Position numbers and translations under genes: made by a program. This document shows positions 1-64,000 of a stretch of DNA of 64,000 bases, piece after piece. The stretch comes from Opitutales bacterium. GTDB taxonomy: Bacteria; Verrucomicrobiota; Verrucomicrobiia; Opitutales; JAJFLR01. The number at the start of each line of letters is the position of its first letter. The stretch's first letter is position 1. The DNA lies in NCBI GenBank assembly GCA_021772565.1, contig JAJFLR010000017.1, positions 1 to 64,000 of the forward strand, in the 5' to 3' direction. Below the pieces are notes generated by a model. That model was given only the letters and a program-made list of their open reading frames with translations, was not told the origin of the DNA and did not search any database.

Positions 1-1
1 C

Positions 2-3000
2 GACAATGGTTTTTATAATATAACAAGTTTATCAGGGTTAAGGAGTGAAGTGCTGGCATCGGTACACAACCCGGCAAACTGGACAACCAGTGATGACATT
101 CAAACCTGGACAAGAACGACATGGAGTTTTAATATTACAAATGCAGCTTCACCGCCTTCTGATATAAACTTGGATAACAATGCAGTAGCAGAAAACTTAC
201 CGGTAGGGACAATCGTCGGTGACTTTACAACCGTTGACAGTGACAGTTTCACGTTTATCTATACATTAGTTTCGGGAACCGGCAGTACCGACAACAGTAA
301 ATTTACCATAGATGGCAGCACATTAAAAACCAATACGGTATTTAATTTTGAGACTCAGTCTTCATTTAATATTAGAGTGCAGTCTACTGACAGTGAAACG
401 ACACCCTTGCAGAAGCAGTTTACTATCGCAATTGCTAATGACACATCAGAAAAACTTCTAATTAGTGAGATTCATTATAATCCTGATGTAGATGCTTTAT
501 TTTCAGATATTGATTACGAATTTATTGAAATTTATAACGCCGGAGTCGTAAAAGCAAATTTAGAGAATATTTCATTTGATGGAATAGAATTTACCTTTCC
601 TGCCGGAGCTAGTTTATCCGCCGGTGAATATGCTATTATAGCAACTAACTCCAAATCGTATGAGGGCAATGGCTACCAGGTATTTCAAATGGTAAGTGGT
701 TCGCTCTCAAACGACGGAGAAACACTCAGTATAAAAAATAGTTTGAATGATGTAGTGGATACAGTAACTTATGAAAACAGCAGTGGTAGTGCAGGTTGGC
801 CTACCGATCCGGATGAAAAGGGACCTTCGCTGGAGTTAACCCACCCTTCATTAGACAACAGTCTACCGGCTAACTGGCGCTCAAGTTTGGAAAAAGCCAA
901 TAGTGCAACTAACGGTATTGCATTTAATGGCACACCCGGATTGGCAGCTGAACCAACAACTCAGGCTACCAATGTTCAATTCAGTGCAATCCAAAACAGC
1001 TCGATGACAATATCGTGGACAAACCCAACCAGTGGAGGTGGAGACCGTCGTATTGTTGTAATGAAGAAGAATACACCGGTAGACTCGCCTGTTGTTGATC
1101 GGACAAGCTATACAGCCAACGTAGTCTTTGGCAGTGGTAGTCAAATTGGTACGGGGAATTTTGTTGTCTTTGCCGGAACGGGTAACTCAGTCAATGTAAC
1201 CGGACTGACATCGGGTGCTTTTTATCATGTAGCTATTTACGATTATAACGGCACAACAAAGTTTGCAAACTTTTTAACCGATAGCCCACAAACCGGATTT
1301 GAAAATACAACAACTTCAGGACCACAAATTGAATTGACAAAATTTGAGTTAAATGAGTTTGGCCCGACATCAGTGAATCAAAGTAGTGCTACACAAGAAT
1401 ACAATGTAACTGGAACTAACTTAACCAGCGACATAACTATTACCGCACCGAGCAAATTTAAAATCAAAAAGGATGGCGATGCCAGTTTTGCTACAAGCGT
1501 TACGTTAACCCAATCAGGTGGTTCGGTTGCGAGTACCAAAATATTAGTCGAATTTAATACACCTGATGCAGGAAAATATATAGAACAAATTTCTCATACT
1601 AGTAATAACGCTGTAACACAACTACTGAATGTTTCAGGTGCAAGTTTACTCGATGAGCCAACAGTAGCATCATCAACATTTCAATTTTCAAATATTGGAT
1701 TCACATCAATAAATCTCGGATGGACAAATGGAAATGGAACAAATCGAATTGTAATAGTTCGTGAAGACGCTGCAGTCAACGAAGCCCCAGTAGATGGCAC
1801 AAGTTATGTGGCCAATGCATCGTTCGGAGCGGGAGATACGTTAGATTTTGATAATTTTGTAGTATTCAATGGTACTGGGAATAGTGTTGATGTCACAGGG
1901 TTGAAACAAGGATCAACATATTTCTTTAGAGTTTTTGAATTTAACTCAAATGGTATTACAGGTTCAGAAAATTATTTCCTTGGTAGTACAGAAACAAATC
2001 AAACAACAAAGGTTTTTAATTCATTGGAACCAGGCGACTTAGCTTTTACCGGGTATCAGACTGATAATCCAGATCGTTTTGCATTTGTTTTACTGGTAAG
2101 TATACCAGGCGGAACTATTATAAATTTTTCAGACAAAGGGTGGGATAGCTCAACATCTGCGTTTCTAGAGACATCAGTTGACAGTACATTAACGTGGACT
2201 GCTCCTGAAAGTGGTGTAAGTGCTGGAACAGTCATTGAAATTGCATCACCAGTAACAGGACCAAATTCAATTGTAACAGGTGGTGGTACTGCCATCGACA
2301 AACTATTACTCTCAATTGATGGTGATCAAATCTTGGCGTTTCAGGGAGAAGAAACTTCTCCATCATTCATTGCAGGTTTGTCAACGAGTGTATGGAAGAC
2401 TTCGGGATCATTAACAACAAATAACCAAAATGAATCCTTCTTACCATCAACTTTAGCATTGGCATCGAATACAGCAATCGAATTAAACAGTACCAGTGAT
2501 AATGGATTTTATAATAATTCTACACCATCAGGATTACCTGTAAATATTTTAGCATCAGTTCATAATCCGACAAATTGGTCTACTAACGATAGTACACAAA
2601 GTTGGAATACAGCAACATGGACCTTTAATATAACGATAATATCAAATCCTCCAACTAATATCACATTGAGCGCAAATTCTGCTGGTGAAAATCTGGGAAT
2701 CAGTATCAAAGTGGCTGATCTGATAACAACTGACGATGATAGCTTCAGTTTTATTTATACATTAGTAGCTGGAAGTGGTGATACTGATAATTCTAAATTT
2801 AAAATTTCAGGTAATACTTTGTTTACCAATGCTACATATGATTTTGAAACAGATTCCACTTTAAATATTAGAATACAATCAGATGATGGAGGAACAACAC
2901 CGTTTCAGAAGGAATTCACTGTTAATATAACTAACGACCTTACTGAAGATACTGACGACGATGGATTAACTGAAGAGGAGGAGTTGGCACTTGGGTCTAG

Positions 3001-3310
3001 TGATCAAAGCAAAGATACAGATAAAGATGGTGTTGAAGATGGTACTGAAGTTAAAGATTGGGGAACTAGTCCAGTTGATTTTAATTCATATCCTCGTATA
3101 TTGAGTATTATTACCAATGGTGATAATACTGATATTACCTGGACAAGTGCTCTCAATGTTGGCTATAAAGTAGAGCTTAAAACTGATCTTAACGAAGCAA
3201 ATTGGAGTCCCATTGATAGCAGAAGAAATGGTGCTGCTAATGAAACAACATTTACAGTGTTAAATACAAATGGATTCTCTAGTCTATTTTTTAGGGTAGT
3301 ATTATTTTAA
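2..3310 (+). CDS. Secreted multidomain repeat protein, C-terminal part (cadherin-like, lamin-tail, TSP3-like)
   Basis: The reading frame is open to the left window edge, so the N-terminus is missing; a GTG at 50 is internal, because the codons before it match a second copy of the same segment near 2500. In order I see a cadherin-like repeat (AENLPVGT, then FETQSSFNIRVQSTD), a lamin-tail-type domain (LLISEIHYNP, YEFIEIYN), two fibronectin-III-like copies (TISWTNP and INLGWTNG), a further copy of the starting segment with its cadherin-like repeat, and Asp-rich calcium-binding TSP3-like repeats (DTDDDGLTEEEE, DTDKDGVEDG) before a C-terminal beta domain. Proteins of this build are normally exported and act in adhesion or surface structure; no enzyme signature is visible. 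No PEP-CTERM tail is present: it ends SLFFRVVLF. Role is inference. Confidence 0.85.
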   Translation, partial: DNGFYNITSLSGLRSEVLASVHNPANWTTSDDIQTWTRTTWSFNITNAASPPSDINLDNNAVAENLPVGTIVGDFTTVDSDSFTFIYTLVSGTGSTDNSKFTIDGSTLKTNTVFNFETQSSFNIRVQSTDSETTPLQKQFTIAIANDTSEKLLISEIHYNPDVDALFSDIDYEFIEIYNAGVVKANLENISFDGIEFTFPAGASLSAGEYAIIATNSKSYEGNGYQVFQMVSGSLSNDGETLSIKNSLNDVVDTVTYENSSGSAGWPTDPDEKGPSLELTHPSLDNSLPANWRSSLEKANSATNGIAFNGTPGLAAEPTTQATNVQFSAIQNSSMTISWTNPTSGGGDRRIVVMKKNTPVDSPVVDRTSYTANVVFGSGSQIGTGNFVVFAGTGNSVNVTGLTSGAFYHVAIYDYNGTTKFANFLTDSPQTGFENTTTSGPQIELTKFELNEFGPTSVNQSSATQEYNVTGTNLTSDITITAPSKFKIKKDGDASFATSVTLTQSGGSVASTKILVEFNTPDAGKYIEQISHTSNNAVTQLLNVSGASLLDEPTVASSTFQFSNIGFTSINLGWTNGNGTNRIVIVREDAAVNEAPVDGTSYVANASFGAGDTLDFDNFVVFNGTGNSVDVTGLKQGSTYFFRVFEFNSNGITGSENYFLGSTETNQTTKVFNSLEPGDLAFTGYQTDNPDRFAFVLLVSIPGGTIINFSDKGWDSSTSAFLETSVDSTLTWTAPESGVSAGTVIEIASPVTGPNSIVTGGGTAIDKLLLSIDGDQILAFQGEETSPSFIAGLSTSVWKTSGSLTTNNQNESFLPSTLALASNTAIELNSTSDNGFYNNSTPSGLPVNILASVHNPTNWSTNDSTQSWNTATWTFNITIISNPPTNITLSANSAGENLGISIKVADLITTDDDSFSFIYTLVAGSGDTDNSKFKISGNTLFTNATYDFETDSTLNIRIQSDDGGTTPFQKEFTVNITNDLTEDTDDDGLTEEEELALGSSDQSKDTDKDGVEDGTEVKDWGTSPVDFNSYPRILSIITNGDNTDITWTSALNVGYKVELKTDLNEANWSPIDSRRNGAANETTFTVLNTNGFSSLFFRVVLF

Positions 3311-3353
3311 TAAAATAAATAACATTTAAACAGTTCAAACTGCAAATACTCAA

Positions 3354-4961
3354 TTAACCTTCAGTATTCTCAGTTTTATTTTTAAAACTTTCCACAACTA
3401 ACTGAGAGAGTTCTTTATCCGGGTTCATTACAAAATCTTTATTAATAGTAAAATTATTTTGCCCGGAGTTTCTAGAAACAATTTTTAGTCCGTGTTGAAA
3501 ATCTCGAAATTTTTCCTCACAAATTGCTCGGATAGTCTTATCTTCTTTAATCGCTATATCTATCAATAAATCTCTTGAATCATTATCGAACGTTAACGTA
3601 ATATTAAACTCCTGCTTAAACCTTTTTGAAAATGAAGCAATGTCACGTCCCATTACATCATGATGGGTATGCTGATAATCTTTCAATAATTTCTTTAAAG
3701 TTTTATCAGGATCATTAATTGTCTTTTTCGTAACTTCAAAACTTGGAACCCCAGTCGATGGTAATTCAAATTTATAATTACGAAAAACTTTTTCCAATAC
3801 AGTTATCAAACCTCTAGCACCAGTTTTTTCCAGATATGCTTTTTCTGCAATTTCACGAATAGCTTCAGGAGTGATTTTAAATTCAATATCGTATCCACTA
3901 AAATCCATTCTGTATTGTTCTAAAATATTTCCTTCTGAAGAAGTGAGAATATCATTTAAGTCAGTGGCATTAAGGTGGTCACAAGCAACGCGAACCGGTA
4001 GTCGCCCAACAAATTCAGGTTCAAAACCATATTTTATAAAATCATGCGTTTCCACATGATGGAGGTACTCAATTGATTCGCTTACTTTGCTTGTATTGCT
4101 TCCAGACCCAAAACCGATATGAGCCTCGTCCATTCGTTTTTTTATTGAATTGGATAAATCACCAAACGCCCCACTAACGATAAATAATATGTGTCTGGTA
4201 TTAATCGATTTTTTTCTACTTTTTCCACCTTTACTCATTTCCATCATTGCTTGCATTTGAGACATGATATCAGTTGGACTAAATAAATTTACGTCAGTGT
4301 CCTCCATTAATTTGAGTAAATTAATTTGCACACCCCTACCAGAGACATCGCGCCCAGCTGCGTTTGATGCAGCAGCTATTTTATCTATTTCATCTATATA
4401 AACTATACCGTATTGTGCTAAATCCATATTATCCCCTGACATCTTGACTAAGTCACGAACCAAATCTTCAACATCGTACCCAACATATCCTGTTTCAGAA
4501 AATTTAGTTGCATCTGCTTTGACAAATGGAACACCGATTAACTTTGAGATACATCGCATCAAATATGTTTTACCAACACCTGTTGGTCCTAATAATATGA
4601 TATTTTGTTTGTGATATTCTTTATCTATTAAATCAGGATTTTCGATACATTGTCGCACATGATTATAATGATCACAGATGGCAACTGAGAGAACTTTTTT
4701 AGCTTCCTGTTGCTTAATCACATACCTATTTAGATAATCACGGATCTCTCTTGGTTTAAGATTAAACTCCTTTATACGCTGTAAAACTTCATCGTTCTTT
4801 TTACTATTTTCTTTATCGCTAATATTTGTTGAATCAATTTTTGGCTCAACAGGTGGAGGATTAATTCCATGAAAACTTAATTTAGCGTTTGGGTTTCTTA
4901 AAGCTTCCTGAAGCTGTTTTTGAATTTCTTCGAATGGATTTTGTGTATCTTTTGAGCTCAT
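3354..4961 (-). CDS. ClpX-like AAA+ unfoldase without zinc-binding domain
   Basis: AAA+ ATPase of the ClpX/HslU group. Visible: Walker A GPTGVGKT (about 125-132), pore loop GYVG (158-161), Walker [10 protein letters not shown] (186-194), the IGFG loop (about 282-285) which in ClpX docks on Clp[12 protein letters not shown] (312-322) and sensor-2 GARGL (381-385). The usual N-terminal Cys4 zinc finger that binds adaptors is absent: the first 95 residues are charged and have no cysteine. The protein is about 110 residues longer than typical ClpX because of a C-terminal extension (about 420-535) with no recognised fold. It should unfold proteins for ClpP or a similar peptidase in the cytoplasm, probably with different substrate choice from canonical ClpX. 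No clpP is nearby. It is divergently transcribed from the HU gene across about 100 bp. Whether a canonical clpX exists elsewhere cannot be seen. Confidence 0.88.
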
Positions 4962-5060
4962 AATTAAAAATTTGACACTTTGAATATAATATACAAAAAT
5001 GCTGCTTTTACTATTAAAAAAAATATCAATTAATATACAATCTACTAAAAGACAATAACT

Positions 5061-5375
5061 ATGTCTACAAACCTCACTAAGCGCGACATTGTTCTTAATA
5101 TCTACGACAAAACTGGATATTCACAAAAAGAAGTGAGAGAAATAGTCCAGCTAACTCTAGATACAATAGCTGATTCATTAGCAAAAGGAAACAATGTTGA
5201 GTTAAGGAATTTTGGAGTTTTTGAAGTTCAAGTCAGAAAATCCCGGATAGGTCGTAACCCAAACAAACCTGAAAAAGATGTTATCATACCCACACGCGCA
5301 GTAATAAAATTTAAGTCAGGTAAAGAACTTAAAGCTGATTTAAAAAATATAAATCTAGACGGTATAAAACAGTAG
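5061..5375 (+). CDS. HU/IHF-family nucleoid DNA-binding protein
   Basis: Small basic protein of 104 residues with the HU/IHF fold: an N-terminal helical part ([21 protein letters not shown]), the conserved [10 protein letters not shown] turn, and the DNA-minor-groove beta arm ([27 protein letters not shown]). The arm carries the Asn-Pro pair that intercalates and kinks DNA in this family. The GRNP and PTR wording leans to the IHF subgroup, but subunit identity cannot be settled. About 15 C-terminal residues extend past the usual end. It bends and compacts DNA. No Shine-Dalgarno is evident before the ATG. Confidence 0.93.
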
Positions 5376-5491
5376 CTGCTTTTTAATTAGCATATACTTT
5401 AAAATTTAATTTTAATAAAAAATTCATGAGATACAGAATTTAAGCTGTGTACTGATGAATAAATGATTAACTCGATAAGATTAATCGTTAT

Positions 5492-6181
5492 ATGGATAAT
5501 TCTTCTATTTTATTTTCTATAATTATACCAACATTTAATGAAGAAGACTATATTCTTAAATGTATTGATTCTATCAAAAGCAACAGTACAGAGGCTGAAA
5601 TAATTATTGCAGATGGAGGCAGTTCAGACAAGACAATAGAAATTGCAAAAAACGCAGGTTGTACAATCACTAGTAATCCACGTGGTAGAGGCACACAATT
5701 AAATGATGGTGCAGACTATGCTAACGGGGAAATTTTAATTTTTCTTCACGCAGACTCACAATTAAGTAATAATGCATTAGATATAATTAATAAATACTTT
5801 ATCGAAAAAAATAATAAAGTAGGAACGTTTAGAGTAAAATTTGATACAAATAAGTTGAGTCACAAACTGATAGAGTTTACATCACGATTTGATTCCGTAT
5901 TTACCAGCTTTGGTGACCAGGGTATAATAGTTAATAGAAATTTTTTTTATAAATTAAATGGATTCCCCGATTGGTCCTTATTTGAGGATGTTAAATTTTT
6001 TCAGGTTGCTAGAAAAAAAACAAGTATATTATCAATTCCATCTCATATCATTACATCCAATAGAAGATTTAAAGAAAATGGTTTATTGAAACAAAAACTT
6101 TTAAATGCCTATTTGATGATTCAATACCTGTTTGGTGTATCACCCTATAAATTGGTAAAAAAATATAAGGATATTATTTAA
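5492..6181 (+). CDS. Family 2 glycosyltransferase, TIGR04283-like
   Basis: GT-A fold glycosyltransferase of 229 residues. Seen: IIPTFNEE (about 11-18) at the nucleotide-sugar pocket, ADGGSSDKT (40-48), RGRGTQLNDG (64-73) and the metal-binding HAD variant of DxD in FLHADSQL. The RGRGxQLN and HAD combination is characteristic of the short GT2 group often annotated as rSAM/selenodomain-associated or arsenosugar-related glycosyltransferases (TIGR04283). There is no membrane segment, so it is probably cytoplasmic. The next gene starts 11 bp downstream, so the two are likely co-transcribed. Sugar and acceptor are unknown; neither a radical SAM nor an arsenic gene is next to it, so I would not assign the arsenosugar role. 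Confidence 0.85.
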   Translation: MDNSSILFSIIIPTFNEEDYILKCIDSIKSNSTEAEIIIADGGSSDKTIEIAKNAGCTITSNPRGRGTQLNDGADYANGEILIFLHADSQLSNNALDIINKYFIEKNNKVGTFRVKFDTNKLSHKLIEFTSRFDSVFTSFGDQGIIVNRNFFYKLNGFPDWSLFEDVKFFQVARKKTSILSIPSHIITSNRRFKENGLLKQKLLNAYLMIQYLFGVSPYKLVKKYKDII

Positions 6182-6192
6182 ATACAGAATTA

Positions 6193-7758
6193 ATGAATCA
6201 TAGTCATCCAATTCTATCCTGTCATGAAGCACTTGATTTTGAAAATGAATTACTAGGTAAATCTGATGTTAAAACTTGGACCGCTATGCGCAGTGCCGGG
6301 AAATTAGTAGGGTTAAATATTATCTCTGACTTCCATGAAATCAAAGAAATTACTGGCAAATTGAGAATTCTAATTTTGGCTGGTAAAGGACACAATGCGG
6401 GTGATGCCATAATAGCATGTAACACAATTTTAGAAAAATATCCTGATTCAATTGTTGATTTAGTTTTAATTTATGGAGACCAAACGCTAAAGCCATTAGT
6501 CAAAAAGGCTCTAAATCAATTATTAAATATTTTTCATAAAAATATCACCCAGCATTCATGGAGAAATACATCAAATTTACTCAAATCAATTTCGATTCAG
6601 CATTATGACATTTGTCTCGATGGAATTTTTGGCATGCAATTTAAACCGCCGATTAAAAAAAATTTAGCCGAGCTATTAGACATTATTAATAATAATAAAA
6701 ATATTTTGATTAAGGTATCCGTAGATCTACCGAGCGGTTGCAGCGACGTACCTAACGATTCCTGTTTTATTGCAGATTTTTCATACGCAACAGGAATTGT
6801 AAAATCACCTTTATTTAACGAAAAAAATAATAAGTATGTTGGACGGATTCGATACTTAGATATTGGATTTTTCAAAGTAAATATTATTGAGCAAAAATGT
6901 AAACGAGTACTATTAGACTCAATTCTAAATCCATTAAAACATTTACGGGATCCCCTAACAGACAAAAGATCATTTGGTCATTTATTTATTATTGGTGGCT
7001 CAAAAAATATGTCTGGAGCTATAATGATGTCTGCAATGGCTGCAGTAAAAAGTGGTGTTGGACTTACAACAGTCTTTGCTCCAGAAACTGCCACAAATAA
7101 AATGGCTGCTGCTTTACCTGAAGTCATGTGGACAGGGTGCTCATTAAATTCTGAAGGTGGTTTATCGATGCAAACCTTTGAGAAAATTATTGAGAAAACT
7201 GATCGTGCAACTGCAATACTAATTGGACCCGGTATGGATAAAAGTAATGAAACAAATTCGTTAATCCATAAAATAATTACGGAAATCAATCTACCAACAA
7301 TTATTGATGCTGATGCGTTACAGCCAAATATAATTGCTGCAGTTAAAAAAAGAAAAGCTGATTTTTGTCAAGTAGTTATCACACCTCACATTGGTGAATA
7401 TAATAGGATCTCTAATTCAAAATCAGAAACAGTCACAGATAACGATTTCAAAATTTTCTGTAAAAAACAGAAGCTAATGTCTGTCTTAAAAGGTCCAATT
7501 ACTAAAATCTCAGATGGAAAAACAATAATGATCAGCCCTTTTGGTGGACCGATTTTAGCACGAGGTGGCAGTGGTGATATTTTAGCAGGACTGATTGGAA
7601 GTTTAATTGCCAGACCTAATGCTGAAATATATAAATCTTTATGCCGCGCAGTTGTTTGGCATGGACTAGCAGCTGAGGCCACCGCAAGACATTTTGGTCA
7701 GACAGCAGTACAAACAACAGATATATTAAACTTTTTAGGATCTGTACTACGAAAATAG
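6193..7758 (+). CDS. nnr: Bifunctional NAD(P)HX epimerase / ADP-dependent dehydratase
   Basis: Fusion of the two metabolite-repair activities that restore hydrated NADH and NADPH. The N-terminal half (about 1-235) is the YjeF_N Rossmann-like epimerase with GKGHNAGDAI (about 64-73) and LDGIFGMQF. The C-terminal half (about 255-521) is the ribokinase-like dehydratase (carbohydrate-kinase related) with FIIGGSKNMSGA, IGPGMDKS, the DADAL motif and GGSGDILAG (about 457-465) that forms the anion hole and catalytic Asp region. Length 521 fits the bacterial fusion. It follows the glycosyltransferase by 11 bp and is convergent with the deaminase gene, ending 6 bp from that gene's stop. All expected motifs look intact. 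Confidence 0.95.
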   Translation: MNHSHPILSCHEALDFENELLGKSDVKTWTAMRSAGKLVGLNIISDFHEIKEITGKLRILILAGKGHNAGDAIIACNTILEKYPDSIVDLVLIYGDQTLKPLVKKALNQLLNIFHKNITQHSWRNTSNLLKSISIQHYDICLDGIFGMQFKPPIKKNLAELLDIINNNKNILIKVSVDLPSGCSDVPNDSCFIADFSYATGIVKSPLFNEKNNKYVGRIRYLDIGFFKVNIIEQKCKRVLLDSILNPLKHLRDPLTDKRSFGHLFIIGGSKNMSGAIMMSAMAAVKSGVGLTTVFAPETATNKMAAALPEVMWTGCSLNSEGGLSMQTFEKIIEKTDRATAILIGPGMDKSNETNSLIHKIITEINLPTIIDADALQPNIIAAVKKRKADFCQVVITPHIGEYNRISNSKSETVTDNDFKIFCKKQKLMSVLKGPITKISDGKTIMISPFGGPILARGGSGDILAGLIGSLIARPNAEIYKSLCRAVVWHGLAAEATARHFGQTAVQTTDILNFLGSVLRK

Positions 7759-7764
7759 TTTTTT

Positions 7765-8766
7765 TTAACAATTAGAGATTACCTGATCTAATTCTTTTAA
7801 ATAAGTATTTTTAAATTCCTCAGACATTAATGCCACTTCGAAACCGTTACGCGCAACTTGTGCTAATTCTTTTTGTGTAAAACTTAAATCAATGGCTAAC
7901 GCAGCATATTCTTCATTTAAACTATTACCAAAAGACAATGGATCGTCGGTACTGATGGTACACCGAACGCCAATATCTAATAACTCCTTAATCGGATGAC
8001 CAGCCATATTTGGAACGACATCGAGTTTTACATTACTGATAGGACAAACATCAAAAGTGATATCTCTTTCTTTAATAAATTCCAAAAGTTGTTTGTCATT
8101 CACAGCATTTATCCCATGTTGAATTCTACTAACACCCAATAATTCAATAGCCTCTCTAACATAATTTGGTCCACCAAATTCCCCTGCATGGGCTTTAGTA
8201 AATTTTCCATTATCTCTTGCCGCTGGCCAAATACGTTTTGTCCAATCCTCAATAGGTAGAGGCTCCTGACCATGTAAATCTATTCCATCTAAACCTTCCC
8301 AGGTAATACATTCTTCAATCACAGAGCCCATTTTATCATTATACTGATTACGCAGCATGCCCATAAATATTTTAACTGCCAAACCTTCTGGGACTGCATC
8401 ACGAATGGCTGCAATAATTTCAGGGCCACTGGAATCAATAAATTCAACTATTCCAGCATGGAAACTAGTTTCAACATATTTGACATTTTGATTCTGGTGA
8501 TTTTTGAAAATAATCTTTGCTGCCTCATGATACCTCTCTGCGGTTGTGTACCATTCAATTGCCATAGAAATCAGTTCATCTTCAAATTGCTGGAAACTTA
8601 AAAATTTATAATCGTCATCCCACGAACTTGGAAAATCTTTGTAGCGATCAGGGTTTAATTCCTGAAGAAGATGGTAAGGCAACGCACCTTCTAAATGAAG
8701 ATGAGTTTCCGTCTTGGGAAGATTTTGAATAAATGTAGCTAATTTTTGATCTGGTTGGTAAGGCAT
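7765..8766 (-). CDS. Adenosine deaminase family amidohydrolase
   Basis: TIM-barrel metal-dependent deaminase. Zinc ligands are visible as HLH in ETHLHLEGA (His22 and His24), HAGE (193-196, metal His plus catalytic Glu), HG in RIQHG (217) and the Asp pair in STDDP (272-276). CPISN (241-245) is the usual substrate-pocket segment. The family hydrolyses adenosine, adenine or modified adenosines such as aminodeoxyfutalosine to the inosine or hypoxanthine counterpart. CPISNVKL is closer to the adenine deaminase and fungal-like branch than to classic ADA wording, so I leave the substrate open. No menaquinone genes sit nearby that would favour the futalosine route. No signal peptide. Confidence 0.9.
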   Translation of the reverse strand: MPYQPDQKLATFIQNLPKTETHLHLEGALPYHLLQELNPDRYKDFPSSWDDDYKFLSFQQFEDELISMAIEWYTTAERYHEAAKIIFKNHQNQNVKYVETSFHAGIVEFIDSSGPEIIAAIRDAVPEGLAVKIFMGMLRNQYNDKMGSVIEECITWEGLDGIDLHGQEPLPIEDWTKRIWPAARDNGKFTKAHAGEFGGPNYVREAIELLGVSRIQHGINAVNDKQLLEFIKERDITFDVCPISNVKLDVVPNMAGHPIKELLDIGVRCTISTDDPLSFGNSLNEEYAALAIDLSFTQKELAQVARNGFEVALMSEEFKNTYLKELDQVISNC

Positions 8767-8879
8767 AATAATAATATGTAATTAATAACTACGAATTACT
8801 AATTAAATTAACCACATATCTACGAGCAAACCAATAATAACAATAACGTATTAAATAATTTCAAATTTCTAACTTGAGA

Positions 8880-9392
8880 TTATTTCGTTACAATGCCTTT
8901 CCAGTAATTATCCGCTTTGTTCATCAGCTCTTTTTCTTTACCCTTACCTGCTTCTTTATTCCAGGATTTTAAAGTATCACCTAACCAACCACTATAAAAT
9001 ACGTAGTTTTTATCATTAATTATTTTGTATTTTTTTGGATCAATTTTTACTTTTGAACCTCCATCGGCCATTGCCCATGCACACCAACCACCGTAGGCCG
9101 GTTCATATTTATCAGGATTAGCATCAAATGCTTTTTTATTAGCCAGATTAGAAAAATAATATATAACACCATGATAGACATTTTTTAAACCTTTATTACC
9201 TTCTCTCGGCTTTCCTTTAAAATAAGAGACCGGGTCATAACCACTTAGAGCAACTTTATCATTATCTAAATTTAAATGCTTAGCCCTTTGAGAATCACTT
9301 ATTAAAGGATCTGCACTAACGGTAATTATAGGCATTTGAAATGCCAAAACACTAATTAAGATAATCGAAATATTATTTAACATTATTTTCAT
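8880..9392 (-). CDS. Exported YHS domain protein
   Basis: 170 residues with an N-terminal signal sequence (hydrophobic NNISIILISVLAFQMPIITV, cleavage likely near VSA-DP) and a YHS domain: VALSGYDPVSYFKGKPREG, a YYFSN segment, AFDANPDKYEPAYGGWCAWAM. This is the widespread periplasmic form in which the classic Tyr-His-Ser heavy-metal motif is replaced by GYDPVSYF and YGGWCAWA; the family is suspected to bind metal or assist heme and copper proteins. The single Cys in GGWCAWA is conserved in this type. It lies between the deaminase and the AddB-like gene with gaps of 80-110 bp, probably its own unit. Function unproven. Confidence 0.9.
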   Translation of the reverse strand: MKIMLNNISIILISVLAFQMPIITVSADPLISDSQRAKHLNLDNDKVALSGYDPVSYFKGKPREGNKGLKNVYHGVIYYFSNLANKKAFDANPDKYEPAYGGWCAWAMADGGSKVKIDPKKYKIINDKNYVFYSGWLGDTLKSWNKEAGKGKEKELMNKADNYWKGIVTK

Positions 9393-9470
9393 GTAACTAA
9401 TTTTTATTTATATAGGAATACAAATTTGATAATATACAAGACGCAAATAAAACATCTTTTATTCCATTTT

Positions 9471-12428
9471 TTAATTAAGATATGGATGACTGATTTTCCA
9501 CTTTTCACTTAAAATTTCATCGTCAATGGTTAGTGTAGCCAATGGATAATTTAAACTATAATTATATTCATTTTTCATTGGCCCTTTAATTCCCAGTATC
9601 CCTTTATTCAGAATATTTGATATTGCGCGACAAAGTTCATCCAAAATTTCTAGATCTGAGATATGTATTTGAGGTTCAATAGAATTATTTGGTAGTAAAA
9701 TCGACATACTAATATCCTGAAATCCCATACTTTTTAAAGCCAAACCATAGAGTATCAACTGAAGTCCTTTTCCTTTTTTAATTGAAGATTTTTTAAGACT
9801 TGAATCTCCACCTGTTTTAAAATCAATAATCCAAACAGGATCATCACTAAAATTAACGATTGAATTATCAACATCAAATTTTTGAGTGATTTTTCCATTT
9901 CCTTTGCCACATAGTAACATATCTATTCTACCAGTAATCGGAATTGATACAGTATCACTGATCACACATTTTGATAATCTGGGCAATGTGTATTCAGAAA
10001 GTAATAAGGGCCAGTCATCAAAACTCTGTAACTGCAAAGCAAAATAATTTGCGATCTGATGTGCAATATTCCACTTTGAGACCCACCAATCCGGAAGCTG
10101 ACGATTCATTTTTTTATACGATAACAAAACTTTATTTAAAATTTCCTGAGACTTTTTATCCAGTTGATTCTGAATAAAATTATCGTTGGATTTTTTGATA
10201 AATTTATTGTCACTAAAAATAAGCAACCAGCTATGAACCCAATTTCCGATTACCAGAGACCAACTCTGTTGCACTTCATAAGTTTTTATTTTTTTTATTT
10301 TTAGAATGGATTCAATCCAGACATTACTTGGTTGTGTTAAAGTATACTCCCATTGCTTGGATGATAGTTTTAATCGATCATCAGGGGGGCGTCTATCAGA
10401 TGGGTAGGAAAATTCATATTCGCCAAATATTTTATCCCTATCTCGTCTAATTGAATGAACCAATTTTAGCTGATCAAACTCGACTTCATCAATACTTTTC
10501 TCCGAATTTACGACACTACATTTTAACCAGGCATTCGTCTCTGAATTAATCCTTGCGATAATACTATTTGATAGTAACTCACCCTTTTCCACCCAGTGCA
10601 ATTTAGTAAGTTTGTCGCTGATAGCTGATTGTGATAAACTTAACTGATCTAAATCTGTAAGTGAGCTAGTTACGGTTATTCCACTTTCTGTATTTGCGAT
10701 TAGCTGTGAGAAAAAAAACTCTGACAATAATTGATAGTCCGAATTACAGAGCAAAAAACTATAGTTATTCTTAACACAAATTTGCCCTGATCCAGACTTG
10801 CTTTGCTTGATAATTTTTTGATTTAAACTTTCAATTTTCTTATCAAGTAACAATGGATTTGATTTACACTCTGCCTGCCAGTTAGTTTTATTTAATCCAG
10901 TAATAATCAGATGAGAAAAATATTGGCCGTAAGCCTGATCAAGAGTCATTAGATGGATTCTGGAAAAAGGATGTTTGCCACTATCGTCTCTGCTTCGCCT
11001 TCCCAAATCAACTAAATCTTTAAGCCATTTGATAAAAATATCTTTACTGATATCACCATCCATAAAATCAGCAAAACTCAACGCGTTTTTAATTTGGTCG
11101 TCTATAATTTTAAGCCAATTATTCTCATTAAATATTTTAATTAATAGTTCCAAAAATAATTTGAAACTATTGTTAACCGGCAATAGGCAATATGTCTTTA
11201 AAAACTTCAGAGCCTGACAATCGGGTTTATCAATTTCTAAAAAGGCTTCTAATATTGAAATATTATCAATTCCAGTTTGCTCAAATGCGTAACTCAATTC
11301 CTTTTCAATATTTTCTACATCTGCATTAGTCTGTAATCCTTCAACTCTTCTTGTTCTTATAAAATTAATCAACGATGAAAGCTTTGGCGATTTTTGATAA
11401 TCTATCCAGGAATTAAGTAATTGATGTTCATTTGATAATACGGACGAATAACCAATATTATCATCATATGAGATTCCAAGTTTCTTAAATCTAATAATTA
11501 CTTCACGATATAAGATTGAATTTGATGGAAATATTATTCCAATACGACCACAACTGCAATCAGCTAAATACTCTAAACATTGCTGAACTACTGAGTCAGA
11601 CTCATCATTGATATTTGAGGATATTCTATAGTTCACCTGCGGATCCAATTCACATATCCCTGACTTAAAATAATAATTTTCCGCGAGAGATTTAAAATCC
11701 TTATTGTGCTGTGCGTCATTTAAATAATTAAATTCGCCAAAGTTTTCTTCCCAAGTTCCTAACCATGTCATGCCTGACTGTTGATCAGTTCCGTGAAATA
11801 AACAGACATCAAAATTTTCAGAACTATATATTGTATTAAAAAGTAATTGAGCCAAATGCCAATGGCTCTCGTTAAACCCATAGATAAGAACATTATATTT
11901 TATTGAATCACTATTCTGAATAATATCATAAATTGAACGATCCAATTTTTCTAAAGTCACAATACTACTCTTATGCAAAAAATTTCCTAACTCCTGGATA
12001 ATATCATTAACCACATTTAACTCAAATTTCTCATCTTCAAACCCTGATGATATCAACTGGTCATATACCCGCAAAAATTTATCCGGATCATCAGATATTG
12101 ATTGAGCAATAAAATCTCTATACTGAGCAGCAATCTTTGAAATTAATAACTTAATATCTTCGCGTGACACATTCTGCTCTTGTAATACAGTTTGTTTAGC
12201 TAAGAAATTACGCAGCAATCCTGGATTAAAGAACTCTACCCCCAAACAAGAAATATTTTCTTCAAGTAACTTAAATTTTAAAAAATTTGCCTGAGCTAAC
12301 GTCGGTGCAAGTACAATATTAAAACATGAATTCTGCCAAATTTTATTATGCGTATTTTCAAACCATGGTCGAACTACTTCATCCCAAGCTATATTGATAC
12401 CATCGGCTAAATATAGATTCCTAGCCAT
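9471..12428 (-). CDS. AddB-like PD-(D/E)XK nuclease of recombinational repair
   Basis: Large protein of 985 residues with a RecB/AddB-type nuclease at the C-terminus: GRIDMLL, then IIDFKTGG (about 867-874) and the QxxxY motif in LQLILYGLAL (about 889-898), the classic PD-(D/E)XK triad. The long N-terminal region looks like an inactivated UvrD-type helicase, as in AddB (VLAPTLAQANFLK start, YGFNESHW, GIIFPSN, HLMTLDQAYG). I see no convincing Walker A and no Cys cluster of the AddB iron-sulfur site. AddB pairs with AddA to resect double-strand breaks; no addA lies in the window. It is 36 bp downstream of ffh on the same strand and may be read from the ffh transcript. Confidence 0.8.
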   Translation of the reverse strand: MARNLYLADGINIAWDEVVRPWFENTHNKIWQNSCFNIVLAPTLAQANFLKFKLLEENISCLGVEFFNPGLLRNFLAKQTVLQEQNVSREDIKLLISKIAAQYRDFIAQSISDDPDKFLRVYDQLISSGFEDEKFELNVVNDIIQELGNFLHKSSIVTLEKLDRSIYDIIQNSDSIKYNVLIYGFNESHWHLAQLLFNTIYSSENFDVCLFHGTDQQSGMTWLGTWEENFGEFNYLNDAQHNKDFKSLAENYYFKSGICELDPQVNYRISSNINDESDSVVQQCLEYLADCSCGRIGIIFPSNSILYREVIIRFKKLGISYDDNIGYSSVLSNEHQLLNSWIDYQKSPKLSSLINFIRTRRVEGLQTNADVENIEKELSYAFEQTGIDNISILEAFLEIDKPDCQALKFLKTYCLLPVNNSFKLFLELLIKIFNENNWLKIIDDQIKNALSFADFMDGDISKDIFIKWLKDLVDLGRRSRDDSGKHPFSRIHLMTLDQAYGQYFSHLIITGLNKTNWQAECKSNPLLLDKKIESLNQKIIKQSKSGSGQICVKNNYSFLLCNSDYQLLSEFFFSQLIANTESGITVTSSLTDLDQLSLSQSAISDKLTKLHWVEKGELLSNSIIARINSETNAWLKCSVVNSEKSIDEVEFDQLKLVHSIRRDRDKIFGEYEFSYPSDRRPPDDRLKLSSKQWEYTLTQPSNVWIESILKIKKIKTYEVQQSWSLVIGNWVHSWLLIFSDNKFIKKSNDNFIQNQLDKKSQEILNKVLLSYKKMNRQLPDWWVSKWNIAHQIANYFALQLQSFDDWPLLLSEYTLPRLSKCVISDTVSIPITGRIDMLLCGKGNGKITQKFDVDNSIVNFSDDPVWIIDFKTGGDSSLKKSSIKKGKGLQLILYGLALKSMGFQDISMSILLPNNSIEPQIHISDLEILDELCRAISNILNKGILGIKGPMKNEYNYSLNYPLATLTIDDEILSEKWKISHPYLN

Positions 12429-12464
12429 CTTATTTTTTTAAGAAAAATTCATGCTAGGATAATA

Positions 12465-13817
12465 TTAAAATTTCATATTGGGCAATCCTTCTGGGCCGCC
12501 ACCCATCCCAGCCATTTTCTTCATCATCTTTCTCCCCTTCGATCCTTTCATCATTTTCATCATTTTTCTCATCTGCTGAAATTGTTTAAGAAGGGCATTA
12601 ACATCTTTAACCTTAACACCGGAACCGTTAGCAACTCTTTTACGTCGACTGCCACTTATTATTTGAGGGCTCTGGCGTTCGCGAATGGTCATTGATTGAA
12701 TAATGGCTTCAGTCCTTTTGAGTTGATTTTCTTCTTTGTCTCCCACTTTCATTCCACTCATACCAGGAAACATTTCCATAAGCGATCCGAGTGGACCCAT
12801 CTTTTTCATTTGCTGTAATTGACCGAGAAAATCTTCCAAATTAAAATCAGCACTCTGAAGCTTCATAGCCATACGTTCAGCTTCATCTTGATCGATAGTT
12901 TCCTGTGCTTTTTCAACTAGCGATACAACATCACCCATGCCCAAAATACGGGAGGCCATTCTGTCCGGATGAAAAATATCAAAATCTTCAGGCTTCTCAC
13001 CAATGCCCATGAATTTTATGGAAACACCTGTTATCGATTTCATCGAAAGTGCTGCTCCGCCTCGTGCATCACCATCGAGCTTTGTAAGAACTATGCCACT
13101 TAATTTTACTGCATCATTGAATGTTTGTGCAACATTGACTGCTTCTTGCCCTAACGCACTATCGGCCACGAGCAAAACTTCATCAGGATCGATTTTTTTT
13201 CTTAGATTTTTTATCTCATCGATTAAATCATCATCAATCTGTAAGCGCCCTGCTGTATCAAAAATTATTGCATCATTAGAATTTTCTTTGGCTTTTTTTA
13301 ATGCTGCAGCACCAATTCTAACTACGTCTTTATTTTCTCGATCTGAATAATACTGAATCTGCTCAGTATCGGCTAACGTTTCAAGCTGATCAATAGCAGC
13401 CGGTCGATAAACATCACAAGCTACAACCATTGGGGAATAACCTTTTTTTAAAAGAAATCGTGCAAGTTTAACACTGCTTGTAGTTTTTCCCGCACCGTGA
13501 AGACCCACCATCATTATACGCAACGGTTTTTTATCAACTAAATCTGTAGTCCCCTCCCCTAATAATTTTGTTAACTCGTCATTGATAATTTTTATTATCA
13601 TCTGACCGGGAGTGACCGTTTTCAAAACCTCTTTACCGACACATTCGTTATTGACTCGGTCAACAAACTCACGAGCAACTCGAAAATGAACATCAGCTGA
13701 CAATAAAGCATTGCGCACTTCCTTGAGCGCCTCAGCCATGTTTTCCTCAGACAATTTGCCAACACCTCGTAAATTGCGAACGGCTTTTCCAATTTTATCT
13801 GTAAGTGATTCAAGCAT
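12465..13817 (-). CDS. ffh: Signal recognition particle GTPase Ffh (SRP54)
   Basis: Complete Ffh of 450 residues. N domain helices at 1-95, then the G domain: P-loop GLHGAGKTT (105-113), [32 protein letters not shown] and the GEKPEDF loop. The C-terminal M domain is Met-rich ([32 protein letters not shown], runs of MMK) and holds the SRP RNA and signal peptides. It delivers nascent membrane proteins with FtsY. The gene lies downstream of sodB but separated from it by a strong terminator, so it should have its own promoter in the short gap; no Shine-Dalgarno is visible before the ATG. Confidence 0.98.
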
Positions 13818-13850
13818 TTTTTTAAAATTTTATATTATATCCAAAAATAA

Positions 13851-13882
13851 AAAAACCGCTTGCGAGTAGACAAGCGGTTTTT
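13851..13882 (-). terminator. Intrinsic terminator after sodB
   Basis: Perfect 12-bp inverted repeat, AAAAACCGCTTG with CAAGCGGTTTTT around an 8-nt loop. On the minus strand the stem is followed by a T-rich tract, so it terminates the superoxide dismutase transcript just before ffh. Confidence 0.92.
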
Positions 13883-13898
13883 ATTTTTAACAAAAAAT

Positions 13899-14528
13899 TC
13901 AACCAGTTGCTTTCTTGTAATAATCGGCAACTTTACTCCAATTTACAACATTCCAAAATGCAGCAATATATTCAGGTCTACGATTTTGATAATTTAAATA
14001 GTAAGCGTGCTCCCATACATCAATTCCGAGAATTGATTTACCTGGGCAGCAGACTAAATCTTTCATTGCTGGATTGTCCTGATTAGGTGTTGAGCAAACA
14101 CAAAGCGTATTATCCTCTTTAACACAGAGCCAAGCCCAACCACTACCAAATTGTGTTGCCGCTGCATTGCTGAAAGCTTCTTTAAATGAATCAAAATTCC
14201 CAAATGAGCTATCTATAGCAACTTTCAAATCTCCATCCGGTTCTCCCCCACCATCGGGTGATAATATATCCCAAAACAACATATGATTAAAATGGCCGCC
14301 GCCATGATTTCTAATGGCACCGCGAATTTTTTCCGGAGCACTGTCTATATTTGAGATTAACTCACAGACACAATCTGGTGCATCATAATTTGCGCCACTC
14401 AATGCATCATTTAATTTTGTAATATATGTTTGATGATGCTTGGAATGATGAATCTCCATCGTTTTTGCATCAATATGCGGTTCTAATGCATCGTATGCAT
14501 AATTTAGTTCTGGTAGTGAATATGCCAT
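13899..14528 (-). CDS. sodB: Fe/Mn superoxide dismutase
   Basis: Dismutates superoxide to oxygen and hydrogen peroxide. Metal ligands are visible: His in HHSKHHQTY (about 28-36), His in [10 protein letters not shown] (about 77-86), and the Asp and His in [11 protein letters not shown] (about 168-178). The C-terminal sequence [16 protein letters not shown] is typical. Length 209 is usual and there is no signal peptide, so it is cytoplasmic. Fe versus Mn use is not decidable from these motifs alone; the sodB symbol is given by similarity. AAGGA lies about 8 nt before the ATG, one of the few clear ribosome binding sites here. Confidence 0.96.
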
Positions 14529-14674
14529 TTTATTCCTTTGGTTAATTTTGAATTTTAAAATTAAATCGCGAATTTACTCTTGCTGAGAAAATTGCTTCAG
14601 ATTATTAATCATCAATAACAATAGCGTTTATGTATTAGTCAATTAATTATTTCCTCAAATTCAATTCTTTACTG

Positions 14675-15382
14675 ATGATCTCATCAAAATCAAATTTTCT
14701 CAAAAATTTCCCAAGACTATCTACCGGTATAATTACTATATCTGCTATAATTTTATCATTTTGTATAAATTTTAGTGAAGCTGATGCTGCTGAGATTTAT
14801 GGAAATGTAAAAATCGAAACACCAAAAAAGAAAGCTAGGGTAAATCAAAGGTATGCCAAATCTGCACTAGGAGTCATGTCAAAGATTTTGCCGTCCAAAG
14901 CTATAGTCTATCTTGAAGGTAAATTTGAAAAGTCAAAACTCACACCCCCTTCTGAAGCTATAGTAATGGGTCAAAAAAACTTGATGTTCGATCCGGCAAT
15001 TATTCCTATTTTAGTTGGATCTAAAGTTTCATTTCCCAATTATGACAACACATATCACAATGTTTTTTCTTACTCATCAACAAAATCGTTTGATCTTGGA
15101 CGCTATCAACCCAATGAAATACCACCCTTTAAATTATTTGATAAAGCCGGTGTAGTCAGAGTATTTTGCGAAGTTCACAACCACATGAGAGGAATTATTC
15201 TTGTTTTAGAATCACCCTACTTTACAGTTACAGATGATGACGGAAATTATAAATTATTAGATGTCCCAAACGGTGATTACACATTAAAGGCATGGATAAA
15301 CGAAAAAAATATCCTGAGTCAAAAAATTAATATTAAAGAAACTGACAAGCAGGAAATTAACTTTAGCAGCTCGAAAAAATAA
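14675..15382 (+). CDS. Exported cupredoxin-like protein with carboxypeptidase-regulatory-like tail
   Basis: 235 residues with a signal peptide (hydrophobic IITISAIILSFCINF, cleavage near EADA-AE). The core resembles the cupredoxin fold of methylamine-utilisation-like periplasmic proteins: the first copper His in YDNTYHNVFSYS and the C-x2-H-x2-M ligand loop in FCEVHNHMRG, giving a plausible type 1 copper site. The C-terminal part (YFTVTDDDGNYKLLDVPNGDYTLKAW) is the common regulatory-like beta domain often fused to it. It lies 86 bp upstream of the cyclase on the same strand and may be co-transcribed. Electron transfer or copper handling outside the cell is inference from the ligand pattern. 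Confidence 0.82.
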   Translation: MISSKSNFLKNFPRLSTGIITISAIILSFCINFSEADAAEIYGNVKIETPKKKARVNQRYAKSALGVMSKILPSKAIVYLEGKFEKSKLTPPSEAIVMGQKNLMFDPAIIPILVGSKVSFPNYDNTYHNVFSYSSTKSFDLGRYQPNEIPPFKLFDKAGVVRVFCEVHNHMRGIILVLESPYFTVTDDDGNYKLLDVPNGDYTLKAWINEKNILSQKINIKETDKQEINFSSSKK

Positions 15383-15468
15383 ATTATCAATATAGAACCT
15401 TACACTCTTTGTGTGCTTTGTAGTTAAAATAGAATTATTATATCTGATTACAGAAATTAAAAATTTGA

Positions 15469-17232
15469 ATGAGTGCACGCCAAAATATAATACCTGGTTT
15501 ATACATCAGTTATAAAATAAAATTGGCCTTTGCCATTGTAATAATAGTCACAGCTGTTTCAACAGCCACTTTATTTCTAACTCAAATAAAGGTTAACGAA
15601 AATTATCAGCATTTTGTAAGTAATCTTTTCCAACAACAAGTAGAACTCTTTTTTGATAAGCGACAAACTCGATTATCTGCTGCTAGAGATGCCATTGAAG
15701 ATGCCACAACTAATGTAAGATTAATTGCTGCTCTCAATGCTAATGACATCGACAGATTTTATAGCGACCTAGCATTTGAACTCACCAAAATTGTTGAGCG
15801 TTATACCAGCAATGACTCACACCTTAAACCGTTGTTTCGATTTATTGACACAGATGGAAATTATATTTCCCCAAAATCCAATAATGCCGGATACCTCATG
15901 GGAATTCCCGAGAGTAATCTTTCACAAGTCTTTAAAGATATGCTGACCAACGCTTCTGATGACAACACCGATAATGTTGGTTATCTGAATTTCACAATTA
16001 TGGAGAAAAAACATCTATTTGAAATTTTAATCATGCCAATATTTGATCCAGGTACATTTTCACATATTGGTGATCTTGTATTCGCTGCACCAGTTAATTC
16101 CATCAGTAATATTTTAGGTGTCAGTACTCAATCAATGAAATCAGGCCTTTATCTCGATGGGGAATTTTATTCAGATACTATACCAGAAGAATACCAGGAT
16201 AATATTTGTAAAGAGTCGAAAAACGTTATTAAAGGCATTATTTCCAAACCTCCAAAAGTACTGATTGATAAAATCCCGCACTTAATTTTCACAAAATCAT
16301 TAGGTGAAAATTCTCAACTTCGTGATTTTTATCAAGTATCGTTATTTTCTTTGGATGAACTGCAATTATTATTAAAAAAAATTCGTTCAACCGTCATACT
16401 GTTTACTGTGATAGCATTAGCTACTGCTATTGGACTCAGTTTAGTTACTTCTCACAATATGACCAAACCAATTTTAAACCTGGTCAGTGGCACCAAGGAA
16501 GTAAAAAAGGGAAATTTTGATATACCGGTTCCAGTTACCAGTAACGATGAACTTGGGGTACTCACTCATTCATTTAATGAGATGACTAGTGAACTAGCAA
16601 TAAAAGAAAAAATGCGCAGTGTTCTCGATAAAATTACCGATCCAGATGTCCAGGAAGAACTGCTAAAAGGCAAAATGAAACTCGGTGGTGAAGACCGTGA
16701 TTTAACAATTTTATTTTGCGACATTCGTGGCTTTACTTCCTTAACTGAGGGTATGGCTCCGACCGATGTCATCCAGATGCTTAACGAGCATATGACGGCC
16801 ATGAAAAAAGAAGTTTCAAAATATAATGGTGTAGTCGACAAATTTGTTGGTGACGAAATCATGGCGATTTTTGGCGCCCCAAAAAGTTATGGCAACGACG
16901 CACTCAATGCTGCTCAGTGTGCTTTATCGATGATGCAAGCAAGAAAGAAACTCGATGAATCTGGAAAATATAAAATTAAGATTGGTATCGGATTAGCATC
17001 CGGAAAAGTTGTTGCCGGTAATATGGGTTCAGACGATCGACAAAGTTATACCGTTTTAGGAGCACGTGTAAATTTAGCAGCCAGACTTTGTAGCGCTGCC
17101 AAACCGATGGACATTCTCATTGATGATTTAACCTGCGAACGGATAGAAAATAAAATTAAAACTGATCCAATTGTAGATTTGAAATTAAAAGGATTCAGCT
17201 CTCAGATAGTGGCCTATAAACTGACCTGTTAA
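15469..17232 (+). CDS. Membrane class III adenylate cyclase with periplasmic sensor and HAMP
   Basis: Makes cAMP from ATP. Two membrane segments (about 17-38 and 306-327) enclose a periplasmic sensor of about 265 residues (Cache-like by length and position), then a HAMP linker (about 328-380) and a catalytic domain (about 408-587). Two metal Asp are present: FCDIRGFTS (Asp418) and FVGDEIMA (Asp462). Lys458 before FVGD and Thr528 in SYTVLG form the Lys/Thr pair of ATP-specific bacterial cyclases, and Asn535 and Arg539 in VNLAARL complete the transition-state set. The enzyme looks intact. A second, broken copy of its last 156 codons lies 440 bp downstream. The sensor ligand is unknown. Confidence 0.92.
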   Translation: MSARQNIIPGLYISYKIKLAFAIVIIVTAVSTATLFLTQIKVNENYQHFVSNLFQQQVELFFDKRQTRLSAARDAIEDATTNVRLIAALNANDIDRFYSDLAFELTKIVERYTSNDSHLKPLFRFIDTDGNYISPKSNNAGYLMGIPESNLSQVFKDMLTNASDDNTDNVGYLNFTIMEKKHLFEILIMPIFDPGTFSHIGDLVFAAPVNSISNILGVSTQSMKSGLYLDGEFYSDTIPEEYQDNICKESKNVIKGIISKPPKVLIDKIPHLIFTKSLGENSQLRDFYQVSLFSLDELQLLLKKIRSTVILFTVIALATAIGLSLVTSHNMTKPILNLVSGTKEVKKGNFDIPVPVTSNDELGVLTHSFNEMTSELAIKEKMRSVLDKITDPDVQEELLKGKMKLGGEDRDLTILFCDIRGFTSLTEGMAPTDVIQMLNEHMTAMKKEVSKYNGVVDKFVGDEIMAIFGAPKSYGNDALNAAQCALSMMQARKKLDESGKYKIKIGIGLASGKVVAGNMGSDDRQSYTVLGARVNLAARLCSAAKPMDILIDDLTCERIENKIKTDPIVDLKLKGFSSQIVAYKLTC

Positions 17233-17359
17233 TTTACGAATATCCATTCTCAATTTTTGTCTTCAAACATTTTTTTGTATAAGTCTATCTTGAACAAGGT
17301 GGTTTGACAGACACTGCTATTCGAACGATTTTGCTGTGACGAGTTCAAAGTGGCGTTAA

Positions 17360-17608
17360 GCCGCCACACTCCAAATTTTAACCGTAAAACTCACACCTGA
17401 ACTCGATGCACAAATCCGAAATGAATCGGAAAATCAAGGTATATCGAAATCCGAGCTGGTGCGAAATTTTCTGGAAAAGGGATTAAAGCCCAAAGGGAAA
17501 AAAGAACTGTCCGTTTATGACTTGGTCAAGGATGACCTCGGTTGCTTCGATAGCGGGCTAGGTGATCTATCAACAAATCCCAAACACATGGAGGATTTTG
17601 GAAAGTGA
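17360..17608 (+). pseudogene. Remnant RHH antitoxin (VapB-like), no start codon
   Basis: An open frame after a TAA encodes TVKLTPELDAQI, then ESENQGISKSELVRNFLEKG: the ribbon-helix-helix DNA-binding pattern of short antitoxins, followed by a linker ending HMEDFGK. No ATG, GTG or TTG precedes the conserved start; a small hairpin (GTGGCG with CGCCAC, 17350-17367) sits where it should be. The stop overlaps the first codon of a PIN-toxin fragment in the GTGA arrangement usual for vapBC. I read it as the decayed antitoxin of a type II module. The base composition is richer in G+C than the neighbours. Confidence 0.72.
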
Positions 17609-17676
17609 TACGATCAGTTATTGTCGATACAGGACCTCTGGTTGCGGGTTTTGATCAGAGAGATTCTGTTCGATGA
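17605..17676 (+). pseudogene. PIN-domain toxin (VapC-like) truncated after 23 codons
   Basis: The GTG-started frame reads VIVDTGPLVAGFDQRD, the classic N-terminus of a PIN ribonuclease with the first metal Asp in the VDTGPLV motif. It then hits a TGA exactly where homology to the cyclase gene begins (17671). The remaining roughly 100 residues of a PIN toxin, with the other acidic residues, are missing, so it cannot be active. The breakpoint shares CGATG with the cyclase copy, suggesting illegitimate joining at a short homology. Confidence 0.72.
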
Positions 17677-18139
17677 CATCCAGATGCTCAACGAGCATAT
17701 GACAGCGATGAAAAAGGAAGTTTCAAAATATAATTGTGAAGTCGACAAATTTGTTGGTGACGATATCATGGCAATTTTTGGCGCCCCAAAAAGTTATGGC
17801 AACGACGCACTCAATGCCGTTCAAAGTGCAATCTCTATGATAAAAGCCAGAGAGGAACTCAACAATTCTGGAAAATATAGAATAAAAATCGGTATCGGTC
17901 TCGCACCAGGAAAAGTAGTTGCCGGTAATATGGCTTCAGACGATCGACAAAGTTATACTGTTTTAAGAGCACGTGTAAATTTAGCAGCCAGACTTTGTAG
18001 CGCTGCCAAACCGATGGATATTCTCATTGATGATTTAACCTGCGAACGGATAGACAATAAAATTAAAACTGACCCAATTAAAGATTTAAAATTAAAAGGC
18101 TTTAGTTGGTAAATTGTTGCATATAAGTTGATTAGTTAA
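17671..18139 (+). pseudogene. Broken duplicate of the adenylate cyclase catalytic end
   Basis: This 469-bp stretch aligns without any gap to 16764-17232, the last 156 codons of the upstream cyclase. It starts at the second half of the catalytic domain, after the first metal Asp, so it cannot form an active site. A frame entering from the toxin remnant reads through it. Changes include DEIMA to DDIMA, GASGK-type LASGKV to LAPGKV and VLGAR to VLRAR. A CAG codon of the parent is TAA here (18110-18112), after which IVAYKL is still recognisable. Substitutions are spread over the whole copy, so it is old or came from a paralogue. Confidence 0.85.
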
Positions 18140-18247
18140 TATGTAATCATTCGGCTTTAATACCAGCGAATCGACATCTCACCAACAAAGTGATATGCAT
18201 CAAAGAGATGAATTATAAAAGTGATGCGCCAGAAGTCCGATTTTATA

Positions 18248-18356
18248 GTTTCAATCCGCGTCTCGCCTTAGTGGCGAGACGAATGTTTTTTGTTTGAACA
18301 ACACGAGAATCAAGCATCAGTTTCAATCCGCGTCTCGCCTTGGTGGCGAGACGAAT
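18248..18356 (-). CRISPR. Type I-C CRISPR array: two repeats, one spacer
   Basis: Two 37-nt repeats (18248-18284 and 18320-18356) differ at one base and flank one 35-nt spacer. Read on the minus strand each repeat has an 8-bp stem, GTCTCGCC with GGCGAGAC around a 5-nt loop, and ends CGGATTGAAAC, the ending typical of type I-C repeats. The cas genes lie upstream on that strand with cas2 nearest, which fits the usual cas2-leader-array order. The repeat length may be 33 nt plus 4 chance-conserved bases; two copies cannot decide. No further repeat follows in the next 130 bp. I see no match to the spacer elsewhere in the window. Confidence 0.9.
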
Positions 18357-18591
18357 AACGGCTGATTTAACCAGCCTAGTACCAAGATCTTGCAACATGA
18401 TATTTGCGAACACAATTTAATTCGTATATTTTTTAATGGCAAATATAGAAACAGAACACATAAGTTAAACATTAACATTGTGTTATCAATATTGCGAAAT
18501 GTGACTGTTTTTATTGAAGCAATTCGTTCGCGGAGCATCGGTTATATTCTCATTTATTATAAAAATAAAAATAATTCATTGCTTAAAAAGC
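18357..18591 (-). promoter_or_regulatory. Probable CRISPR leader between cas2 and the array
   Basis: AT-rich, gene-free segment directly before the first repeat in the direction of array transcription. By position it should hold the array promoter and integration signals. I cannot point to a specific motif; the short frames here have no recognisable product. Confidence 0.55.
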
Positions 18592-18888
18592 TCAAGCAAT
18601 CAAAACATCTAACTCAAGATTAGGAGGTTGTCCAACACCATGATGCTCTGTATGATCTTTGGCTTTAGAGTCCAAAAAATAAAAGCGCAATGAATCTTTT
18701 GATAAATCAATTTCTTTGAGTAATTTATCTCTTAATTCAACCCACTCTTTACGTCCAACCTGACATTCGAATACTGACTTCTGAACTCGAATACCGTAAG
18801 ATTCACATGTTTTGGCGACACGCCTTAATCGACGTGATCCTGCTTTTAGTTCAACGGTTGATACATCATAAGTTATGAGAATTAACAT
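18592..18888 (-). CDS. cas2: CRISPR integrase subunit Cas2
   Basis: 98 residues with the Cas2 ferredoxin-like start MLILITYDVSTVE and the RRLRRVAKTCESYGIRVQKSVFEC segment, which carries the usual Arg and Tyr positions. Cas2 dimers bridge two Cas1 dimers in the spacer integration complex. The gene starts 6 bp after cas1 ends and is last in the cas4-cas1-cas2 adaptation operon, next to the leader. Length and motifs fit type I-C. Confidence 0.96.
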   Translation of the reverse strand: MLILITYDVSTVELKAGSRRLRRVAKTCESYGIRVQKSVFECQVGRKEWVELRDKLLKEIDLSKDSLRFYFLDSKAKDHTEHHGVGQPPNLELDVLIA

Positions 18889-18894
18889 CGGTTA

Positions 18895-19929
18895 TTATTT
18901 ATATAAATAAGGAATGTATTCTGGTAAATCTCCACGTATTATGCGAGCCATAATCCTGGCCTGCATAAAAGGTATTTGTCCCATTCTACAGTTATGTTTC
19001 AGTAAGGGATGCTTTATCTCGTCTTGTTTTCTTTTTTGCCAACCTTGAACTAAACTTTTTCTTCCGGAGTCTGTGAGCTCAACAGCACCGCCTTCTCTTA
19101 ATTTAAAATGTTTTTCCTGAAGCTCTCCTCTATTTATAAGAGTAATGGCCATTCGATCAGCAAATGGTCGAAATTCTTCCATTAAGTCCAGTGCTAATGA
19201 CTCTCTGCCTGGTCGATCTGCATGTAGAAAACCGACAAATGGATCGAGCCCAATTGCTGTCAATGCGGAAACACAATCATGTCTTAAAAGTGCATAGAGA
19301 AAAGAAAGCACGCAATTCATGCGGTCTCGTGGTGGCCGTTTGTTTCGATTTTTAAATGAAAAACTTTTACGTCGCTCCGATTTTAGATGTAATTCAAAAA
19401 CTTCAAAGTAATGAGTCGCCGCCATTCCTTCAAAGCCTCGTAGTGCATCAATTGTGTCAACTGTCGTTAGAAGCCGAATTTGAGTTGTGATATTTGAAAC
19501 TGCCTTCTTAAGTTTCTCAACTTCGGAATTGGTTGAACATTCCCGAGCTGTACGTTGAATCAGCCATATACTGTTGCGCAATTTTCCTGCTATAATGTTT
19601 CTGACAATTATTTGACTCTTGATGGGATCGCTGGCTATCTCATGCTGATTACGTCGTAACATTACTGAACCGCGAGGCACCCCTTCGACACGTGCTTGTA
19701 ATCTACCATTTTCGTCAAGAAAATTTATGCTGACATCGTTTTCCCAACAGAGCTTCATTGCCGAGGGTGAAACCATAGTGTGCCCAAAAATAAGAATCGA
19801 CTCAAGGTTGTGAATAGGCAGTGACATTTTGAGTTCTCTATTTTCTTCAATACGTAACGATAGATGGTCTCTATGAATATAGAGCCCCGAGTTGAGAACA
19901 TAGAGAGTATTTTGAATAACCGGAGTCAT
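18895..19929 (-). CDS. cas1: CRISPR integrase Cas1, type I-C
   Basis: 344 residues beginning MTPVIQNTLYVLNSGLYIHRDH, typical of the I-C branch. The catalytic domain is intact: Glu in RMNCVLSFLYALLRHDC is preceded by the expected helical segment, then GFLHADRPGRESLALDLMEEFRP carries the metal His and Asp/Glu. Cas1 inserts prespacers at the leader-repeat border. It overlaps cas4 by 4 bp, so the two are translationally coupled. Confidence 0.97.
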   Translation of the reverse strand: MTPVIQNTLYVLNSGLYIHRDHLSLRIEENRELKMSLPIHNLESILIFGHTMVSPSAMKLCWENDVSINFLDENGRLQARVEGVPRGSVMLRRNQHEIASDPIKSQIIVRNIIAGKLRNSIWLIQRTARECSTNSEVEKLKKAVSNITTQIRLLTTVDTIDALRGFEGMAATHYFEVFELHLKSERRKSFSFKNRNKRPPRDRMNCVLSFLYALLRHDCVSALTAIGLDPFVGFLHADRPGRESLALDLMEEFRPFADRMAITLINRGELQEKHFKLREGGAVELTDSGRKSLVQGWQKRKQDEIKHPLLKHNCRMGQIPFMQARIMARIIRGDLPEYIPYLYK

Positions 19930-20543
19930 GTTTTCAATAATTGGTGAGATGCACGATTAATATTTTTATCGTCCAATTCCGGAACACATACCTCGTGCAA
20001 TGAACATCCTTCGCATTGCGGTTTCAACTCTGCCTTCGGGATAATCCCTTTTTCAAATAAATCTCTTACTGCTTCGATAGTTTCTCTGGTCTTTTTTCGT
20101 AATTGATTATCAAATATTATCTCTGATCGAGATTGAGATTTAACGTGAAAAATTAAACCCGCAGCAACAGAAAGTCCAAACATCTCTTCCAGACATAACG
20201 CCTGGGCGCATAATTGGATGGCGTCGTTATACCATTTATTTTTTCGTTTTTTTCCGCGCTTATAATCGACGGGGCGTGCTGCAATAATTTCTTTACCTTG
20301 CTTTTGTACTTCGACTAAATCTGCTTTGCCTGTTAACCCCAATTTTTCAGAAAATAGGGGTAGCGCTCGCAAGAGTAACCAACCGGCCCGAAGTTCAAAT
20401 CCTGCTTTATCAACATGCTCGTGCGCCTGATCTCCTTCGATGGTGTATTCATTTTCAACGAATATGCATTCGATATGAATTAAGGCACAGCGTCTCCTGC
20501 AATATTGATAATGATTTAATGAGCTGATTGGGATAATCGTCAT
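19926..20543 (-). CDS. cas4: Cas4 prespacer-processing exonuclease
   Basis: 205 residues with a RecB-type nuclease core. One cysteine of the iron-sulfur site lies in the N-terminal YCRRRCAL and the other three in CEGCSLHEVC near the C-terminus. The nuclease motif is PVDYKRGKKRK (Asp and Lys of the D-x-K type), with GDQAHEHVD upstream and the Gln-Tyr-type helix IQLCAQALCLEE. In type I-C, Cas4 trims prespacers so that they carry the correct PAM. It heads a cas4-cas1-cas2 unit that is separated from cas7 by a GC-richer insert, so it may need its own promoter. Confidence 0.95.
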   Translation of the reverse strand: MTIIPISSLNHYQYCRRRCALIHIECIFVENEYTIEGDQAHEHVDKAGFELRAGWLLLRALPLFSEKLGLTGKADLVEVQKQGKEIIAARPVDYKRGKKRKNKWYNDAIQLCAQALCLEEMFGLSVAAGLIFHVKSQSRSEIIFDNQLRKKTRETIEAVRDLFEKGIIPKAELKPQCEGCSLHEVCVPELDDKNINRASHQLLKT

Positions 20544-20582
20544 TTTACTCTGAACGTTTTCTAATTTAAATTTGGCCTACAT

Positions 20583-20746
20583 CTTGAAATCGAAAGACGG
20601 ACGATCCCGATTTAATATCAGGGTAGTCCCTACCGCAAAGTGATTCAGGTTTCAAGGTAAGGAGGCGTGTCCGTTCGGCTGAGCTCACGACCGAATGCCC
20701 TACGCATCCGTTTATTGGAATCGAAATTGGCATCGACTTGAAATCG
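20583..20746. repeat. GC-richer insert with 10-bp flanking direct repeats, between cas7 and cas4
   Basis: The gap between cas7 and cas4 is 209 bp, while the other cas genes overlap or nearly touch, apart from the cas3-cas5 gap. Most of the gap is a 144-bp segment of clearly higher G+C than the surroundings, flanked by the direct repeat CTTGAAATCG (20583-20592 and 20737-20746). Inside are a small hairpin, GGTAG with CTACC, and TTCGG with CCGAA arms around a GAGCTC core. No gene is visible. It looks like a small mobile or interspersed repeat with a target duplication; I cannot check copies elsewhere. Confidence 0.5.
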
Positions 20747-20752
20747 TTTTGT

Positions 20753-21670
20753 CTAAAGTTTTTCGATTACACTTACGCCCGTAGGTAAATTTTCGGAATC
20801 AAACTCAATCACATAATCGCTAAAATCTCTCGGGAATCTTTTGGCTTTATCATCATTGTCCGATAACAAACTTACTTTAACTCTCTCAAATAATGTATGT
20901 GCCGGTGCATTGCCGAGTTTGGAATCATGTTTAAATACAATCAAACGTCTGGCTGCCATCATTCCCCTTGAGGCGGAACGATCAAGATCAAACATATTTA
21001 ATAGCGACTGCCAGAATAACTCGAGATCCGTTTCATCAAATCCGGTGGATTGAGCCTCATTGGCAGATATAAAACCATGAGTCCGATAGAGTCCATAAGG
21101 CACGATTGATTTTCGGCCAATAGTTCCGGTTATATCGCCATGATTTTTTATTTGATTTTCTGCTTCTTTTACAGTGGCAACTGACTTGCGTGTTATGGAA
21201 ATTTCCTGCTGAAGAATCGGGTCTACCGATCGTGCAAAAACCATTTGAACAGGACCACGCACCTGACCACAGTTTACTTCAGTACTCATTACGGCACCAA
21301 AAGTTCTAACATCGTAAAAATGCTGACACATCCATCTTTGTGCTTTAGTTTGATCCTCGTGCTTTTTATCTTTTGATTTAAGATTGAGCGCTTCAAATGC
21401 TTTTTCATTTTGAAGATTTAATACCCTTTTATTCTTACCTCCTTTGGTTTGAAAATAAATCTCAAAGCCTGCTTCAGCCTCTTCTTCAGACTTGGCTTTT
21501 GCTGCGACAATATAATCGCGCACTTTTCGTTTGAGACAGCCGTCGGTCACTAGTCCATGAAAAGTTTGATGGTCGATTCGTGGTAAATTTCCTGAATCCG
21601 GATCACCGTTTGGATTTCCATCTTTAACATCAAAGAATAGAACAAAGTCATATCTATTTTGTATAGCCAT
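20753..21670 (-). CDS. cas7: Cascade backbone protein Cas7 (Csd2), type I-C
   Basis: 305 residues starting with the Csd2 signature RYDFVLFFDVKDGNPNGDPD, followed by LPRIDHQTFHGLVTDGCLKRKVRDYI. Later RTFGAVMSTEVNCGQVRGPVQ is the family's central motif. Cas7 polymerises along the crRNA and forms the backbone of the type I-C effector. It is the third cas gene of the cas5-cas8c-cas7 unit, 48 bp after cas8c. No truncation is seen. Confidence 0.97.
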   Translation of the reverse strand: MAIQNRYDFVLFFDVKDGNPNGDPDSGNLPRIDHQTFHGLVTDGCLKRKVRDYIVAAKAKSEEEAEAGFEIYFQTKGGKNKRVLNLQNEKAFEALNLKSKDKKHEDQTKAQRWMCQHFYDVRTFGAVMSTEVNCGQVRGPVQMVFARSVDPILQQEISITRKSVATVKEAENQIKNHGDITGTIGRKSIVPYGLYRTHGFISANEAQSTGFDETDLELFWQSLLNMFDLDRSASRGMMAARRLIVFKHDSKLGNAPAHTLFERVKVSLLSDNDDKAKRFPRDFSDYVIEFDSENLPTGVSVIEKL

Positions 21671-21718
21671 AATTTTTAATATTTTGAATTAATTGTTTCG
21701 TTAGTTAAATAGTTTAAT

Positions 21719-23602
21719 TTAGTTGTTATCATTAGTCTGACTTTCTTCAGTCTTTTCACTCCTAGATTTACCTTTTGCTTCGTCAGTATTTTCAAAATAG
21801 AAGCCGAGAGCAAACTCTCCTTGTTGAACCGGGTCGGTGTTTGTCGGAAAACCATGGTTTTTAATTATTTCGTTAGAAATATTAGTTAATCGAGTATCAT
21901 ACCATTTAGCATATCCTCGCCTTTTTTTATCATTAGAGATTTTACTGATATGGTTTTTTTGTGCATCAATCAGTAGTTTTCCCATAACGGTTGCTGGTGA
22001 AGCGGAGGCTCCTGCATAATATTTATCTACGATTGTTGCATTCAGGTCTCCAAGAGCTTCTTTTTGTATTCGTGACAAAAGTCGAAACATTCGCCCACAA
22101 TGATATGCAACACTCGAATCGAGTGGATTGAGTTCTGATTTCATATATTTATTGGTGTTATGATATTGATTATCGGTTTTATAAATTCGATTGAGTATTA
22201 GACGAATGAGCGCAGCTCTTTCCGGATTACAATCACCTTCTACCCCTATTCGTTTAGTGACTAATATGAGTAAACTTATTGGCAATGGCTTATTTCGTCC
22301 CAGCAAAGAAGCTTCCCATAGTGCATAACGATATTTTGCCATTTCGGCTTCGCTATCTTTTCCTTTCGTTTTAAAGTTTGATAACAATCGCCATAACGGC
22401 CACGTTTGATAATAATTTCCTCTATCTGAAAGAATTTTCTTATCAAGTTTCACTGGACGATCTAGAATAATTTTGAGTTCATTGAACCAAGACTCAACAT
22501 TTGCACAAGCTTCTGTTAATGGAATATCAATCCACCCTCTAACGATAGCACGTGCCGCATTGCCGCTTAATGCTAAACTATAAAATCGCGTTGATGAATT
22601 AGCAGCTACACCTGATAGTTTTCCGGCGTAGGGTGATTTGTAGACTTTAACTGCTACTATCGGAACAGGAAGTTTATCCTCTGAAGATTTAGTTATCCCA
22701 TCAATGCTATTATCATCTCCATAAAGACCATCTTTAAGACCTCCCCACTCAACTGCTTTAGCAGGATTGAGAACGGTTATTTCTTCACTAGGGAAAAATA
22801 AATAGATAGTTTCTTTGGTTCGATAGTGATAGTCAGGATCCCTTCCCATGAAATTGATTGCGCGTGTGTATGCTTCGACACCTATTTCACTCATCGGGCT
22901 AATTCTTGCCTTCTTCATACCATAGGACGAAAATGCATCTTTGTCGCCCGATACTAAAGCAACGCCACTGGTATTGCCATTGGGAATAACTTTGAGTCCT
23001 GTACCATGGGCATCAACTGGGACACACAGCTCACCAGTAACCAAACAAACTGCACTCTTTTTTTTCTGCGGTGCATTTTGCTTTTCAGTATTTTGTTGCT
23101 TAACCCACCACTCTTTGAGTTCAGGCCATTGAACTGCGAGACCGTCGAAATTTTCGACTTGAAATGTAATCCAATCAGCAGCTGATACTTTTAACTCATT
23201 TAATGCACTAATTGTTTGTTCATCAGTTTCAGTGTGAGTCGATTCCAGAAATGCGACAATCGCTAATATGCCCGGATGTTGAGTGTCTGCCGCAATTGAT
23301 TTCATCTGTTGCAGAAAAAGTTTCTGCGTTTCGATCGTGCGTTCTTTTACTTCAGGATTAAACCCGGGTAAAACCCGATCCAGAGTGTCTGCACCAAGGC
23401 ATGCAATGGCTCTAGAATTACGAGAGGGAATTTTAGAAATGTCTAATGTGAGACCCTCTTTGCCGTTCCCTAAAGGTGATATGCTTTTATAAATACCGTT
23501 AATATCGATATTAATGGAGAAGCGAATTTTTTGAGAAGTAAACTCGATAGCATCGAGAAGATGCTCTCGCTGGGCAAATTTATGAAGCTCTTGAAAAATC
23601 AT
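21719..23602 (-). CDS. cas8c: Cascade large subunit Cas8c (Csd1)
   Basis: 627 residues matching Csd1/Cas8c in length and wording: MIFQELHKFAQREHLLD start, AVCLVTGELCVPVDAHGTGLKV, ALVSGDKDAFSSYGMKKA, then DYHYRTKETIYLFFP and NSSTRFYSLALSGNAARAIVRGW. Cas8c recognises the PAM and, through internal initiation, also supplies the small Cas11c subunit in known I-C systems. Its start overlaps the end of cas5 by 4 bp. The C-terminal 130 residues, where Cas11c would lie, are intact. Confidence 0.96.
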   Translation of the reverse strand: MIFQELHKFAQREHLLDAIEFTSQKIRFSINIDINGIYKSISPLGNGKEGLTLDISKIPSRNSRAIACLGADTLDRVLPGFNPEVKERTIETQKLFLQQMKSIAADTQHPGILAIVAFLESTHTETDEQTISALNELKVSAADWITFQVENFDGLAVQWPELKEWWVKQQNTEKQNAPQKKKSAVCLVTGELCVPVDAHGTGLKVIPNGNTSGVALVSGDKDAFSSYGMKKARISPMSEIGVEAYTRAINFMGRDPDYHYRTKETIYLFFPSEEITVLNPAKAVEWGGLKDGLYGDDNSIDGITKSSEDKLPVPIVAVKVYKSPYAGKLSGVAANSSTRFYSLALSGNAARAIVRGWIDIPLTEACANVESWFNELKIILDRPVKLDKKILSDRGNYYQTWPLWRLLSNFKTKGKDSEAEMAKYRYALWEASLLGRNKPLPISLLILVTKRIGVEGDCNPERAALIRLILNRIYKTDNQYHNTNKYMKSELNPLDSSVAYHCGRMFRLLSRIQKEALGDLNATIVDKYYAGASASPATVMGKLLIDAQKNHISKISNDKKRRGYAKWYDTRLTNISNEIIKNHGFPTNTDPVQQGEFALGFYFENTDEAKGKSRSEKTEESQTNDNN

Positions 23603-24321
23603 GCTTCAGCCTTTTTGAAAAGGTTCATTCGCATTTTAGTTACGTCCAAAACTCCTTTTTCCAATTTTGCAGGAGCAAACAAGAATTTAGCTTCTTTGAA
23701 TAATGGTTTAATAACAGCATCCGAACTGAGATCGCGTTCCATATCGTAAAGCATCAATCCCAAATCGCGGCTGTCATCAAACACCTGTTCGTCGCCATTT
23801 GGTTTTGAGAAAAAAGCCGCGCACTCTTTAATTCCCAAATAGGGTTGCCTGAAACATTGCCCTTTAATACATCTACGTTCAAACATATCCTGATATTTCT
23901 TCGGATTGTCTTCTGCATTCGGATTACGAACAGTCATACTGGCTTCAATGATGTATGCAACATCGCGCAACATAATACTATTTCGCTGAGTGCGGTTTTC
24001 ACCCTGAATATCGTTTCGTCCGGCAGAATCGACAAAATAGGGCTGGAAATTCGTCGGGTCTTTTTTTATTTCATCAGGCTTACGACGACTAATCACACCT
24101 TGAATTTCATTTCTACGAACAGATATTTGTTGAATCGGTTTTAAGACGAGAATCCGGTCGATTTCATAAAATATTTGTGGTTTCCAGAATATCGCTTCTA
24201 ATACACCTCGTGCTGCCGAAGGTGTCATGACCGGGTAACTCAGTCGCTCGACTTTAAATTCAGGCGAAGTAAACAGAGCGTAGTCACTCCAGACTTTAAG
24301 CGATATTGGAATTTTTTTCAT
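23599..24321 (-). CDS. cas5: Cas5c (Cas5d), crRNA-processing endonuclease of type I-C
   Basis: 240 residues with the Cas5 RAMP fold: PISLKVWSDYALFTSPEFKVERLSY is typical of the I-C variant and is followed by MTPSAARGVLEAIFWKP. In type I-C, which lacks Cas6, this protein cleaves the repeat at the base of its hairpin and leaves an 11-nt 5' handle, then stays in Cascade. RQPYLGIKECAAFF is the usual C-terminal half motif. The gene begins 8 bp after the 49-codon gene, so both are read from the promoter near 24550. Confidence 0.96.
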   Translation of the reverse strand: MKKIPISLKVWSDYALFTSPEFKVERLSYPVMTPSAARGVLEAIFWKPQIFYEIDRILVLKPIQQISVRRNEIQGVISRRKPDEIKKDPTNFQPYFVDSAGRNDIQGENRTQRNSIMLRDVAYIIEASMTVRNPNAEDNPKKYQDMFERRCIKGQCFRQPYLGIKECAAFFSKPNGDEQVFDDSRDLGLMLYDMERDLSSDAVIKPLFKEAKFLFAPAKLEKGVLDVTKMRMNLFKKAEA

Positions 24322-24329
24322 ATTGGTGT

Positions 24330-24479
24330 TTATATTTTTTCTAATTCCAAAATTTTATTGTCAATATCTAAAAATGGTTGATTAAACTTTTTGCTCAAAT
24401 TCGTAATGACTACAAAATTTTCATTATCATCTTTAATTATGGCTAAATCATGTTGAATAAATATCCAAATTTTTTTCAT
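24330..24479 (-). CDS. Unrecognised 49-residue protein, first gene of the cas5-cas8c-cas7 operon
   Basis: An ATG-started frame of 49 codons begins MKKIWIFIQHDLAIIKDD and ends NKILELEKI. It has no membrane segment and no family I recognise; it is rich in Ile, Asp and Lys. It lies about 40 nt behind a predicted promoter and ends 8 bp before cas5, so it should be co-expressed with Cascade and be subject to the same control. It could be a real small accessory protein, a leader peptide, or chance. A role as the toxin of a CreTA-like pair is possible in principle but nothing in the protein shows it. Confidence 0.5.
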   Translation of the reverse strand: MKKIWIFIQHDLAIIKDDNENFVVITNLSKKFNQPFLDIDNKILELEKI

Positions 24480-24515
24480 TTTCTTTTAATTATTTAAGGT
24501 TTTTAAAATTTAATC

Positions 24516-24550
24516 TAGCAACAATTAGTAGAACAAAAATTTTATGTCAA
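24516..24550 (-). promoter_or_regulatory. Predicted cas operon promoter with embedded match to the adjacent guide
   Basis: On the minus strand a perfect TTGACA (24550-24545) is followed 15 nt later by ACTAAT (24529-24524, 4 of 6 to TATAAT). The segment 24531-24516 reads CTACTAATTGTTGCTA and matches the start of the guide-like sequence beside it (CTACTTATTGTAGCTA) at 14 of 16 positions. The match covers the predicted -10 region. A Cascade complex bound here should block transcription of orf49-cas5-cas8c-cas7. The -10 spacing is short (15 bp), so the exact promoter is uncertain. Confidence 0.65.
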
Positions 24551-24556
24551 TTAAAA

Positions 24557-24587
24557 ACCCCAAAAAAAATCAAATTTTTTTTGGGGT
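24557..24587 (-). terminator. Intrinsic terminator of the crRNA-like RNA
   Basis: Perfect 13-bp stem, ACCCCAAAAAAAA with TTTTTTTTGGGGT around a 5-nt loop, followed on the minus strand by TTTT. It ends the transcript that contains the repeat-like hairpin and guide, immediately before the TTGACA of the cas promoter. Confidence 0.88.
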
Positions 24588-24652
24588 GATATAATTCGCT
24601 TAATAGCTACAATAAGTAGGTTTCAATCCGCTCATCAACATTGATAAGAAAT
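24557..24652 (-). ncRNA. Candidate crRNA-like regulatory RNA (single pseudo-repeat, guide, terminator)
   Basis: Minus-strand order: a 33-nt repeat-like unit (24652-24620), a 32-nt guide-like segment (24619-24588), then a terminator hairpin. The unit ends CGGATTGAAAC, identical to the last 11 nt of the array repeats and equal to the 5' handle length left by Cas5c. Its stem is quite different in sequence (CTTATCA with TGATGAG, one G-T wobble, 4-nt loop) but keeps the fold. The terminator stem takes the place of the next repeat's hairpin. The guide's first 16 nt match the neighbouring cas promoter. Weak promoter elements are TTGTAA (24684-24679) and GATATT (24660-24655). Read-through from cas3 is also possible. 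CreR/CreA-type RNAs are the known parallel. Confidence 0.75.
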
Positions 24653-24696
24653 AAAATATCAATGAAAATTAAATTTTCTTACAAGTGAATATTGTT

Positions 24697-26931
24697 TTAT
24701 AAAATATTTCCTAGTGCAATCGCTTTATTATTAAAACCAATAAATTTATTATATGCTACATTCTCAGTAACAAAGCAGCCGTTACTTAATTCTTGTATCA
24801 ATGAATTATTACATGCCTCGCGAATGACAGAGCTACGAAGATTAATTGAATATGGCCCCATTTGACGCTGCAGTTTTCTATCCGGCGGTAAATCTCGGAA
24901 ATTGCACAACTCTAAAATTAACTTTTTTCCCTTTTCACTCCATGGAGCCAATACTGAATAAGAATCATCATTTTCAATCCAACGATAGTCGCGAGCTATC
25001 TGTTTAAACTGCAAACGTTCTGCACTACGTTCGATTGTTTTGGCATCTAAATTTGCACTGTTATAAAGTAGTCGAAAGTACTTCTGGATCGTATTAGCCG
25101 AAACTTGTGTTTGTTCATCATGTAAAAGCCCAAACGCGGTATTAGTTCCTGTAGTGTAAACGTTGTCACTAACGATCTTATCATTTTCAATTTCAACTAC
25201 AAAAACCGGCAATGGTTCCTTTGATTCGCTATTTCGATTGCAGCGCCCGGCTGTCTGAATTATGGAATCGAGTGGTCCTTTTGAACGATACGCCAGCGGA
25301 AAATCTACATCAACTCCGGCTTCAATTAATTGTGTGGAAAATGTTATACAACGCTGCTGAGTTTTCAATCGCATTTTAATCTCTGCCAAAACTTCCAAAC
25401 GGTGCATTGGGCACATCAAAGTCGAGAGATGAAAGACGCCATCGGAATTATTACTTAAATCACGGAATTGTCGCCAGGCTGCTTGCGCTGATTTCCGTGT
25501 ATTAAAAACAGCTAAAACTTGAAACGCACAACCAGATTTTTTTTCTTTTTCAATAAGTTCTTCGCAAAATGATTCAATTGACAACGGAGATGGCTCATTT
25601 CGTTTGATAATACGTGTTCGCTGGAATTCTGCATGATCAGACAAATTCATCGATTCGGGAATTATTTCTCTCATATTCTCAAAACCATCTGTTAGATTCA
25701 GTGATTTCTTGAATGCGGGTTGAGTAGCGGTGCAAAAGACCAGGCTAGTCCGACCAATTTCTACTAGAGCATTTAAACGTTTGAGCGTTGGATTCAATAA
25801 TCGAGAAGGGAATGTTTGACATTCATCAAATATAATAACGGCGTCCAATAATCGATGGACCTTACGGCAGGCAGAGGTTCGATTACTCATCAAGCTTTCA
25901 AAGAATTGAACATTTGTCGTGACAATAACTTCAGCGTTCCAGTTTTCCGAAGCCCGCTTTTCCCAAATCTCTGTTATTTCATCTTTATCCGAATTATCAG
26001 ATTTCCGACGCCATTCAGCTAATGAATGATGTTCAAGAACAACTCCTTCTCCCAGTGCCCCACTAATAACTTTAGCATTTTGTTCAATAATACTTGTGTA
26101 GGGTATGACATAAATTATGCGTTCAAATTTATGCTTAATCGCATGTTCAAGTGCAAATGCTAACGAAGATAATGTTTTGCCACCGCCTGTCGGTATTGTT
26201 AGTGAAAAAATACCCGATTCTGTTGTAACTCCTTGAGAGAAACATTTTTTAAATAATTGAGTGCGGATTTTATCGATACTATTCTCTTGTTTAAACTTAC
26301 TGACATATTTACGTAAACGTTTGCTCAATTCAGTCATAGCAATTGGCAAGTAAGGATTAATTGGCTTACCTTCTGTTTCTCTAAAGTGCCGTTCGGTATC
26401 GAGAAAATCCGCATCGACCAGAGCAGAAAAAATTATTCGTGTAGCAATTTCCCTATCAATCTCAGACAACTCGTCGAAGCTTTGGGGTTTAGTTAGTTTT
26501 TTATCACTGTCATCTTTAAAGGTCTTCCAGCAGGTCTCAAAAACTGTACTATTTGATATTAATTTATCTTCCAATTCTTTCGCATAATCATCAGTCCAAT
26601 TTTGTAATCCCATATGATGACCGGCAATACAGTTAGCCATCAATGGAGATTGCCATTTGTGATTTTGATAGAACATCCCAGCCCCAACCCATGCATGAGG
26701 AGTTGTTGAAGATTTGTCTTTAAGGTAATTCTGAAACTGATCCTGATATTTACCTAAATCATGCAACATGCCAAGCAATCGACCTGTTTTACTCCATGGA
26801 GTGTTTTTTAGAAAGTCAGCAGCTAATTTTGCAACTTCTTCAGCATGATGACTTAGTAATTGCCATTTACTTTTGTCTAATATTTTTTCTTTGTTTGAAT
26901 CGTTCGCAGTATGAGCATAAAACGGCATCAA
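24697..26931 (-). CDS. cas3: Cas3 nuclease-helicase, type I-C
   Basis: 744 residues. N-terminal HD nuclease: LSHHAEEVAKLAADF, MLHDLGKYQDQF (His57 and Asp58) and AGHHMG. Helicase: TGGGKT Walker A (248-253), the DEAH-type motif as FDECQTF (about 368-374), SLVFCTATQPAF, TFSTQLIEAGVDVDFP and QTAGRCNRN motif VI. It degrades DNA marked by Cascade. Unlike usual compact I-C operons, cas3 is separated from cas5 by 375 bp that hold a terminator, the crRNA-like element and the 49-codon gene, so cas3 can be expressed independently of Cascade. The upstream 279 bp are AT-rich with no gene. Confidence 0.97.
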   Translation of the reverse strand: MMPFYAHTANDSNKEKILDKSKWQLLSHHAEEVAKLAADFLKNTPWSKTGRLLGMLHDLGKYQDQFQNYLKDKSSTTPHAWVGAGMFYQNHKWQSPLMANCIAGHHMGLQNWTDDYAKELEDKLISNSTVFETCWKTFKDDSDKKLTKPQSFDELSEIDREIATRIIFSALVDADFLDTERHFRETEGKPINPYLPIAMTELSKRLRKYVSKFKQENSIDKIRTQLFKKCFSQGVTTESGIFSLTIPTGGGKTLSSLAFALEHAIKHKFERIIYVIPYTSIIEQNAKVISGALGEGVVLEHHSLAEWRRKSDNSDKDEITEIWEKRASENWNAEVIVTTNVQFFESLMSNRTSACRKVHRLLDAVIIFDECQTFPSRLLNPTLKRLNALVEIGRTSLVFCTATQPAFKKSLNLTDGFENMREIIPESMNLSDHAEFQRTRIIKRNEPSPLSIESFCEELIEKEKKSGCAFQVLAVFNTRKSAQAAWRQFRDLSNNSDGVFHLSTLMCPMHRLEVLAEIKMRLKTQQRCITFSTQLIEAGVDVDFPLAYRSKGPLDSIIQTAGRCNRNSESKEPLPVFVVEIENDKIVSDNVYTTGTNTAFGLLHDEQTQVSANTIQKYFRLLYNSANLDAKTIERSAERLQFKQIARDYRWIENDDSYSVLAPWSEKGKKLILELCNFRDLPPDRKLQRQMGPYSINLRSSVIREACNNSLIQELSNGCFVTENVAYNKFIGFNNKAIALGNIL

Positions 26932-27210
26932 TTAAATAATTGGTATTAATAATAATAAATTTTTTGAACTCTATATCATTATTTGAAAATTAATAAACAA
27001 GCTCGTATCATACATAGATAAAATGATAATTAATATTCAAACTAATGATCAGGTGAACATTTTTCATCAATAATAGTTTATGAGTCAATCATGTGTTCCA
27101 CTGTTCTAATTTCAACCACTATTTCAAAGTTGACTGTGCTCTCGTTATTATCCAGATTTTTACTATAATATTTTTAAAAATCTTATCACTCAAACCTCAA
27201 TTAAATACTC

Positions 27211-27847
27211 ATGAAAAACAAATTAAGTCATTACGTTATTGGATCTCACAGTCTAGCAATCATGGCTGTTGTTGCAAGCATCTATTCAAGTTCACAAGGA
27301 CTATCACGGCATTAAATTTGAGTTCGGGTTAGCCGGATTAACATTTAAACCGGATGGTATTGGCACCAGTGGTTCTTCAACTGTCGATCAAGATATTTCG
27401 CAATCCAGTTATGTTGGTGATAAATTTAGTTTTTTGGTTAACGGAAATAATCTTAATGTTAGTGGCTCAGGTGATACATATTTTTATTCAATCACTGCCA
27501 CATCAGGATCGACAATATATTATAGTGTCGGACAGACAGTAAATGGGTTAGCCGATACAGGCAATGGAACCGGCAGTATCGTATCAACAGGTACAAATGT
27601 GGGTGCTTGGACTGTCGATCGTCCCAACGGAGCCATTGGTTTTGAAAATGCCGAGGGTGAAACCGGCTATATACGAGTTTCATGGGTAGCAGCAACACAG
27701 ACATTAACTATATTGAGTGGTGCATTTGAAGACGCGGGAGGTTCGATATTCGTAACTGCTGTACCAGAACCTTCAACATCGGCGTTACTCGGGTTAGGGG
27801 CAATTGGCGTGGCCTATTATCGTCGATTGTCTGGAAACAATTCGTAA
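27211..27847 (+). pseudogene. PEP-CTERM exported protein with a frameshift after the signal peptide
   Basis: An ATG at 27211 starts a signal peptide (MKNKLSHYVIGSHSLAIMAV) that runs into a stop near 27315; the next frame then continues HGIKFEFGLAGLTFKPDG to a normal C-terminus with the PEP-CTERM sorting tail (VPEPSTSALLGLGAIG, YYRRLSG). The neighbour at 27994-28698 has the same layout in one frame, which supports a single shift near 27300. The middle domain is a beta-rich surface domain shared with that neighbour (FYSI.., VSW..KTLTIL pattern). It would be exported and sorted by an exosortase. A sequencing error remains possible. Confidence 0.72.
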
Positions 27848-27993
27848 TTCATAATTTTGCCAGCATCAAAGTAAGAACTGCCATTTCTATTGCATAATAA
27901 CTAGTTTTAGATGCAAATACATATCAAACGAAACTTAGCATAGTTTGTTAAATTTTGATTCAATAAAGTCTTAATTGTTATTGTTTATTTATA

Positions 27994-28698
27994 TTAATTC
28001 TTTACTCGGGTTTTAATTCCCTTACGCCGCCGATAGTATACAAGACCCAGCGCGCCGAGTCCCAGTGCAGCCGTGAATTCAAGTGGTTCAGGGATAGGTG
28101 CTGTTACCGTGATTGACGCTCCCGGTGTTGATTCAATACTACCACCAAGTATCGTCAATGTCTTTGCCGCCACACTCCAGCTTACATTGAAGAAGCCGAG
28201 TTGATTTTCGCCTGTTTTAATCCCAATAGCGCCTATTCTATCAGTTGTCCAGGCACCCTGAGCGCCACCGGAATCACCTCGATAGACATAACCGTAACCT
28301 GTATCACCTCCAGATCCATTGACGCTTGAGCCAATCGAATAAAATATTGGTGATGGTGGAAATCCAGTACCCTCAGTAAATATGCCACCAACCAAACAAA
28401 TTCTGTTACCACTAGCAGGATCACCATAAAATTTGAAATTATCCGTCGTATTGGTAGTAGAAACATCGAAAAGGTAAGTGGCTGAGTTTCCGGCTGTTCC
28501 ACCACCACCAGCAAGCAAAGTTTGATCGACTTGAGGACCATCCAGGTTAAGGTTGACGACAACGGCTGAGCATATAGCTGTTGACCCTAATACACCAGAT
28601 ATCACTACCAGACTAGTTGATCCTACAGAATATTTCTGTAAGCGGTGTTTTGCAGGTTTGCATAATTCAGAGTTGTTAGTGACATTTATAGTTTTCAT
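27994..28698 (-). CDS. PEP-CTERM sorted exported protein
   Basis: 234 residues: a charged N-terminus, a hydrophobic signal segment (SVGSTSLVVISGVLG) and a C-terminal PEP-CTERM signal, IPEPLEFTAALGLGALGL then YYRRRKG. Between them is a Gly/Ser/Thr-rich beta domain paralogous to the frameshifted convergent neighbour. In this class the tail is recognised by an exosortase that anchors or releases the protein at the outer envelope; no exosortase gene is in the window. The function of the domain is unknown. Confidence 0.85.
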   Translation of the reverse strand: MKTINVTNNSELCKPAKHRLQKYSVGSTSLVVISGVLGSTAICSAVVVNLNLDGPQVDQTLLAGGGGTAGNSATYLFDVSTTNTTDNFKFYGDPASGNRICLVGGIFTEGTGFPPSPIFYSIGSSVNGSGGDTGYGYVYRGDSGGAQGAWTTDRIGAIGIKTGENQLGFFNVSWSVAAKTLTILGGSIESTPGASITVTAPIPEPLEFTAALGLGALGLVYYRRRKGIKTRVKN

Positions 28699-28845
28699 GA
28701 TTACTTTAATTTAATAGTTAACAGATGCTGTAATTTAGCGATTTCAGGTACATAAGTTTATTTAAAAGCTGACAAGCCTATCGGTTAAACAAATAGTCAG
28801 AGTTTGTCAAACATTATTTATTGTATACTTGTTAGCATATGCAAA

Positions 28846-28874
28846 TTGACTCTTAAGATTTTTTGGAAAATAAT
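28846..28874 (+). promoter_or_regulatory. Candidate promoter of the rpsP operon
   Basis: TTGACT and AATAAT with 17-bp spacing, about 80 nt before the rpsP start. It is the best sigma-70-like pair in the divergent region, judged by eye only. Confidence 0.45.
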
Positions 28875-28956
28875 TAAACCTACTTGACATCAAAGCATTA
28901 AAACAGTTTTGTTCTCGCCTTTTCAACACAACTAAGAGAATTATTTTATATAAGAT

Positions 28957-29517
28957 ATGGCAGTTAAAATTAGATTACAACGATTTGGATCAAAGCATTC
29001 ACCGGTTTATCGTATGGTGATAGCTGATGCGAGAGCTCGCAGAGATGGCCGATCCATTGAAACAATTGGTATTTATAATCCTAAGGCCAGAGGTGCAGAA
29101 AAAGAGATAAATTTAAAGATTGATCGTATTGACCATTGGCTGAATGAAGGTGCTCAACCAACCGACACAGCAAGATCGTTGATCAAAAAAGCCAGGAAAA
29201 TATTACTAAATCCTGAATTTGCCGAAAATAAAGAAGCAAAAAGTAATGCGAAAGTAGCAGAGCCGGTTGCAGAAGCTATATCTGAAAAAGTTGAAGAAAC
29301 TGCTCCTGCTGCCACTGCAGAAGCTGAACCTGTAGCACAAGAGGAAAAATCTACAGAACCTGTGGCAGTCGAAAATAAAATTGAGGAATCTGCACAAGAA
29401 ACAGTCGCCGAACCCAAAAATAGTACGGAAGTAAAAGAAGATGCCGAGGAAAAAGCTGTTGAAGAAAAATCTCAACCAGATGCTGAATCATCAACATCTG
29501 AAGACGAAAAAAAGTAG
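28957..29517 (+). CDS. rpsP: 30S ribosomal protein S16 with long acidic C-terminal extension
   Basis: Residues 1 to about 80 are ribosomal protein S16: [34 protein letters not shown] and IGIYNPKA. A tail of about 100 residues follows, made almost only of Glu, Ala, Lys, Val and Ser ([20 protein letters not shown]), more than doubling the usual 80-90 residue length. Such acidic tails on S16 occur in some Bacteroidota and PVC bacteria; their role is not known. First gene of rpsP-trmD-rplS; the usual rimM between rpsP and trmD is missing here. Confidence 0.97.
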
Positions 29518-29563
29518 ATTCAATTTTTTAATTTTATCTTATCTGTGAATTCTATCATCCGAA

Positions 29564-30253
29564 ATGAAAAGCAAATTAACCATAGATCTACTTACATTAT
29601 TTCCCGAGATGATCAGTGGTTTTATATCGGAAAGTATAATAGGTCGTGGAATAAGTAACGGAATCATCGATATTAAAGTTCACAATATCCGAGATTGGGC
29701 AACGGATAAACATAGTATAACAGATGATCGACCTTTTGGTGGTGGCGCCGGAATGGTATTAAAGCCTGAACCATTATTTGCAGCAATAGAAGAATTAAAA
29801 ACAGATTTGTCGATCGTTATCTACCTCGCTCCCGATGGAGAAAAATTATCAACAGGCATTGCCAAAGAATTATCCGGCTCAACCCATTTGATTTTGGTCA
29901 GTGGACATTATGAAGGAATTGATCAACGAGTCCGCGATACTATTATTGACCGAGAAATTAGTATCGGAGATTATGTTTTAACAAATGGCACTTTACCGGC
30001 AGCAGTTTTAGTAGATTGCGTTTGCCGTTACGTCCCTGGAATTTTGGGTGAAGAAAACTCGTTAGCGCAAGATAGTTTCAGTAAAAATTTACTTTCAACA
30101 CCTCAATACACGCGCCCGGCAGAATTTAGAGATATGGCAGTACCAGAAGTTTTGTTGTCAGGGAACCACGCTGAAATAGAAAATTGGCGTACAAATTACC
30201 GTAAAGAAGAAACATTAAAGAAACGTCCAGATTTAATATCAAACAGTTACTAA
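29564..30253 (+). CDS. trmD: tRNA (guanine37-N1)-methyltransferase
   Basis: SPOUT methyltransferase of 229 residues that methylates G37 of tRNAs to prevent frameshifting. Seen: [13 protein letters not shown] start, [17 protein letters not shown], the SAM-binding trefoil knot with [13 protein letters not shown] and [16 protein letters not shown], and the C-terminal HAEIENWR. All core motifs are intact. It lies 46 bp after rpsP and 2 bp before rplS, so it is part of the same operon. Confidence 0.98.
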
Positions 30254-30255
30254 AT

Positions 30256-30618
30256 ATGAATCCAATTATAGGCGAAATAACCAAACATCAATTACAAGAA
30301 AATCGTAAAGACTTCAAAGTCGGTGACGGTGTTCAAGTCCACACAAAAGTACGAGAGGGAGACAAAGAACGTGTCCAGGTTTTTGCCGGGATTTGTATTT
30401 CAAGAAAAGGCAGTGGAATCCACGAGTCTTTCACTGTTAGACGTATTTCTTATGGTGAAGGAGTTGAGAAAGTTTTTCCGGTACACTCACCTAATATTAC
30501 AAAAGTAGTTGTAGATAGAGAAAGTGTAGTAATGAGAGCTAAAATGTATTACTTACGTGATAGAATTGGCAAGCAAGCCAACAAAGTTAAAGAAAAAAGA
30601 CTTGTCGACCATACTTAA
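30256..30618 (+). CDS. rplS: 50S ribosomal protein L19
   Basis: 120 residues with the L19 pattern: [57 protein letters not shown] and the final [18 protein letters not shown]. It sits at the 30S-50S interface. Its start is 2 nt after the trmD stop and has no Shine-Dalgarno of its own, which points to coupled translation. Confidence 0.98.
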
Positions 30619-30646
30619 GATTTAAGCTAGAACAATTTTGGTATTA

Positions 30647-31342
30647 CTAAATGTTCTTTCTCTTCTTTGAGAGAACGTTGAAATTCTGAAACATGTAACC
30701 CAAATCCTGATGCAACTGAGTTCTATCTTCAGATTTAGATACACCTAATAAAATATATATATCATTCAGTTTTCCCAAAATGATATATTCTCTATATGAT
30801 AATAGGTTCGTGTATTGCTTATTATCAATTATCGAATGAGTTTTATGAAGATCTTCACTATAAATTTTGTAATTAAATTCAGGGGAAAATACTTTTTTTG
30901 AGTCATTGTTGTGCAACCCTCTTCGTGTCAGTTTTGTAATGATAACTTCTTTTTCCGTTCGTCTCAAATTGGTTAGCGAAAAAGGTTGTTTAATAAATAT
31001 AGGTAAAAAATAAATAATTGAACTCTTATTTAAAAAAACGAACTTTTTGTGATAATGGAATCGAAGGCCTTCATTACTGACATACGAAGAATTTATCCGC
31101 GTAATGAGTTTTTTTAACTCTTTATTATCTAAATCACTTAAATCATCTGAAAGTAATTTATAATTCTCCGGAAAAAATAAATCATATCCGGCAAATCCAA
31201 CATTTTTATTTTCAATCTTATTAGCGATTACCCTATAGTCGTCACCATCATAATACAATGACGCACAAGAACTCAAAAACAATGATGATATACAAAATAT
31301 AACTATTTTAAATATGGAATTAGAAATTTCATATTTCCTCAT
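30647..31342 (-). CDS. Uncharacterised lipoprotein
   Basis: I chose the ATG that gives MRKYEISNSIFKIVIFCISSLFLSSC, a lipoprotein signal with the lipobox LSSC; an upstream ATG at 31408 would add 22 residues before it and is less likely. The mature part (about 205 residues) starts ASLYYDGDDYRVIANKI and has no domain I recognise; it is rich in Lys, Asn and Ser with a TRRGLHNN stretch. It should be anchored in the envelope. It is divergent from the AsmA-like gene across about 215 bp. A relationship in function is possible but unproven. Confidence 0.7.
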   Translation of the reverse strand: MRKYEISNSIFKIVIFCISSLFLSSCASLYYDGDDYRVIANKIENKNVGFAGYDLFFPENYKLLSDDLSDLDNKELKKLITRINSSYVSNEGLRFHYHKKFVFLNKSSIIYFLPIFIKQPFSLTNLRRTEKEVIITKLTRRGLHNNDSKKVFSPEFNYKIYSEDLHKTHSIIDNKQYTNLLSYREYIILGKLNDIYILLGVSKSEDRTQLHQDLGYMFQNFNVLSKKRKNI

Positions 31343-31559
31343 AAAAGCTAAATCAAATAATATTTTTAAAGTTTGAAGTCTATTAAAGTCGAAATAAAGG
31401 AATAACAATTTTTACGTTTACTCATAAGTGACTAATTAAATATAAGTTGGAACAAGCAAGTTAAAAAAAATTTCAAATGAATTCCAAATTATATAGCCGG
31501 TTAATTGACTTTCATATAGTCAACATTTAGCTTCTTAAAAAAATATTTAGAAATATATT

Positions 31560-34500
31560 ATGAAAAAACATCCAATTTTAATTACCCTGTCAGCAATAGT
31601 AATAATTTTTGCTGTCGCATTTATCGTTGTTCTAAATCCCACTGTTCAAAAACTGACTTTATTAAAGATTCTAGGAGACACTCCTGAACTTGATATCGAT
31701 ATAGATTATTTTAAAGCCGGATTTAGTGATACAGAAATTAATGAAATTAAGATTGCTTATAAAAATTCTCAAATTTCAGTCAAAAAAATTGAAATCGAAT
31801 ATGCGATATCACCGACTCTGTTCTCAGATAAAATTTCAATTAGCAAAATTATATTCGCTGACGTGCTTATAGACCTGAGAAAAGAAGAATTCTCTGAGAC
31901 TAAAGCAACCGATACATCAAATAATATTGAGCAGACAGAATTAAGCAATGATCAGAAATTTGATTTTAATGGTCTTCTTAGTTTAACCGATATTGGATAT
32001 CAATTTGAAATTGATAATGTTCATATTTCTGGAAAATTATTATTACCCGATAATAAAAATGCTGTGTTCACTCTCACTGCTGGTAATATCAAACCAAATC
32101 AAACAGGAATTGTTTCCTATAATTTAAAATATTATGACATCAATGCATCAGCTCCAATTGAAAGTATTACATGTACCGGTGAAATTAATTTATCACAGAA
32201 TGAAGCATCAGGTTTTTCAAATATCAATATGACAACTAACCTCATAGCTTCCAGATCTTCTGTTGAGGATGCCTGGAAACTAGAAGCAAATCTAGAAAAC
32301 AATAAAGAACTGAAAAAAGAAATTTATAATATAAAATTAACTAAAGATGATCATAGCATTGCTCAATTTGATGGAGAATTTGATAACGCTTTGAAAAACT
32401 TTTCAGGCAAATATTCAATCGATGCTACTGATAAAGAAATGGTGTTTTTTTATTCTGAAAAAAGTATTCCGGAATTAAGTTTGAACGGAAGTGGTAATAT
32501 AAAATTCAACTTGAATGAAATGACAAGCGAGATTAATAATCAATTTTCATTCGAAGCTGAACAACTCAACTCATTTTGCCCTGATCTAAATTTTGTCAAA
32601 AAATTAGCCTGTAAATTTGAAAGTGATATTTCAACAAGCAAAACTCAACTGGTAGTTAATAAAGTCGACTTATCTGTTACTGAAAACGACCAGACTGAAA
32701 TAATAAAATTAAAATTAAATGATCCTTTAACCATTAGCTGCAACAACAATACTATACCCGATATTAAAGATGGCCAGTTAACATTGAATATCAATGCATT
32801 ATCTTTAGATTGGATAGATGCATTTATCCCTGATTACAAAATTACAGGTGATCCATTAACGACAAATTTTGTACTCAGTCACAAAAATAGTGTAATCACA
32901 TTCGGAGCACCTCAAAATGTTGCAATCAATAATATTAATGTCAGTCAGGAAAATAGAAAAATATTAGATTCAGTTACACTTCAGTTAAATCCTATGTTAA
33001 CATATCAGGAAGGAAAAGCTGAAGCCATTGTAGATAATTTCAAAATTGCCATTAAAAATCAGGATATTGCAACTTTGGAATTTATAGTATCCAGTGATTC
33101 AATCAACAGTGATAACAAATCATTTGTGGCTACTGGAAATGCAGTGATAAATTTCCAATTTCTGGCCAGTGAAAACTTACCTGATAACATTCAATCAACA
33201 GTTAAAAATTTAGACAAGTTAACTGCTAAATTTGATATACAAGGGGATGAGAACGTTTTTAAGATAAATGAGCTATTGCTAAAAATTATAGATAAAAATG
33301 AAAAATCCCTTGTTAATATTAAAAACTCAAAAGCCTTCTCTATTGATTATAACGAGATTAAACTTGTTGGTAATAATAGTCCGATTGAATTATTAAAAAT
33401 AAAGATAAATGATCTACCTATTAATTATTTGGATCCGCTATTAAAAGATTTCAAATTAGAAGGAGATAATCTCAATGTTGACCTATCTCTTCAATATGAT
33501 GAACAAAAATTTTCACTTACTCCAAATAAACCTATTCAAGCTGCCAATATTTCTGTTAGTAACAATACTCAAAAACTAATCAACAATATTAGCTTTAGTC
33601 TGGAACCTACAATAAAACTTTCACTGAATAATGCTGAAATAAAACTCAATAATCTAAATATCATTAGTAGTGAAGGAACGATTGCAACTGGAAGTACGGA
33701 AGCATATGTCATCTTGAAACCTGAAATCAGTCCAAAATCCTTAAAGTCTAAGATCGATGTAAATATCGCTAAATTAATTAAACAACCCATTTTTGAACCA
33801 ACTAATGAAATTAATGAAGGTATCTTAACTTTTAATACGAATGTCAGTTTCGATAATAACATTAATGCTAAAGTTAATATTGAAGTCGATAGGCTAATAT
33901 ATGCAGATAGCCCTGAAAAAGAAAATAACGCGACGATAAATATCTCACTGACACAAAATAGTAACGGTGATGTTTCAATAAACGCTCCAATCGAACTAAA
34001 TAGCATTCAAGGGACTTCAGACTTGTTGATGTCAGCCAGTTATAAATCTAATAACGATGTTCAGACAATAAAACTTGATGTCAATGGCAACAAAATATTC
34101 ATGGAAGACATCCAGAATATAGCCGGAATATTTACTTTACAAAGCATCAATACACCAAATGAAACTATTAGCGAGAACGTTTCAGCAGATCCAATACCAC
34201 AATATGCCAAACACTCTTTCTGGCATGGTTATGAGGGCGAAATAAACTCAAATATAAAGGAAGTCATCCTACCTGGTAATTATATCATAAGTGATATTGT
34301 TCAAAAATCTATAGCTACTAAAGACAAGTTAACTTTAGAAAAACTTGAAGCGAAATTAGGTGATGATCCGATAACACTTACTGCAGACGTTATTTTTGAT
34401 AACACGGTTATTAATGCGTATTCTACTAAAGGCAATATTGTATTGAGTGACTTTCAAGCAGGAGATTTTTTCAGAAAATCAGATCCGGATACCTTGCCAC

Positions 34501-35237
34501 CCTTTGAAGGTGATGTAAATTTATCAGCAAATTTTCATGGAAGTGCAACTGACATAGCATTAATTCACGAGAAATTAATGGGAGATTTTAAATTGGTAAG
34601 TAAAAGTGGGATTTTTAGAATGCCAGATGATACTGAACCAGAACCTCAACCGGCACTTTCAGGACTTGGCTTCCTTGGAGATAAACTAAAAATTAAAGAA
34701 TTGAGTTCTAATAATTTAAGTAAATCGATTGATAAAATAAAAAGTTACGTAGAAAATTTTAATTACGATCATTTTGAAATTATTGGTAGACGTGATAAAT
34801 CCCTCGACTATCAACTCACAAGTATAAATTTAGTCAGTCCGGAAATTTATTTTAAAGGTAATGGTAAAATATTTTATAGAGAAAATGTAGATTTCAAAAA
34901 ATATAAAATTGAATTTCCGGTATTGATTGGAGGTAAAGGTGAATTCGCCAGTGAGCTTGATAAAATAAACTTAGTTTCAAAACAACAAAATGATTTAGGC
35001 TTTTTCATTGGTCCTAATTTCACCATTAAAGGTACTGTTGGAAAACCGTCATTTAGAGAACTCTTTCTTAAAGTCATCGGTGCCCAACTTGGATTAAATA
35101 AACTAAATATATTTCAGAAAAAAAATAACTTAGTTGAGGAGGAACAACATATTGATGAAGGAACTGAAAATAAAGAAGAAGATAAAATTGATAAGATAAA
35201 TAATCTGTTAAATAATTTACCTTTCAAATTAAAATAG
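31560..35237 (+). CDS. Large AsmA/TamB-like envelope protein
   Basis: 1225 residues: a single N-terminal membrane anchor (about 6-27, ILITLSAIVIIFAVAFIVVL) followed by a long series of beta-repeats typical of AsmA-like bridge proteins (repeated patterns such as LTLNINALSLDWIDAFIPDY and LKIKINDLPINYLDPLLKDF). The C-terminal part (about 970-1190) resembles the AsmA C-terminal domain: FEGDVNLSANFHGSATDIALI, GDFKLVSKSGIFRM, YQLTSINLVSPEIYFKGNG. Such proteins span the periplasm and are linked to lipid transport and outer-membrane assembly. It ends in an acidic Lys/Glu tail. Its stop overlaps the end of ruvB by 9 bp. Exact family (AsmA, TamB, YhdP) is uncertain. Confidence 0.78.
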   Translation: MKKHPILITLSAIVIIFAVAFIVVLNPTVQKLTLLKILGDTPELDIDIDYFKAGFSDTEINEIKIAYKNSQISVKKIEIEYAISPTLFSDKISISKIIFADVLIDLRKEEFSETKATDTSNNIEQTELSNDQKFDFNGLLSLTDIGYQFEIDNVHISGKLLLPDNKNAVFTLTAGNIKPNQTGIVSYNLKYYDINASAPIESITCTGEINLSQNEASGFSNINMTTNLIASRSSVEDAWKLEANLENNKELKKEIYNIKLTKDDHSIAQFDGEFDNALKNFSGKYSIDATDKEMVFFYSEKSIPELSLNGSGNIKFNLNEMTSEINNQFSFEAEQLNSFCPDLNFVKKLACKFESDISTSKTQLVVNKVDLSVTENDQTEIIKLKLNDPLTISCNNNTIPDIKDGQLTLNINALSLDWIDAFIPDYKITGDPLTTNFVLSHKNSVITFGAPQNVAINNINVSQENRKILDSVTLQLNPMLTYQEGKAEAIVDNFKIAIKNQDIATLEFIVSSDSINSDNKSFVATGNAVINFQFLASENLPDNIQSTVKNLDKLTAKFDIQGDENVFKINELLLKIIDKNEKSLVNIKNSKAFSIDYNEIKLVGNNSPIELLKIKINDLPINYLDPLLKDFKLEGDNLNVDLSLQYDEQKFSLTPNKPIQAANISVSNNTQKLINNISFSLEPTIKLSLNNAEIKLNNLNIISSEGTIATGSTEAYVILKPEISPKSLKSKIDVNIAKLIKQPIFEPTNEINEGILTFNTNVSFDNNINAKVNIEVDRLIYADSPEKENNATINISLTQNSNGDVSINAPIELNSIQGTSDLLMSASYKSNNDVQTIKLDVNGNKIFMEDIQNIAGIFTLQSINTPNETISENVSADPIPQYAKHSFWHGYEGEINSNIKEVILPGNYIISDIVQKSIATKDKLTLEKLEAKLGDDPITLTADVIFDNTVINAYSTKGNIVLSDFQAGDFFRKSDPDTLPPFEGDVNLSANFHGSATDIALIHEKLMGDFKLVSKSGIFRMPDDTEPEPQPALSGLGFLGDKLKIKELSSNNLSKSIDKIKSYVENFNYDHFEIIGRRDKSLDYQLTSINLVSPEIYFKGNGKIFYRENVDFKKYKIEFPVLIGGKGEFASELDKINLVSKQQNDLGFFIGPNFTIKGTVGKPSFRELFLKVIGAQLGLNKLNIFQKKNNLVEEEQHIDEGTENKEEDKIDKINNLLNNLPFKLK

Positions 35238-36260
35238 TTTCATCTGATTCTCAGCAGGACCTGTTAGTCCTAAAATCTTATAAGCTTTTTCAGTTAATAC
35301 CCTACCCTGAGGTGTCCTTTGAAGATATCCTTCCTGTATCAAGTAAGGTTCGTGAACTTCACCTAATGTATGTTCCTCTTCGCCAACTGCAACTGCGATA
35401 GTGCTCAAGCCGACAGGGCCGCCTTTATAATTTAGAGCCATGAGTCGCATAATCCTTTTGTCCATCTCATCAAGTCCGTTAGCATCAATTTCCAACAGCT
35501 CTAATGCTTGTGAGGCAATTTTTTTTGTAATTTTTCCATCGGCACGCTGTTGAGCAAAATCTCTAACAAAATTAATTAAATTGTTAGTAATTCGAGGTGT
35601 TCCTCGAGCTCGACCGGCAATTTCCAAGCCTCCATCATTATCAATCTCAAGTTTGAGTAACTGGCATGTTCGGTTAACTATAGAGAGTAAATTTTCTTTG
35701 CTGTAATAATCTAAACGAGTTTGTAAAGTAAATCGACTGCGTAACGGCGCTGTAAGCAAGCCCAACCGCGTTGTTGCACCAACTAATGTAAAACGCTGAA
35801 TATTCAAACGGACGCTTCGCGCATTCGGTCCTTGATCAAGCATAATATCAATTTTAAAATCCTCCATAGCTGAGTAAAGATATTCCTCAACAGTTTTTGG
35901 AATCCGATGAATTTCATCGATAAATAAAATATCACCTTCTTCAAGATTTGTCAGCATGCCGGCAAGGTCTCCAGGACGCTCAATTACCGGCCCGGAAGTC
36001 ACACGAACGTTTTTACCCATCTCATTACCGAGTATATGCGCCAATGTTGTTTTTCCCAATCCCGGCGGTCCACTCAATAAAATATGATTTAATGGCTCTC
36101 CCCTGTCACGAGCTGCGCCAACCATAATTTCCAAACGTTCTACAGTTTTTGGCTGCCCAGTAAAATCCTTAAATGATAAAGGTCTTAGTGCAGCATCAAA
36201 AGTTTCATTGGCATTCAATGATTCCTGTAAAAATGAGACTCCTTTTTCCGGCTCTGACAC
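35229..36260 (-). CDS. ruvB: Holliday junction branch-migration helicase RuvB
   Basis: 343 residues. Visible: RPLSFKDFTGQPKTVERL, Walker A LSGPPGLGKTTLAHIL, Walker B ILFIDEIHRI, sensor 1 VGATTRLGLLTAPLRSRF with the arginine finger region, and the C-terminal winged helix (GGPVGLSTIAVAVGEEEHTL, EPYLIQEGYLQRTPQGR). It drives branch migration with RuvA. No ruvA or ruvC is adjacent. Intact. Confidence 0.98.
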   Translation of the reverse strand: MSEPEKGVSFLQESLNANETFDAALRPLSFKDFTGQPKTVERLEIMVGAARDRGEPLNHILLSGPPGLGKTTLAHILGNEMGKNVRVTSGPVIERPGDLAGMLTNLEEGDILFIDEIHRIPKTVEEYLYSAMEDFKIDIMLDQGPNARSVRLNIQRFTLVGATTRLGLLTAPLRSRFTLQTRLDYYSKENLLSIVNRTCQLLKLEIDNDGGLEIAGRARGTPRITNNLINFVRDFAQQRADGKITKKIASQALELLEIDANGLDEMDKRIMRLMALNYKGGPVGLSTIAVAVGEEEHTLGEVHEPYLIQEGYLQRTPQGRVLTEKAYKILGLTGPAENQMKLF

Positions 36261-36450
36261 AATTGTGAAAATTGACTACTCTAAGATTTAAAAGATAATA
36301 TAAAATAGTTCATACCCTTTAAGGATCGAGTCAAGATATCACTTTGAATATAAATATTTAAGTCGACTGAATTATTGAATTAAAAACATCAAAAAAAACC
36401 TAACGTCTTAACAATATCAATCCGGGTTAACATTAATGGAATCAGTATTA

Positions 36451-37268
36451 TCATTTATTTTCTTGTTCAATAACTCTGTAAAATCGTTGGCGAATATTCG
36501 AGATATCCTCATTGATATAAACTTGTTTGAATTCATTTTCTATTACCGGCATTGATTTCCAATTTATCGGCGGTGTCAGATCATCTGTATATTGAACTGT
36601 ATAATTCATGTTAGGATGCTTTGAGTAATTCAGTTCGACATTTTTACCATCAACTTTCAGTAAGTTAATATTTAAACCAGTACCCCGACCAAGAATAGCG
36701 AATGAATATGGGGCATTACTTAAATCATTATACGGTACGAATACAGTTGCTGTTTGAGGCCCAATTCCTTGAGGGTTAAAAGAGATATCAAAAGTAACAG
36801 ATTCTTTTTGGTTTATAGATGATATTGATGGCTGAGAAGAAACAGTAAAAGCTGATGAACCAATAATTTTAACTATTGTTCTACAGCGTTACCCAAGCTA
36901 CGCACATCTCCAAAATCAGTGTAATCTTCCATAGTCGGAAATGGATCTCCATCTAAAATGATAAAACCATTTCCGAATACGTTCATACTTGATACAGGCA
37001 CAGTTTTAATTTTAATAAAAGTATTATATTGGGAAACATATCCACCTTGGCCTACAACAATACTAATAGGGTTATAGCATTTCGCAATAGAAATGACCGA
37101 AGAAATTAAGCTGATTTTATAAACAAAGTAGTGATAGATTGCCACATCCAGTCTTGCGAGACTCGCTACCGAGATCAGATTTTTCTGGACGACATAATCA
37201 CGAGAAAACATGACAACAGTGTTCAACCTGTTATCGCGAGGAGCAAAGGAGGCTGTTGAAAATGGCAC
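36451..37268 (-). pseudogene. Decayed choice-of-anchor-D (HYDIN/ASH-like) surface protein
   Basis: Two frames carry parts of one gene. The upstream part contains MNVFGNGFIILDGDPFP and DYTDFGDVRSLGNAVEQ, the start of a choice-of-anchor-D domain, then a stop. The downstream frame resumes with VKIIGSSAFTVSS, SVTFDISFNPQGIGPQTATV and YSFAILGRGTG, the end of that domain, and finishes with a YTVQYTDDL..NWKSM C-terminal segment also seen in the other big surface proteins. The centre of the domain seems deleted. Further upstream to about 37360 there are traces (DTRVDVDF, RYEADGNVPF) in shifted frames. No functional product is expected. Confidence 0.72.
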
Positions 37269-37569
37269 ATTTCCATCAGCCTCATATCGAAATCTACATC
37301 AACACGAGTATCGCTATGGTTATCAAATATTTCTATTGCGATACCTATAGGCGATTTGTAAATCATTAGTTCAGTCTACAGCTTGATGCACTGCTACCGA
37401 TAAAGAAATTTTATCAATTATTAATTAGGTATTCCAAGTGGTAACAAAATTTCAAGAATTCAGGGTTGAGACAATATTTTATAAGAGAAATTTTTTGCTT
37501 CGCAATAAATGAGAAAAGTTTAGTTATATGCCTATAAAATTGAAATATTAAATCTGCTGGAAATTTTTA
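37269..37569. other. Gap between the anchor-D pseudogene and the porin gene
   Basis: The left third still holds frameshifted traces of the pseudogene on the minus strand. The rest is AT-rich and should contain the porin promoter; I see no clear motif or RNA structure. Confidence 0.5.
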
Positions 37570-38772
37570 ATGATGATGGTTCAGAAGAAATTGAAAACAT
37601 TACTGCTTTTTAGACATTCACTTTTTATTAATATATTTTCCTTTGCTATATTATTTTCGAATATAAATGCATCGACTCCACTTAAGGGTTTAAAAAATAT
37701 TTTAAACATCGAGGGCAGTTATACATTAGATATATCTACTAATCTGTCGGGAGGTGTTAGACAAGATACATCCATAAGAGGATTACTTGATGTTGGTTTT
37801 AATTTTGATTTAGCTGAAAATCTTCAATTTGACAACGGTACATTCTTTGTTGATTTTCAAATTTTTAGTGGTGATAACGGCAATAATGATACTGGCGATT
37901 TCCAGACTTTTTCAAATATTGACAACAATGAGTTTGAAATTTTATCAGAGCTCTGGTTTGAAAAATTCTTTTTCGATGATTTTTTGCGAATAAAAATTGG
38001 TAAGGCTGACGTGAATTCTGATTTCGCCTATACTGATCACGGTGTGGAATTTATTAATAGTTCTATGGGTTACAGTCCGACAATTTTTGTCTTCCCTACC
38101 TATCCTGACCCGGCCATGAGTATAAATTTTTCGATCTATCCACAAAAAAACCGATATCTAAGTTTTGGTGTCTATGATGGATCAACCCAACTAGGTAAGA
38201 AAACCGGAACTCACGGCTTGGATTCGTTTTTCGAAAAACCTACTGACTATTTCTATATTGCTGAGATAGGTGCCATGTGGCAAAATAATAATAATAAATT
38301 GGCTGGAAGAATTGGATTCGGTTCATGGTATCACACAGCTCAATTTGTAGAATTTAATAAAACTATTTCTAATGGAACATATGGTTTCTATCTGGTAGTT
38401 GATCAAAATTTATGGCTGCAAAAAGTTGGGAAAACTTATCGAACTTTAGACGCTTTTTTTCAGTATGGATATGCAGACAAAGAGGTCAGCCAAGTTGAAC
38501 ATCATATTGGCGCAGGTATTGTTTTAAATGGGCTTATAGCTGGCAGGTTTGAAGACAAACTGGGAATAGGAATTACATCGGTACAATTTTCAGATGAACC
38601 GGGATCCGGCTCTAATGAATCGTCAGAATTAGCCGGCGAATTGTTTTACAAATTTAAGTTTAATTCTAATTTAATTCTAAAACCAGATTTGCAGTATATC
38701 AAAAATCCAAGTGGTAATGTAGCGTTAGATGATGCTGTAGTGACAACTATCCGTGCAGAATTTTTATTTTAG
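37570..38772 (+). CDS. Outer-membrane carbohydrate-porin-like beta barrel (OprB type)
   Basis: 400 residues with a signal peptide (LFINIFSFAILFSNINAS) and an amphipathic beta-barrel ending in Phe (RAEFLF), the usual outer-membrane assembly signal. GLLDVGFNFDL, FVDFQIFSGDNG, LWFEKFFFDDFLRIKIGK and the AEIGAMWQ segment resemble OprB-type carbohydrate porins. These passively admit sugars and other small solutes. Two starting ATGs are adjacent; the choice makes no difference. It is convergent with apbE with a 1-bp gap. Confidence 0.75.
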   Translation: MMMVQKKLKTLLLFRHSLFINIFSFAILFSNINASTPLKGLKNILNIEGSYTLDISTNLSGGVRQDTSIRGLLDVGFNFDLAENLQFDNGTFFVDFQIFSGDNGNNDTGDFQTFSNIDNNEFEILSELWFEKFFFDDFLRIKIGKADVNSDFAYTDHGVEFINSSMGYSPTIFVFPTYPDPAMSINFSIYPQKNRYLSFGVYDGSTQLGKKTGTHGLDSFFEKPTDYFYIAEIGAMWQNNNNKLAGRIGFGSWYHTAQFVEFNKTISNGTYGFYLVVDQNLWLQKVGKTYRTLDAFFQYGYADKEVSQVEHHIGAGIVLNGLIAGRFEDKLGIGITSVQFSDEPGSGSNESSELAGELFYKFKFNSNLILKPDLQYIKNPSGNVALDDAVVTTIRAEFLF

Positions 38773-38773
38773 A

Positions 38774-39775
38774 TTACGATCTAAAAAGAGTCCCATCTTT
38801 TAGAATAAAAATAGCATCTATATTGGATAATTTTTTTAATAACTCCTGTCCTTGATCAAAATTCATAACCGATAGTCCAGTGGACAAAGCATCAGCTGTT
38901 GTCGCATCGGATGCCAAAACAGTAACACTTGAATAGTGATGAACTGGTTTTCCATCACGCGGATTAATTAAGTGATGAAATTTACCATCAACATCATAAA
39001 CAGTTCCATATCCTCCCGATGTCGCCATAGCTCGATTTTCTAGTTTAACTGAATCAACTAGAACATTTGATTTTTGGGATGAAGAAATACCAATTTGCCA
39101 TGGGCGCTCTTCAGGGTGGTTTCCTAATGCTCTTTTCTCTCCTATCTCAACCAAGACATTTTTCATGCCGGCATCTTTCAATATTTCAGTTACTCGATCA
39201 GTAATATAACCTTGGGCAATACCATTTAAAGATATTATCATACCAGAGTTTTTAAAAGTTATACTGTTATCTAGAATTTCAATAGCACGGTAACCTACTT
39301 TTTTGATTGCAGACTTAATTTGCTCACTTGAAGGCCCGTTTGGATTAGGATTCTCACTATTAAAATGACTGGAGTAAAGTTCAGACAATGGGTGTATCGT
39401 AATATCAAACGCCCCATTTGTTAATTCTCCATACGCTTTAGCTTTTGTAAAAATATCAAGTAGTTCAGGTGGTGAGTCTTTAATTGAACCGTTTTGATTT
39501 AATTGAGATAGAGATGATAAATTATCATAGAGAGTAAATATTTTCTCCAATCTTAATATTTCTTTATGACAATCATTTAAAAGCTTTTTAGCAATGGTTT
39601 GGTCATCATGATACAAAGTCATAGATGCATCTGTACCCAAGACAATACCATTCCAGATTATAGGTTTGTTACTAGAAAATAACTTAGCAGAAATTGAACT
39701 ATTTACGAAAAAAATTCCCACCGAATTAGCTGCGGCAATTTTGATAAAACGTCTTCTCGAAATTTTTTGATTCAT
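38774..39775 (-). CDS. apbE: FAD:protein FMN transferase ApbE
   Basis: 333 residues with a Tat-type signal, SRRRFIKIAAANSVGIFF. ApbE signatures: LNDCHKEILRLEKIFTLYD..SSLSQLN, GAFDITIHPLSELY, ISLNGIAQGYITDRV, GEKRALGNHPEERPWQIGI and DATTADALSTGLSVM, which holds the metal-binding Asp/Thr. The enzyme moves FMN from FAD to a Thr or Ser of exported flavoproteins. Its substrate is almost certainly the FMN-binding protein two genes upstream. It follows the PepSY gene by 4 bp. Confidence 0.95.
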   Translation of the reverse strand: MNQKISRRRFIKIAAANSVGIFFVNSSISAKLFSSNKPIIWNGIVLGTDASMTLYHDDQTIAKKLLNDCHKEILRLEKIFTLYDNLSSLSQLNQNGSIKDSPPELLDIFTKAKAYGELTNGAFDITIHPLSELYSSHFNSENPNPNGPSSEQIKSAIKKVGYRAIEILDNSITFKNSGMIISLNGIAQGYITDRVTEILKDAGMKNVLVEIGEKRALGNHPEERPWQIGISSSQKSNVLVDSVKLENRAMATSGGYGTVYDVDGKFHHLINPRDGKPVHHYSSVTVLASDATTADALSTGLSVMNFDQGQELLKKLSNIDAIFILKDGTLFRS

Positions 39776-39779
39776 AAAA

Positions 39780-40580
39780 TTATTTTGATTTAATTTTTAA
39801 TAAATTATAAATTCCAGTAACAGTTAAAAATATCAATCCGAGTGCAACGAAATCTGCAAAAAATATCCCAAATTTTGTAAAGAAACGACCGGCGTGCATA
39901 TCGAGAATAATTCTATAAAGACTTAAGCCCTCACCACTATATTCATTTTTTATATTATTCATTATACTTTCTGGAATTTCATTTTTTGAGAGCATCGACC
40001 AATTTGCTTCAATGCCATCCACTTTTTCCCATTGAAGAAACTCTTTATCAAACTGATAATATTCGTCATTTGTTTTGATCAATAAAAAGTTTTCTTTAGA
40101 TAAACCAATGTTTTGAATTATTCCAGGTGGTATATTGAATGAACTCATCTTTTCTATAATATCACCTTCAACAGTAAGTAATATTATTTCAGTGGATGAT
40201 GCGACAATTATAATGTTCTGGTGTGTTACAGCACCTTTAATCGCAGAAAACTGGTCAACTGTTTTTCCATCTAAAAACAGAGTGTCTTCCATCCATAAAA
40301 TCCATTTATTATTTAGCTCATACCCTATTATCTCACTTTCCAACTCCATATTATACCATTTAAAAAGCCATTGATTATTGAGCTTAATCTCATGGAGATT
40401 CAGAAACAAACTATGGTTGAGAACAATACCAGTCAGGCTGATAAAAACAATAAACACTGCAATTGTTGCACCTAACCTTCGGTGCCATCGCAGAGACTTT
40501 TTAACAGTTAATAATTTTGAAGGTTTTCTATTTTTAGTTTCTATTTTAATGAGAAATTTGTTGATCAAGATATAGTGCAA
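39780..40580 (-). CDS. PepSY-associated membrane protein
   Basis: 266 residues, with HRRLGATIAVFIVFISLTGIVLNHS as first membrane helix (about 35-57) and FGIFFADFVALGLIFLTVTGIYNLL as the last (about 235-260); DMHAGRFFTKFG just before it carries the His typical of PepSY_TM proteins. The loop between them (about 60-230) is predicted outside the cytoplasmic membrane. Such proteins pass electrons or bind cofactors with ApbE-modified flavoproteins. The start at 40580 overlaps the FMN-binding gene by 35 bp; a later start would shorten the overlap and still keep the first helix. Confidence 0.82.
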   Translation of the reverse strand: MHYILINKFLIKIETKNRKPSKLLTVKKSLRWHRRLGATIAVFIVFISLTGIVLNHSLFLNLHEIKLNNQWLFKWYNMELESEIIGYELNNKWILWMEDTLFLDGKTVDQFSAIKGAVTHQNIIIVASSTEIILLTVEGDIIEKMSSFNIPPGIIQNIGLSKENFLLIKTNDEYYQFDKEFLQWEKVDGIEANWSMLSKNEIPESIMNNIKNEYSGEGLSLYRIILDMHAGRFFTKFGIFFADFVALGLIFLTVTGIYNLLKIKSK

Positions 40581-41073
40581 GATGAGTCAACCTTGTAAGA
40601 GCATTGACTGATAAAGTTGCACCGGAAATTCCGTCAATCTTTTTTGTTAGTCTGTTCTTTGAAGTGAGTTTGATATCTTTAAACTGATTAGTAAAAAAAG
40701 GATAGCGCACTTCATAACCATGAGATTCTCGATAAATCAATACTTTAATTCGTTCTATCTTTTGATCACTTACAACAATTCCTGTTGTTATTGGCTTAAC
40801 TTTACCAATTTCTTCTAAAATCCAAAGAGATTTATTTCCATCATCCCAATATCTAATCCTGAAACTTGAGTAGTTATGTCCTAAAATCTTTTTAACGCCC
40901 GCTTTTAAATCTCTCGTTAACCACAATGTTTGAGGATCAGGAGGTGTATTATTAAACGATTCTGATATAAACTCCTTAGGCTCCTGATAAATATCTTCGG
41001 CAAACTGAAACTGTGGTACCAACAAGATAATCCAGCAAATTAAATGGCGTTTCATAATAGTAGTGGTCGTCAT
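40546..41073 (-). CDS. Exported FMN-binding protein with ApbE flavinylation motif
   Basis: 175 residues with a signal sequence (LICWIILLVPQFQFA) and a C-terminal FMN_bind domain. DGISGATLS (147-155) matches the ApbE target motif, with Thr153 as the predicted flavinylated residue. GIVVSDQKIERIKVLIYRES is the domain's beta core. It should be a periplasmic or membrane-facing electron carrier whose FMN is attached by the neighbouring ApbE. First of three overlapping or touching genes (FMN_bind, PepSY, apbE), downstream of a porin gene and a large hairpin. Confidence 0.88.
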   Translation of the reverse strand: MTTTTIMKRHLICWIILLVPQFQFAEDIYQEPKEFISESFNNTPPDPQTLWLTRDLKAGVKKILGHNYSSFRIRYWDDGNKSLWILEEIGKVKPITTGIVVSDQKIERIKVLIYRESHGYEVRYPFFTNQFKDIKLTSKNRLTKKIDGISGATLSVNALTRLTHLALYLDQQISH

Positions 41074-41093
41074 CGTAAATTATAAAAGTAAGG

Positions 41094-41150
41094 GGATAAG
41101 GGATTCAAACCGGAATGACAAATTCCTAAAAATAAGCAAATCCCTTATCC
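41094..41150 (-). terminator. Large hairpin between the porin and the flavin genes
   Basis: A 12-bp perfect inverted repeat, GGATAAGGGATT with AATCCCTTATCC, closes a 33-nt loop that itself contains GGAAT with ATTCC. It follows the porin stop by about 50 bp on the minus strand and has no strong T tract, so it may be a processing or attenuation site as well as a weak terminator. Confidence 0.55.
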
Positions 41151-41198
41151 TAATTAACCCTTACTGAACTATGAAAATAATTAATACAAATTGATAAA

Positions 41199-42404
41199 TT
41201 AAAATTGGTAACCTACACCAAAGTTAATAATTTCTTCTTCATTACCCCCAGCAGGTAAATCTTCAAATGCTACGTCCATCTTTAGAACAACATTTTCGTG
41301 AGGCCAGTAGTTTATACCAACATCAACTTGTGCAATTTCAGTATTAGTAGCATTACCGGCACGGGTATCCCACCATTGGTAGCGAGCAAACAGGCCGATG
41401 TCACCTTTATCGGTTTCAAATCGATAAGATGGCTCAATGTAGTAGCCAACCTGTTCGTCTGCTCCAATAGAAGCTGGACCAGCACCGTCCAAGTCCCATC
41501 GTGCATATAAAGCTCTAAGTCCGAATCCGCCTCGCTGAATATCAGCATGAAAAGAAATTAATACGGCACTGACATCTTCATCAAACGTTGTTCCACCTGT
41601 AGTGATAGCTGTCCCTTGTGCAATATCTGTCTGGTATTGACCGGTAGCAGCTAGCTCAACACCCGGAATCCCGGTATATTTAATTCTTCCAGTATATGCG
41701 TGCGATTGAGCATCTGCTTTGGCAACCTTACCACGACCACCCCGTATACTATAATCAGCTCTGCCTGAAACGTCCAATCCCGAATGAACGGCCAAATCAT
41801 AACTGAAACCACTATCGTATTTTCCCGTTAATCCAAGTCCGGCTTCCCACCAGGTACTAGGTATAATTGCTTTTTCAACACTATTTCTTTCTACCCCATA
41901 AAATGTATTGGGTTCGTGAGTCTCATTCATAATTCCAACAGGCATAAGAAACAAACCCGCTTTTGCCGTGTGCGTTTCATTTAAATCAAATTCTAAAAAA
42001 GCCTGTTCTAATTCAACCGCACCCGGATTGCTATCTCCAGAAAACGCATGTTCGACCTCCAATTCAGAGAAAAAACGAATTTTTTCATCAAAATCGTGGC
42101 CAAAGAATAACACGAAACGATGGAAGTCGATTTGATCATTTTGCCCCAAGTTCATATGCAACTCTCCATAGCCACCAATTTGAGTTTTATCCCACCAACC
42201 ACCACTTGCTGCTGGTTGTGAACTCTCAATGGCGTCACCCGCAGCTTCTACCTTATCATTGAGTTCTTTGATCTCCATTTGCTGATTTTGGATAACCTCC
42301 CACATTTCTTTCTGAGTAGGGATATCTTTACCTATTAAAAGAATAGGAAGTGTACTGAAAACAATAATTACTTTATAAAAATTATTCATTTGATTTTTGA
42401 ACAT
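41199..42404 (-). CDS. Phosphate-selective-porin-like (OprO/P type) outer-membrane protein
   Basis: 401 residues: signal peptide (VIIVFSTLPILLIG), a short coiled coil (about 33-60, QNQQMEIKELNDKVEAAGD), then a 16- to 18-strand beta barrel ending in aromatic GVGYQF. GELHMNLGQNDQIDFHRFVLFFGHDFDE, EVEHAFSGD and FLEFDLNETHTAKAGLFLMPVG are typical of this porin group, as is the YRFETDKGDIGLFARYQWWD strand pair. The solute is not clear. It precedes the flavin operon on the same strand, suggesting joint use, for instance in metal or anion uptake, but this is inference. Confidence 0.83.
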   Translation of the reverse strand: MFKNQMNNFYKVIIVFSTLPILLIGKDIPTQKEMWEVIQNQQMEIKELNDKVEAAGDAIESSQPAASGGWWDKTQIGGYGELHMNLGQNDQIDFHRFVLFFGHDFDEKIRFFSELEVEHAFSGDSNPGAVELEQAFLEFDLNETHTAKAGLFLMPVGIMNETHEPNTFYGVERNSVEKAIIPSTWWEAGLGLTGKYDSGFSYDLAVHSGLDVSGRADYSIRGGRGKVAKADAQSHAYTGRIKYTGIPGVELAATGQYQTDIAQGTAITTGGTTFDEDVSAVLISFHADIQRGGFGLRALYARWDLDGAGPASIGADEQVGYYIEPSYRFETDKGDIGLFARYQWWDTRAGNATNTEIAQVDVGINYWPHENVVLKMDVAFEDLPAGGNEEEIINFGVGYQF

Positions 42405-42506
42405 ACAGTTTAACCGAATTATTAATATTGAGACTCAATTTCAATTACGAGTTGTTGTCAAATAATATTTTAAAAATTTAAGGAAAGTCATGTTTCCATT
42501 ATCAAT

Positions 42507-42796
42507 GTTATACCAACTGACAAAATACATTGGTCGATGTCGTTTTCTCGGTACCGAAACGAATCATCAATTATGGGTATGTCATAAATATTTACAATTA
42601 AACAAAAAATAATCATGGATCGCCACGTCGCGCTGCTCCTCGCGATGACAAAGTAAAAACCTAATTGTCATTGCGAGCTCTGCAATAGCAGAGTGTGGCA
42701 ATCTATCTGACTTACGTTTATTGATTGCAGTCATTGATTTATTTCGGTACCGAGAAAACGACATCGACCAATTTATTTTGGCAGACACTATATAAC
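42507..42796. mobile_element. MITE-like element with 30-bp perfect terminal inverted repeats
   Basis: Perfect 30-bp inverted repeats lie at 42530-42559 and 42742-42771 (core TTGGTCGATGTCGTTTTCTC) and continue imperfectly outwards to about 42507 and 42796. The 180-bp centre has no gene and contains TGTCATTGCGAG and TGGCAATCTA, wording known from dispersed non-coding repeats in diverse bacteria, itself arranged as a smaller inverted repeat with CGCCACGTCGCG and CGCGATGACA. There is no transposase inside. A clear target duplication was not found. Confidence 0.7.
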
Positions 42797-42824
42797 AACG
42801 GGAATTTATAAGTATTACTAAAAT

Positions 42825-43799
42825 TTACTTTTTACTCCAAATACGGCGGTTTAAGTTCAAATCCTCGACCAGACCTATCGCTAAATCCAAGTCCTCAAAA
42901 TAACCTTTCACTATATCATAATTCAGAATTGACCGAAAAATTGGTGGCTCAAAGAGATCTTTATCATATGATATCGCTATATAAATTTTTGATTGAGCAA
43001 ATCCTAAATGAATACGTTTCCCACTCTCTTTTTTAAATTTCAGAATTCTTTGCATTAAACTAGTTGATAAAATATAACGCGCTTCAACTTGATCAGATCC
43101 ATAGACAGCAAATTGTTTTTCAAACTCAACATCTTCTAATTTTATTAATTCGTCGCGATTGAAATTCCACGACTGAAACATTTTTCCAATATTGCCAAAC
43201 ATACGCTCAGCCGTATCGGGTAAGACGACAGTGCGTCCTTGAAAATTTTTATTAAAATCTGCGATAAAAAATAATCCTTTAAAAATCGTGTGCCATTGAG
43301 TTTGTCGCCTACCCTTACTATCTCTTGTAGTTGTTTTATATTCAGCATGTATTTCTGAAAACTCAATCTCTGTAGCACCTAACTTTCCTTTAACGTGATC
43401 ATCACCCTTATATCTATCGGGTTGTTTCTTGAAAATATGACTCTCTTTAAAATTAAATTCTGAAACAAATCTTTCAGCTGTATAAAATAAATTGTTATCA
43501 ATAAATTTTATTAACTGCAGAATTATATCTGACTTAAATTCCTTACGGTATCATTTAGTATAATGATAATAGAATCCTGAAAAAATTAATCCGCCTAAAA
43601 TCAATGGTACTACAATCAAATTCTCTTTAGCGTCAATCTGATTAAAATAATAAGCAACAACAACCAAAATAACTGATGCAATTGAAATGCCCACACTCGT
43701 TAGTTTTTTGACGATCTTGATACGCTTCTGTTCAAGATCAGTAAGTTCAGGTAGTAGTTTGGAATTATAGAACTCTCTTAAATCCCCAAGTGTGTTCAT
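42825..43799 (-). pseudogene. DUF3137 protein interrupted by one in-frame TGA
   Basis: A single frame runs from ATG 43799 to the stop at 42825, 324 codons, broken only by a TGA at 43553-43551 (codon 83). Before it: ELTDLEQKRIKIVKKLT and two membrane helices (ISIASVILVVVAYYF, LIVVPLILGGLIFSGFYYHY). After it: YRKEFKSDIILQLIKFID, ATEIEFSEIHAEYK, WHTIFKGLFFIADFNKNFQG and the domain end FAVYGSDQVEARYILSTSLMQRI. This is a whole DUF3137 protein, which usually pairs with LemA as here. Either a nonsense mutation or recoding; the former is more likely since the adjacent lemA is also damaged. Confidence 0.85.
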
Positions 43800-43814
43800 A
43801 TAATATTAGAATAA

Positions 43815-44371
43815 CTAGGGATTAAATAGATTTCCAACATTTACATTCTGCCTCTCCTGCTCACTAATTTCAAAAAGCTTTTTCAATTTATAGTTCATAA
43901 TTGAGGCAACTATATTTGTAGGAAACATTTCTATGGCGTTATTATAATCAGTCACAGAAGAATTGTAAGCTCTTCTTGCCGCAGAGATTTGTTCTTCAAT
44001 TTCGTTAAGTGTTCCCTGAAGCTGCAAAAAATTTGTATTAGCCTTGAGATCAGGATAGTTTTCAACAGCAACCATTATGCCACTCATTGCCTTGGAAATT
44101 TTATTATTGAGATTTACTTTTTCATTATCAGATAAATTTCCAGCAACTGCTTTGCTGCGTAATTCTGTAATATCCGTTAGTGTCTTCTGCTCATGCTGCA
44201 TGTAAGTCTTAACAGTTGAAACAAGATTGGGAATCAAATCGTATCTTTTCTTAAGCAATGCATCGATACTGGCAAACGCGTAACTTGTTTGATTTTTTTA
44301 GAAACCAAACCGTTATAAAGGCCAATAAATATTAGCCCGATAACTACTAAAACTATTAATGAAGGAATCAT
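43815..44371 (-). pseudogene. LemA family protein with a 1-nt frameshift in an A7 run
   Basis: From ATG 44371 the frame gives the LemA membrane anchor MIPSLIVLVVIGLIFIGLYN, GLVSKK, then leaves frame at a run of seven A (44299-44293). One extra A would restore NQTSYAFASIDALLKKRYDLIPNLV and the rest of a normal LemA: LQLQGTLNEIEEQISAARRAYN, YNNAIEMFP. A frame with a start at 44258 begins inside the conserved helix and would lack the anchor. LemA proteins are small membrane-anchored helical bundles of unknown role. Polymerase slippage on the A run could restore some product; a sequencing error is also possible. It is 15 bp upstream of the DUF3137 gene. Confidence 0.85.
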
Positions 44372-44513
44372 GATTTTCTAAAATAACTGGTTATCAAAAT
44401 TCTTAATTGAATGAGTCTATTTATCAATAAAATTTTAAAATTAGATTTAGCCTAAATATCAAATTGACGAAATATGTAATATTCTCTATATTACGGCACA
44501 GATTTTTTGAATT

Positions 44514-44984
44514 ATGAACTCACCTCGCTCAGTAAAATCTAGACATCACGGCTTCACATTAGTTGAAATCATGATCGTCGTTGTTATCATTAGATTGTTG
44601 GCATCCATGGCAGTCACAGCATTTAACAAAGTCAGTACACAATCGAGAGCGACAACATTGGCAAATAATTTCAGAAAATTTGCCGAGGCCTTTCAGTCTT
44701 ATAATTTAGAGGAAGGCGAATGGCCGGATTCAGATTGGGTTGAAGGCTCATACCCAACCGGCATGGAAGGTGATTTGCCCGCAGCCTGGATTAGAGAATC
44801 TTCTGTTGGTGGTTTTTACGCATTTCATGAAGGAGATGGCGTTAACCCTCCGACGCTTATTTTAGCCAATTCTAACGCCAGCCAGGATTTAATGATTAAA
44901 GTCGATGAAATTCTCGACGATGGAAATTTATCGCAAGGATTAGTCCGCGGTGACCCCGATTCATTGGATTATCTTTTGGAGTAG
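44514..44984 (+). CDS. Type IV pilin-like / type II pseudopilin-like protein
   Basis: 156 residues with a prepilin peptidase motif, RHHGFTLVEIMIVVVII, processed after Gly with Phe as residue +1 and Glu5 present. The hydrophobic stem is followed by KVSTQSRATTLANNFRKFAEAFQSYNLEEGEWP, common in Verrucomicrobial and Planctomycete pseudopilins of the Xcp/Gsp style. Odd: the stem reads VVIIRLLASMAV, with Arg where Gly is usual and Thr in place of the kink Pro (AVTAF). An Arg inside the stem would disturb membrane insertion and assembly. It stands alone without secretion genes. Confidence 0.85.
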   Translation: MNSPRSVKSRHHGFTLVEIMIVVVIIRLLASMAVTAFNKVSTQSRATTLANNFRKFAEAFQSYNLEEGEWPDSDWVEGSYPTGMEGDLPAAWIRESSVGGFYAFHEGDGVNPPTLILANSNASQDLMIKVDEILDDGNLSQGLVRGDPDSLDYLLE

Positions 44985-45047
44985 ATATTTCTCAATCAAT
45001 AAATTTAGTAAACTAAAATACCATACCAATATTAATGAGGAAATATT

Positions 45048-46244
45048 ATGACTGCAATATACGACTGTGAAACAAGAAAGCAATCCTGGTGGGAACCAAT
45101 GCCTACCGGCTTTAATGCTAAGGTAAACGGCTGTGATTGGGAGAGACAGCAGGGCTTATCTATAGCGAATTCAAACAGATATTACATTGAACTTAAAAGT
45201 GGAAAATCAGAAGTTAAAGCAACTGCTGAAATTAAATTTGATCATGAAAAGAATATTTGCCTCTTTATTGGCAGGCTGCGCGAAGCACGTCATGGTCGAC
45301 GAGCAGGTGATTTTATAGTGGGTTATGGCAATCCTCCCAACTGTGATGATGGACAATACGTTTCTAGTCTATGGAGTCCAAGACCAGACTGGATGAAGGA
45401 TATAGATGACAATAAAAAACTATCTGAATTTAACATTCCAGGAACTCATGATACTTGTGCATTAGCCCCGGGTAATCAGGGCTGGCCCGTTAAATGTCAA
45501 ACTCTGGATCTCCGAGCACAATTATATGCCGGTGTTCGATTTTTAGATATCCGCTGTCGCCACATTGAAGATGTATTCGCTATCCACCATGGTGCATTTT
45601 ATCAGGATATAAATTTTGGTAAAGGTGTAAGAAATGTTTGCATCGAGTTTCTAAAGGAACATCCGGAAGAAACAATTATTATGAGCATCAAAGAAGAATA
45701 TAATGCTACTGATAATACGCGTTCATTTCAGGATACTTTAAAATGGTATATGGAAGGTAATCGTGACTATTGGTATTTGGGAGGCACTACTCCAAAGCTT
45801 AAAGATGTCAGAGGAAAAATTGTAATTATCAGACGTTATGGAAATGGCAATCTCGGTATCAGTGCCTCACCTAGTTTATGGAAAGACAATGAAACATTCA
45901 CGATAAATGATGATCACCCAAGCAAAAAACTTAGAGTTCAAGACTGTTACTTTGTTTGGTATACACAACCCGGTATGGATGGAAAATGGGACAAAATTTG
46001 CTCTTTATTAAATGAAGCTGAAAGAGGTGATCCTAATGTCTGGTTTTTAAACTTTACTTCCGGGTCTTCCCGTACTAATCCATGTGACGTTGCAAACGGT
46101 GGTGGACTTAAATATGGCGGAATGAACACAAGACTACAAAAATATTTAGAAAATAACGCCAAAGCGAGATATGGAACAATTATTATGGATTTTGTAGAAT
46201 ACGATGGGCATAAATTAATCCCACTGATAGTAGACAACAATTAG
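45048..46244 (+). CDS. Phosphatidylinositol-specific phospholipase C-like protein
   Basis: 398 residues with the PI-PLC X domain from about 125: FNIPGTHDTCA (His134, Asp135), GVRFLDIRCRH (Asp167, Arg169) and AIHHGAFYQDINFG (His180/181), matching the His32, Asp33, Arg69 and His82 set of the Bacillus enzyme; HPEETIIMSIKEEY follows as usual. It would cleave phosphatidylinositol or its glycosylated forms to a cyclic inositol phosphate without calcium. The N-terminal 100 residues (SWWEPMP, DWERQQGLSIANSNRYYIEL) form a beta-rich domain I do not recognise. No signal peptide is visible, odd for an enzyme acting on foreign lipid. GAGG before the ATG is a good ribosome binding site. Confidence 0.87.
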   Translation: MTAIYDCETRKQSWWEPMPTGFNAKVNGCDWERQQGLSIANSNRYYIELKSGKSEVKATAEIKFDHEKNICLFIGRLREARHGRRAGDFIVGYGNPPNCDDGQYVSSLWSPRPDWMKDIDDNKKLSEFNIPGTHDTCALAPGNQGWPVKCQTLDLRAQLYAGVRFLDIRCRHIEDVFAIHHGAFYQDINFGKGVRNVCIEFLKEHPEETIIMSIKEEYNATDNTRSFQDTLKWYMEGNRDYWYLGGTTPKLKDVRGKIVIIRRYGNGNLGISASPSLWKDNETFTINDDHPSKKLRVQDCYFVWYTQPGMDGKWDKICSLLNEAERGDPNVWFLNFTSGSSRTNPCDVANGGGLKYGGMNTRLQKYLENNAKARYGTIIMDFVEYDGHKLIPLIVDNN

Positions 46245-46342
46245 TTAGAATTATATAAATACTAAATATCGACTACCGCAACTTCACGAAACAATAATCC
46301 AAGCCCAAAAGTTAAATAGAATAAGCAGTAATCAATTGAAAT

Positions 46343-46978
46343 CTATCTGTGTTTTAAAAAGCAAATGCCAACTGCTATCAATCCAAATAACAAAACTGAT
46401 GTTGATGGTTCAGGAACTAAAGTAAGCGTTAAATTATCAACAAGAGATTGCTGTGTAACACTCTGACCTGTGGTAGAAAACCTAATCCTTATATTGTCAC
46501 CGATTTCTGTTGCTCCGCCAGCAACTGTAAAATTAATCGTATTATCGGAAAATTGCCCATTTGCAGTGGTTGCTTCAGTAACTGTTTTTGTCCCTAACAC
46601 TGTAGTTGTTTGCTGTGCTATAACTTCTGCAGTCACATCAACAAATCCAAGACCGCCTTCTGAACGATTACCTACAAAGAAATTGAATGAGTAATCACCT
46701 TCCAGTAAAGTTGCTGATAGATTTATCGAAAATTCTTCACCCCCTTCTATAAAAACAACATTTTCTCCAGATGGAACTGAATCGACGGTAGTTGGTATAA
46801 CCGGATCTAAAATACCAGTATCGCCTGAATTAGTCCAATCTGTTATCGTTGATGAAAATCCACCATCTGTGAGTAATGGATCCTCAAAATTGTCATTAGG
46901 TATAAAGACATTAATTTGAGCATGTAGCGATATTGCAAATAAAGTACGATTTCGTATTAAGACAAAAAATAACTCAGA
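46343..46978 (-). pseudogene. PEP-CTERM protein frame without a start codon
   Basis: A frame of 211 codons ends with LVPEPSTSVLLFGLIAVGICFLKHR-type sorting tail (PEP, hydrophobic helix, KHR). It opens after a TAA and has no ATG, GTG or TTG before the signal-like LFAISLHAQ; the mature part starts INVFIPNDNFEDPLLTDGGF and continues WTNSGDTGILDPVIPTT, a surface domain common in PEP-CTERM proteins. A GTG start further in would delete half the protein. The start was probably lost by a small indel, or an unusual codon (ATA) is used. The function of the domain is unknown. Confidence 0.65.
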
Positions 46979-47054
46979 TTATTAAATGACAATTTTCTCT
47001 ATAACTCTAAATAACATTATGCCTCAGTGCTGATTTAGAATTTAATTAAAATTC

Positions 47055-47409
47055 TCACTGCACAATCAATCGCATAAACAACTGGCCCTGACTAGTCAGC
47101 GTATTGCTTCTAATAGCAAACCGAATAGTATAGCCATGATCAGATGCCGATAGAGTTGCACCGGTAATTTCTGCATTCAACTTATCAACATCGATAAATT
47201 TTGGCTGGCCTCCATCATTTAACACTAACGATTTTACTAATGTCCATGGTGATGAATCAACGGGATTTAAAATTTGAGTCGATTCCTGAACTGTATAGGT
47301 AAGATCTGTGGCAGATTTTAAAACATCAAATGTCAGGCTTAAATATTCAGCTGCCATCAACAGTAATAAAATTAAATGCACGGTGAATATCGTTACCTAC
47401 AGCATTCGC
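47055..47409 (-). pseudogene. Copy of the last 349 bp of the giant RCC1/CARDB gene
   Basis: 47061-47409 matches 49866-50213 at roughly 95 percent by eye and in the same orientation. It encodes the C-terminal segment EYLSLTFDVLKSATDLTYTV to the end, but one extra A at 47349 shifts the frame and nothing upstream supplies the rest of the protein. With the original it forms direct repeats around a 2.4-kb island that holds two toxin-antitoxin pairs. Confidence 0.85.
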
Positions 47410-47503
47410 AAATAACGTGGCAAAGGTGATGCTGTCGCTTTTGTTCATCTCATTTGTTAATATATAACTAATTTTTATTTAATGTACATTAACAACTAAA
47501 ATA

Positions 47504-47890
47504 TCACTGAAGAAATATTATTTGATTCTGCCATTCACTGTCTTTCAGTATTTTATTACTTTTCTCATTACCAATCCTTATCAACCCTTTTGCAATTGAA
47601 ACGGAATCACTTGAACGTAAAGTTTTAGTGCTGACAAAAACAATGCCTGCATGATTTTTACCAATATCAAACCACGACTTCAAAATTTGTGGAATTGTGT
47701 TAACATCAAAAGTCACAAGCACAAACGACTTTTCAATGCAATAATTCAAAATGAATTCATCTGACTCACCTTTCAAATCACCTTGTTCGCATTTCAACAC
47801 AGACTTTACGTCAAAATTCGCCCCAAGTGATTTTGTAATTTCAGCGACTTTTGGAGAAAGGTGTTCATCCAGCAAAAATACTAAAGCCAT
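47504..47890 (-). CDS. DUF5615 PIN-like toxin
   Basis: 128 residues of the DUF5615 family: FLLDEHLSPKVAEI with the first acidic residue, DEFILNYCIEKSFVLVTFDVN with the second metal Asp in TFD, then HAGIVFVSTK. The family is a compact PIN-like nuclease and a common type II toxin. It is preceded 9 bp upstream by its DUF433 partner, the normal arrangement. The active-site residues seem intact. Confidence 0.82.
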   Translation of the reverse strand: MALVFLLDEHLSPKVAEITKSLGANFDVKSVLKCEQGDLKGESDEFILNYCIEKSFVLVTFDVNTIPQILKSWFDIGKNHAGIVFVSTKTLRSSDSVSIAKGLIRIGNEKSNKILKDSEWQNQIIFLQ

Positions 47891-47899
47891 ATTATAACC

Positions 47900-48319
47900 T
47901 TAAATATTTATTAATTGAGTATCAGGTAGTATTGATTGTATTGCGACAATGTCATTAGCAGCCTCACTGTCAGTAATGGCTGTTTTAATATCATCAGCAT
48001 ATCTATCAGCGTAATTCAAAGCCGCTTTAACTTTGGTCTCTGATAAATGAAAATGCTCCCCTGTTTTATTAACTGAAAACTCAAATTCTTGTGAAGTTTT
48101 AAAGACAAACCAAACAGGAAGCCGCGTGCCTTCAATGTAAGCTTGCCTACCTATATTTGATGCACGGAAATCAATATATGAATGCTCAGATCTCCTAAGT
48201 CCTTCTTCCAATAGTAAAGCCCCAGCCTCAGACGGTTTTTTTCCCATATAACGGGAAAATCGTTCCAATCTAGTCTTGGAATTTTCAGATACACGAACCG
48301 ATACGACTGTTGTTGCCAT
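47900..48319 (-). CDS. DUF433-containing antitoxin with RHH N-terminus
   Basis: 139 residues. The first 45 (TTVVSVRVSENSKTRLERFS) look like a ribbon-helix-helix DNA-binding unit; the rest is a DUF433 domain (IGRQAYIEGTRLPVWFVF, FHLSETKVKAALNYADRYADDI), a family that neutralises DUF5615 toxins. It likely represses its own promoter, in the AT-rich segment upstream. The product acts in the cytoplasm. Confidence 0.82.
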   Translation of the reverse strand: MATTVVSVRVSENSKTRLERFSRYMGKKPSEAGALLLEEGLRRSEHSYIDFRASNIGRQAYIEGTRLPVWFVFKTSQEFEFSVNKTGEHFHLSETKVKAALNYADRYADDIKTAITDSEAANDIVAIQSILPDTQLINI

Positions 48320-48496
48320 GATTTTTATTAATTATGTTTACAATGTAAACAATTTTACTTGTTGTCAAGTATTGCTTCAGCATACTGACTCCTAGACTAA
48401 TAACATCTACCGATATCTAATGGCAGATGCTTAAAATATCTCTAATCCGGTAAAATATTGTAACTACTCAGTATGTATAAAAGATTAAAACATCCA

Positions 48497-48629
48497 TTTC
48501 GGTATTAGCAGGGTGAACCCATGCGGCTATCGGGAATCGGTATCGGATTTCGCGAAAGCGATTCTGATAGCCGTTTCACCAGCCTTTGCTAATAGGCTTC
48601 GGCTTGGTGAACTGATACTGATACCGAAA
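48497..48629. repeat. Nested palindromic element of about 130 bp
   Basis: Outer arms TTTCGGTAT and ATACCGAAA enclose ATTAGCA with TGCTAAT, GGTGAA with TTCACC and CGGCTATC with GATAGCCG. The inner part folds into a long imperfect stem-loop. It has no coding potential and is richer in G+C than the flanks. It resembles a REP or MITE type unit. The outer TTTCGGTA wording is shared with the element at 42507. Confidence 0.6.
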
Positions 48630-48834
48630 AACATATCTATTTTGGAGTCATGCTGAAGTAGTTGCTAAATCTTTCCAATTCCCTTGACTTTGACACTTGT
48701 TTACAAGATTTATACAGTCCTCACTTTTTAAACTGATTGCTCTAATCACATTGATTAAATTCAAAAATGCTGTCACCACTGTCACCACAGCTAATCCGTT
48801 GTTGTCAACCTTCCTGATTGACTGGAATTACTAC

Positions 48835-49094
48835 ATGAAAGCGATAATTCGTAAAGGTTGGACGTTATATGCAATGAACAAATTTTCACAGTCTCACTGC
48901 GTAGTTGCAGGGAGTTTTAAACCAATAACTATCACTAAATATTGGGAGGTAGTTATGAATCAACTGCATCCACCGGGATAGTTGTTACAGCCGTGCCGGA
49001 ACCGTCTGACTACGCTGCCGCCCTTGGCCTCGGCGCTCTCGGCCTCGCCTACTATCGCCGTCGTCCCGGAAACAAAACCCGGCCGAAGAATTGA
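48835..49094 (+). pseudogene. GC-rich remnant of a PEP-CTERM protein
   Basis: A short frame starts MKAIIRKGWTLYAMNKFSQS and is out of frame with a perfect sorting tail: VTAVPEPSDYAAALGLGALG then YYRRRPGN. Just before the tail, GGSYESTASTGIVVTA matches GGSIESTPGASITVTA of the protein at 27994-28698, so the gene was of that family, with the middle deleted and a frameshift near 48940. The tail is strikingly GC-rich in codon choice compared with the other PEP-CTERM genes here, which hints at transfer from a higher-GC relative. Confidence 0.78.
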
Positions 49095-49144
49095 AACCGA
49101 GTTATGGAGTGACGACCTCTTCCATTTCTGTATTTTAAAGATTC

Positions 49145-49173
49145 AAACCCCGATTTAATGAAAATCGGGGTTT
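49145..49173 (+). terminator. Intrinsic terminator after the PEP-CTERM remnant
   Basis: A 12-bp perfect stem, AAACCCCGATTT with AAATCGGGGTTT, has a 5-nt loop and a following T-rich tract. Confidence 0.88.
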
Positions 49174-49381
49174 TATTTGGTATGTGCTTGGCGGAGAAGG
49201 ATGGAGTCATTCCGTAATTCATAGAGTACCTACACTGATTCGGTATAGGCCGACGACATTGAAAGGAGGGAAAAGATTACTGTTCTAAGAACCTGTTCCG
49301 CTCCATTTGTTGTATGTAAAGAGTTGCTTGTTGGCATATTATTTGTATTGATAAATTTCATATAAGAGTTAAATTAATCTT

Positions 49382-49579
49382 ATGAGTATATCTGAGTTAA
49401 AAAAACAAACTGAAGCCTTGAATTTCAATGAGCAGGGAGAATTAGCGGCTTACATTATACAACTTCGCAATCGACAAGATTCTGAATACATGTCTGAAAT
49501 ACAACGTCGAATTGAAGACAAAAATTCTGAACATTGGCTGACTCCAGCCGAATTTGAAACACGACTTAACGATTCGTAA
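49382..49579 (+). CDS. Putative antitoxin of a RelE/ParE-type pair
   Basis: 65 residues, MSISELKKQTEALNFNEQGELAAYI then QRRIEDKNSEHWLTPAEFETRL. Short acidic helical proteins of this type (addiction-module component family) commonly precede RelE/ParE toxins. It ends 3 bp before the next gene, which fits an antitoxin-toxin operon. The name rests mainly on this context. Confidence 0.65.
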   Translation: MSISELKKQTEALNFNEQGELAAYIIQLRNRQDSEYMSEIQRRIEDKNSEHWLTPAEFETRLNDS

Positions 49580-49582
49580 TCA

Positions 49583-49882
49583 ATGCAGCCTTATTCGGTT
49601 TATATTAATGAAAATGTCATAACCGGGTCTCCAAAGAGCGGTAAACAAAAAAAGTTGCTAATGGAATTTATTAGACATCTCGGTAATAATCCGTCTCAGA
49701 GTGGAGATTACCAAGATAAAGACAATGTCGGTCATCTATTGGAGATCAAAATTATTGGACGATATGCTATCACGTTTTTTGCTGACCATTTGCTCACCCT
49801 TATCAATTACTCCCAGATTGACTTACCCAATATTTCAAATTACATCATTTCAATTTACCCTATTCCACAATCAACCGCATGA
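49583..49882 (+). CDS. RelE/ParE-like toxin
   Basis: 99 residues. SGKQKKLLMEFIRHLGNNPSQSGDYQ and LLEIKIIGRYAITFFADH follow the RelE/ParE pattern for this branch (charged helix, GDY, then the beta strands with IGRYAI). The family cleaves mRNA on the ribosome or poisons gyrase. The last 15 residues (IISIYPIPQSTA end) run 23 bp into the 3' end of the convergent giant gene and look non-native, so the original stop may have been lost when the direct repeat formed. Confidence 0.7.
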   Translation: MQPYSVYINENVITGSPKSGKQKKLLMEFIRHLGNNPSQSGDYQDKDNVGHLLEIKIIGRYAITFFADHLLTLINYSQIDLPNISNYIISIYPIPQSTA

Positions 49883-52800
49883 ACAACTGCCCTTGATTTG
49901 TCAGTGTATTGCTACGAATGGTAAACCGAATTGTGTATCCCTGATCAGAAGCAGAGAGAACAGCACCGGTAATTTCTGCATTCAATTTATCAACATCGAT
50001 AAATTTTGGCTGGCCTCCATCATTTAACACCAACGATTTTACTAATGTCCATGGTGATGAATCAACAGGATTTAAAATTTGAGTCGATTCCTGAACTGTA
50101 TAGGTAAGATCTGTGGCAGATTTTAAAACATCAAATGTCAGGCTTAAATATTCGCTGCCATCAACAGTAATAAAATCAAATGCACGGTGAATATCGTTAC
50201 CTACAGCATTCGCTACTAGCGGATTTAAATTGAAGGCGTATTCCTCAAAATTTGAAATCCCATCATTATCATCATCAGCTGCTGTAGTTGTATCATTAAA
50301 GTTTACTTTATCGAGAAACAATCCGGCATTGGTTGTTTTATGAGCTGTATAACGAGTCACCCATGCATCATAGTTTTGGGCCGTTGGAATTTCTTCAATT
50401 GAAAATCTACGAGAGGCAAATAGTCTTAAGTTTCGTTCATCTGATTCAGTAATTGCATTCCCACTATCAACCAAGACAGCCAAATAATATACATAATCAG
50501 TTAATAAATCATCAGCACCTAATAATTTGCTTTTTATCAATTCTCTGGTGGGTATTGTTAAAACAGAATTAAACTTTAAAAAATCACCTGAGGGAGCAGC
50601 ATCAACACGTCCTCTTAAAAATGCCTGGTGTGAAAAATTTCCAAATTTAATAATTTCAGTTGAAAAATTAATTAATTCATCAACTTCATCAGCAGTGACA
50701 ATACCATCTCCTTCTAACAATGTTTGGTAGTCAACCTCTTTAATTGCTTGCAGTTGAATTTCGGTATTAAAAACAACATTACCTTCAATGTTTGAAAGCC
50801 CGTTATTGATTATATCAAACTGAAAATCAAGTGCAGCTTCCGGATGATAAATTTTTGTATTATCAATTCGATTTGAGACTGATCGAGCAAAAATATTTGG
50901 TAGTCTGACAATCGTTATGTTTCTAGTATCAGTAAATCTTACATTATTGTTTTCATCGAACTCATTAACCTTGTTAAAGGCATCGACTCGAACCCCTAAG
51001 TAATAACTGTTGGCAGGGATACTTATCCCTAATGTGATGGGACCGGTAAACACCAAACGCTCACCCTGATCAAAAGTTTCTACTCTGGCAAACTGTCCTA
51101 GAATTATATCATCTTCGTTGCCAAAAACTTTATCAATAGAAAGTCGTGCTTCTATGTCTGACGCTGCCCAATCAAGATTTGTGCCACCTGTAGATAATGC
51201 TGTCCCTAAATTTGTAACGACAACAGTTATCGGTAATTTATCTCTATCCGGTTCGACAATTTCAGGGATATCGAGTGTGTAGCTTCCGGCAGTTGTTTCA
51301 AATGTTGTAATTGCTAAATCCGGAACTGTTACAGGAGTCTTTACAATTTTATCGACCCAACCAGTATCAGAACCGGCTGTTGAGCTACTAAATTTTGTAT
51401 ACGCCCAACGAATTTTTTGGCGTCCTGCAGGTATAAAAATTTGTTCTTGCTGCCAATCAACATTTCCTGAGATTCGTTTATTCTCAATATTATTAACTAT
51501 AAGTCTCAAGAAATTAAAGTTGATGAGTGAATCAACTTTCCAAGAAAATGTTAATAGCGCCGGCCCATCAATTTCACGTTCCATCCAAACTTCTTCATTA
51601 AAGCCTATTTCAGAAGCTTGAGCGGCATCGTTATTAGTTCCACCGGTTCCACTGTCATCAAAGAAGACAACATTTTGCCCAAACCAGGTACCATTGCCAC
51701 CAGTATTCCATAGTAAGAGTTGTTCAGCTGCCGTTACAGGAAACTCTAACGCTTGATCGAGTGATATTGCCGGTGTAATACTCAGTTGAGCAGAAACAGA
51801 GAAAAACTCATTATTTGTTTCATCACCCTCTTCCAATGCTTTGTCGACATCAACTGTTGCGGCAATATAATAGTTGCCTGCTATAGCGACATTTTTTGGA
51901 ATTTTAACACTTCGACTAAAGTTAGTAGAAATCCCTGCAGCCAATCCATTATTGTCAGTAAATCGATCGATGACATGATCATCATCGTCACCCCAAGTTT
52001 GATTACGCGAAATGCGAACCTCAACTGTATAAGCAGGTGTTGTCGGCACAGGATCTATTCCAGGGTTACTGATATTAATCGTATAGTTGATTGTATCATC
52101 AGTGACAAACTGTGTTGGATTTGGTGCGTTATTGGGGTTAGCTACATTTGTAATACTGTCCAACGATAAATCCGGTACGATAAATGAAATTTTATCAACG
52201 AACGCTGCATCATCACCGGCTTTACCCAAATCATTTTTAATATACTCCCAACGTAAAACATGTGAACCAGCAGTAACAGGAAAGCTGACTAAATCCCATT
52301 CATTGATTCCGGATATCCTACCTTGTTCAACCCCATCAATTGTGAAGACAAGAAAGTCTTCTTTAAATCCATCACCCGTGACAAAAACTCTTTCTGATGA
52401 AGTTCTCCAATAAAACGATACTCTTGAATTACTTTGAAATGTTCTTGTTATTGAGAAAAATGATGTTTCATTATCGCCGAGATTTTTTGTTTGAACGGCA
52501 TCCTCACCGTCAAATGAATCGCTAAACTGACCAAACCAAGGTTGATTAGTGCTGGTAATAAATTCTACTCCTTCCACAACATCAACAGCATCTTCGATCT
52601 TTACATTTTGGACAAAGATATCTTCGTTTTCAGAAATTAGAGAGTTGTTAGTCTCATTAGCTTCACTGATATTTGTTGACGTATCAAGATCTACAACAAG
52701 CGACAAAAAGCTGCCAATTTCAGTGCTACCCGGTATTTCAACTGTCACTTGATAAAATCTTTTTTGACCTATTGGTAATCCTTCAGACTCTTCGAATTCT

Positions 52801-55800
52801 ATCAATAAACTTTCAGAACCGGTCAACGCACGATTCGGTGTTAGCAAAACTTTAATTTTAAATGGATCAACGACATCAGCAAGACCTTCATTAATGACAT
52901 TAAAACTGAGTTGGAAGTTTTGATCAGTAATATATTTACCAGGCAGATAAGTAAGAACATCTTGCCCTTCATTCACTACCCTTAAATCTGGTAGCTTTAT
53001 CACATTAATTGAATTTGCTGAAGAAACAAAAACGTTATTCGTTTCATCTTCTTCGTCAACGACACCTTGCAAATTATTTGCTGAATCAAGTATGAGTATT
53101 AAGAAATAATTACCCGGAACTAAATTTTGATTTAACGGTAATGTTGTACGATAAGTAAAACGACCATCTGAACCAATATCCTGAAAAGTTCCAATATCAC
53201 CAAGAAGAGTATCCAAATTTGATTCAAAACTATTATTGGATGATAGATAGACTGAAATTTTAAAGTTTGGATCGAGGGGGCTGACACCCACACCTTGATT
53301 GCGTCCAATTAATGTAATATCAATTTGATCTTTGTTGACAATAAAATCACCGCTTGGAAAATTTACTGATCCAAAAATAAAATCTGGTTTTGTTACATCG
53401 CGAAATGATATTTTATCAACATATGCAGTATCGGCATTAGTTGTTTGAGTTACCTTAGAATATGTCCATTTCACAACATTGGAAGCTGCTGATAGAAAAA
53501 TTTCTTTTGTTTCGAATGCACCCGAATTGCCGTTTATCTGAAATTTCTGGGTGCCATCAACAAATACTCTCAAAGTATTATTTGGACTATCAGATTGAAT
53601 TAACCAATCAAATGACAAGACTCGTGGACCCGGAACAGTTGTTTCTATAAATGACTCTTCACCGGCAGTTAGTACGGGACTTTGCACTGCATCAACCCCA
53701 TCACTTGTAGTCGTTTGTTGACTAAACCAGTTTCCCCCTCCGCCTGTATCAAATGTGACAACAGGATCGGTAATTAAATTTGTATCCAAAGCTTGCTCCA
53801 GAGAAAGCAATGGTTGAAGGGTGATATTTTTTAATGATGAAACTAAAACGTTATTATTGTTATTTGCTTCCGGCACAACATCAGATGAATCAAGAACAAT
53901 AATCATGAAGTAAGATGCCGCCTGACCAATTTCAGATGGTGCTTTTGGTGAATTGGCCGGAGCAGTCAAATCAACTGTTACTGATTGATTCAGGGCCAAT
54001 GTAGAGGCATTGAAAACTTGATCTAACAATTTTAGATCAGATCCGGTATCCAGGTTTGGGTCTAATGACAACCACACTTGATAATTAAAACCTTCAGTCG
54101 GCGAATTACCTATGCCAAGATTTTTAACTTCAAAGCTTATAGGAATAGAGTCACTTGGAAAAAACGGTGTCACCCCAACAGTTACATTTAAATTCTGTGG
54201 TGTTAGGTCAGGTACTTCAAATGCCAGCACATCAACCCAAGCTGCATCACTACCAGCAGAAATTGCTTCATCTTTTTCATAATCCCACCTTAAAATATGA
54301 TCGTTACCCGCCTGCAGTGGAAAACTAGCTAACGTCCAATCAACTTCACCGGAGATTTCACCTTGTAAAATTCCATCAATGTAAAATTTTAATTTATCAT
54401 TCTGCTCAGATGAAACCTTCCAATAAAATATTGCAACAGTATCTTCTTGAGTCGAAAAAGGTGCAGTTTGAAAAGATGATTTTTGGGAATCATTTATTCT
54501 AGAACTCTGAACAGCACCAGTATTACCAGTTTCTCCAGGGAAAAAGATAGTCGTTTGACCAAACCACGGAGCTGCATCAGAACTAAAGGTAAACTGCTGG
54601 TTAGGTAAATCGATTGCTTGACCGATTTGAATTTCGCTGAATACAATTTTATTTAGAGCCGTTAACTTTTGATTGCTCGCTGTTGATTCATTTTTTTCAA
54701 CAATCTGTTCCTGCTCGTCAACAGTGACACCGATAAAATAAGAAACACCTATTACGGCTGAAGATGGAATCTCAGCTGCAACTTCATAGGTTTGTGTGGC
54801 ATTTGAAGCTAAACCAGAACTGTCATTAAATTCTGTAAGAATTATATCATCTGAATTTCCAGAAGTTGTATCTGCCGTAAGAATAACTTTAACTCTAGCC
54901 TGTTGTCCGACAGGAATGTCAGCTTCTCCAATGTTTTTAACTACAATATTAACGTCGATTAAATCAGCATTGCTTTTAAAGAATAGACCTTCATCAGCAG
55001 TGACACTTTGAACAAATAGATCAGGCAATCTTTGAATTTCAACCGATGCTGTTGTTGAAGCTTTGATATTATTAGTTTTAGAAACTTCAGGTACATCATC
55101 ATTACCCGCAACAGCAACAGTATCAGCAAATATTTTTAAGACAACAAAGTAATTTCCAGAAGCAAATGCACTAGTGATAGAAAAACTTTTTTGATATACG
55201 AAAATACTATTATCACTGATGCTCGGTAACATTTCCAAATTTCCAAGTAAAATTCCATCATCAAAATTTTGTGTTTGAGACAAACGAGCTTCAACTCTGA
55301 ATGCATCGGGCAATCCGCCGGGAAACGCATCACCTAGATTACTGCCAGTCGCAGTGATCGTTATTGAATTAAGACCTACTGTAAAAGTTCCAGTATCAAA
55401 TAAAATATCAGTCAGGGTGAAATCGGATCCGGTGGCTTCGGTAATAGTTAAGCCATCAACAAAACCTGCATCAAGACCTGACTTAATTGAGGCATCTTTT
55501 GAGTATATCCACTTTAGTCGATGAACACCCGGGTCTAACTCAAACGTTACTTTTTGCCATGGAAGCGGATCTTCGCCTCCATTACTTTTATCTATTCCGG
55601 AAATAAATCTGATTTCCTCTTTTACAGTACCGGAATTAATTAAACCATTTATGGATGATCCATTTACAGTAAAATTTAATTTATCGACGACAAACTCAGA
55701 TGATACAGTCCAGAAAAAAGAAACAGTAGCTGGATTAGTTATGGTCACATCAAATTCCATTGAAGAAGTTTCACCGTCATTTATTGCACCACTCTGCGCA

Positions 55801-58649
55801 GCAAAAGTACCAGCAAGTTGAGTTGGCTCTGTCGTAGAATCCTGCGCAAACCACGATCCATTTCCAGTCAATGTAATATCTAGACTACGCCGATTTGCTA
55901 AAACAATATGATCCTGTAAAGCTGTTTGAATATTTGGTGCGTTAACCGTAATATCATTGTTGGTCGTAAATTTTGTATTATTACTATCATTTACTTCTTT
56001 GATAGAATTGGCAGGGTCAATTAAGACTGCGCCAAAATAATTTCCTGGAGGCGTGTCAGATTTGATTAGTGGAGAAGGCACTGTAACAGTTTTTATTTCA
56101 CCTTTGGCAATGCCATCATTAAAAGTTATGTTTACGTCAAAAGGCAGGTCATCGGTATCACCTAAAATACTGTTTAATGTTAGCAGCATATTTAGATTAA
56201 CCACAGTTCCGGAGGGATAAGCATAATTTCCAGAATTTTGAACAGTTAGTGAATTGACAGTTAAATTATCATTACGATTCACAGTGATGGGTCCCCCTAG
56301 ATCGATACCGGTAACAATTAAGTCACCTAACAATTCAACTGTACTCGCAAGAAATGCAGAATTATTGCTGTCACTTTTTTCTGTAACTACATTTAAGCTA
56401 TCAACTATTGCACCCAAAAAATAAGTGCCAGAATCAATATCAGGCAACGTTAGATCTGCGCCAACCAAAACTTGAGAACCAAATGAAATATTATTATTAA
56501 AAGTAAATGTTCCAATCGTCACATCATTTTGATCGATCGTTTGATCAATAGAATAGACAACTCGAATAGTAACGACTGAATTGCCGGCAACAAAATCGCC
56601 ACCTTGATTGACAATATTCATCTTGGCATTTACAGCATTTCCGGGAATAAACTGATCTGCATTAATATCCAGATTTTGGATAACAAGATCGGTAAGCAAT
56701 TCAATCTCAGATGTCGCAACACCAATGTTGGATCCATCACTCAATTCTGTAATTGTGCTATCAGGATTTACAACAACCAAAACTTTATATGCCGCAGCAG
56801 GTATCGAAGCCGGTAAGGAAAATGCTTTGGTAATAAAAACTGTCGAATTAAAATTTATATTGGAAGAAAATGTATCGTTAGCTACCAGTATGTCAGAACC
56901 ATCAACTAAACTGTCCGTCGAAAGTAGTATTCTATAATTTATAGATTCACCAGTAGATAAAACCAAATTACTTCCTGTGTTAGAAAACCTCATATTAAGG
57001 GTAATATTTTCTCCAGCTATTAAATCATTATCTGAAATTGTGACTAATGGAACAGTTAAGTCTGGTAGAAAAGTAAATGAACTATCTGTAAAGCTAATAT
57101 TGTTGCTTTCATTTACCTCAGTGTAAATTTCATCTGAATCAACCTTAAATCCAAAAAAATAATTTCCAACATCAATACCGGTTGGTAGTTTAGTAGACGA
57201 AGTAAATATAAAACTCTGATTGCTATTGATTACTGATGTTAAATTAAAAGTCGCCACAGTAACGTCCCCGGCATCACCGAATACGGAATTAGTAGATAAA
57301 ACTAATTGAACTTTTGCAGGTACTCCGGATACAGGTGTATAAGTGGCACCTGAATTTAAAACAGTAAAGGAGACATCTATACTCTGTAACGGTTTAGGAT
57401 TGGTAGCTGAAATGTTAACAGTGGTAAATGAAAAATCTGTATTGGTTGGCCCACTTACTGCATTAAAAGAAATTTCAGCAAAAGTGTTTCTACTAGTTGT
57501 GCTTCCACTCCCCAATTGTCCGCTAGTATTGTTTCCAGTTGAAAAGACTGCCCCTGTTGATTTTGATGCTAATGAATGATCTTCACCGCCAACTATTTCA
57601 TCCCAATTTCCACTACTATCTATTAACAAAGGAAATCTTTGCACTGAATTACCACCAGATCCCAACTGTCCATTTAAATTTGCCCCCCAAGCCCACAAGT
57701 TATTATTCACATCAATTGCTAACGTATGATTTTTCCCTGCAGAAATAGACTTTATACTGACAGAGTTTCCAACAGTATTTTGAACATTTATTAACTGCTG
57801 CGTAAAAAAGTTTAGCTGACTTGCACCAATTCCCAACTGGCCTTCAAAATTCCTGCCCCAGCCATAAACCGATCCGTCTTGCTTAAGTGCAATTGTGTGG
57901 AACTCACCAGCCACAACTTCTGCCCAGTCTGAATCTGTTCCAACTTGAGTTGGAATAGCAGCGCTACTTGTACTAGTTCCAAGACCTAATTGACCACTGT
58001 CATTATTTCCCCAAGCCCAAAGAGCACCATTTGCATCGATAGCCATTGAGTGAAAAGTACCGGCTGTTACTTTAACCCAGACAACACCAGTTGGACCGCC
58101 CGTTACCAAAGTAGGACTACTAATAAAAACAGTATTTGAATTGAGTCCTAACTGATTACTACTGTTAGCACCCCAAGTAAAAATTTGATCATTCCTAATT
58201 GCTACTGAATGTTGAAACCCTGCAGAAGCTGCAGTCCAACCAGTATCAGTGCCTACCCTAGTCGGTGTATTTTGATTTACAGTATTCGTCAGACCTAACT
58301 GTCCAGCCGAATTTCTTCCCCAGGCATGTAATTCTCCACTACTATTAATAGCTAAAACATGACTTGCACCCGAACAAATATGAGTAAAGCTCGTATTATT
58401 GTCAATTTGATCAGGGGCTAGCGATCTTGTGTTGCTACCATTGCCCAATTGTCCATACTGATTAAAGCCAAAAGACCACAAAGCATCTGGAGTTCCCGAT
58501 TGAATAACAGTCGAATAAAAACTTCCTGCTGCTATTTTTGAAGCATCTATAGTTTTAGGTGCAAATAACAATATAGTAGCTATTATAGAATGTGTTAAGA
58601 AATTTCTTATCACTTTATTTTTTGGAATGTGAGAATTTTTCTTATTCAT
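49860..58649 (-). CDS. Giant secreted protein: RCC1 propeller plus many CARDB-like repeats
   Basis: 2929 residues. A signal peptide (FLTHSIIATILLFAPKTIDA) leads into about seven RCC1-type blades (about 35-390: LWSFGFNQYGQLGNG, HAWGRNSAGQLG, LWAWGNNDSGQLGLG, VYGWGRNFEGQLG). The rest alternates CARDB-like beta domains (NYFFGFKVDSDEIYTEVNESNN-like endings repeated over ten times) with domains holding W.. .FGQ..F..G.. and WKVSSE motifs. Near the end are FEEYAFNLNPLV, a short calcium-like linker, and a C-terminal sorting-like domain (EYLSLTFDVLK) shared with the paralogue. No catalytic motif was seen. Likely a very long cell-surface or matrix protein for adhesion. It is 10 bp downstream of its paralogue. 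Confidence 0.9.
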   Translation of the reverse strand: MNKKNSHIPKNKVIRNFLTHSIIATILLFAPKTIDASKIAAGSFYSTVIQSGTPDALWSFGFNQYGQLGNGSNTRSLAPDQIDNNTSFTHICSGASHVLAINSSGELHAWGRNSAGQLGLTNTVNQNTPTRVGTDTGWTAASAGFQHSVAIRNDQIFTWGANSSNQLGLNSNTVFISSPTLVTGGPTGVVWVKVTAGTFHSMAIDANGALWAWGNNDSGQLGLGTSTSSAAIPTQVGTDSDWAEVVAGEFHTIALKQDGSVYGWGRNFEGQLGIGASQLNFFTQQLINVQNTVGNSVSIKSISAGKNHTLAIDVNNNLWAWGANLNGQLGSGGNSVQRFPLLIDSSGNWDEIVGGEDHSLASKSTGAVFSTGNNTSGQLGSGSTTSRNTFAEISFNAVSGPTNTDFSFTTVNISATNPKPLQSIDVSFTVLNSGATYTPVSGVPAKVQLVLSTNSVFGDAGDVTVATFNLTSVINSNQSFIFTSSTKLPTGIDVGNYFFGFKVDSDEIYTEVNESNNISFTDSSFTFLPDLTVPLVTISDNDLIAGENITLNMRFSNTGSNLVLSTGESINYRILLSTDSLVDGSDILVANDTFSSNINFNSTVFITKAFSLPASIPAAAYKVLVVVNPDSTITELSDGSNIGVATSEIELLTDLVIQNLDINADQFIPGNAVNAKMNIVNQGGDFVAGNSVVTIRVVYSIDQTIDQNDVTIGTFTFNNNISFGSQVLVGADLTLPDIDSGTYFLGAIVDSLNVVTEKSDSNNSAFLASTVELLGDLIVTGIDLGGPITVNRNDNLTVNSLTVQNSGNYAYPSGTVVNLNMLLTLNSILGDTDDLPFDVNITFNDGIAKGEIKTVTVPSPLIKSDTPPGNYFGAVLIDPANSIKEVNDSNNTKFTTNNDITVNAPNIQTALQDHIVLANRRSLDITLTGNGSWFAQDSTTEPTQLAGTFAAQSGAINDGETSSMEFDVTITNPATVSFFWTVSSEFVVDKLNFTVNGSSINGLINSGTVKEEIRFISGIDKSNGGEDPLPWQKVTFELDPGVHRLKWIYSKDASIKSGLDAGFVDGLTITEATGSDFTLTDILFDTGTFTVGLNSITITATGSNLGDAFPGGLPDAFRVEARLSQTQNFDDGILLGNLEMLPSISDNSIFVYQKSFSITSAFASGNYFVVLKIFADTVAVAGNDDVPEVSKTNNIKASTTASVEIQRLPDLFVQSVTADEGLFFKSNADLIDVNIVVKNIGEADIPVGQQARVKVILTADTTSGNSDDIILTEFNDSSGLASNATQTYEVAAEIPSSAVIGVSYFIGVTVDEQEQIVEKNESTASNQKLTALNKIVFSEIQIGQAIDLPNQQFTFSSDAAPWFGQTTIFFPGETGNTGAVQSSRINDSQKSSFQTAPFSTQEDTVAIFYWKVSSEQNDKLKFYIDGILQGEISGEVDWTLASFPLQAGNDHILRWDYEKDEAISAGSDAAWVDVLAFEVPDLTPQNLNVTVGVTPFFPSDSIPISFEVKNLGIGNSPTEGFNYQVWLSLDPNLDTGSDLKLLDQVFNASTLALNQSVTVDLTAPANSPKAPSEIGQAASYFMIIVLDSSDVVPEANNNNNVLVSSLKNITLQPLLSLEQALDTNLITDPVVTFDTGGGGNWFSQQTTTSDGVDAVQSPVLTAGEESFIETTVPGPRVLSFDWLIQSDSPNNTLRVFVDGTQKFQINGNSGAFETKEIFLSAASNVVKWTYSKVTQTTNADTAYVDKISFRDVTKPDFIFGSVNFPSGDFIVNKDQIDITLIGRNQGVGVSPLDPNFKISVYLSSNNSFESNLDTLLGDIGTFQDIGSDGRFTYRTTLPLNQNLVPGNYFLILILDSANNLQGVVDEEDETNNVFVSSANSINVIKLPDLRVVNEGQDVLTYLPGKYITDQNFQLSFNVINEGLADVVDPFKIKVLLTPNRALTGSESLLIEFEESEGLPIGQKRFYQVTVEIPGSTEIGSFLSLVVDLDTSTNISEANETNNSLISENEDIFVQNVKIEDAVDVVEGVEFITSTNQPWFGQFSDSFDGEDAVQTKNLGDNETSFFSITRTFQSNSRVSFYWRTSSERVFVTGDGFKEDFLVFTIDGVEQGRISGINEWDLVSFPVTAGSHVLRWEYIKNDLGKAGDDAAFVDKISFIVPDLSLDSITNVANPNNAPNPTQFVTDDTINYTINISNPGIDPVPTTPAYTVEVRISRNQTWGDDDDHVIDRFTDNNGLAAGISTNFSRSVKIPKNVAIAGNYYIAATVDVDKALEEGDETNNEFFSVSAQLSITPAISLDQALEFPVTAAEQLLLWNTGGNGTWFGQNVVFFDDSGTGGTNNDAAQASEIGFNEEVWMEREIDGPALLTFSWKVDSLINFNFLRLIVNNIENKRISGNVDWQQEQIFIPAGRQKIRWAYTKFSSSTAGSDTGWVDKIVKTPVTVPDLAITTFETTAGSYTLDIPEIVEPDRDKLPITVVVTNLGTALSTGGTNLDWAASDIEARLSIDKVFGNEDDIILGQFARVETFDQGERLVFTGPITLGISIPANSYYLGVRVDAFNKVNEFDENNNVRFTDTRNITIVRLPNIFARSVSNRIDNTKIYHPEAALDFQFDIINNGLSNIEGNVVFNTEIQLQAIKEVDYQTLLEGDGIVTADEVDELINFSTEIIKFGNFSHQAFLRGRVDAAPSGDFLKFNSVLTIPTRELIKSKLLGADDLLTDYVYYLAVLVDSGNAITESDERNLRLFASRRFSIEEIPTAQNYDAWVTRYTAHKTTNAGLFLDKVNFNDTTTAADDDNDGISNFEEYAFNLNPLVANAVGNDIHRAFDFITVDGSEYLSLTFDVLKSATDLTYTVQESTQILNPVDSSPWTLVKSLVLNDGGQPKFIDVDKLNAEITGAVLSASDQGYTIRFTIRSNTLTNQGQLFMRLIVE

Positions 58650-58658
58650 TTCTAATTC

Positions 58659-61600
58659 CTAATTCGAAATTCGGTCTACAGATAAACGCATCAGTCTTGT
58701 TTGAGCGCTGTTTACCGGAACATTATCTCTGACAGTTATTCTAGCAGAATAATTTTGATCAGAAACTCCAATGACTAACGACTGACTCAATAATCCACCA
58801 ATACCAGTTAGACTTTGACTCCCATCGACAGCTGTAAATGGCGGTCGGATATCTAGGATAGAATTCCAGTTTACCCCGTCATTTGAAATTTCTACCATGT
58901 AAATAATATCACTCGATCGCTTAAGCATATCAAATGACATGCGTAAAAAATCTTCGCCATTAATTCTCGACATGCCAAAACTACTTGGAACGCCAATACT
59001 ATCCTGAAGTGATGGATTAAAGTTTAAAGCGTATTCCTGAAAGTCCGACAAACTGTCACTGTCAGAATCTGTAGTTAAAGATGTCGTAACCGGTAAACTG
59101 TATAATGACTGCCATACTCCAAATGTGTAATTTAACCTAATATTTATTATTCTAAAAGACGTTAAAAATATAAGGGTATTGCGTTCATCCATTTCCCTAA
59201 TAGCATTTGCAGTATCAACTCTAAACACTAAAAAATAAATGAAAGTCGATATTGGATCTTCTGCTCCCATATCATTAAAAATTTCCAAGGCCTCAGGTAG
59301 CGTTAGTTCAGAATCAAAAGTAAGAGCCGAGCCACCCGGATTAAGTAATGAGCTCCCTGGCAAGAATGCTTGTTGATCAAAAGCAACTAAATCTTTAATC
59401 TCTGTAGACGCATTCAAAATCTCTTCAGCAGTTCCAGTAAAATCTGCCGGTAAAATACCATGCAAAACAATACGTTGATTAAATTTCACATTTCCCGGTA
59501 CATCCCCTAACCCACGATTACTAATATTGTAGCGAATACGTAAAGGAGTTTCAGGATAATAAATTTTTGTCGTATCTATATTCAGAATCTCCGCTTCAAG
59601 ATCTGGCAACCTTAAGATCGAAATTGAGCGAGTCTCTGAAAATTTTAAATTATTATCGTTCGAGCTAAAAGGTACAACAGAATCGAATGAAAATTCATCT
59701 ACGTTATCAAGAAAATCAATATAGGATGCTAAATAATATGATCCGACCGGTGTATCTTTCGGTATGGTAAGAAATCCGCCAAATTGAAGTAGACGCCCAG
59801 AGTCTAAACTACTTACCAAAGATAAACTACCACCTAAAATTATATCATCTTGATTCCCCCAAATTAAGTCTCCAGATAAACGAACCTGAATATCAACATT
59901 TTCAAAACTTACACTGGCACTGCTTGGAATATCAGCACCTCTATTTAAACCAATTACAGTAACCGGAATTCTTCCACCATCAATAGTATCCTGCTGATCA
60001 ACGATATATTCTCCCGCAGTATCGACTAAACTTTGGATGAGCAAGTCAGGTTTAACAATTACTTGGCTATTAACTAAATCAACAAAACCTGTATCAAGAA
60101 TACCATTTTCAACTAAATTGGATGATTTTGAATAAACCCATTTTATAGTTTGATTTCCTGCAGGTATAAAGGTTTGAAACTGTGAAAATCCAACATCACC
60201 GGAAATTCTTGTTACTTCAACATCACTTACTTTAAAAATCAGATTATTAAAATTTTCAATTGAAGAAACTTTCCATTGAAAGGTTAAAATTTTTGGGCCT
60301 ACAATTTGAGTTTCTAAAAATGATTCTTGACCTGCCACAATACTAGATACTTGAACTGCAGAAGAATTACCAGCTGATGTAGCAAAAGTATTATTTTGGC
60401 CAAAAAATGTGCCAGCACCACCGGTCTTCCATCCAAAACTGGAAGTAAAATCTAATGCGGTATCAAGATCAATGCTTGGTTTTACAGCAATAATATCAGA
60501 AGATGTAAACCCATCATTATTTCCCTCCTTACTTTCAGGAATATCATTTAGGAAATCAACTCGTGCAGCTAAATAGTAATTCTGCTCTATGGCTATACTG
60601 CGCGGGATATCAATATTCTTGGTATAAACCATACTGCCATTTATAGGAATATTATCAGTAACTTGAAAAGTATTGACGATAAAATCATTCCTATTTGTGC
60701 TGTTATTTTCATCAAATTCCAAATCGGGTGAAAGACGAATTTGAATAGTAAATGGTGATGTATTAAGAATATTAGCTCTACCTGAGTTTAATACAGTTAA
60801 AGTAACTCCAATATCAGTAGAAGATCCACTTATAAAGCCACCAACTGGAACAGAATCAGTTAAAGCTAAATTTATTAATTGTAAGTCAGGATTATCGATT
60901 TGTATATTATCAACCCAACCTGTATCCATGCCAGCTGTATGTTCATCATTTTTAATATAAGCCCAGCGCAATACATGCTGTCCAGCAGGCACTGCAAAAC
61001 TACGTACTCGCCATAATTCGTCCTCCTCATCAGTCCCGGCAATAGATGCTTTTACTTCACCATCAATAAAAAATGAAAGTCCATCACCAAATAACACAAT
61101 CCCGTCAGCTGTTTGTCCAAACGAAGAAACTTTCCATGCAAAGGAAACGACACTATCAATCGTATTATCTACAGTAAACTGAAATGAAGCAGTTTCAGCA
61201 TCTCTAATATTTATACTTCTAGCTGCATCAACACCATCAAATGTATCTGCAGATTGACCAAAAAAAGGTAAATCAAGTCGATTACCCAAATCATCAAATG
61301 TTCCATTAGTCACAACACGTCCGGCAATACCATCAACAGCATCAACAATAGACATTTCTGAAAATACAAATTGATCAATGACAACATTTCCCAATGTATT
61401 GTTAGTTTCATCAGACTCAATAATATTGTTATTGCCATCGATAATGACACCTAAATATAAAAGTTCACCAATAGTAGAATCAGGTTGAAGTTCTATAAAC
61501 TCTCTAAATTTTCGATTACGTCCTACCGGCAGACCTGAACTATCAGTTACAGTAGCTAAAACATAATCCGTTTCAGTATTAAATACTCGGTTTCTAGAAA

Positions 61601-64000
61601 CTACAAGTGATATTGAGAAGGGTTGTGAAGGGATATCAGCAAGCCCGCGATTTTCAAAATCAAAAGTTGCTTCAAATGTTTCACCATGTAAGAAAAAGTT
61701 TTTTTCTTTATCGATGTCTGATTCTGGAAAATATGGATTATGAGTAATTGTTAATGGAGTAAGATCAGGTCGTGGCTGAATAGTAATATTATTATCGGGT
61801 GCGACAAAAATATTATTATTTTCATCGAACTCTACAACTAGTCCATTGATACTGTCTGTCGTTATTTCTTCAGGATCGACCACTACAATAACATAGTAAT
61901 CACCTGCTGGAGTCGTTTTAGGAATTTGCCTGGTAGTTTTATAAACAAATCTGTCATTTAAATCTAATTCACTGATGCGGTCCAAATCACCGATTAATAT
62001 ATCATCGTCATTTCCAAAATTTCTATCAAGTGATAAAATGAGTTTAACTTTAAAATTGTCAGGTAGTTCAACTGATTTTCCTTGGTTTCTACCTAAAACA
62101 GTAACATCGAGTGAGTTTTGTTCCGGGACTAAAATACCTCCGGTAAAATCAACAGATTCAATAATAAAATCCGGAATAACGATTTGTTCAATTTCAATCA
62201 GGTCGATATAACCAACATCTTCAATACCTGCAACTGGGGCAACACCTTGTGAATAGGTCCACCGTAATTTATTTAAATCAGCCGGTAGAATATGCTCTAC
62301 TTTTTGCCAGTCAATACTGCCACAGATTTGGCCATTTGATGCTGGTTGGGCACCATCAATGGTAAACTTTAAACAATTTTCCTGATTTTGTGATGAAACT
62401 TTCCAAAAATAAGAAATAAATACAGGGCCTGCGACTTCTATTTCAAATGCAGCTTCTTCACCATTTAACAGAGATGGACTTTGCACTGCTGAATCATTAG
62501 CTGTTGTTGTGGGTAAGAGTGAATCAACTGTCGTTCCTAATCCCAATTGTCCGGTAGTATTTTTACCCCAACTCAATAGTCGTCCAATTTGATTTACTTC
62601 TGCTAGATCACGTATGCCAATAGTAAAATTTCCCCCTGATGATGATGTTACCCAATCTGTTTCGGTGGAAATTTTAACCGGAATATTTTTATTGATTGTA
62701 GTATTGTCGCCTAACTGTCCTGAGTCATTTAAACCCCAAGCCCATATTGTGCCACTAGTTGAAATTGCTGTTGCATGATCAGCACCTGCATCCAAATGAG
62801 AAAACAATATTGTGTTGCCTTGATCTGTAACAGTAATTGTTTTGGGCACGTTGCTATTTGTTGTTGTTCCATCCCCCAATTGATTCATATCGTTGGCACC
62901 CCAAGTATGTAATGTATTTCCAGTTTTAAGTGCTAACGAATGATTCGCACCTGCAGAAACAGTAACCCAATCAACATCATTGCCAATCATTACAGGAAAA
63001 TTTCTTAAAGTATTCGAGCCATCACCTAACTGACCAACCGTATTGAGTCCCCAGGCCCATAAATTTCCTGTATCTGAGATTGCCAAAGCATGATTGCCTC
63101 CAGCAGCAATAGATTTCCATGCAAAATATGCTTTAAAATTATTTACAGACAAACTGGCACTGCTTGTTGAACTCACATGGAATGTAATTCGGCAATCAGC
63201 AACATCTTTTGTTGCAACAAATAATATCTCATAGTCACCGGGTTCATCGATTGACACACCTTCACCAATGCCAAAATTAACTTTCCGACCAATGCTATTA
63301 AGAGTCACATTGAGAGGATTTGCATCACTGTCTGCTACACTCGCGCCTGCTACTATAAAAGATGAGGGTAACGAAGTAGGAATGTTAAACTTAACAATGA
63401 CACGTTGTCCTGTCTTAATAGCAAATGTACCTTGCTGATCAACTGTATTTATTGTACCTTGAGTATGATTACCAGACCAACTTGTCGTGTTTCCTGTAAA
63501 ACCAGTTAAACTACCAGACCCATTAATAAATGCAGCAGTATTTAAATCTCTCGAAGATATATTGATCAACGCTGGAACATTTACTTGACCCCCTGTTGAT
63601 CCATTACCATTTTGCCCATTTGTATTATCACCCCAAACGTATAAATCACTGAAGTTAGTCAATGCCAAAGAATGGTTATCACCTGCAGCAACTTTAGACC
63701 ACAATAAATTATTTACAGAAACTTTAACAGGAACACTACTGTTCGTTGTCGTATTATTTCCCAACTGTCCAGATACATTTGCCCCCCATGCCCATAACGT
63801 ACTATCTGATTGAATACCGAGTGCATGGTTCGCTCCAGAAGCAATAGCCTGCCAATGTCCTCTGCCAATTTTACTTGGATTATTTATGGTTGCTGCTGTT
63901 GAACTTATCCCTACTTGACCAGAAGTATTATTTCCCCAGCCCCACAATGTACCATCTTCACGAATTGCTATACTGTGCTCATTTCCAGCAGCAAGTAATT
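58659..64000 (-). CDS. Giant secreted RCC1/CARDB paralogue, N-terminus beyond the window
   Basis: The frame is open to the right edge (LLAAGNEHSIAIREDGTLWGWG continues upstream), so the TTG near 63947 is internal and at least the signal peptide is missing. RCC1 blades come first; unlike the neighbour, a separate beta domain (TWS..TQGTINTVDQQGTFAI, SFIVAGASVADSDANPLNV, SASLSVNNFKAYF) is inserted between two groups of blades. Then follow CARDB-like and FGQ-type domains in the same order as in the paralogue, FQEYALNFNPSL, and the C-terminal domain (DFLRMSFDMLKRSSDIIYMV). Adhesion or surface layer role is inference. Confidence 0.9.
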   Translation of the reverse strand, partial: LLAAGNEHSIAIREDGTLWGWGNNTSGQVGISSTAATINNPSKIGRGHWQAIASGANHALGIQSDSTLWAWGANVSGQLGNNTTTNSSVPVKVSVNNLLWSKVAAGDNHSLALTNFSDLYVWGDNTNGQNGNGSTGGQVNVPALINISSRDLNTAAFINGSGSLTGFTGNTTSWSGNHTQGTINTVDQQGTFAIKTGQRVIVKFNIPTSLPSSFIVAGASVADSDANPLNVTLNSIGRKVNFGIGEGVSIDEPGDYEILFVATKDVADCRITFHVSSTSSASLSVNNFKAYFAWKSIAAGGNHALAISDTGNLWAWGLNTVGQLGDGSNTLRNFPVMIGNDVDWVTVSAGANHSLALKTGNTLHTWGANDMNQLGDGTTTNSNVPKTITVTDQGNTILFSHLDAGADHATAISTSGTIWAWGLNDSGQLGDNTTINKNIPVKISTETDWVTSSSGGNFTIGIRDLAEVNQIGRLLSWGKNTTGQLGLGTTVDSLLPTTTANDSAVQSPSLLNGEEAAFEIEVAGPVFISYFWKVSSQNQENCLKFTIDGAQPASNGQICGSIDWQKVEHILPADLNKLRWTYSQGVAPVAGIEDVGYIDLIEIEQIVIPDFIIESVDFTGGILVPEQNSLDVTVLGRNQGKSVELPDNFKVKLILSLDRNFGNDDDILIGDLDRISELDLNDRFVYKTTRQIPKTTPAGDYYVIVVVDPEEITTDSINGLVVEFDENNNIFVAPDNNITIQPRPDLTPLTITHNPYFPESDIDKEKNFFLHGETFEATFDFENRGLADIPSQPFSISLVVSRNRVFNTETDYVLATVTDSSGLPVGRNRKFREFIELQPDSTIGELLYLGVIIDGNNNIIESDETNNTLGNVVIDQFVFSEMSIVDAVDGIAGRVVTNGTFDDLGNRLDLPFFGQSADTFDGVDAARSINIRDAETASFQFTVDNTIDSVVSFAWKVSSFGQTADGIVLFGDGLSFFIDGEVKASIAGTDEEDELWRVRSFAVPAGQHVLRWAYIKNDEHTAGMDTGWVDNIQIDNPDLQLINLALTDSVPVGGFISGSSTDIGVTLTVLNSGRANILNTSPFTIQIRLSPDLEFDENNSTNRNDFIVNTFQVTDNIPINGSMVYTKNIDIPRSIAIEQNYYLAARVDFLNDIPESKEGNNDGFTSSDIIAVKPSIDLDTALDFTSSFGWKTGGAGTFFGQNNTFATSAGNSSAVQVSSIVAGQESFLETQIVGPKILTFQWKVSSIENFNNLIFKVSDVEVTRISGDVGFSQFQTFIPAGNQTIKWVYSKSSNLVENGILDTGFVDLVNSQVIVKPDLLIQSLVDTAGEYIVDQQDTIDGGRIPVTVIGLNRGADIPSSASVSFENVDIQVRLSGDLIWGNQDDIILGGSLSLVSSLDSGRLLQFGGFLTIPKDTPVGSYYLASYIDFLDNVDEFSFDSVVPFSSNDNNLKFSETRSISILRLPDLEAEILNIDTTKIYYPETPLRIRYNISNRGLGDVPGNVKFNQRIVLHGILPADFTGTAEEILNASTEIKDLVAFDQQAFLPGSSLLNPGGSALTFDSELTLPEALEIFNDMGAEDPISTFIYFLVFRVDTANAIREMDERNTLIFLTSFRIINIRLNYTFGVWQSLYSLPVTTSLTTDSDSDSLSDFQEYALNFNPSLQDSIGVPSSFGMSRINGEDFLRMSFDMLKRSSDIIYMVEISNDGVNWNSILDIRPPFTAVDGSQSLTGIGGLLSQSLVIGVSDQNYSARITVRDNVPVNSAQTRLMRLSVDRISN

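Follow-up and report, generated by a model that had tools for sequence, protein, structure and literature searches.

The window, by which we mean the whole 64,000-nucleotide stretch of Opitutales bacterium DNA that was analysed, carries a complete type I-C CRISPR-Cas operon on its minus strand. The operon consists of cas3, a gap of 375 bp, cas5c, cas8c, cas7, cas4, cas1, cas2 and a CRISPR array. Within the gap lies the end of a lone repeat, followed by a spacer-like guide, a terminator and a short stretch that resembles the beginning of the guide. The features are given below, from cas3 towards the array.

24697-26931, minus strand: cas3 (HD and helicase, 744 aa; NCBIfam TIGR01587, TIGR01596), the upstream neighbour
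24631-24648, minus strand: hairpin of the degenerate repeat, CTTATCA-ATGT-TGATGAG (fold, alignment with the array repeat, hairpin scan in relatives)
24620-24630, minus strand: 11-nt 5' handle CGGATTGAAAC, the same as the end of the array repeat (search of the genome with GCGGATTGAAAC)
24588-24619, minus strand: spacer-like guide of 32 nt, CTACTTATTGTAGCTATTAAGCGAATTATATC (sequence; match statistics)
24557-24587, minus strand: strong intrinsic terminator
24545-24550, minus strand: TTGACA, a -35-like element ahead of the cas5 operon, part of a putative promoter (sequence)
24532-24534, minus strand: PAM position, GTT (TTC in most relatives)
24516-24531, minus strand: target, 14 of 16 positions identical to the guide (alignment, shuffles, genome-wide pattern search)
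24330-24479, minus strand: ORF of 49 aa between the target and cas5
23599-24321, minus strand: cas5c, the presumed guide-RNA processing enzyme (TIGR01876)
21719-23602, minus strand: cas8c (TIGR01863)
20753-21670, minus strand: cas7 (csd2; TIGR02589)
18592-20543, minus strand: cas4, cas1 and cas2 (TIGR00372, TIGR03640, TIGR01573)
18248-18356, minus strand: CRISPR array of two 37-nt repeats with one 35-nt spacer between them

The array is nearly empty, holding two repeats and one spacer, though all cas genes appear intact. One scan of viral contigs with 24 nt of this single spacer gave no exact match. Beside the array we observed a direct repeat (300 nt, 87%; window positions 16764-17063 and 17671-17970), in which the 3' portion of a cyclase-like gene is present a second time as a partial copy.

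The lone repeat end is located about 65 nt past the stop codon of cas3. Its identity is clear from the motif GCGGATTGAAAC, of which the 3.57-Mb genome has exactly three copies, namely in the two array repeats and in the lone repeat. In place of the array-repeat stem stands a different 7-bp hairpin; this replacement stem still pairs and stops exactly where the 11-nt handle starts, as the stem of the array repeats does. The predicted fold of the guide RNA, terminator included, lies 3.8 standard deviations above shuffled sequences in stability. Transcription of the guide RNA, and probably that of cas3 as well, would end at this terminator. The guide follows cas3 closely on a shared strand, and the only terminator found there comes after it; for this reason the guide RNA of the window probably derives from the 3' end of the cas3 message. 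The guide-RNA gene has the opposite orientation in most relatives.

The initial annotation had reported that the guide matches a site in front of the cas operon with two mismatches, and direct alignment reproduced both the match and its position. Nucleotides 1-16 of the guide, CTACTTATTGTAGCTA (24619-24604, minus strand), agree with the target CTACTAATTGTTGCTA (24531-24516, minus strand) at 14 of 16 positions, the only mismatches being at positions 6 and 12. The target is located about 200 nt upstream of cas5. The earlier observation that the match stops after nucleotide 16 was also reproduced: guide positions 17-32 agree with the extension of the target at 4 of 16 positions, which is chance level, and the match is confined to the PAM-proximal part. 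A rough estimate in the initial annotation that such similarity is unlikely to arise by chance can now be given in numbers. When the target region was shuffled 20,000 times with dinucleotides preserved and both strands were compared, one shuffle reached 14/16 and two matched the whole seed (positions 1-5 and 7-11). Within the 3.57-Mb genome, the 14-position pattern CTACTNATTGTNGCTA, in which positions 6 and 12 are free, occurs at the guide and at the target only.

Covariation of guide and promoter in related genomes had been suggested as a check, with independent divergence of the two as the result that would speak against a functional pair. For this check we assembled 174 distinct cas5c loci, drawn partly from genomes of the window's order and phylum and partly from a bacteria-wide scan, with no other genome of the window's own family among them, and searched for the solitary handle GGATTGAAA[CT] outside arrays and within 1.7 kb upstream of cas5. 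Nineteen solitary handles were found, and 13 of them possess a target near cas5 by the seed criterion. When guides were swapped and tried on the regions of other loci, 8 of 3,340 combinations (0.24%) passed the same criterion. The guides are unrelated from locus to locus. Each fits a target of its own, placed before cas5 or before a toxin-like gene, and the pattern at positions 6 and 12 is the same. Even between G038 and G053, two genomes that share a genus, the guides differ and the targets differ correspondingly, the opposite of independent divergence.

As choosing targets by their seed biases the count of mismatches, we repeated the count using a cut-off on total matches only (at least 13 of 16), which yielded 12 loci. 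Among them are loci of Desulfonema magnum, Selenomonas ruminantium, MAGs of Lachnospiraceae, Aestuariivirgaceae and Phycisphaerales, and several genomes of the window's phylum. Of the 21 mismatches in the 12 loci, 17 fall on two positions (9 on position 6, 8 on position 12), where together about 2.6 would be expected. TTC is found at the PAM position in 9 of the 12. At loci with arrays in view, the lone handle is identical to the handle of the local array (CGGATTGAAAC or TGGATTGAAAT) and the stem is different, the sole exception to handle identity being L098, where the last base differs. Terminator-like hairpins start 22-32 nt past the start of the guide in ten loci including the window. In two loci (L073 and L159) no clear target accompanies the handle, hairpin and terminator, and L035 is doubtful because it carries two handles, apparently within a short tandem duplication.

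The initial annotation had placed the target over the predicted -10 element of a promoter with a perfect TTGACA. The TTGACA is present (24550-24545), but the proposed -10 fared less well: the available partners are poor, and the score of the site falls short of the median for the best sites of shuffled sequences. A consensus scan for sigma-70 promoters listed none at the target region. Mainly because this region sits between the terminator and the operon, we infer that it holds the cas5 promoter, whose exact position is putative. The concern raised earlier about the PAM was justified, as GTT lies directly 5' of the match. A register shifted by one would give TTC and move the mismatches to positions 5 and 11; it was rejected, as relatives with TTC show the 6/12 pattern in the direct register. 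Since the handle and the 6/12 pattern fix the register, we take GTT as the actual sequence at the PAM position. The Cascade of the window may read a PAM other than TTC, which is conceivable given that its Cas5c shares only 42-45% identity with the other Cas5c proteins in the alignment. A weak PAM may also be a part of how self-cleavage is avoided.

We propose that the gene between cas3 and cas5, which is crRNA-like and has one repeat, encodes a guide RNA of the CreR type that loads Cascade and autorepresses cas5-cas8c-cas7, and we assign this reading a probability of roughly 0.88. Cas5c would cut at the base of the hairpin to release a small RNA that would begin with CGGAUUGAAAC and would load the I-C Cascade (Cas5c, Cas8c, Cas7). 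Positions 1-5, 7-11 and 13-16 of the guide would then pair with the DNA about 200 nt upstream of cas5, and the loaded Cascade would block transcription without cutting by Cas3, because the guide-target match ends at nucleotide 16. The outcome would be negative feedback on cas5-cas8c-cas7, a repression predicted to ease once crRNAs from the array or anti-CRISPRs occupy Cascade. The notion that the guide RNA is aimed at the promoter of cas5-cas8c-cas7 was already put forward in the initial annotation and is supported by the locus-specific guide-target pairs, with the promoter position and the repression itself being predictions. The seed of CreA is required at nucleotides 1-5 and 7-11 and dispensable at 6 and 12 (PMC8501985), and I-C Cascade represses in the absence of Cas3 when aimed at promoters (PMC10865793). 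Taken together, these reports make an autorepressor of the CreR type the simplest reading.

CreR (cas-regulating RNA; Liu et al. 2023) is described in two later summaries (PMC12737573, PMC13131331), the experimental cases named in the latter belonging to types I-B, I-E and V-A. The likeness to CreR as summarised there is close: a crRNA-like RNA with a degenerate repeat in the cas locus, a partial match before its own cas operon and predicted autorepression. In the window, as in the relatives, a degenerate ectopic repeat lies inside the cas locus with the cognate array's 5' handle retained, and the guide seed (1-5, 7-11) pairs with the DNA before its own cas operon. The window differs from CreR in being type I-C, in having one repeat plus a terminator, in its presumed processing by Cas5c and in the GTT at the PAM position. 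CreA, the RNA of the type I-B CreTA modules of H. hispanica and H. hubeiense, likewise has a matched seed at 1-5 and 7-11 with positions 6 and 12 free, and in H. hispanica it also consists of one psi-repeat and a terminator (PMC8501985). In contrast to the window, where the nearest genes are cas genes and the 49-aa ORF, CreA represses a toxin RNA. The guide of the window is most likely a CreR-type autoregulatory guide, its mechanism known in kind from CreR and CreA and here proposed for type I-C. Standalone repeats (crRNA-like elements) with guides that match promoters of cas or cargo genes, mostly in type I, have reportedly been surveyed by Shmakov et al. in 2023 (NAR 51:8150). In the literature searched, to which these two 2023 papers by Liu et al. 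and by Shmakov et al. did not belong, no CreR or CreTA in type I-C was found.

An addiction module similar to CreTA would place the emphasis differently. The guide would mainly repress a toxin, either the product of the 49-aa ORF (24479-24330) or a toxin RNA in the leader, and loss of Cascade would poison the cell. The target does lie immediately before the 49-aa ORF and also upstream of cas5, and at three other loci the same RNA design is aimed at sequence in front of a PIN-domain gene. There, RHH (FitA-like) and PIN-domain genes are located between cas3 and cas5 (L017, 718-1420; L022, 688-1426; L169, between guide RNA and cas5, where the two genes were assigned by resemblance to the former two loci and not by profile search). 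The PIN gene is followed by the guide RNA, and the target, which has a TTC PAM, lies just upstream of that gene. Judged from this arrangement, the PIN gene is possibly a protein toxin repressed by Cascade, reminiscent of CrePA (PMC12737573), in which a protein toxin is also under Cascade repression; CreP, however, is a KilA-N FtsZ inhibitor, and the window has no such gene. For the window itself we consider an addiction module unlikely. For the 49-aa ORF, neither a Pfam match nor a relative among 86 other genomes was found; it ends 8 nt before the start codon of cas5 on the same strand, with cas5 following directly, and at most other loci (e.g. L050, L079, L083 and L171) the target stands without a toxin-like gene.

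The repeat is degenerate and the array nearly empty, as one would expect if a decaying repeat with its spacer had been left behind by a rearrangement of the array and resembled nearby DNA by chance. Such a remnant is very improbable in view of the match statistics, with 1 of 20,000 shuffles and a pattern unique to guide and target in the genome. In addition, the replacement stem still pairs, and the arrangement recurs in distant phyla together with guide-target covariation. We give the least credence to an anti-CRISPR RNA (Racr), a solitary repeat acting as a decoy that sequesters Cas proteins. Solitary I-C repeats of prophages do inhibit I-C systems (RacrIC1; PMC10651486), and a solitary repeat is what the window shares with them. 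Racrs, however, are borne by phages or plasmids and are decoys with no target match, whereas the lone repeat sits between cas3 and cas5 of a complete host cas locus and not in a mobile element, and its guide matches the upstream region of the operon, a match that a decoy does not need.

An autorepressing guide of the CreR type in the window would extend RNA-guided self-control of CRISPR-Cas to type I-C, the minimal and widely used system with Cas5 as the processing enzyme. A broader claim, for which we see about even odds, is that I-C loci in several phyla use one-repeat guides processed by Cas5c to repress either the cas operon or, in the window's phylum, a PIN toxin between cas3 and cas5, with the guide of the window working from a non-TTC PAM. 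This would amount to an extension of CreR to I-C and to a new CreTA with a protein toxin. The version with a PIN gene touches on a question raised in a review (PMC12737573), namely whether toxins beyond the FtsZ inhibitor are coupled to repression by Cascade. About a dozen guide-target pairs are now at hand for studying repression by short matches without cutting, some of them in cultured or nameable groups such as Desulfonema magnum and Selenomonas ruminantium.

Two genomes of one genus (L016, 2351-2542, plus strand; L019, 1182-1370, minus strand) carry short look-alike ORFs that contain hydrophobic stretches and lie immediately before the guide RNA. In L019 a second, weaker target with TTC adjoins the start of this ORF. 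The ORFs of both genomes, which resemble small membrane proteins, are possible small membrane toxins. At two further loci (L050, 9669-9731; L098, 4977-5180) the order is target, guide RNA, cas5, and the guide RNA is on the cas5 strand. Here the leader of the mRNA may yield, by cutting, the very guide that represses it.

Follow-up and report, generated by a model that had tools for sequence, protein, structure and literature searches.

The closest described counterparts of the element analysed here are the CreR RNAs, crRNA-like RNAs with an ectopic repeat in the cas locus and limited complementarity to the promoter of their own cas operon (Liu et al. 2023; per PMC12737573, PMC13131331). CreR has been published for types I-B, I-E and V-A (PMC13131331), and CreR autorepression is also summarised in PMC12737573. 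Related features occur in the CreA RNAs of CreTA modules. Haloarcula hispanica CreA (type I-B CreTA) is built from a degenerate repeat, a guide and a terminator and has no second repeat (PMC8501985). H. hubeiense CreA pairs at positions 1-5 and 7-11, with position 6 left free, next to a TTC PAM (PMC8501985), and CreA of the Acinetobacter type I-F CreTA module has a mismatch at position 6 (PMC10097628).

The element that we describe lies in the cas3-cas5c gap of a type I-C locus within a 64-kb stretch of DNA (hereafter the window, meaning the whole stretch analysed). It shares with CreR both the crRNA-like build around an ectopic repeat in the cas locus and the limited complementarity to what is presumably the promoter of its own cas operon. 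It differs from the I-B, I-E and V-A representatives in its subtype, in its predicted processing by Cas5c and in having one repeat followed by a terminator, whereas the CreR of Liu et al. 2023 is reportedly a two-repeat mini-CRISPR. H. hispanica CreA likewise has one repeat and ends in a terminator, and the gap at position 6 recalls H. hubeiense CreA; in contrast to the H. hispanica RNA, which guards a toxin gene in a type I-B system, the element has its target ahead of cas5c in type I-C. Partial complementarity, an unpaired position 6 and Cascade as the (here predicted) repressor also connect it to the Acinetobacter CreA, which differs in its toxin target and its subtype. The type II-A tracr-L (Workman et al. 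2021, cited in PMC10651486) is reportedly a naturally occurring single-guide RNA that directs the effector to the effector's own promoter, but it is based on Cas9 and a tracrRNA and is unrelated in sequence.

Shmakov et al. 2023 (NAR gkad495) have reportedly catalogued crRNA-like elements in which a lone repeat stands close to cas genes and the spacer partly matches a cas promoter or the cargo of a toxin-antitoxin pair; such elements resemble ours in being standalone, cas-adjacent and partly matched to a promoter. No published type I-C CreR was found in the literature searched, and as this catalogue lay outside that search, we claim no priority. The element would be a CreR-type RNA in a subtype for which we found no published CreR, and its one-repeat, terminator-ended form was already known. 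An earlier note on this DNA had stressed the layout of one repeat with a terminator in place of the second; the layout itself stands, but not as a new form, since H. hispanica CreA has it (PMC8501985).

A solitary repeat, guide and terminator between cas3 and cas5c

Read along the minus strand, the locus comprises, in this order, cas3, the element, cas5c, cas8c, cas7, cas4, cas1, cas2 and the array. Upstream of the element lies cas3 (24697..26931; TIGR01587 and TIGR01596), and the first cas gene downstream of the target is cas5c (23599..24321; TIGR01876), whose product we take to be both the processing enzyme and the handle-binding subunit. There follow cas8c (21719..23602; TIGR01863), cas7 (csd2; 20753..21670; TIGR02589) and cas4, cas1c and cas2 (18592..20543; TIGR00372, TIGR03640 and TIGR01573). 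The NCBIfam scores of Cas5c, Cas8c, Cas7/Csd2 and Cas1c are all above cut-off and bear out the type I-C assignment of the earlier note, which was also correct in counting two array repeats: the array (18248..18356, minus strand) consists of two 37-nt repeats (18356-18320 and 18284-18248) and one 35-nt spacer. It is the sole CRISPR array found in the assembly and stands beside a full cas1-cas2-cas4 set. No further copies of the array repeat were found in the assembly. A search of viral contigs for the protospacer of the array spacer, from which the PAM might have been learned, gave no hit, and Rfam returned nothing relevant.

The gap between cas3 and cas5c measures 375 bp and has a GC content of 21.6%. 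Just downstream of the cas3 stop codon, it holds an element (24648-24552, minus strand) made up of a stem-loop, an 11-nt 5' handle, a 32-nt guide and an intrinsic terminator. The stem-loop (24631..24648), obtained by strand folding and with ViennaRNA, has 7 bp including one G-U pair and a 4-nt loop, and abuts the handle CGGATTGAAAC (24620..24630), which is the same as in the array repeats. The array repeat shows the same layout, with a 9-bp stem abutting the same 11 nt. In type I-C, Cas5c cuts at the stem base of the repeat and leaves an 11-nt handle. The pseudo-repeat as a whole, ATTTCTTATCAATGTTGATGAGCGGATTGAAAC (24652-24620), is identical to the array repeat at 20 of 34 positions, handle counted in, and is degenerate outside the handle.

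The guide (24588..24619), of which positions 1-16 form the base-pairing part, is followed by the terminator (24552..24587), which takes the place where a second repeat would be. Folding and a terminator scan delimit it as a 14-bp stem and a T run; the hairpin itself spans 24587-24557 with the T tail after it, and the scan found one such terminator where shuffled sequence would lead one to expect 0.1. In folding stability, the element as a whole exceeds its dinucleotide shuffles by 3.6 SD. Both the 33-nt unit sharing its 11-nt end with the array repeats and the 32-nt guide with its terminator, as described in the earlier note, are thus real and lie on the minus strand. In the 3.57-Mb genome, CGGATTGAAAC is present in four copies: the two array repeats, the element and one on another contig. 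No second repeat was found near the element, where the best other 11-nt match reaches 7/11. It is not an ordinary CRISPR array, which would have at least two near-identical repeats around a spacer.

A partial match of the guide ahead of cas5c

In Cascade structures, every sixth base of a type I crRNA is flipped out and not read. The guide was therefore compared with every position of the window by counting matches from position 1 and leaving every sixth base out of the scoring. The best site, CTACTAATTGTTGCTA (24516..24531, minus strand), lies 88 bp downstream and agrees with the guide at 14 of 16 positions. When guide positions 1-16 are set against 24531-24516, the only mismatches fall at 6 and 12, and the matching ends at 16. 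Across the whole 64 kb, this site has 14 matched bases compared to nine for the runner-up, which sits in cas8c; no guide target was found at the cas3 promoter, the whole window having been scored. A search of the 3.57-Mb genome for the corresponding pattern, CTACTNATTGTNGCTA, gave two sites, namely the guide itself and the target; by chance, about 0.05 sites would be expected in the genome and 5e-6 in the gap. The best score was nine matches among 4,000 dinucleotide shuffles of the flanks and 11 among 4,000 shuffled guides, as against the 14 observed. Mismatches at 6 and 12 together with a stop at 16 are what type I R-loops with a seed-only match look like.

The PAM position of the target holds GTT (24532..24534, minus strand), with an ordinary TTC one base further on (24533-24531). 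A register shifted by one base, in which the guide starts later and TTC serves as PAM, was rejected: it would place the mismatches at 5 and 11, and the shift is also at odds with the other loci described below, whose register is the unshifted one.

The target starts 14 bp past a perfect TTGACA box (24545..24550, minus strand; direct reading), beyond the element's own terminator. With this terminator upstream, the cas5-8-7-4-1-2 operon needs a promoter here, and the box is its putative -35 element. The -10 is not clear-cut: a consensus promoter scan of the target region called no promoter, and the -10 box is weak. The target would presumably cover the expected -10/start region of the operon, whose promoter is itself presumed.

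The element very probably represents a CreR-type cas-regulating RNA gene, whose Cas5c-processed product would lead Cascade to repress the cas5-8-7-4-1-2 operon. As in CreR, an ectopic repeat within the cas locus carries the features for processing, here the stem-loop and the exact 11-nt handle. The match to the target, which goes beyond the findings of the earlier note, is the strongest evidence that the sequence offers for this reading. In the mechanism that we infer, transcripts would arise by read-through from cas3 or from an own upstream promoter and end at the terminator. Cas5c would cut at the base of the degenerate stem-loop, and the processed RNA would start with CGGAUUGAAACCUACUU and comprise the 11-nt handle and a guide of about 32 nt with the terminator hairpin at its end. 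Carrying this RNA, Cascade would recognise 24531-24516, just past the TTGACA box, and form a short R-loop of about 16 bp, which may block RNA polymerase and would be too short to license cutting of the cell's own DNA by Cas3. Effector expression would thereby be autorepressed, and relief would come from array crRNAs competing for Cascade or from an anti-CRISPR that disables the complex. As the assembly has one spacer, little competing crRNA and hence strong repression would be expected.

The signature in other type I-C loci

The survey covered 172 loci with a Cas5c-like gene, 106 of them from a first survey and the rest from the same phylum. In each, the 1.2 kb upstream of cas5c were scanned for any GAAAC/T followed by a guide that matches another part of this region. 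When every sixth base was left free, 12 of the 172 loci reached at least 14 matches; the five other registers together yielded one such locus, and five rounds with swapped partners yielded two. Requiring at least 11 matches and a repeat-like tail gave a core set of 15 (L018, L029, L043, L044, L045, L051, L070, L073, L074, L100, L103, L131, L176, the window and L177, whose Cas5 is a distant match only and whose subtype is thus provisional). The signature is therefore present in about 15 of the 172 type I-C (or Cas5c-like) loci, window included, and more weakly in two further ones, L082 (10 matches) and L064, which probably also carry the element. L151 (11 matches) was discarded, its upstream sequence not being repeat-like. 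An earlier, stricter scan was anchored on repeat tails near cas5c, and there the right register gave scores of 10-15 for six of 11 candidates, compared to at most nine in any other.

Across these loci, the guides are unrelated, the mismatches fall in a common register and the elements lie upstream of cas5c. In most, 23-32 nt are followed by a strong hairpin, and a second repeat is absent. Among the 15 core loci, 10 have TTC immediately before the target and three have TTT, with GCT in L177 and GTT in the window. In four loci (L043, L070, L073 and L074), a TTGACA/TATAAT-like promoter stands before cas5c, and the target borders on it or overlaps it. L029 and L044 also bear the signature, but at a very short distance from cas5c and with no terminator; L029, with a second repeat tail, may reflect a local duplication. 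No close relatives were found in which guide and target could be followed for covariation, the family consisting of this genome alone. The majority of type I-C loci are without the element, which is for this reason an optional accessory and no core part of type I-C.

The earlier note had suggested a comparison with related loci, and this recurrence with unrelated guides in independent type I-C loci adds to the support that its proposal of a dedicated single-guide autoregulator gains, at the level of sequence, from a target where the promoter of the downstream cas operon presumably lies.

Individual loci show further variation. The L064 element lies about 298 bp upstream of cas5c; its target lacks one base, precisely at position 6, a hint that an unread base can be dropped. 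In L043 and L082, the promoter region matched by the guide precedes the element on the cas5c strand, so that the RNA may repress its own transcription along with the cas operon. Between cas3 and cas5c, L018 (about -891 to -44, counted from cas5c) and L176 (about -855 to -23) carry on the opposite strand genes for a FitA-like antitoxin and a PIN-domain toxin, together with a solitary repeat. Their guides show 15 and 12 matches just upstream of the toxin gene, with ATTC before the target, and probably belong to a crRNA-guarded toxin-antitoxin pair in type I-C.

We consider it rather likely that type I-C possesses a widespread class of one-repeat, terminator-ended guide RNAs that are aimed, depending on the lineage, at the cas5c promoter or at a resident toxin gene. 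A single repeat with guide and terminator would form a natural minimal regulatory gene since Cas5c keeps the 5' handle, and the I-C elements may have a single repeat because Cas5c stays there and a second repeat is needless for a 3' handle.

Alternatives to autoregulation

A small ORF, P0002 (24330..24479, minus strand; 49 aa; ORF reading), lies between the target and cas5c. It might represent a leader ORF, a gene or a spurious reading frame, and no relatives or family match were found for it. As it starts 36 bp past the target, the arrangement could also correspond to a CreTA-like addiction module in which RNA-guided Cascade represses a toxin, here P0002, that is freed upon loss of Cascade. 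Such a module has a parallel in L018 and L176 (same order), where the guide of a type I-C element matches just upstream of a PIN-domain toxin gene. We nevertheless regard it as improbable: the only candidate for a toxin gene under the targeted promoter is this orphan ORF, which ends 8 bp ahead of cas5c with no terminator between, so that one promoter most likely serves cas5c too, and in most other loci (L070, L073, L074, L051, L131) only the cas5c leader lies beyond the target.

A decayed leftover repeat with a fortuitous match downstream, or a local duplication of the promoter segment, would fit the degenerate repeat stem, the non-standard PAM and the AT-rich region (21.6% GC). This is very unlikely, as the handle, the stem-loop and the terminator have each stayed intact, none of the shuffles attains the observed match, the mismatches fall at two unread positions and the same register appears in unrelated loci; degeneration outside the handle is moreover typical of creA repeats (PMC9458426). 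It is extremely unlikely that the element acts as a Cascade sink in the manner of Racrs, solitary repeats (one against type I-C among them; PMC10651486) whose RNA ties up Cas proteins with no need of a DNA target, as it lies in a cellular cas locus and not in a phage or mobile element, has no phage match and carries a guide with a specific target.

Against the CreR-type reading itself weigh the weak -10, the absence of the element from most type I-C loci and the GTT in the best register, with TTC one base off, where other I-C elements mostly have TTC. If CreR-type autoregulation holds, type I-C would be added to the subtypes whose effector appears to control its own supply via a crRNA-like RNA. 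Pairing with every sixth base free would then serve as a sequence signature that finds such elements without RNA data, and the window, with one immune spacer in the assembly beside a dedicated regulatory guide, would make a sharp test case.

Elsewhere in the window, an adenylate/guanylate cyclase-like gene has 300 bp of its sequence duplicated (16764-17063 and 17671-17970) with 87% identity, the downstream copy being a partial gene copy.
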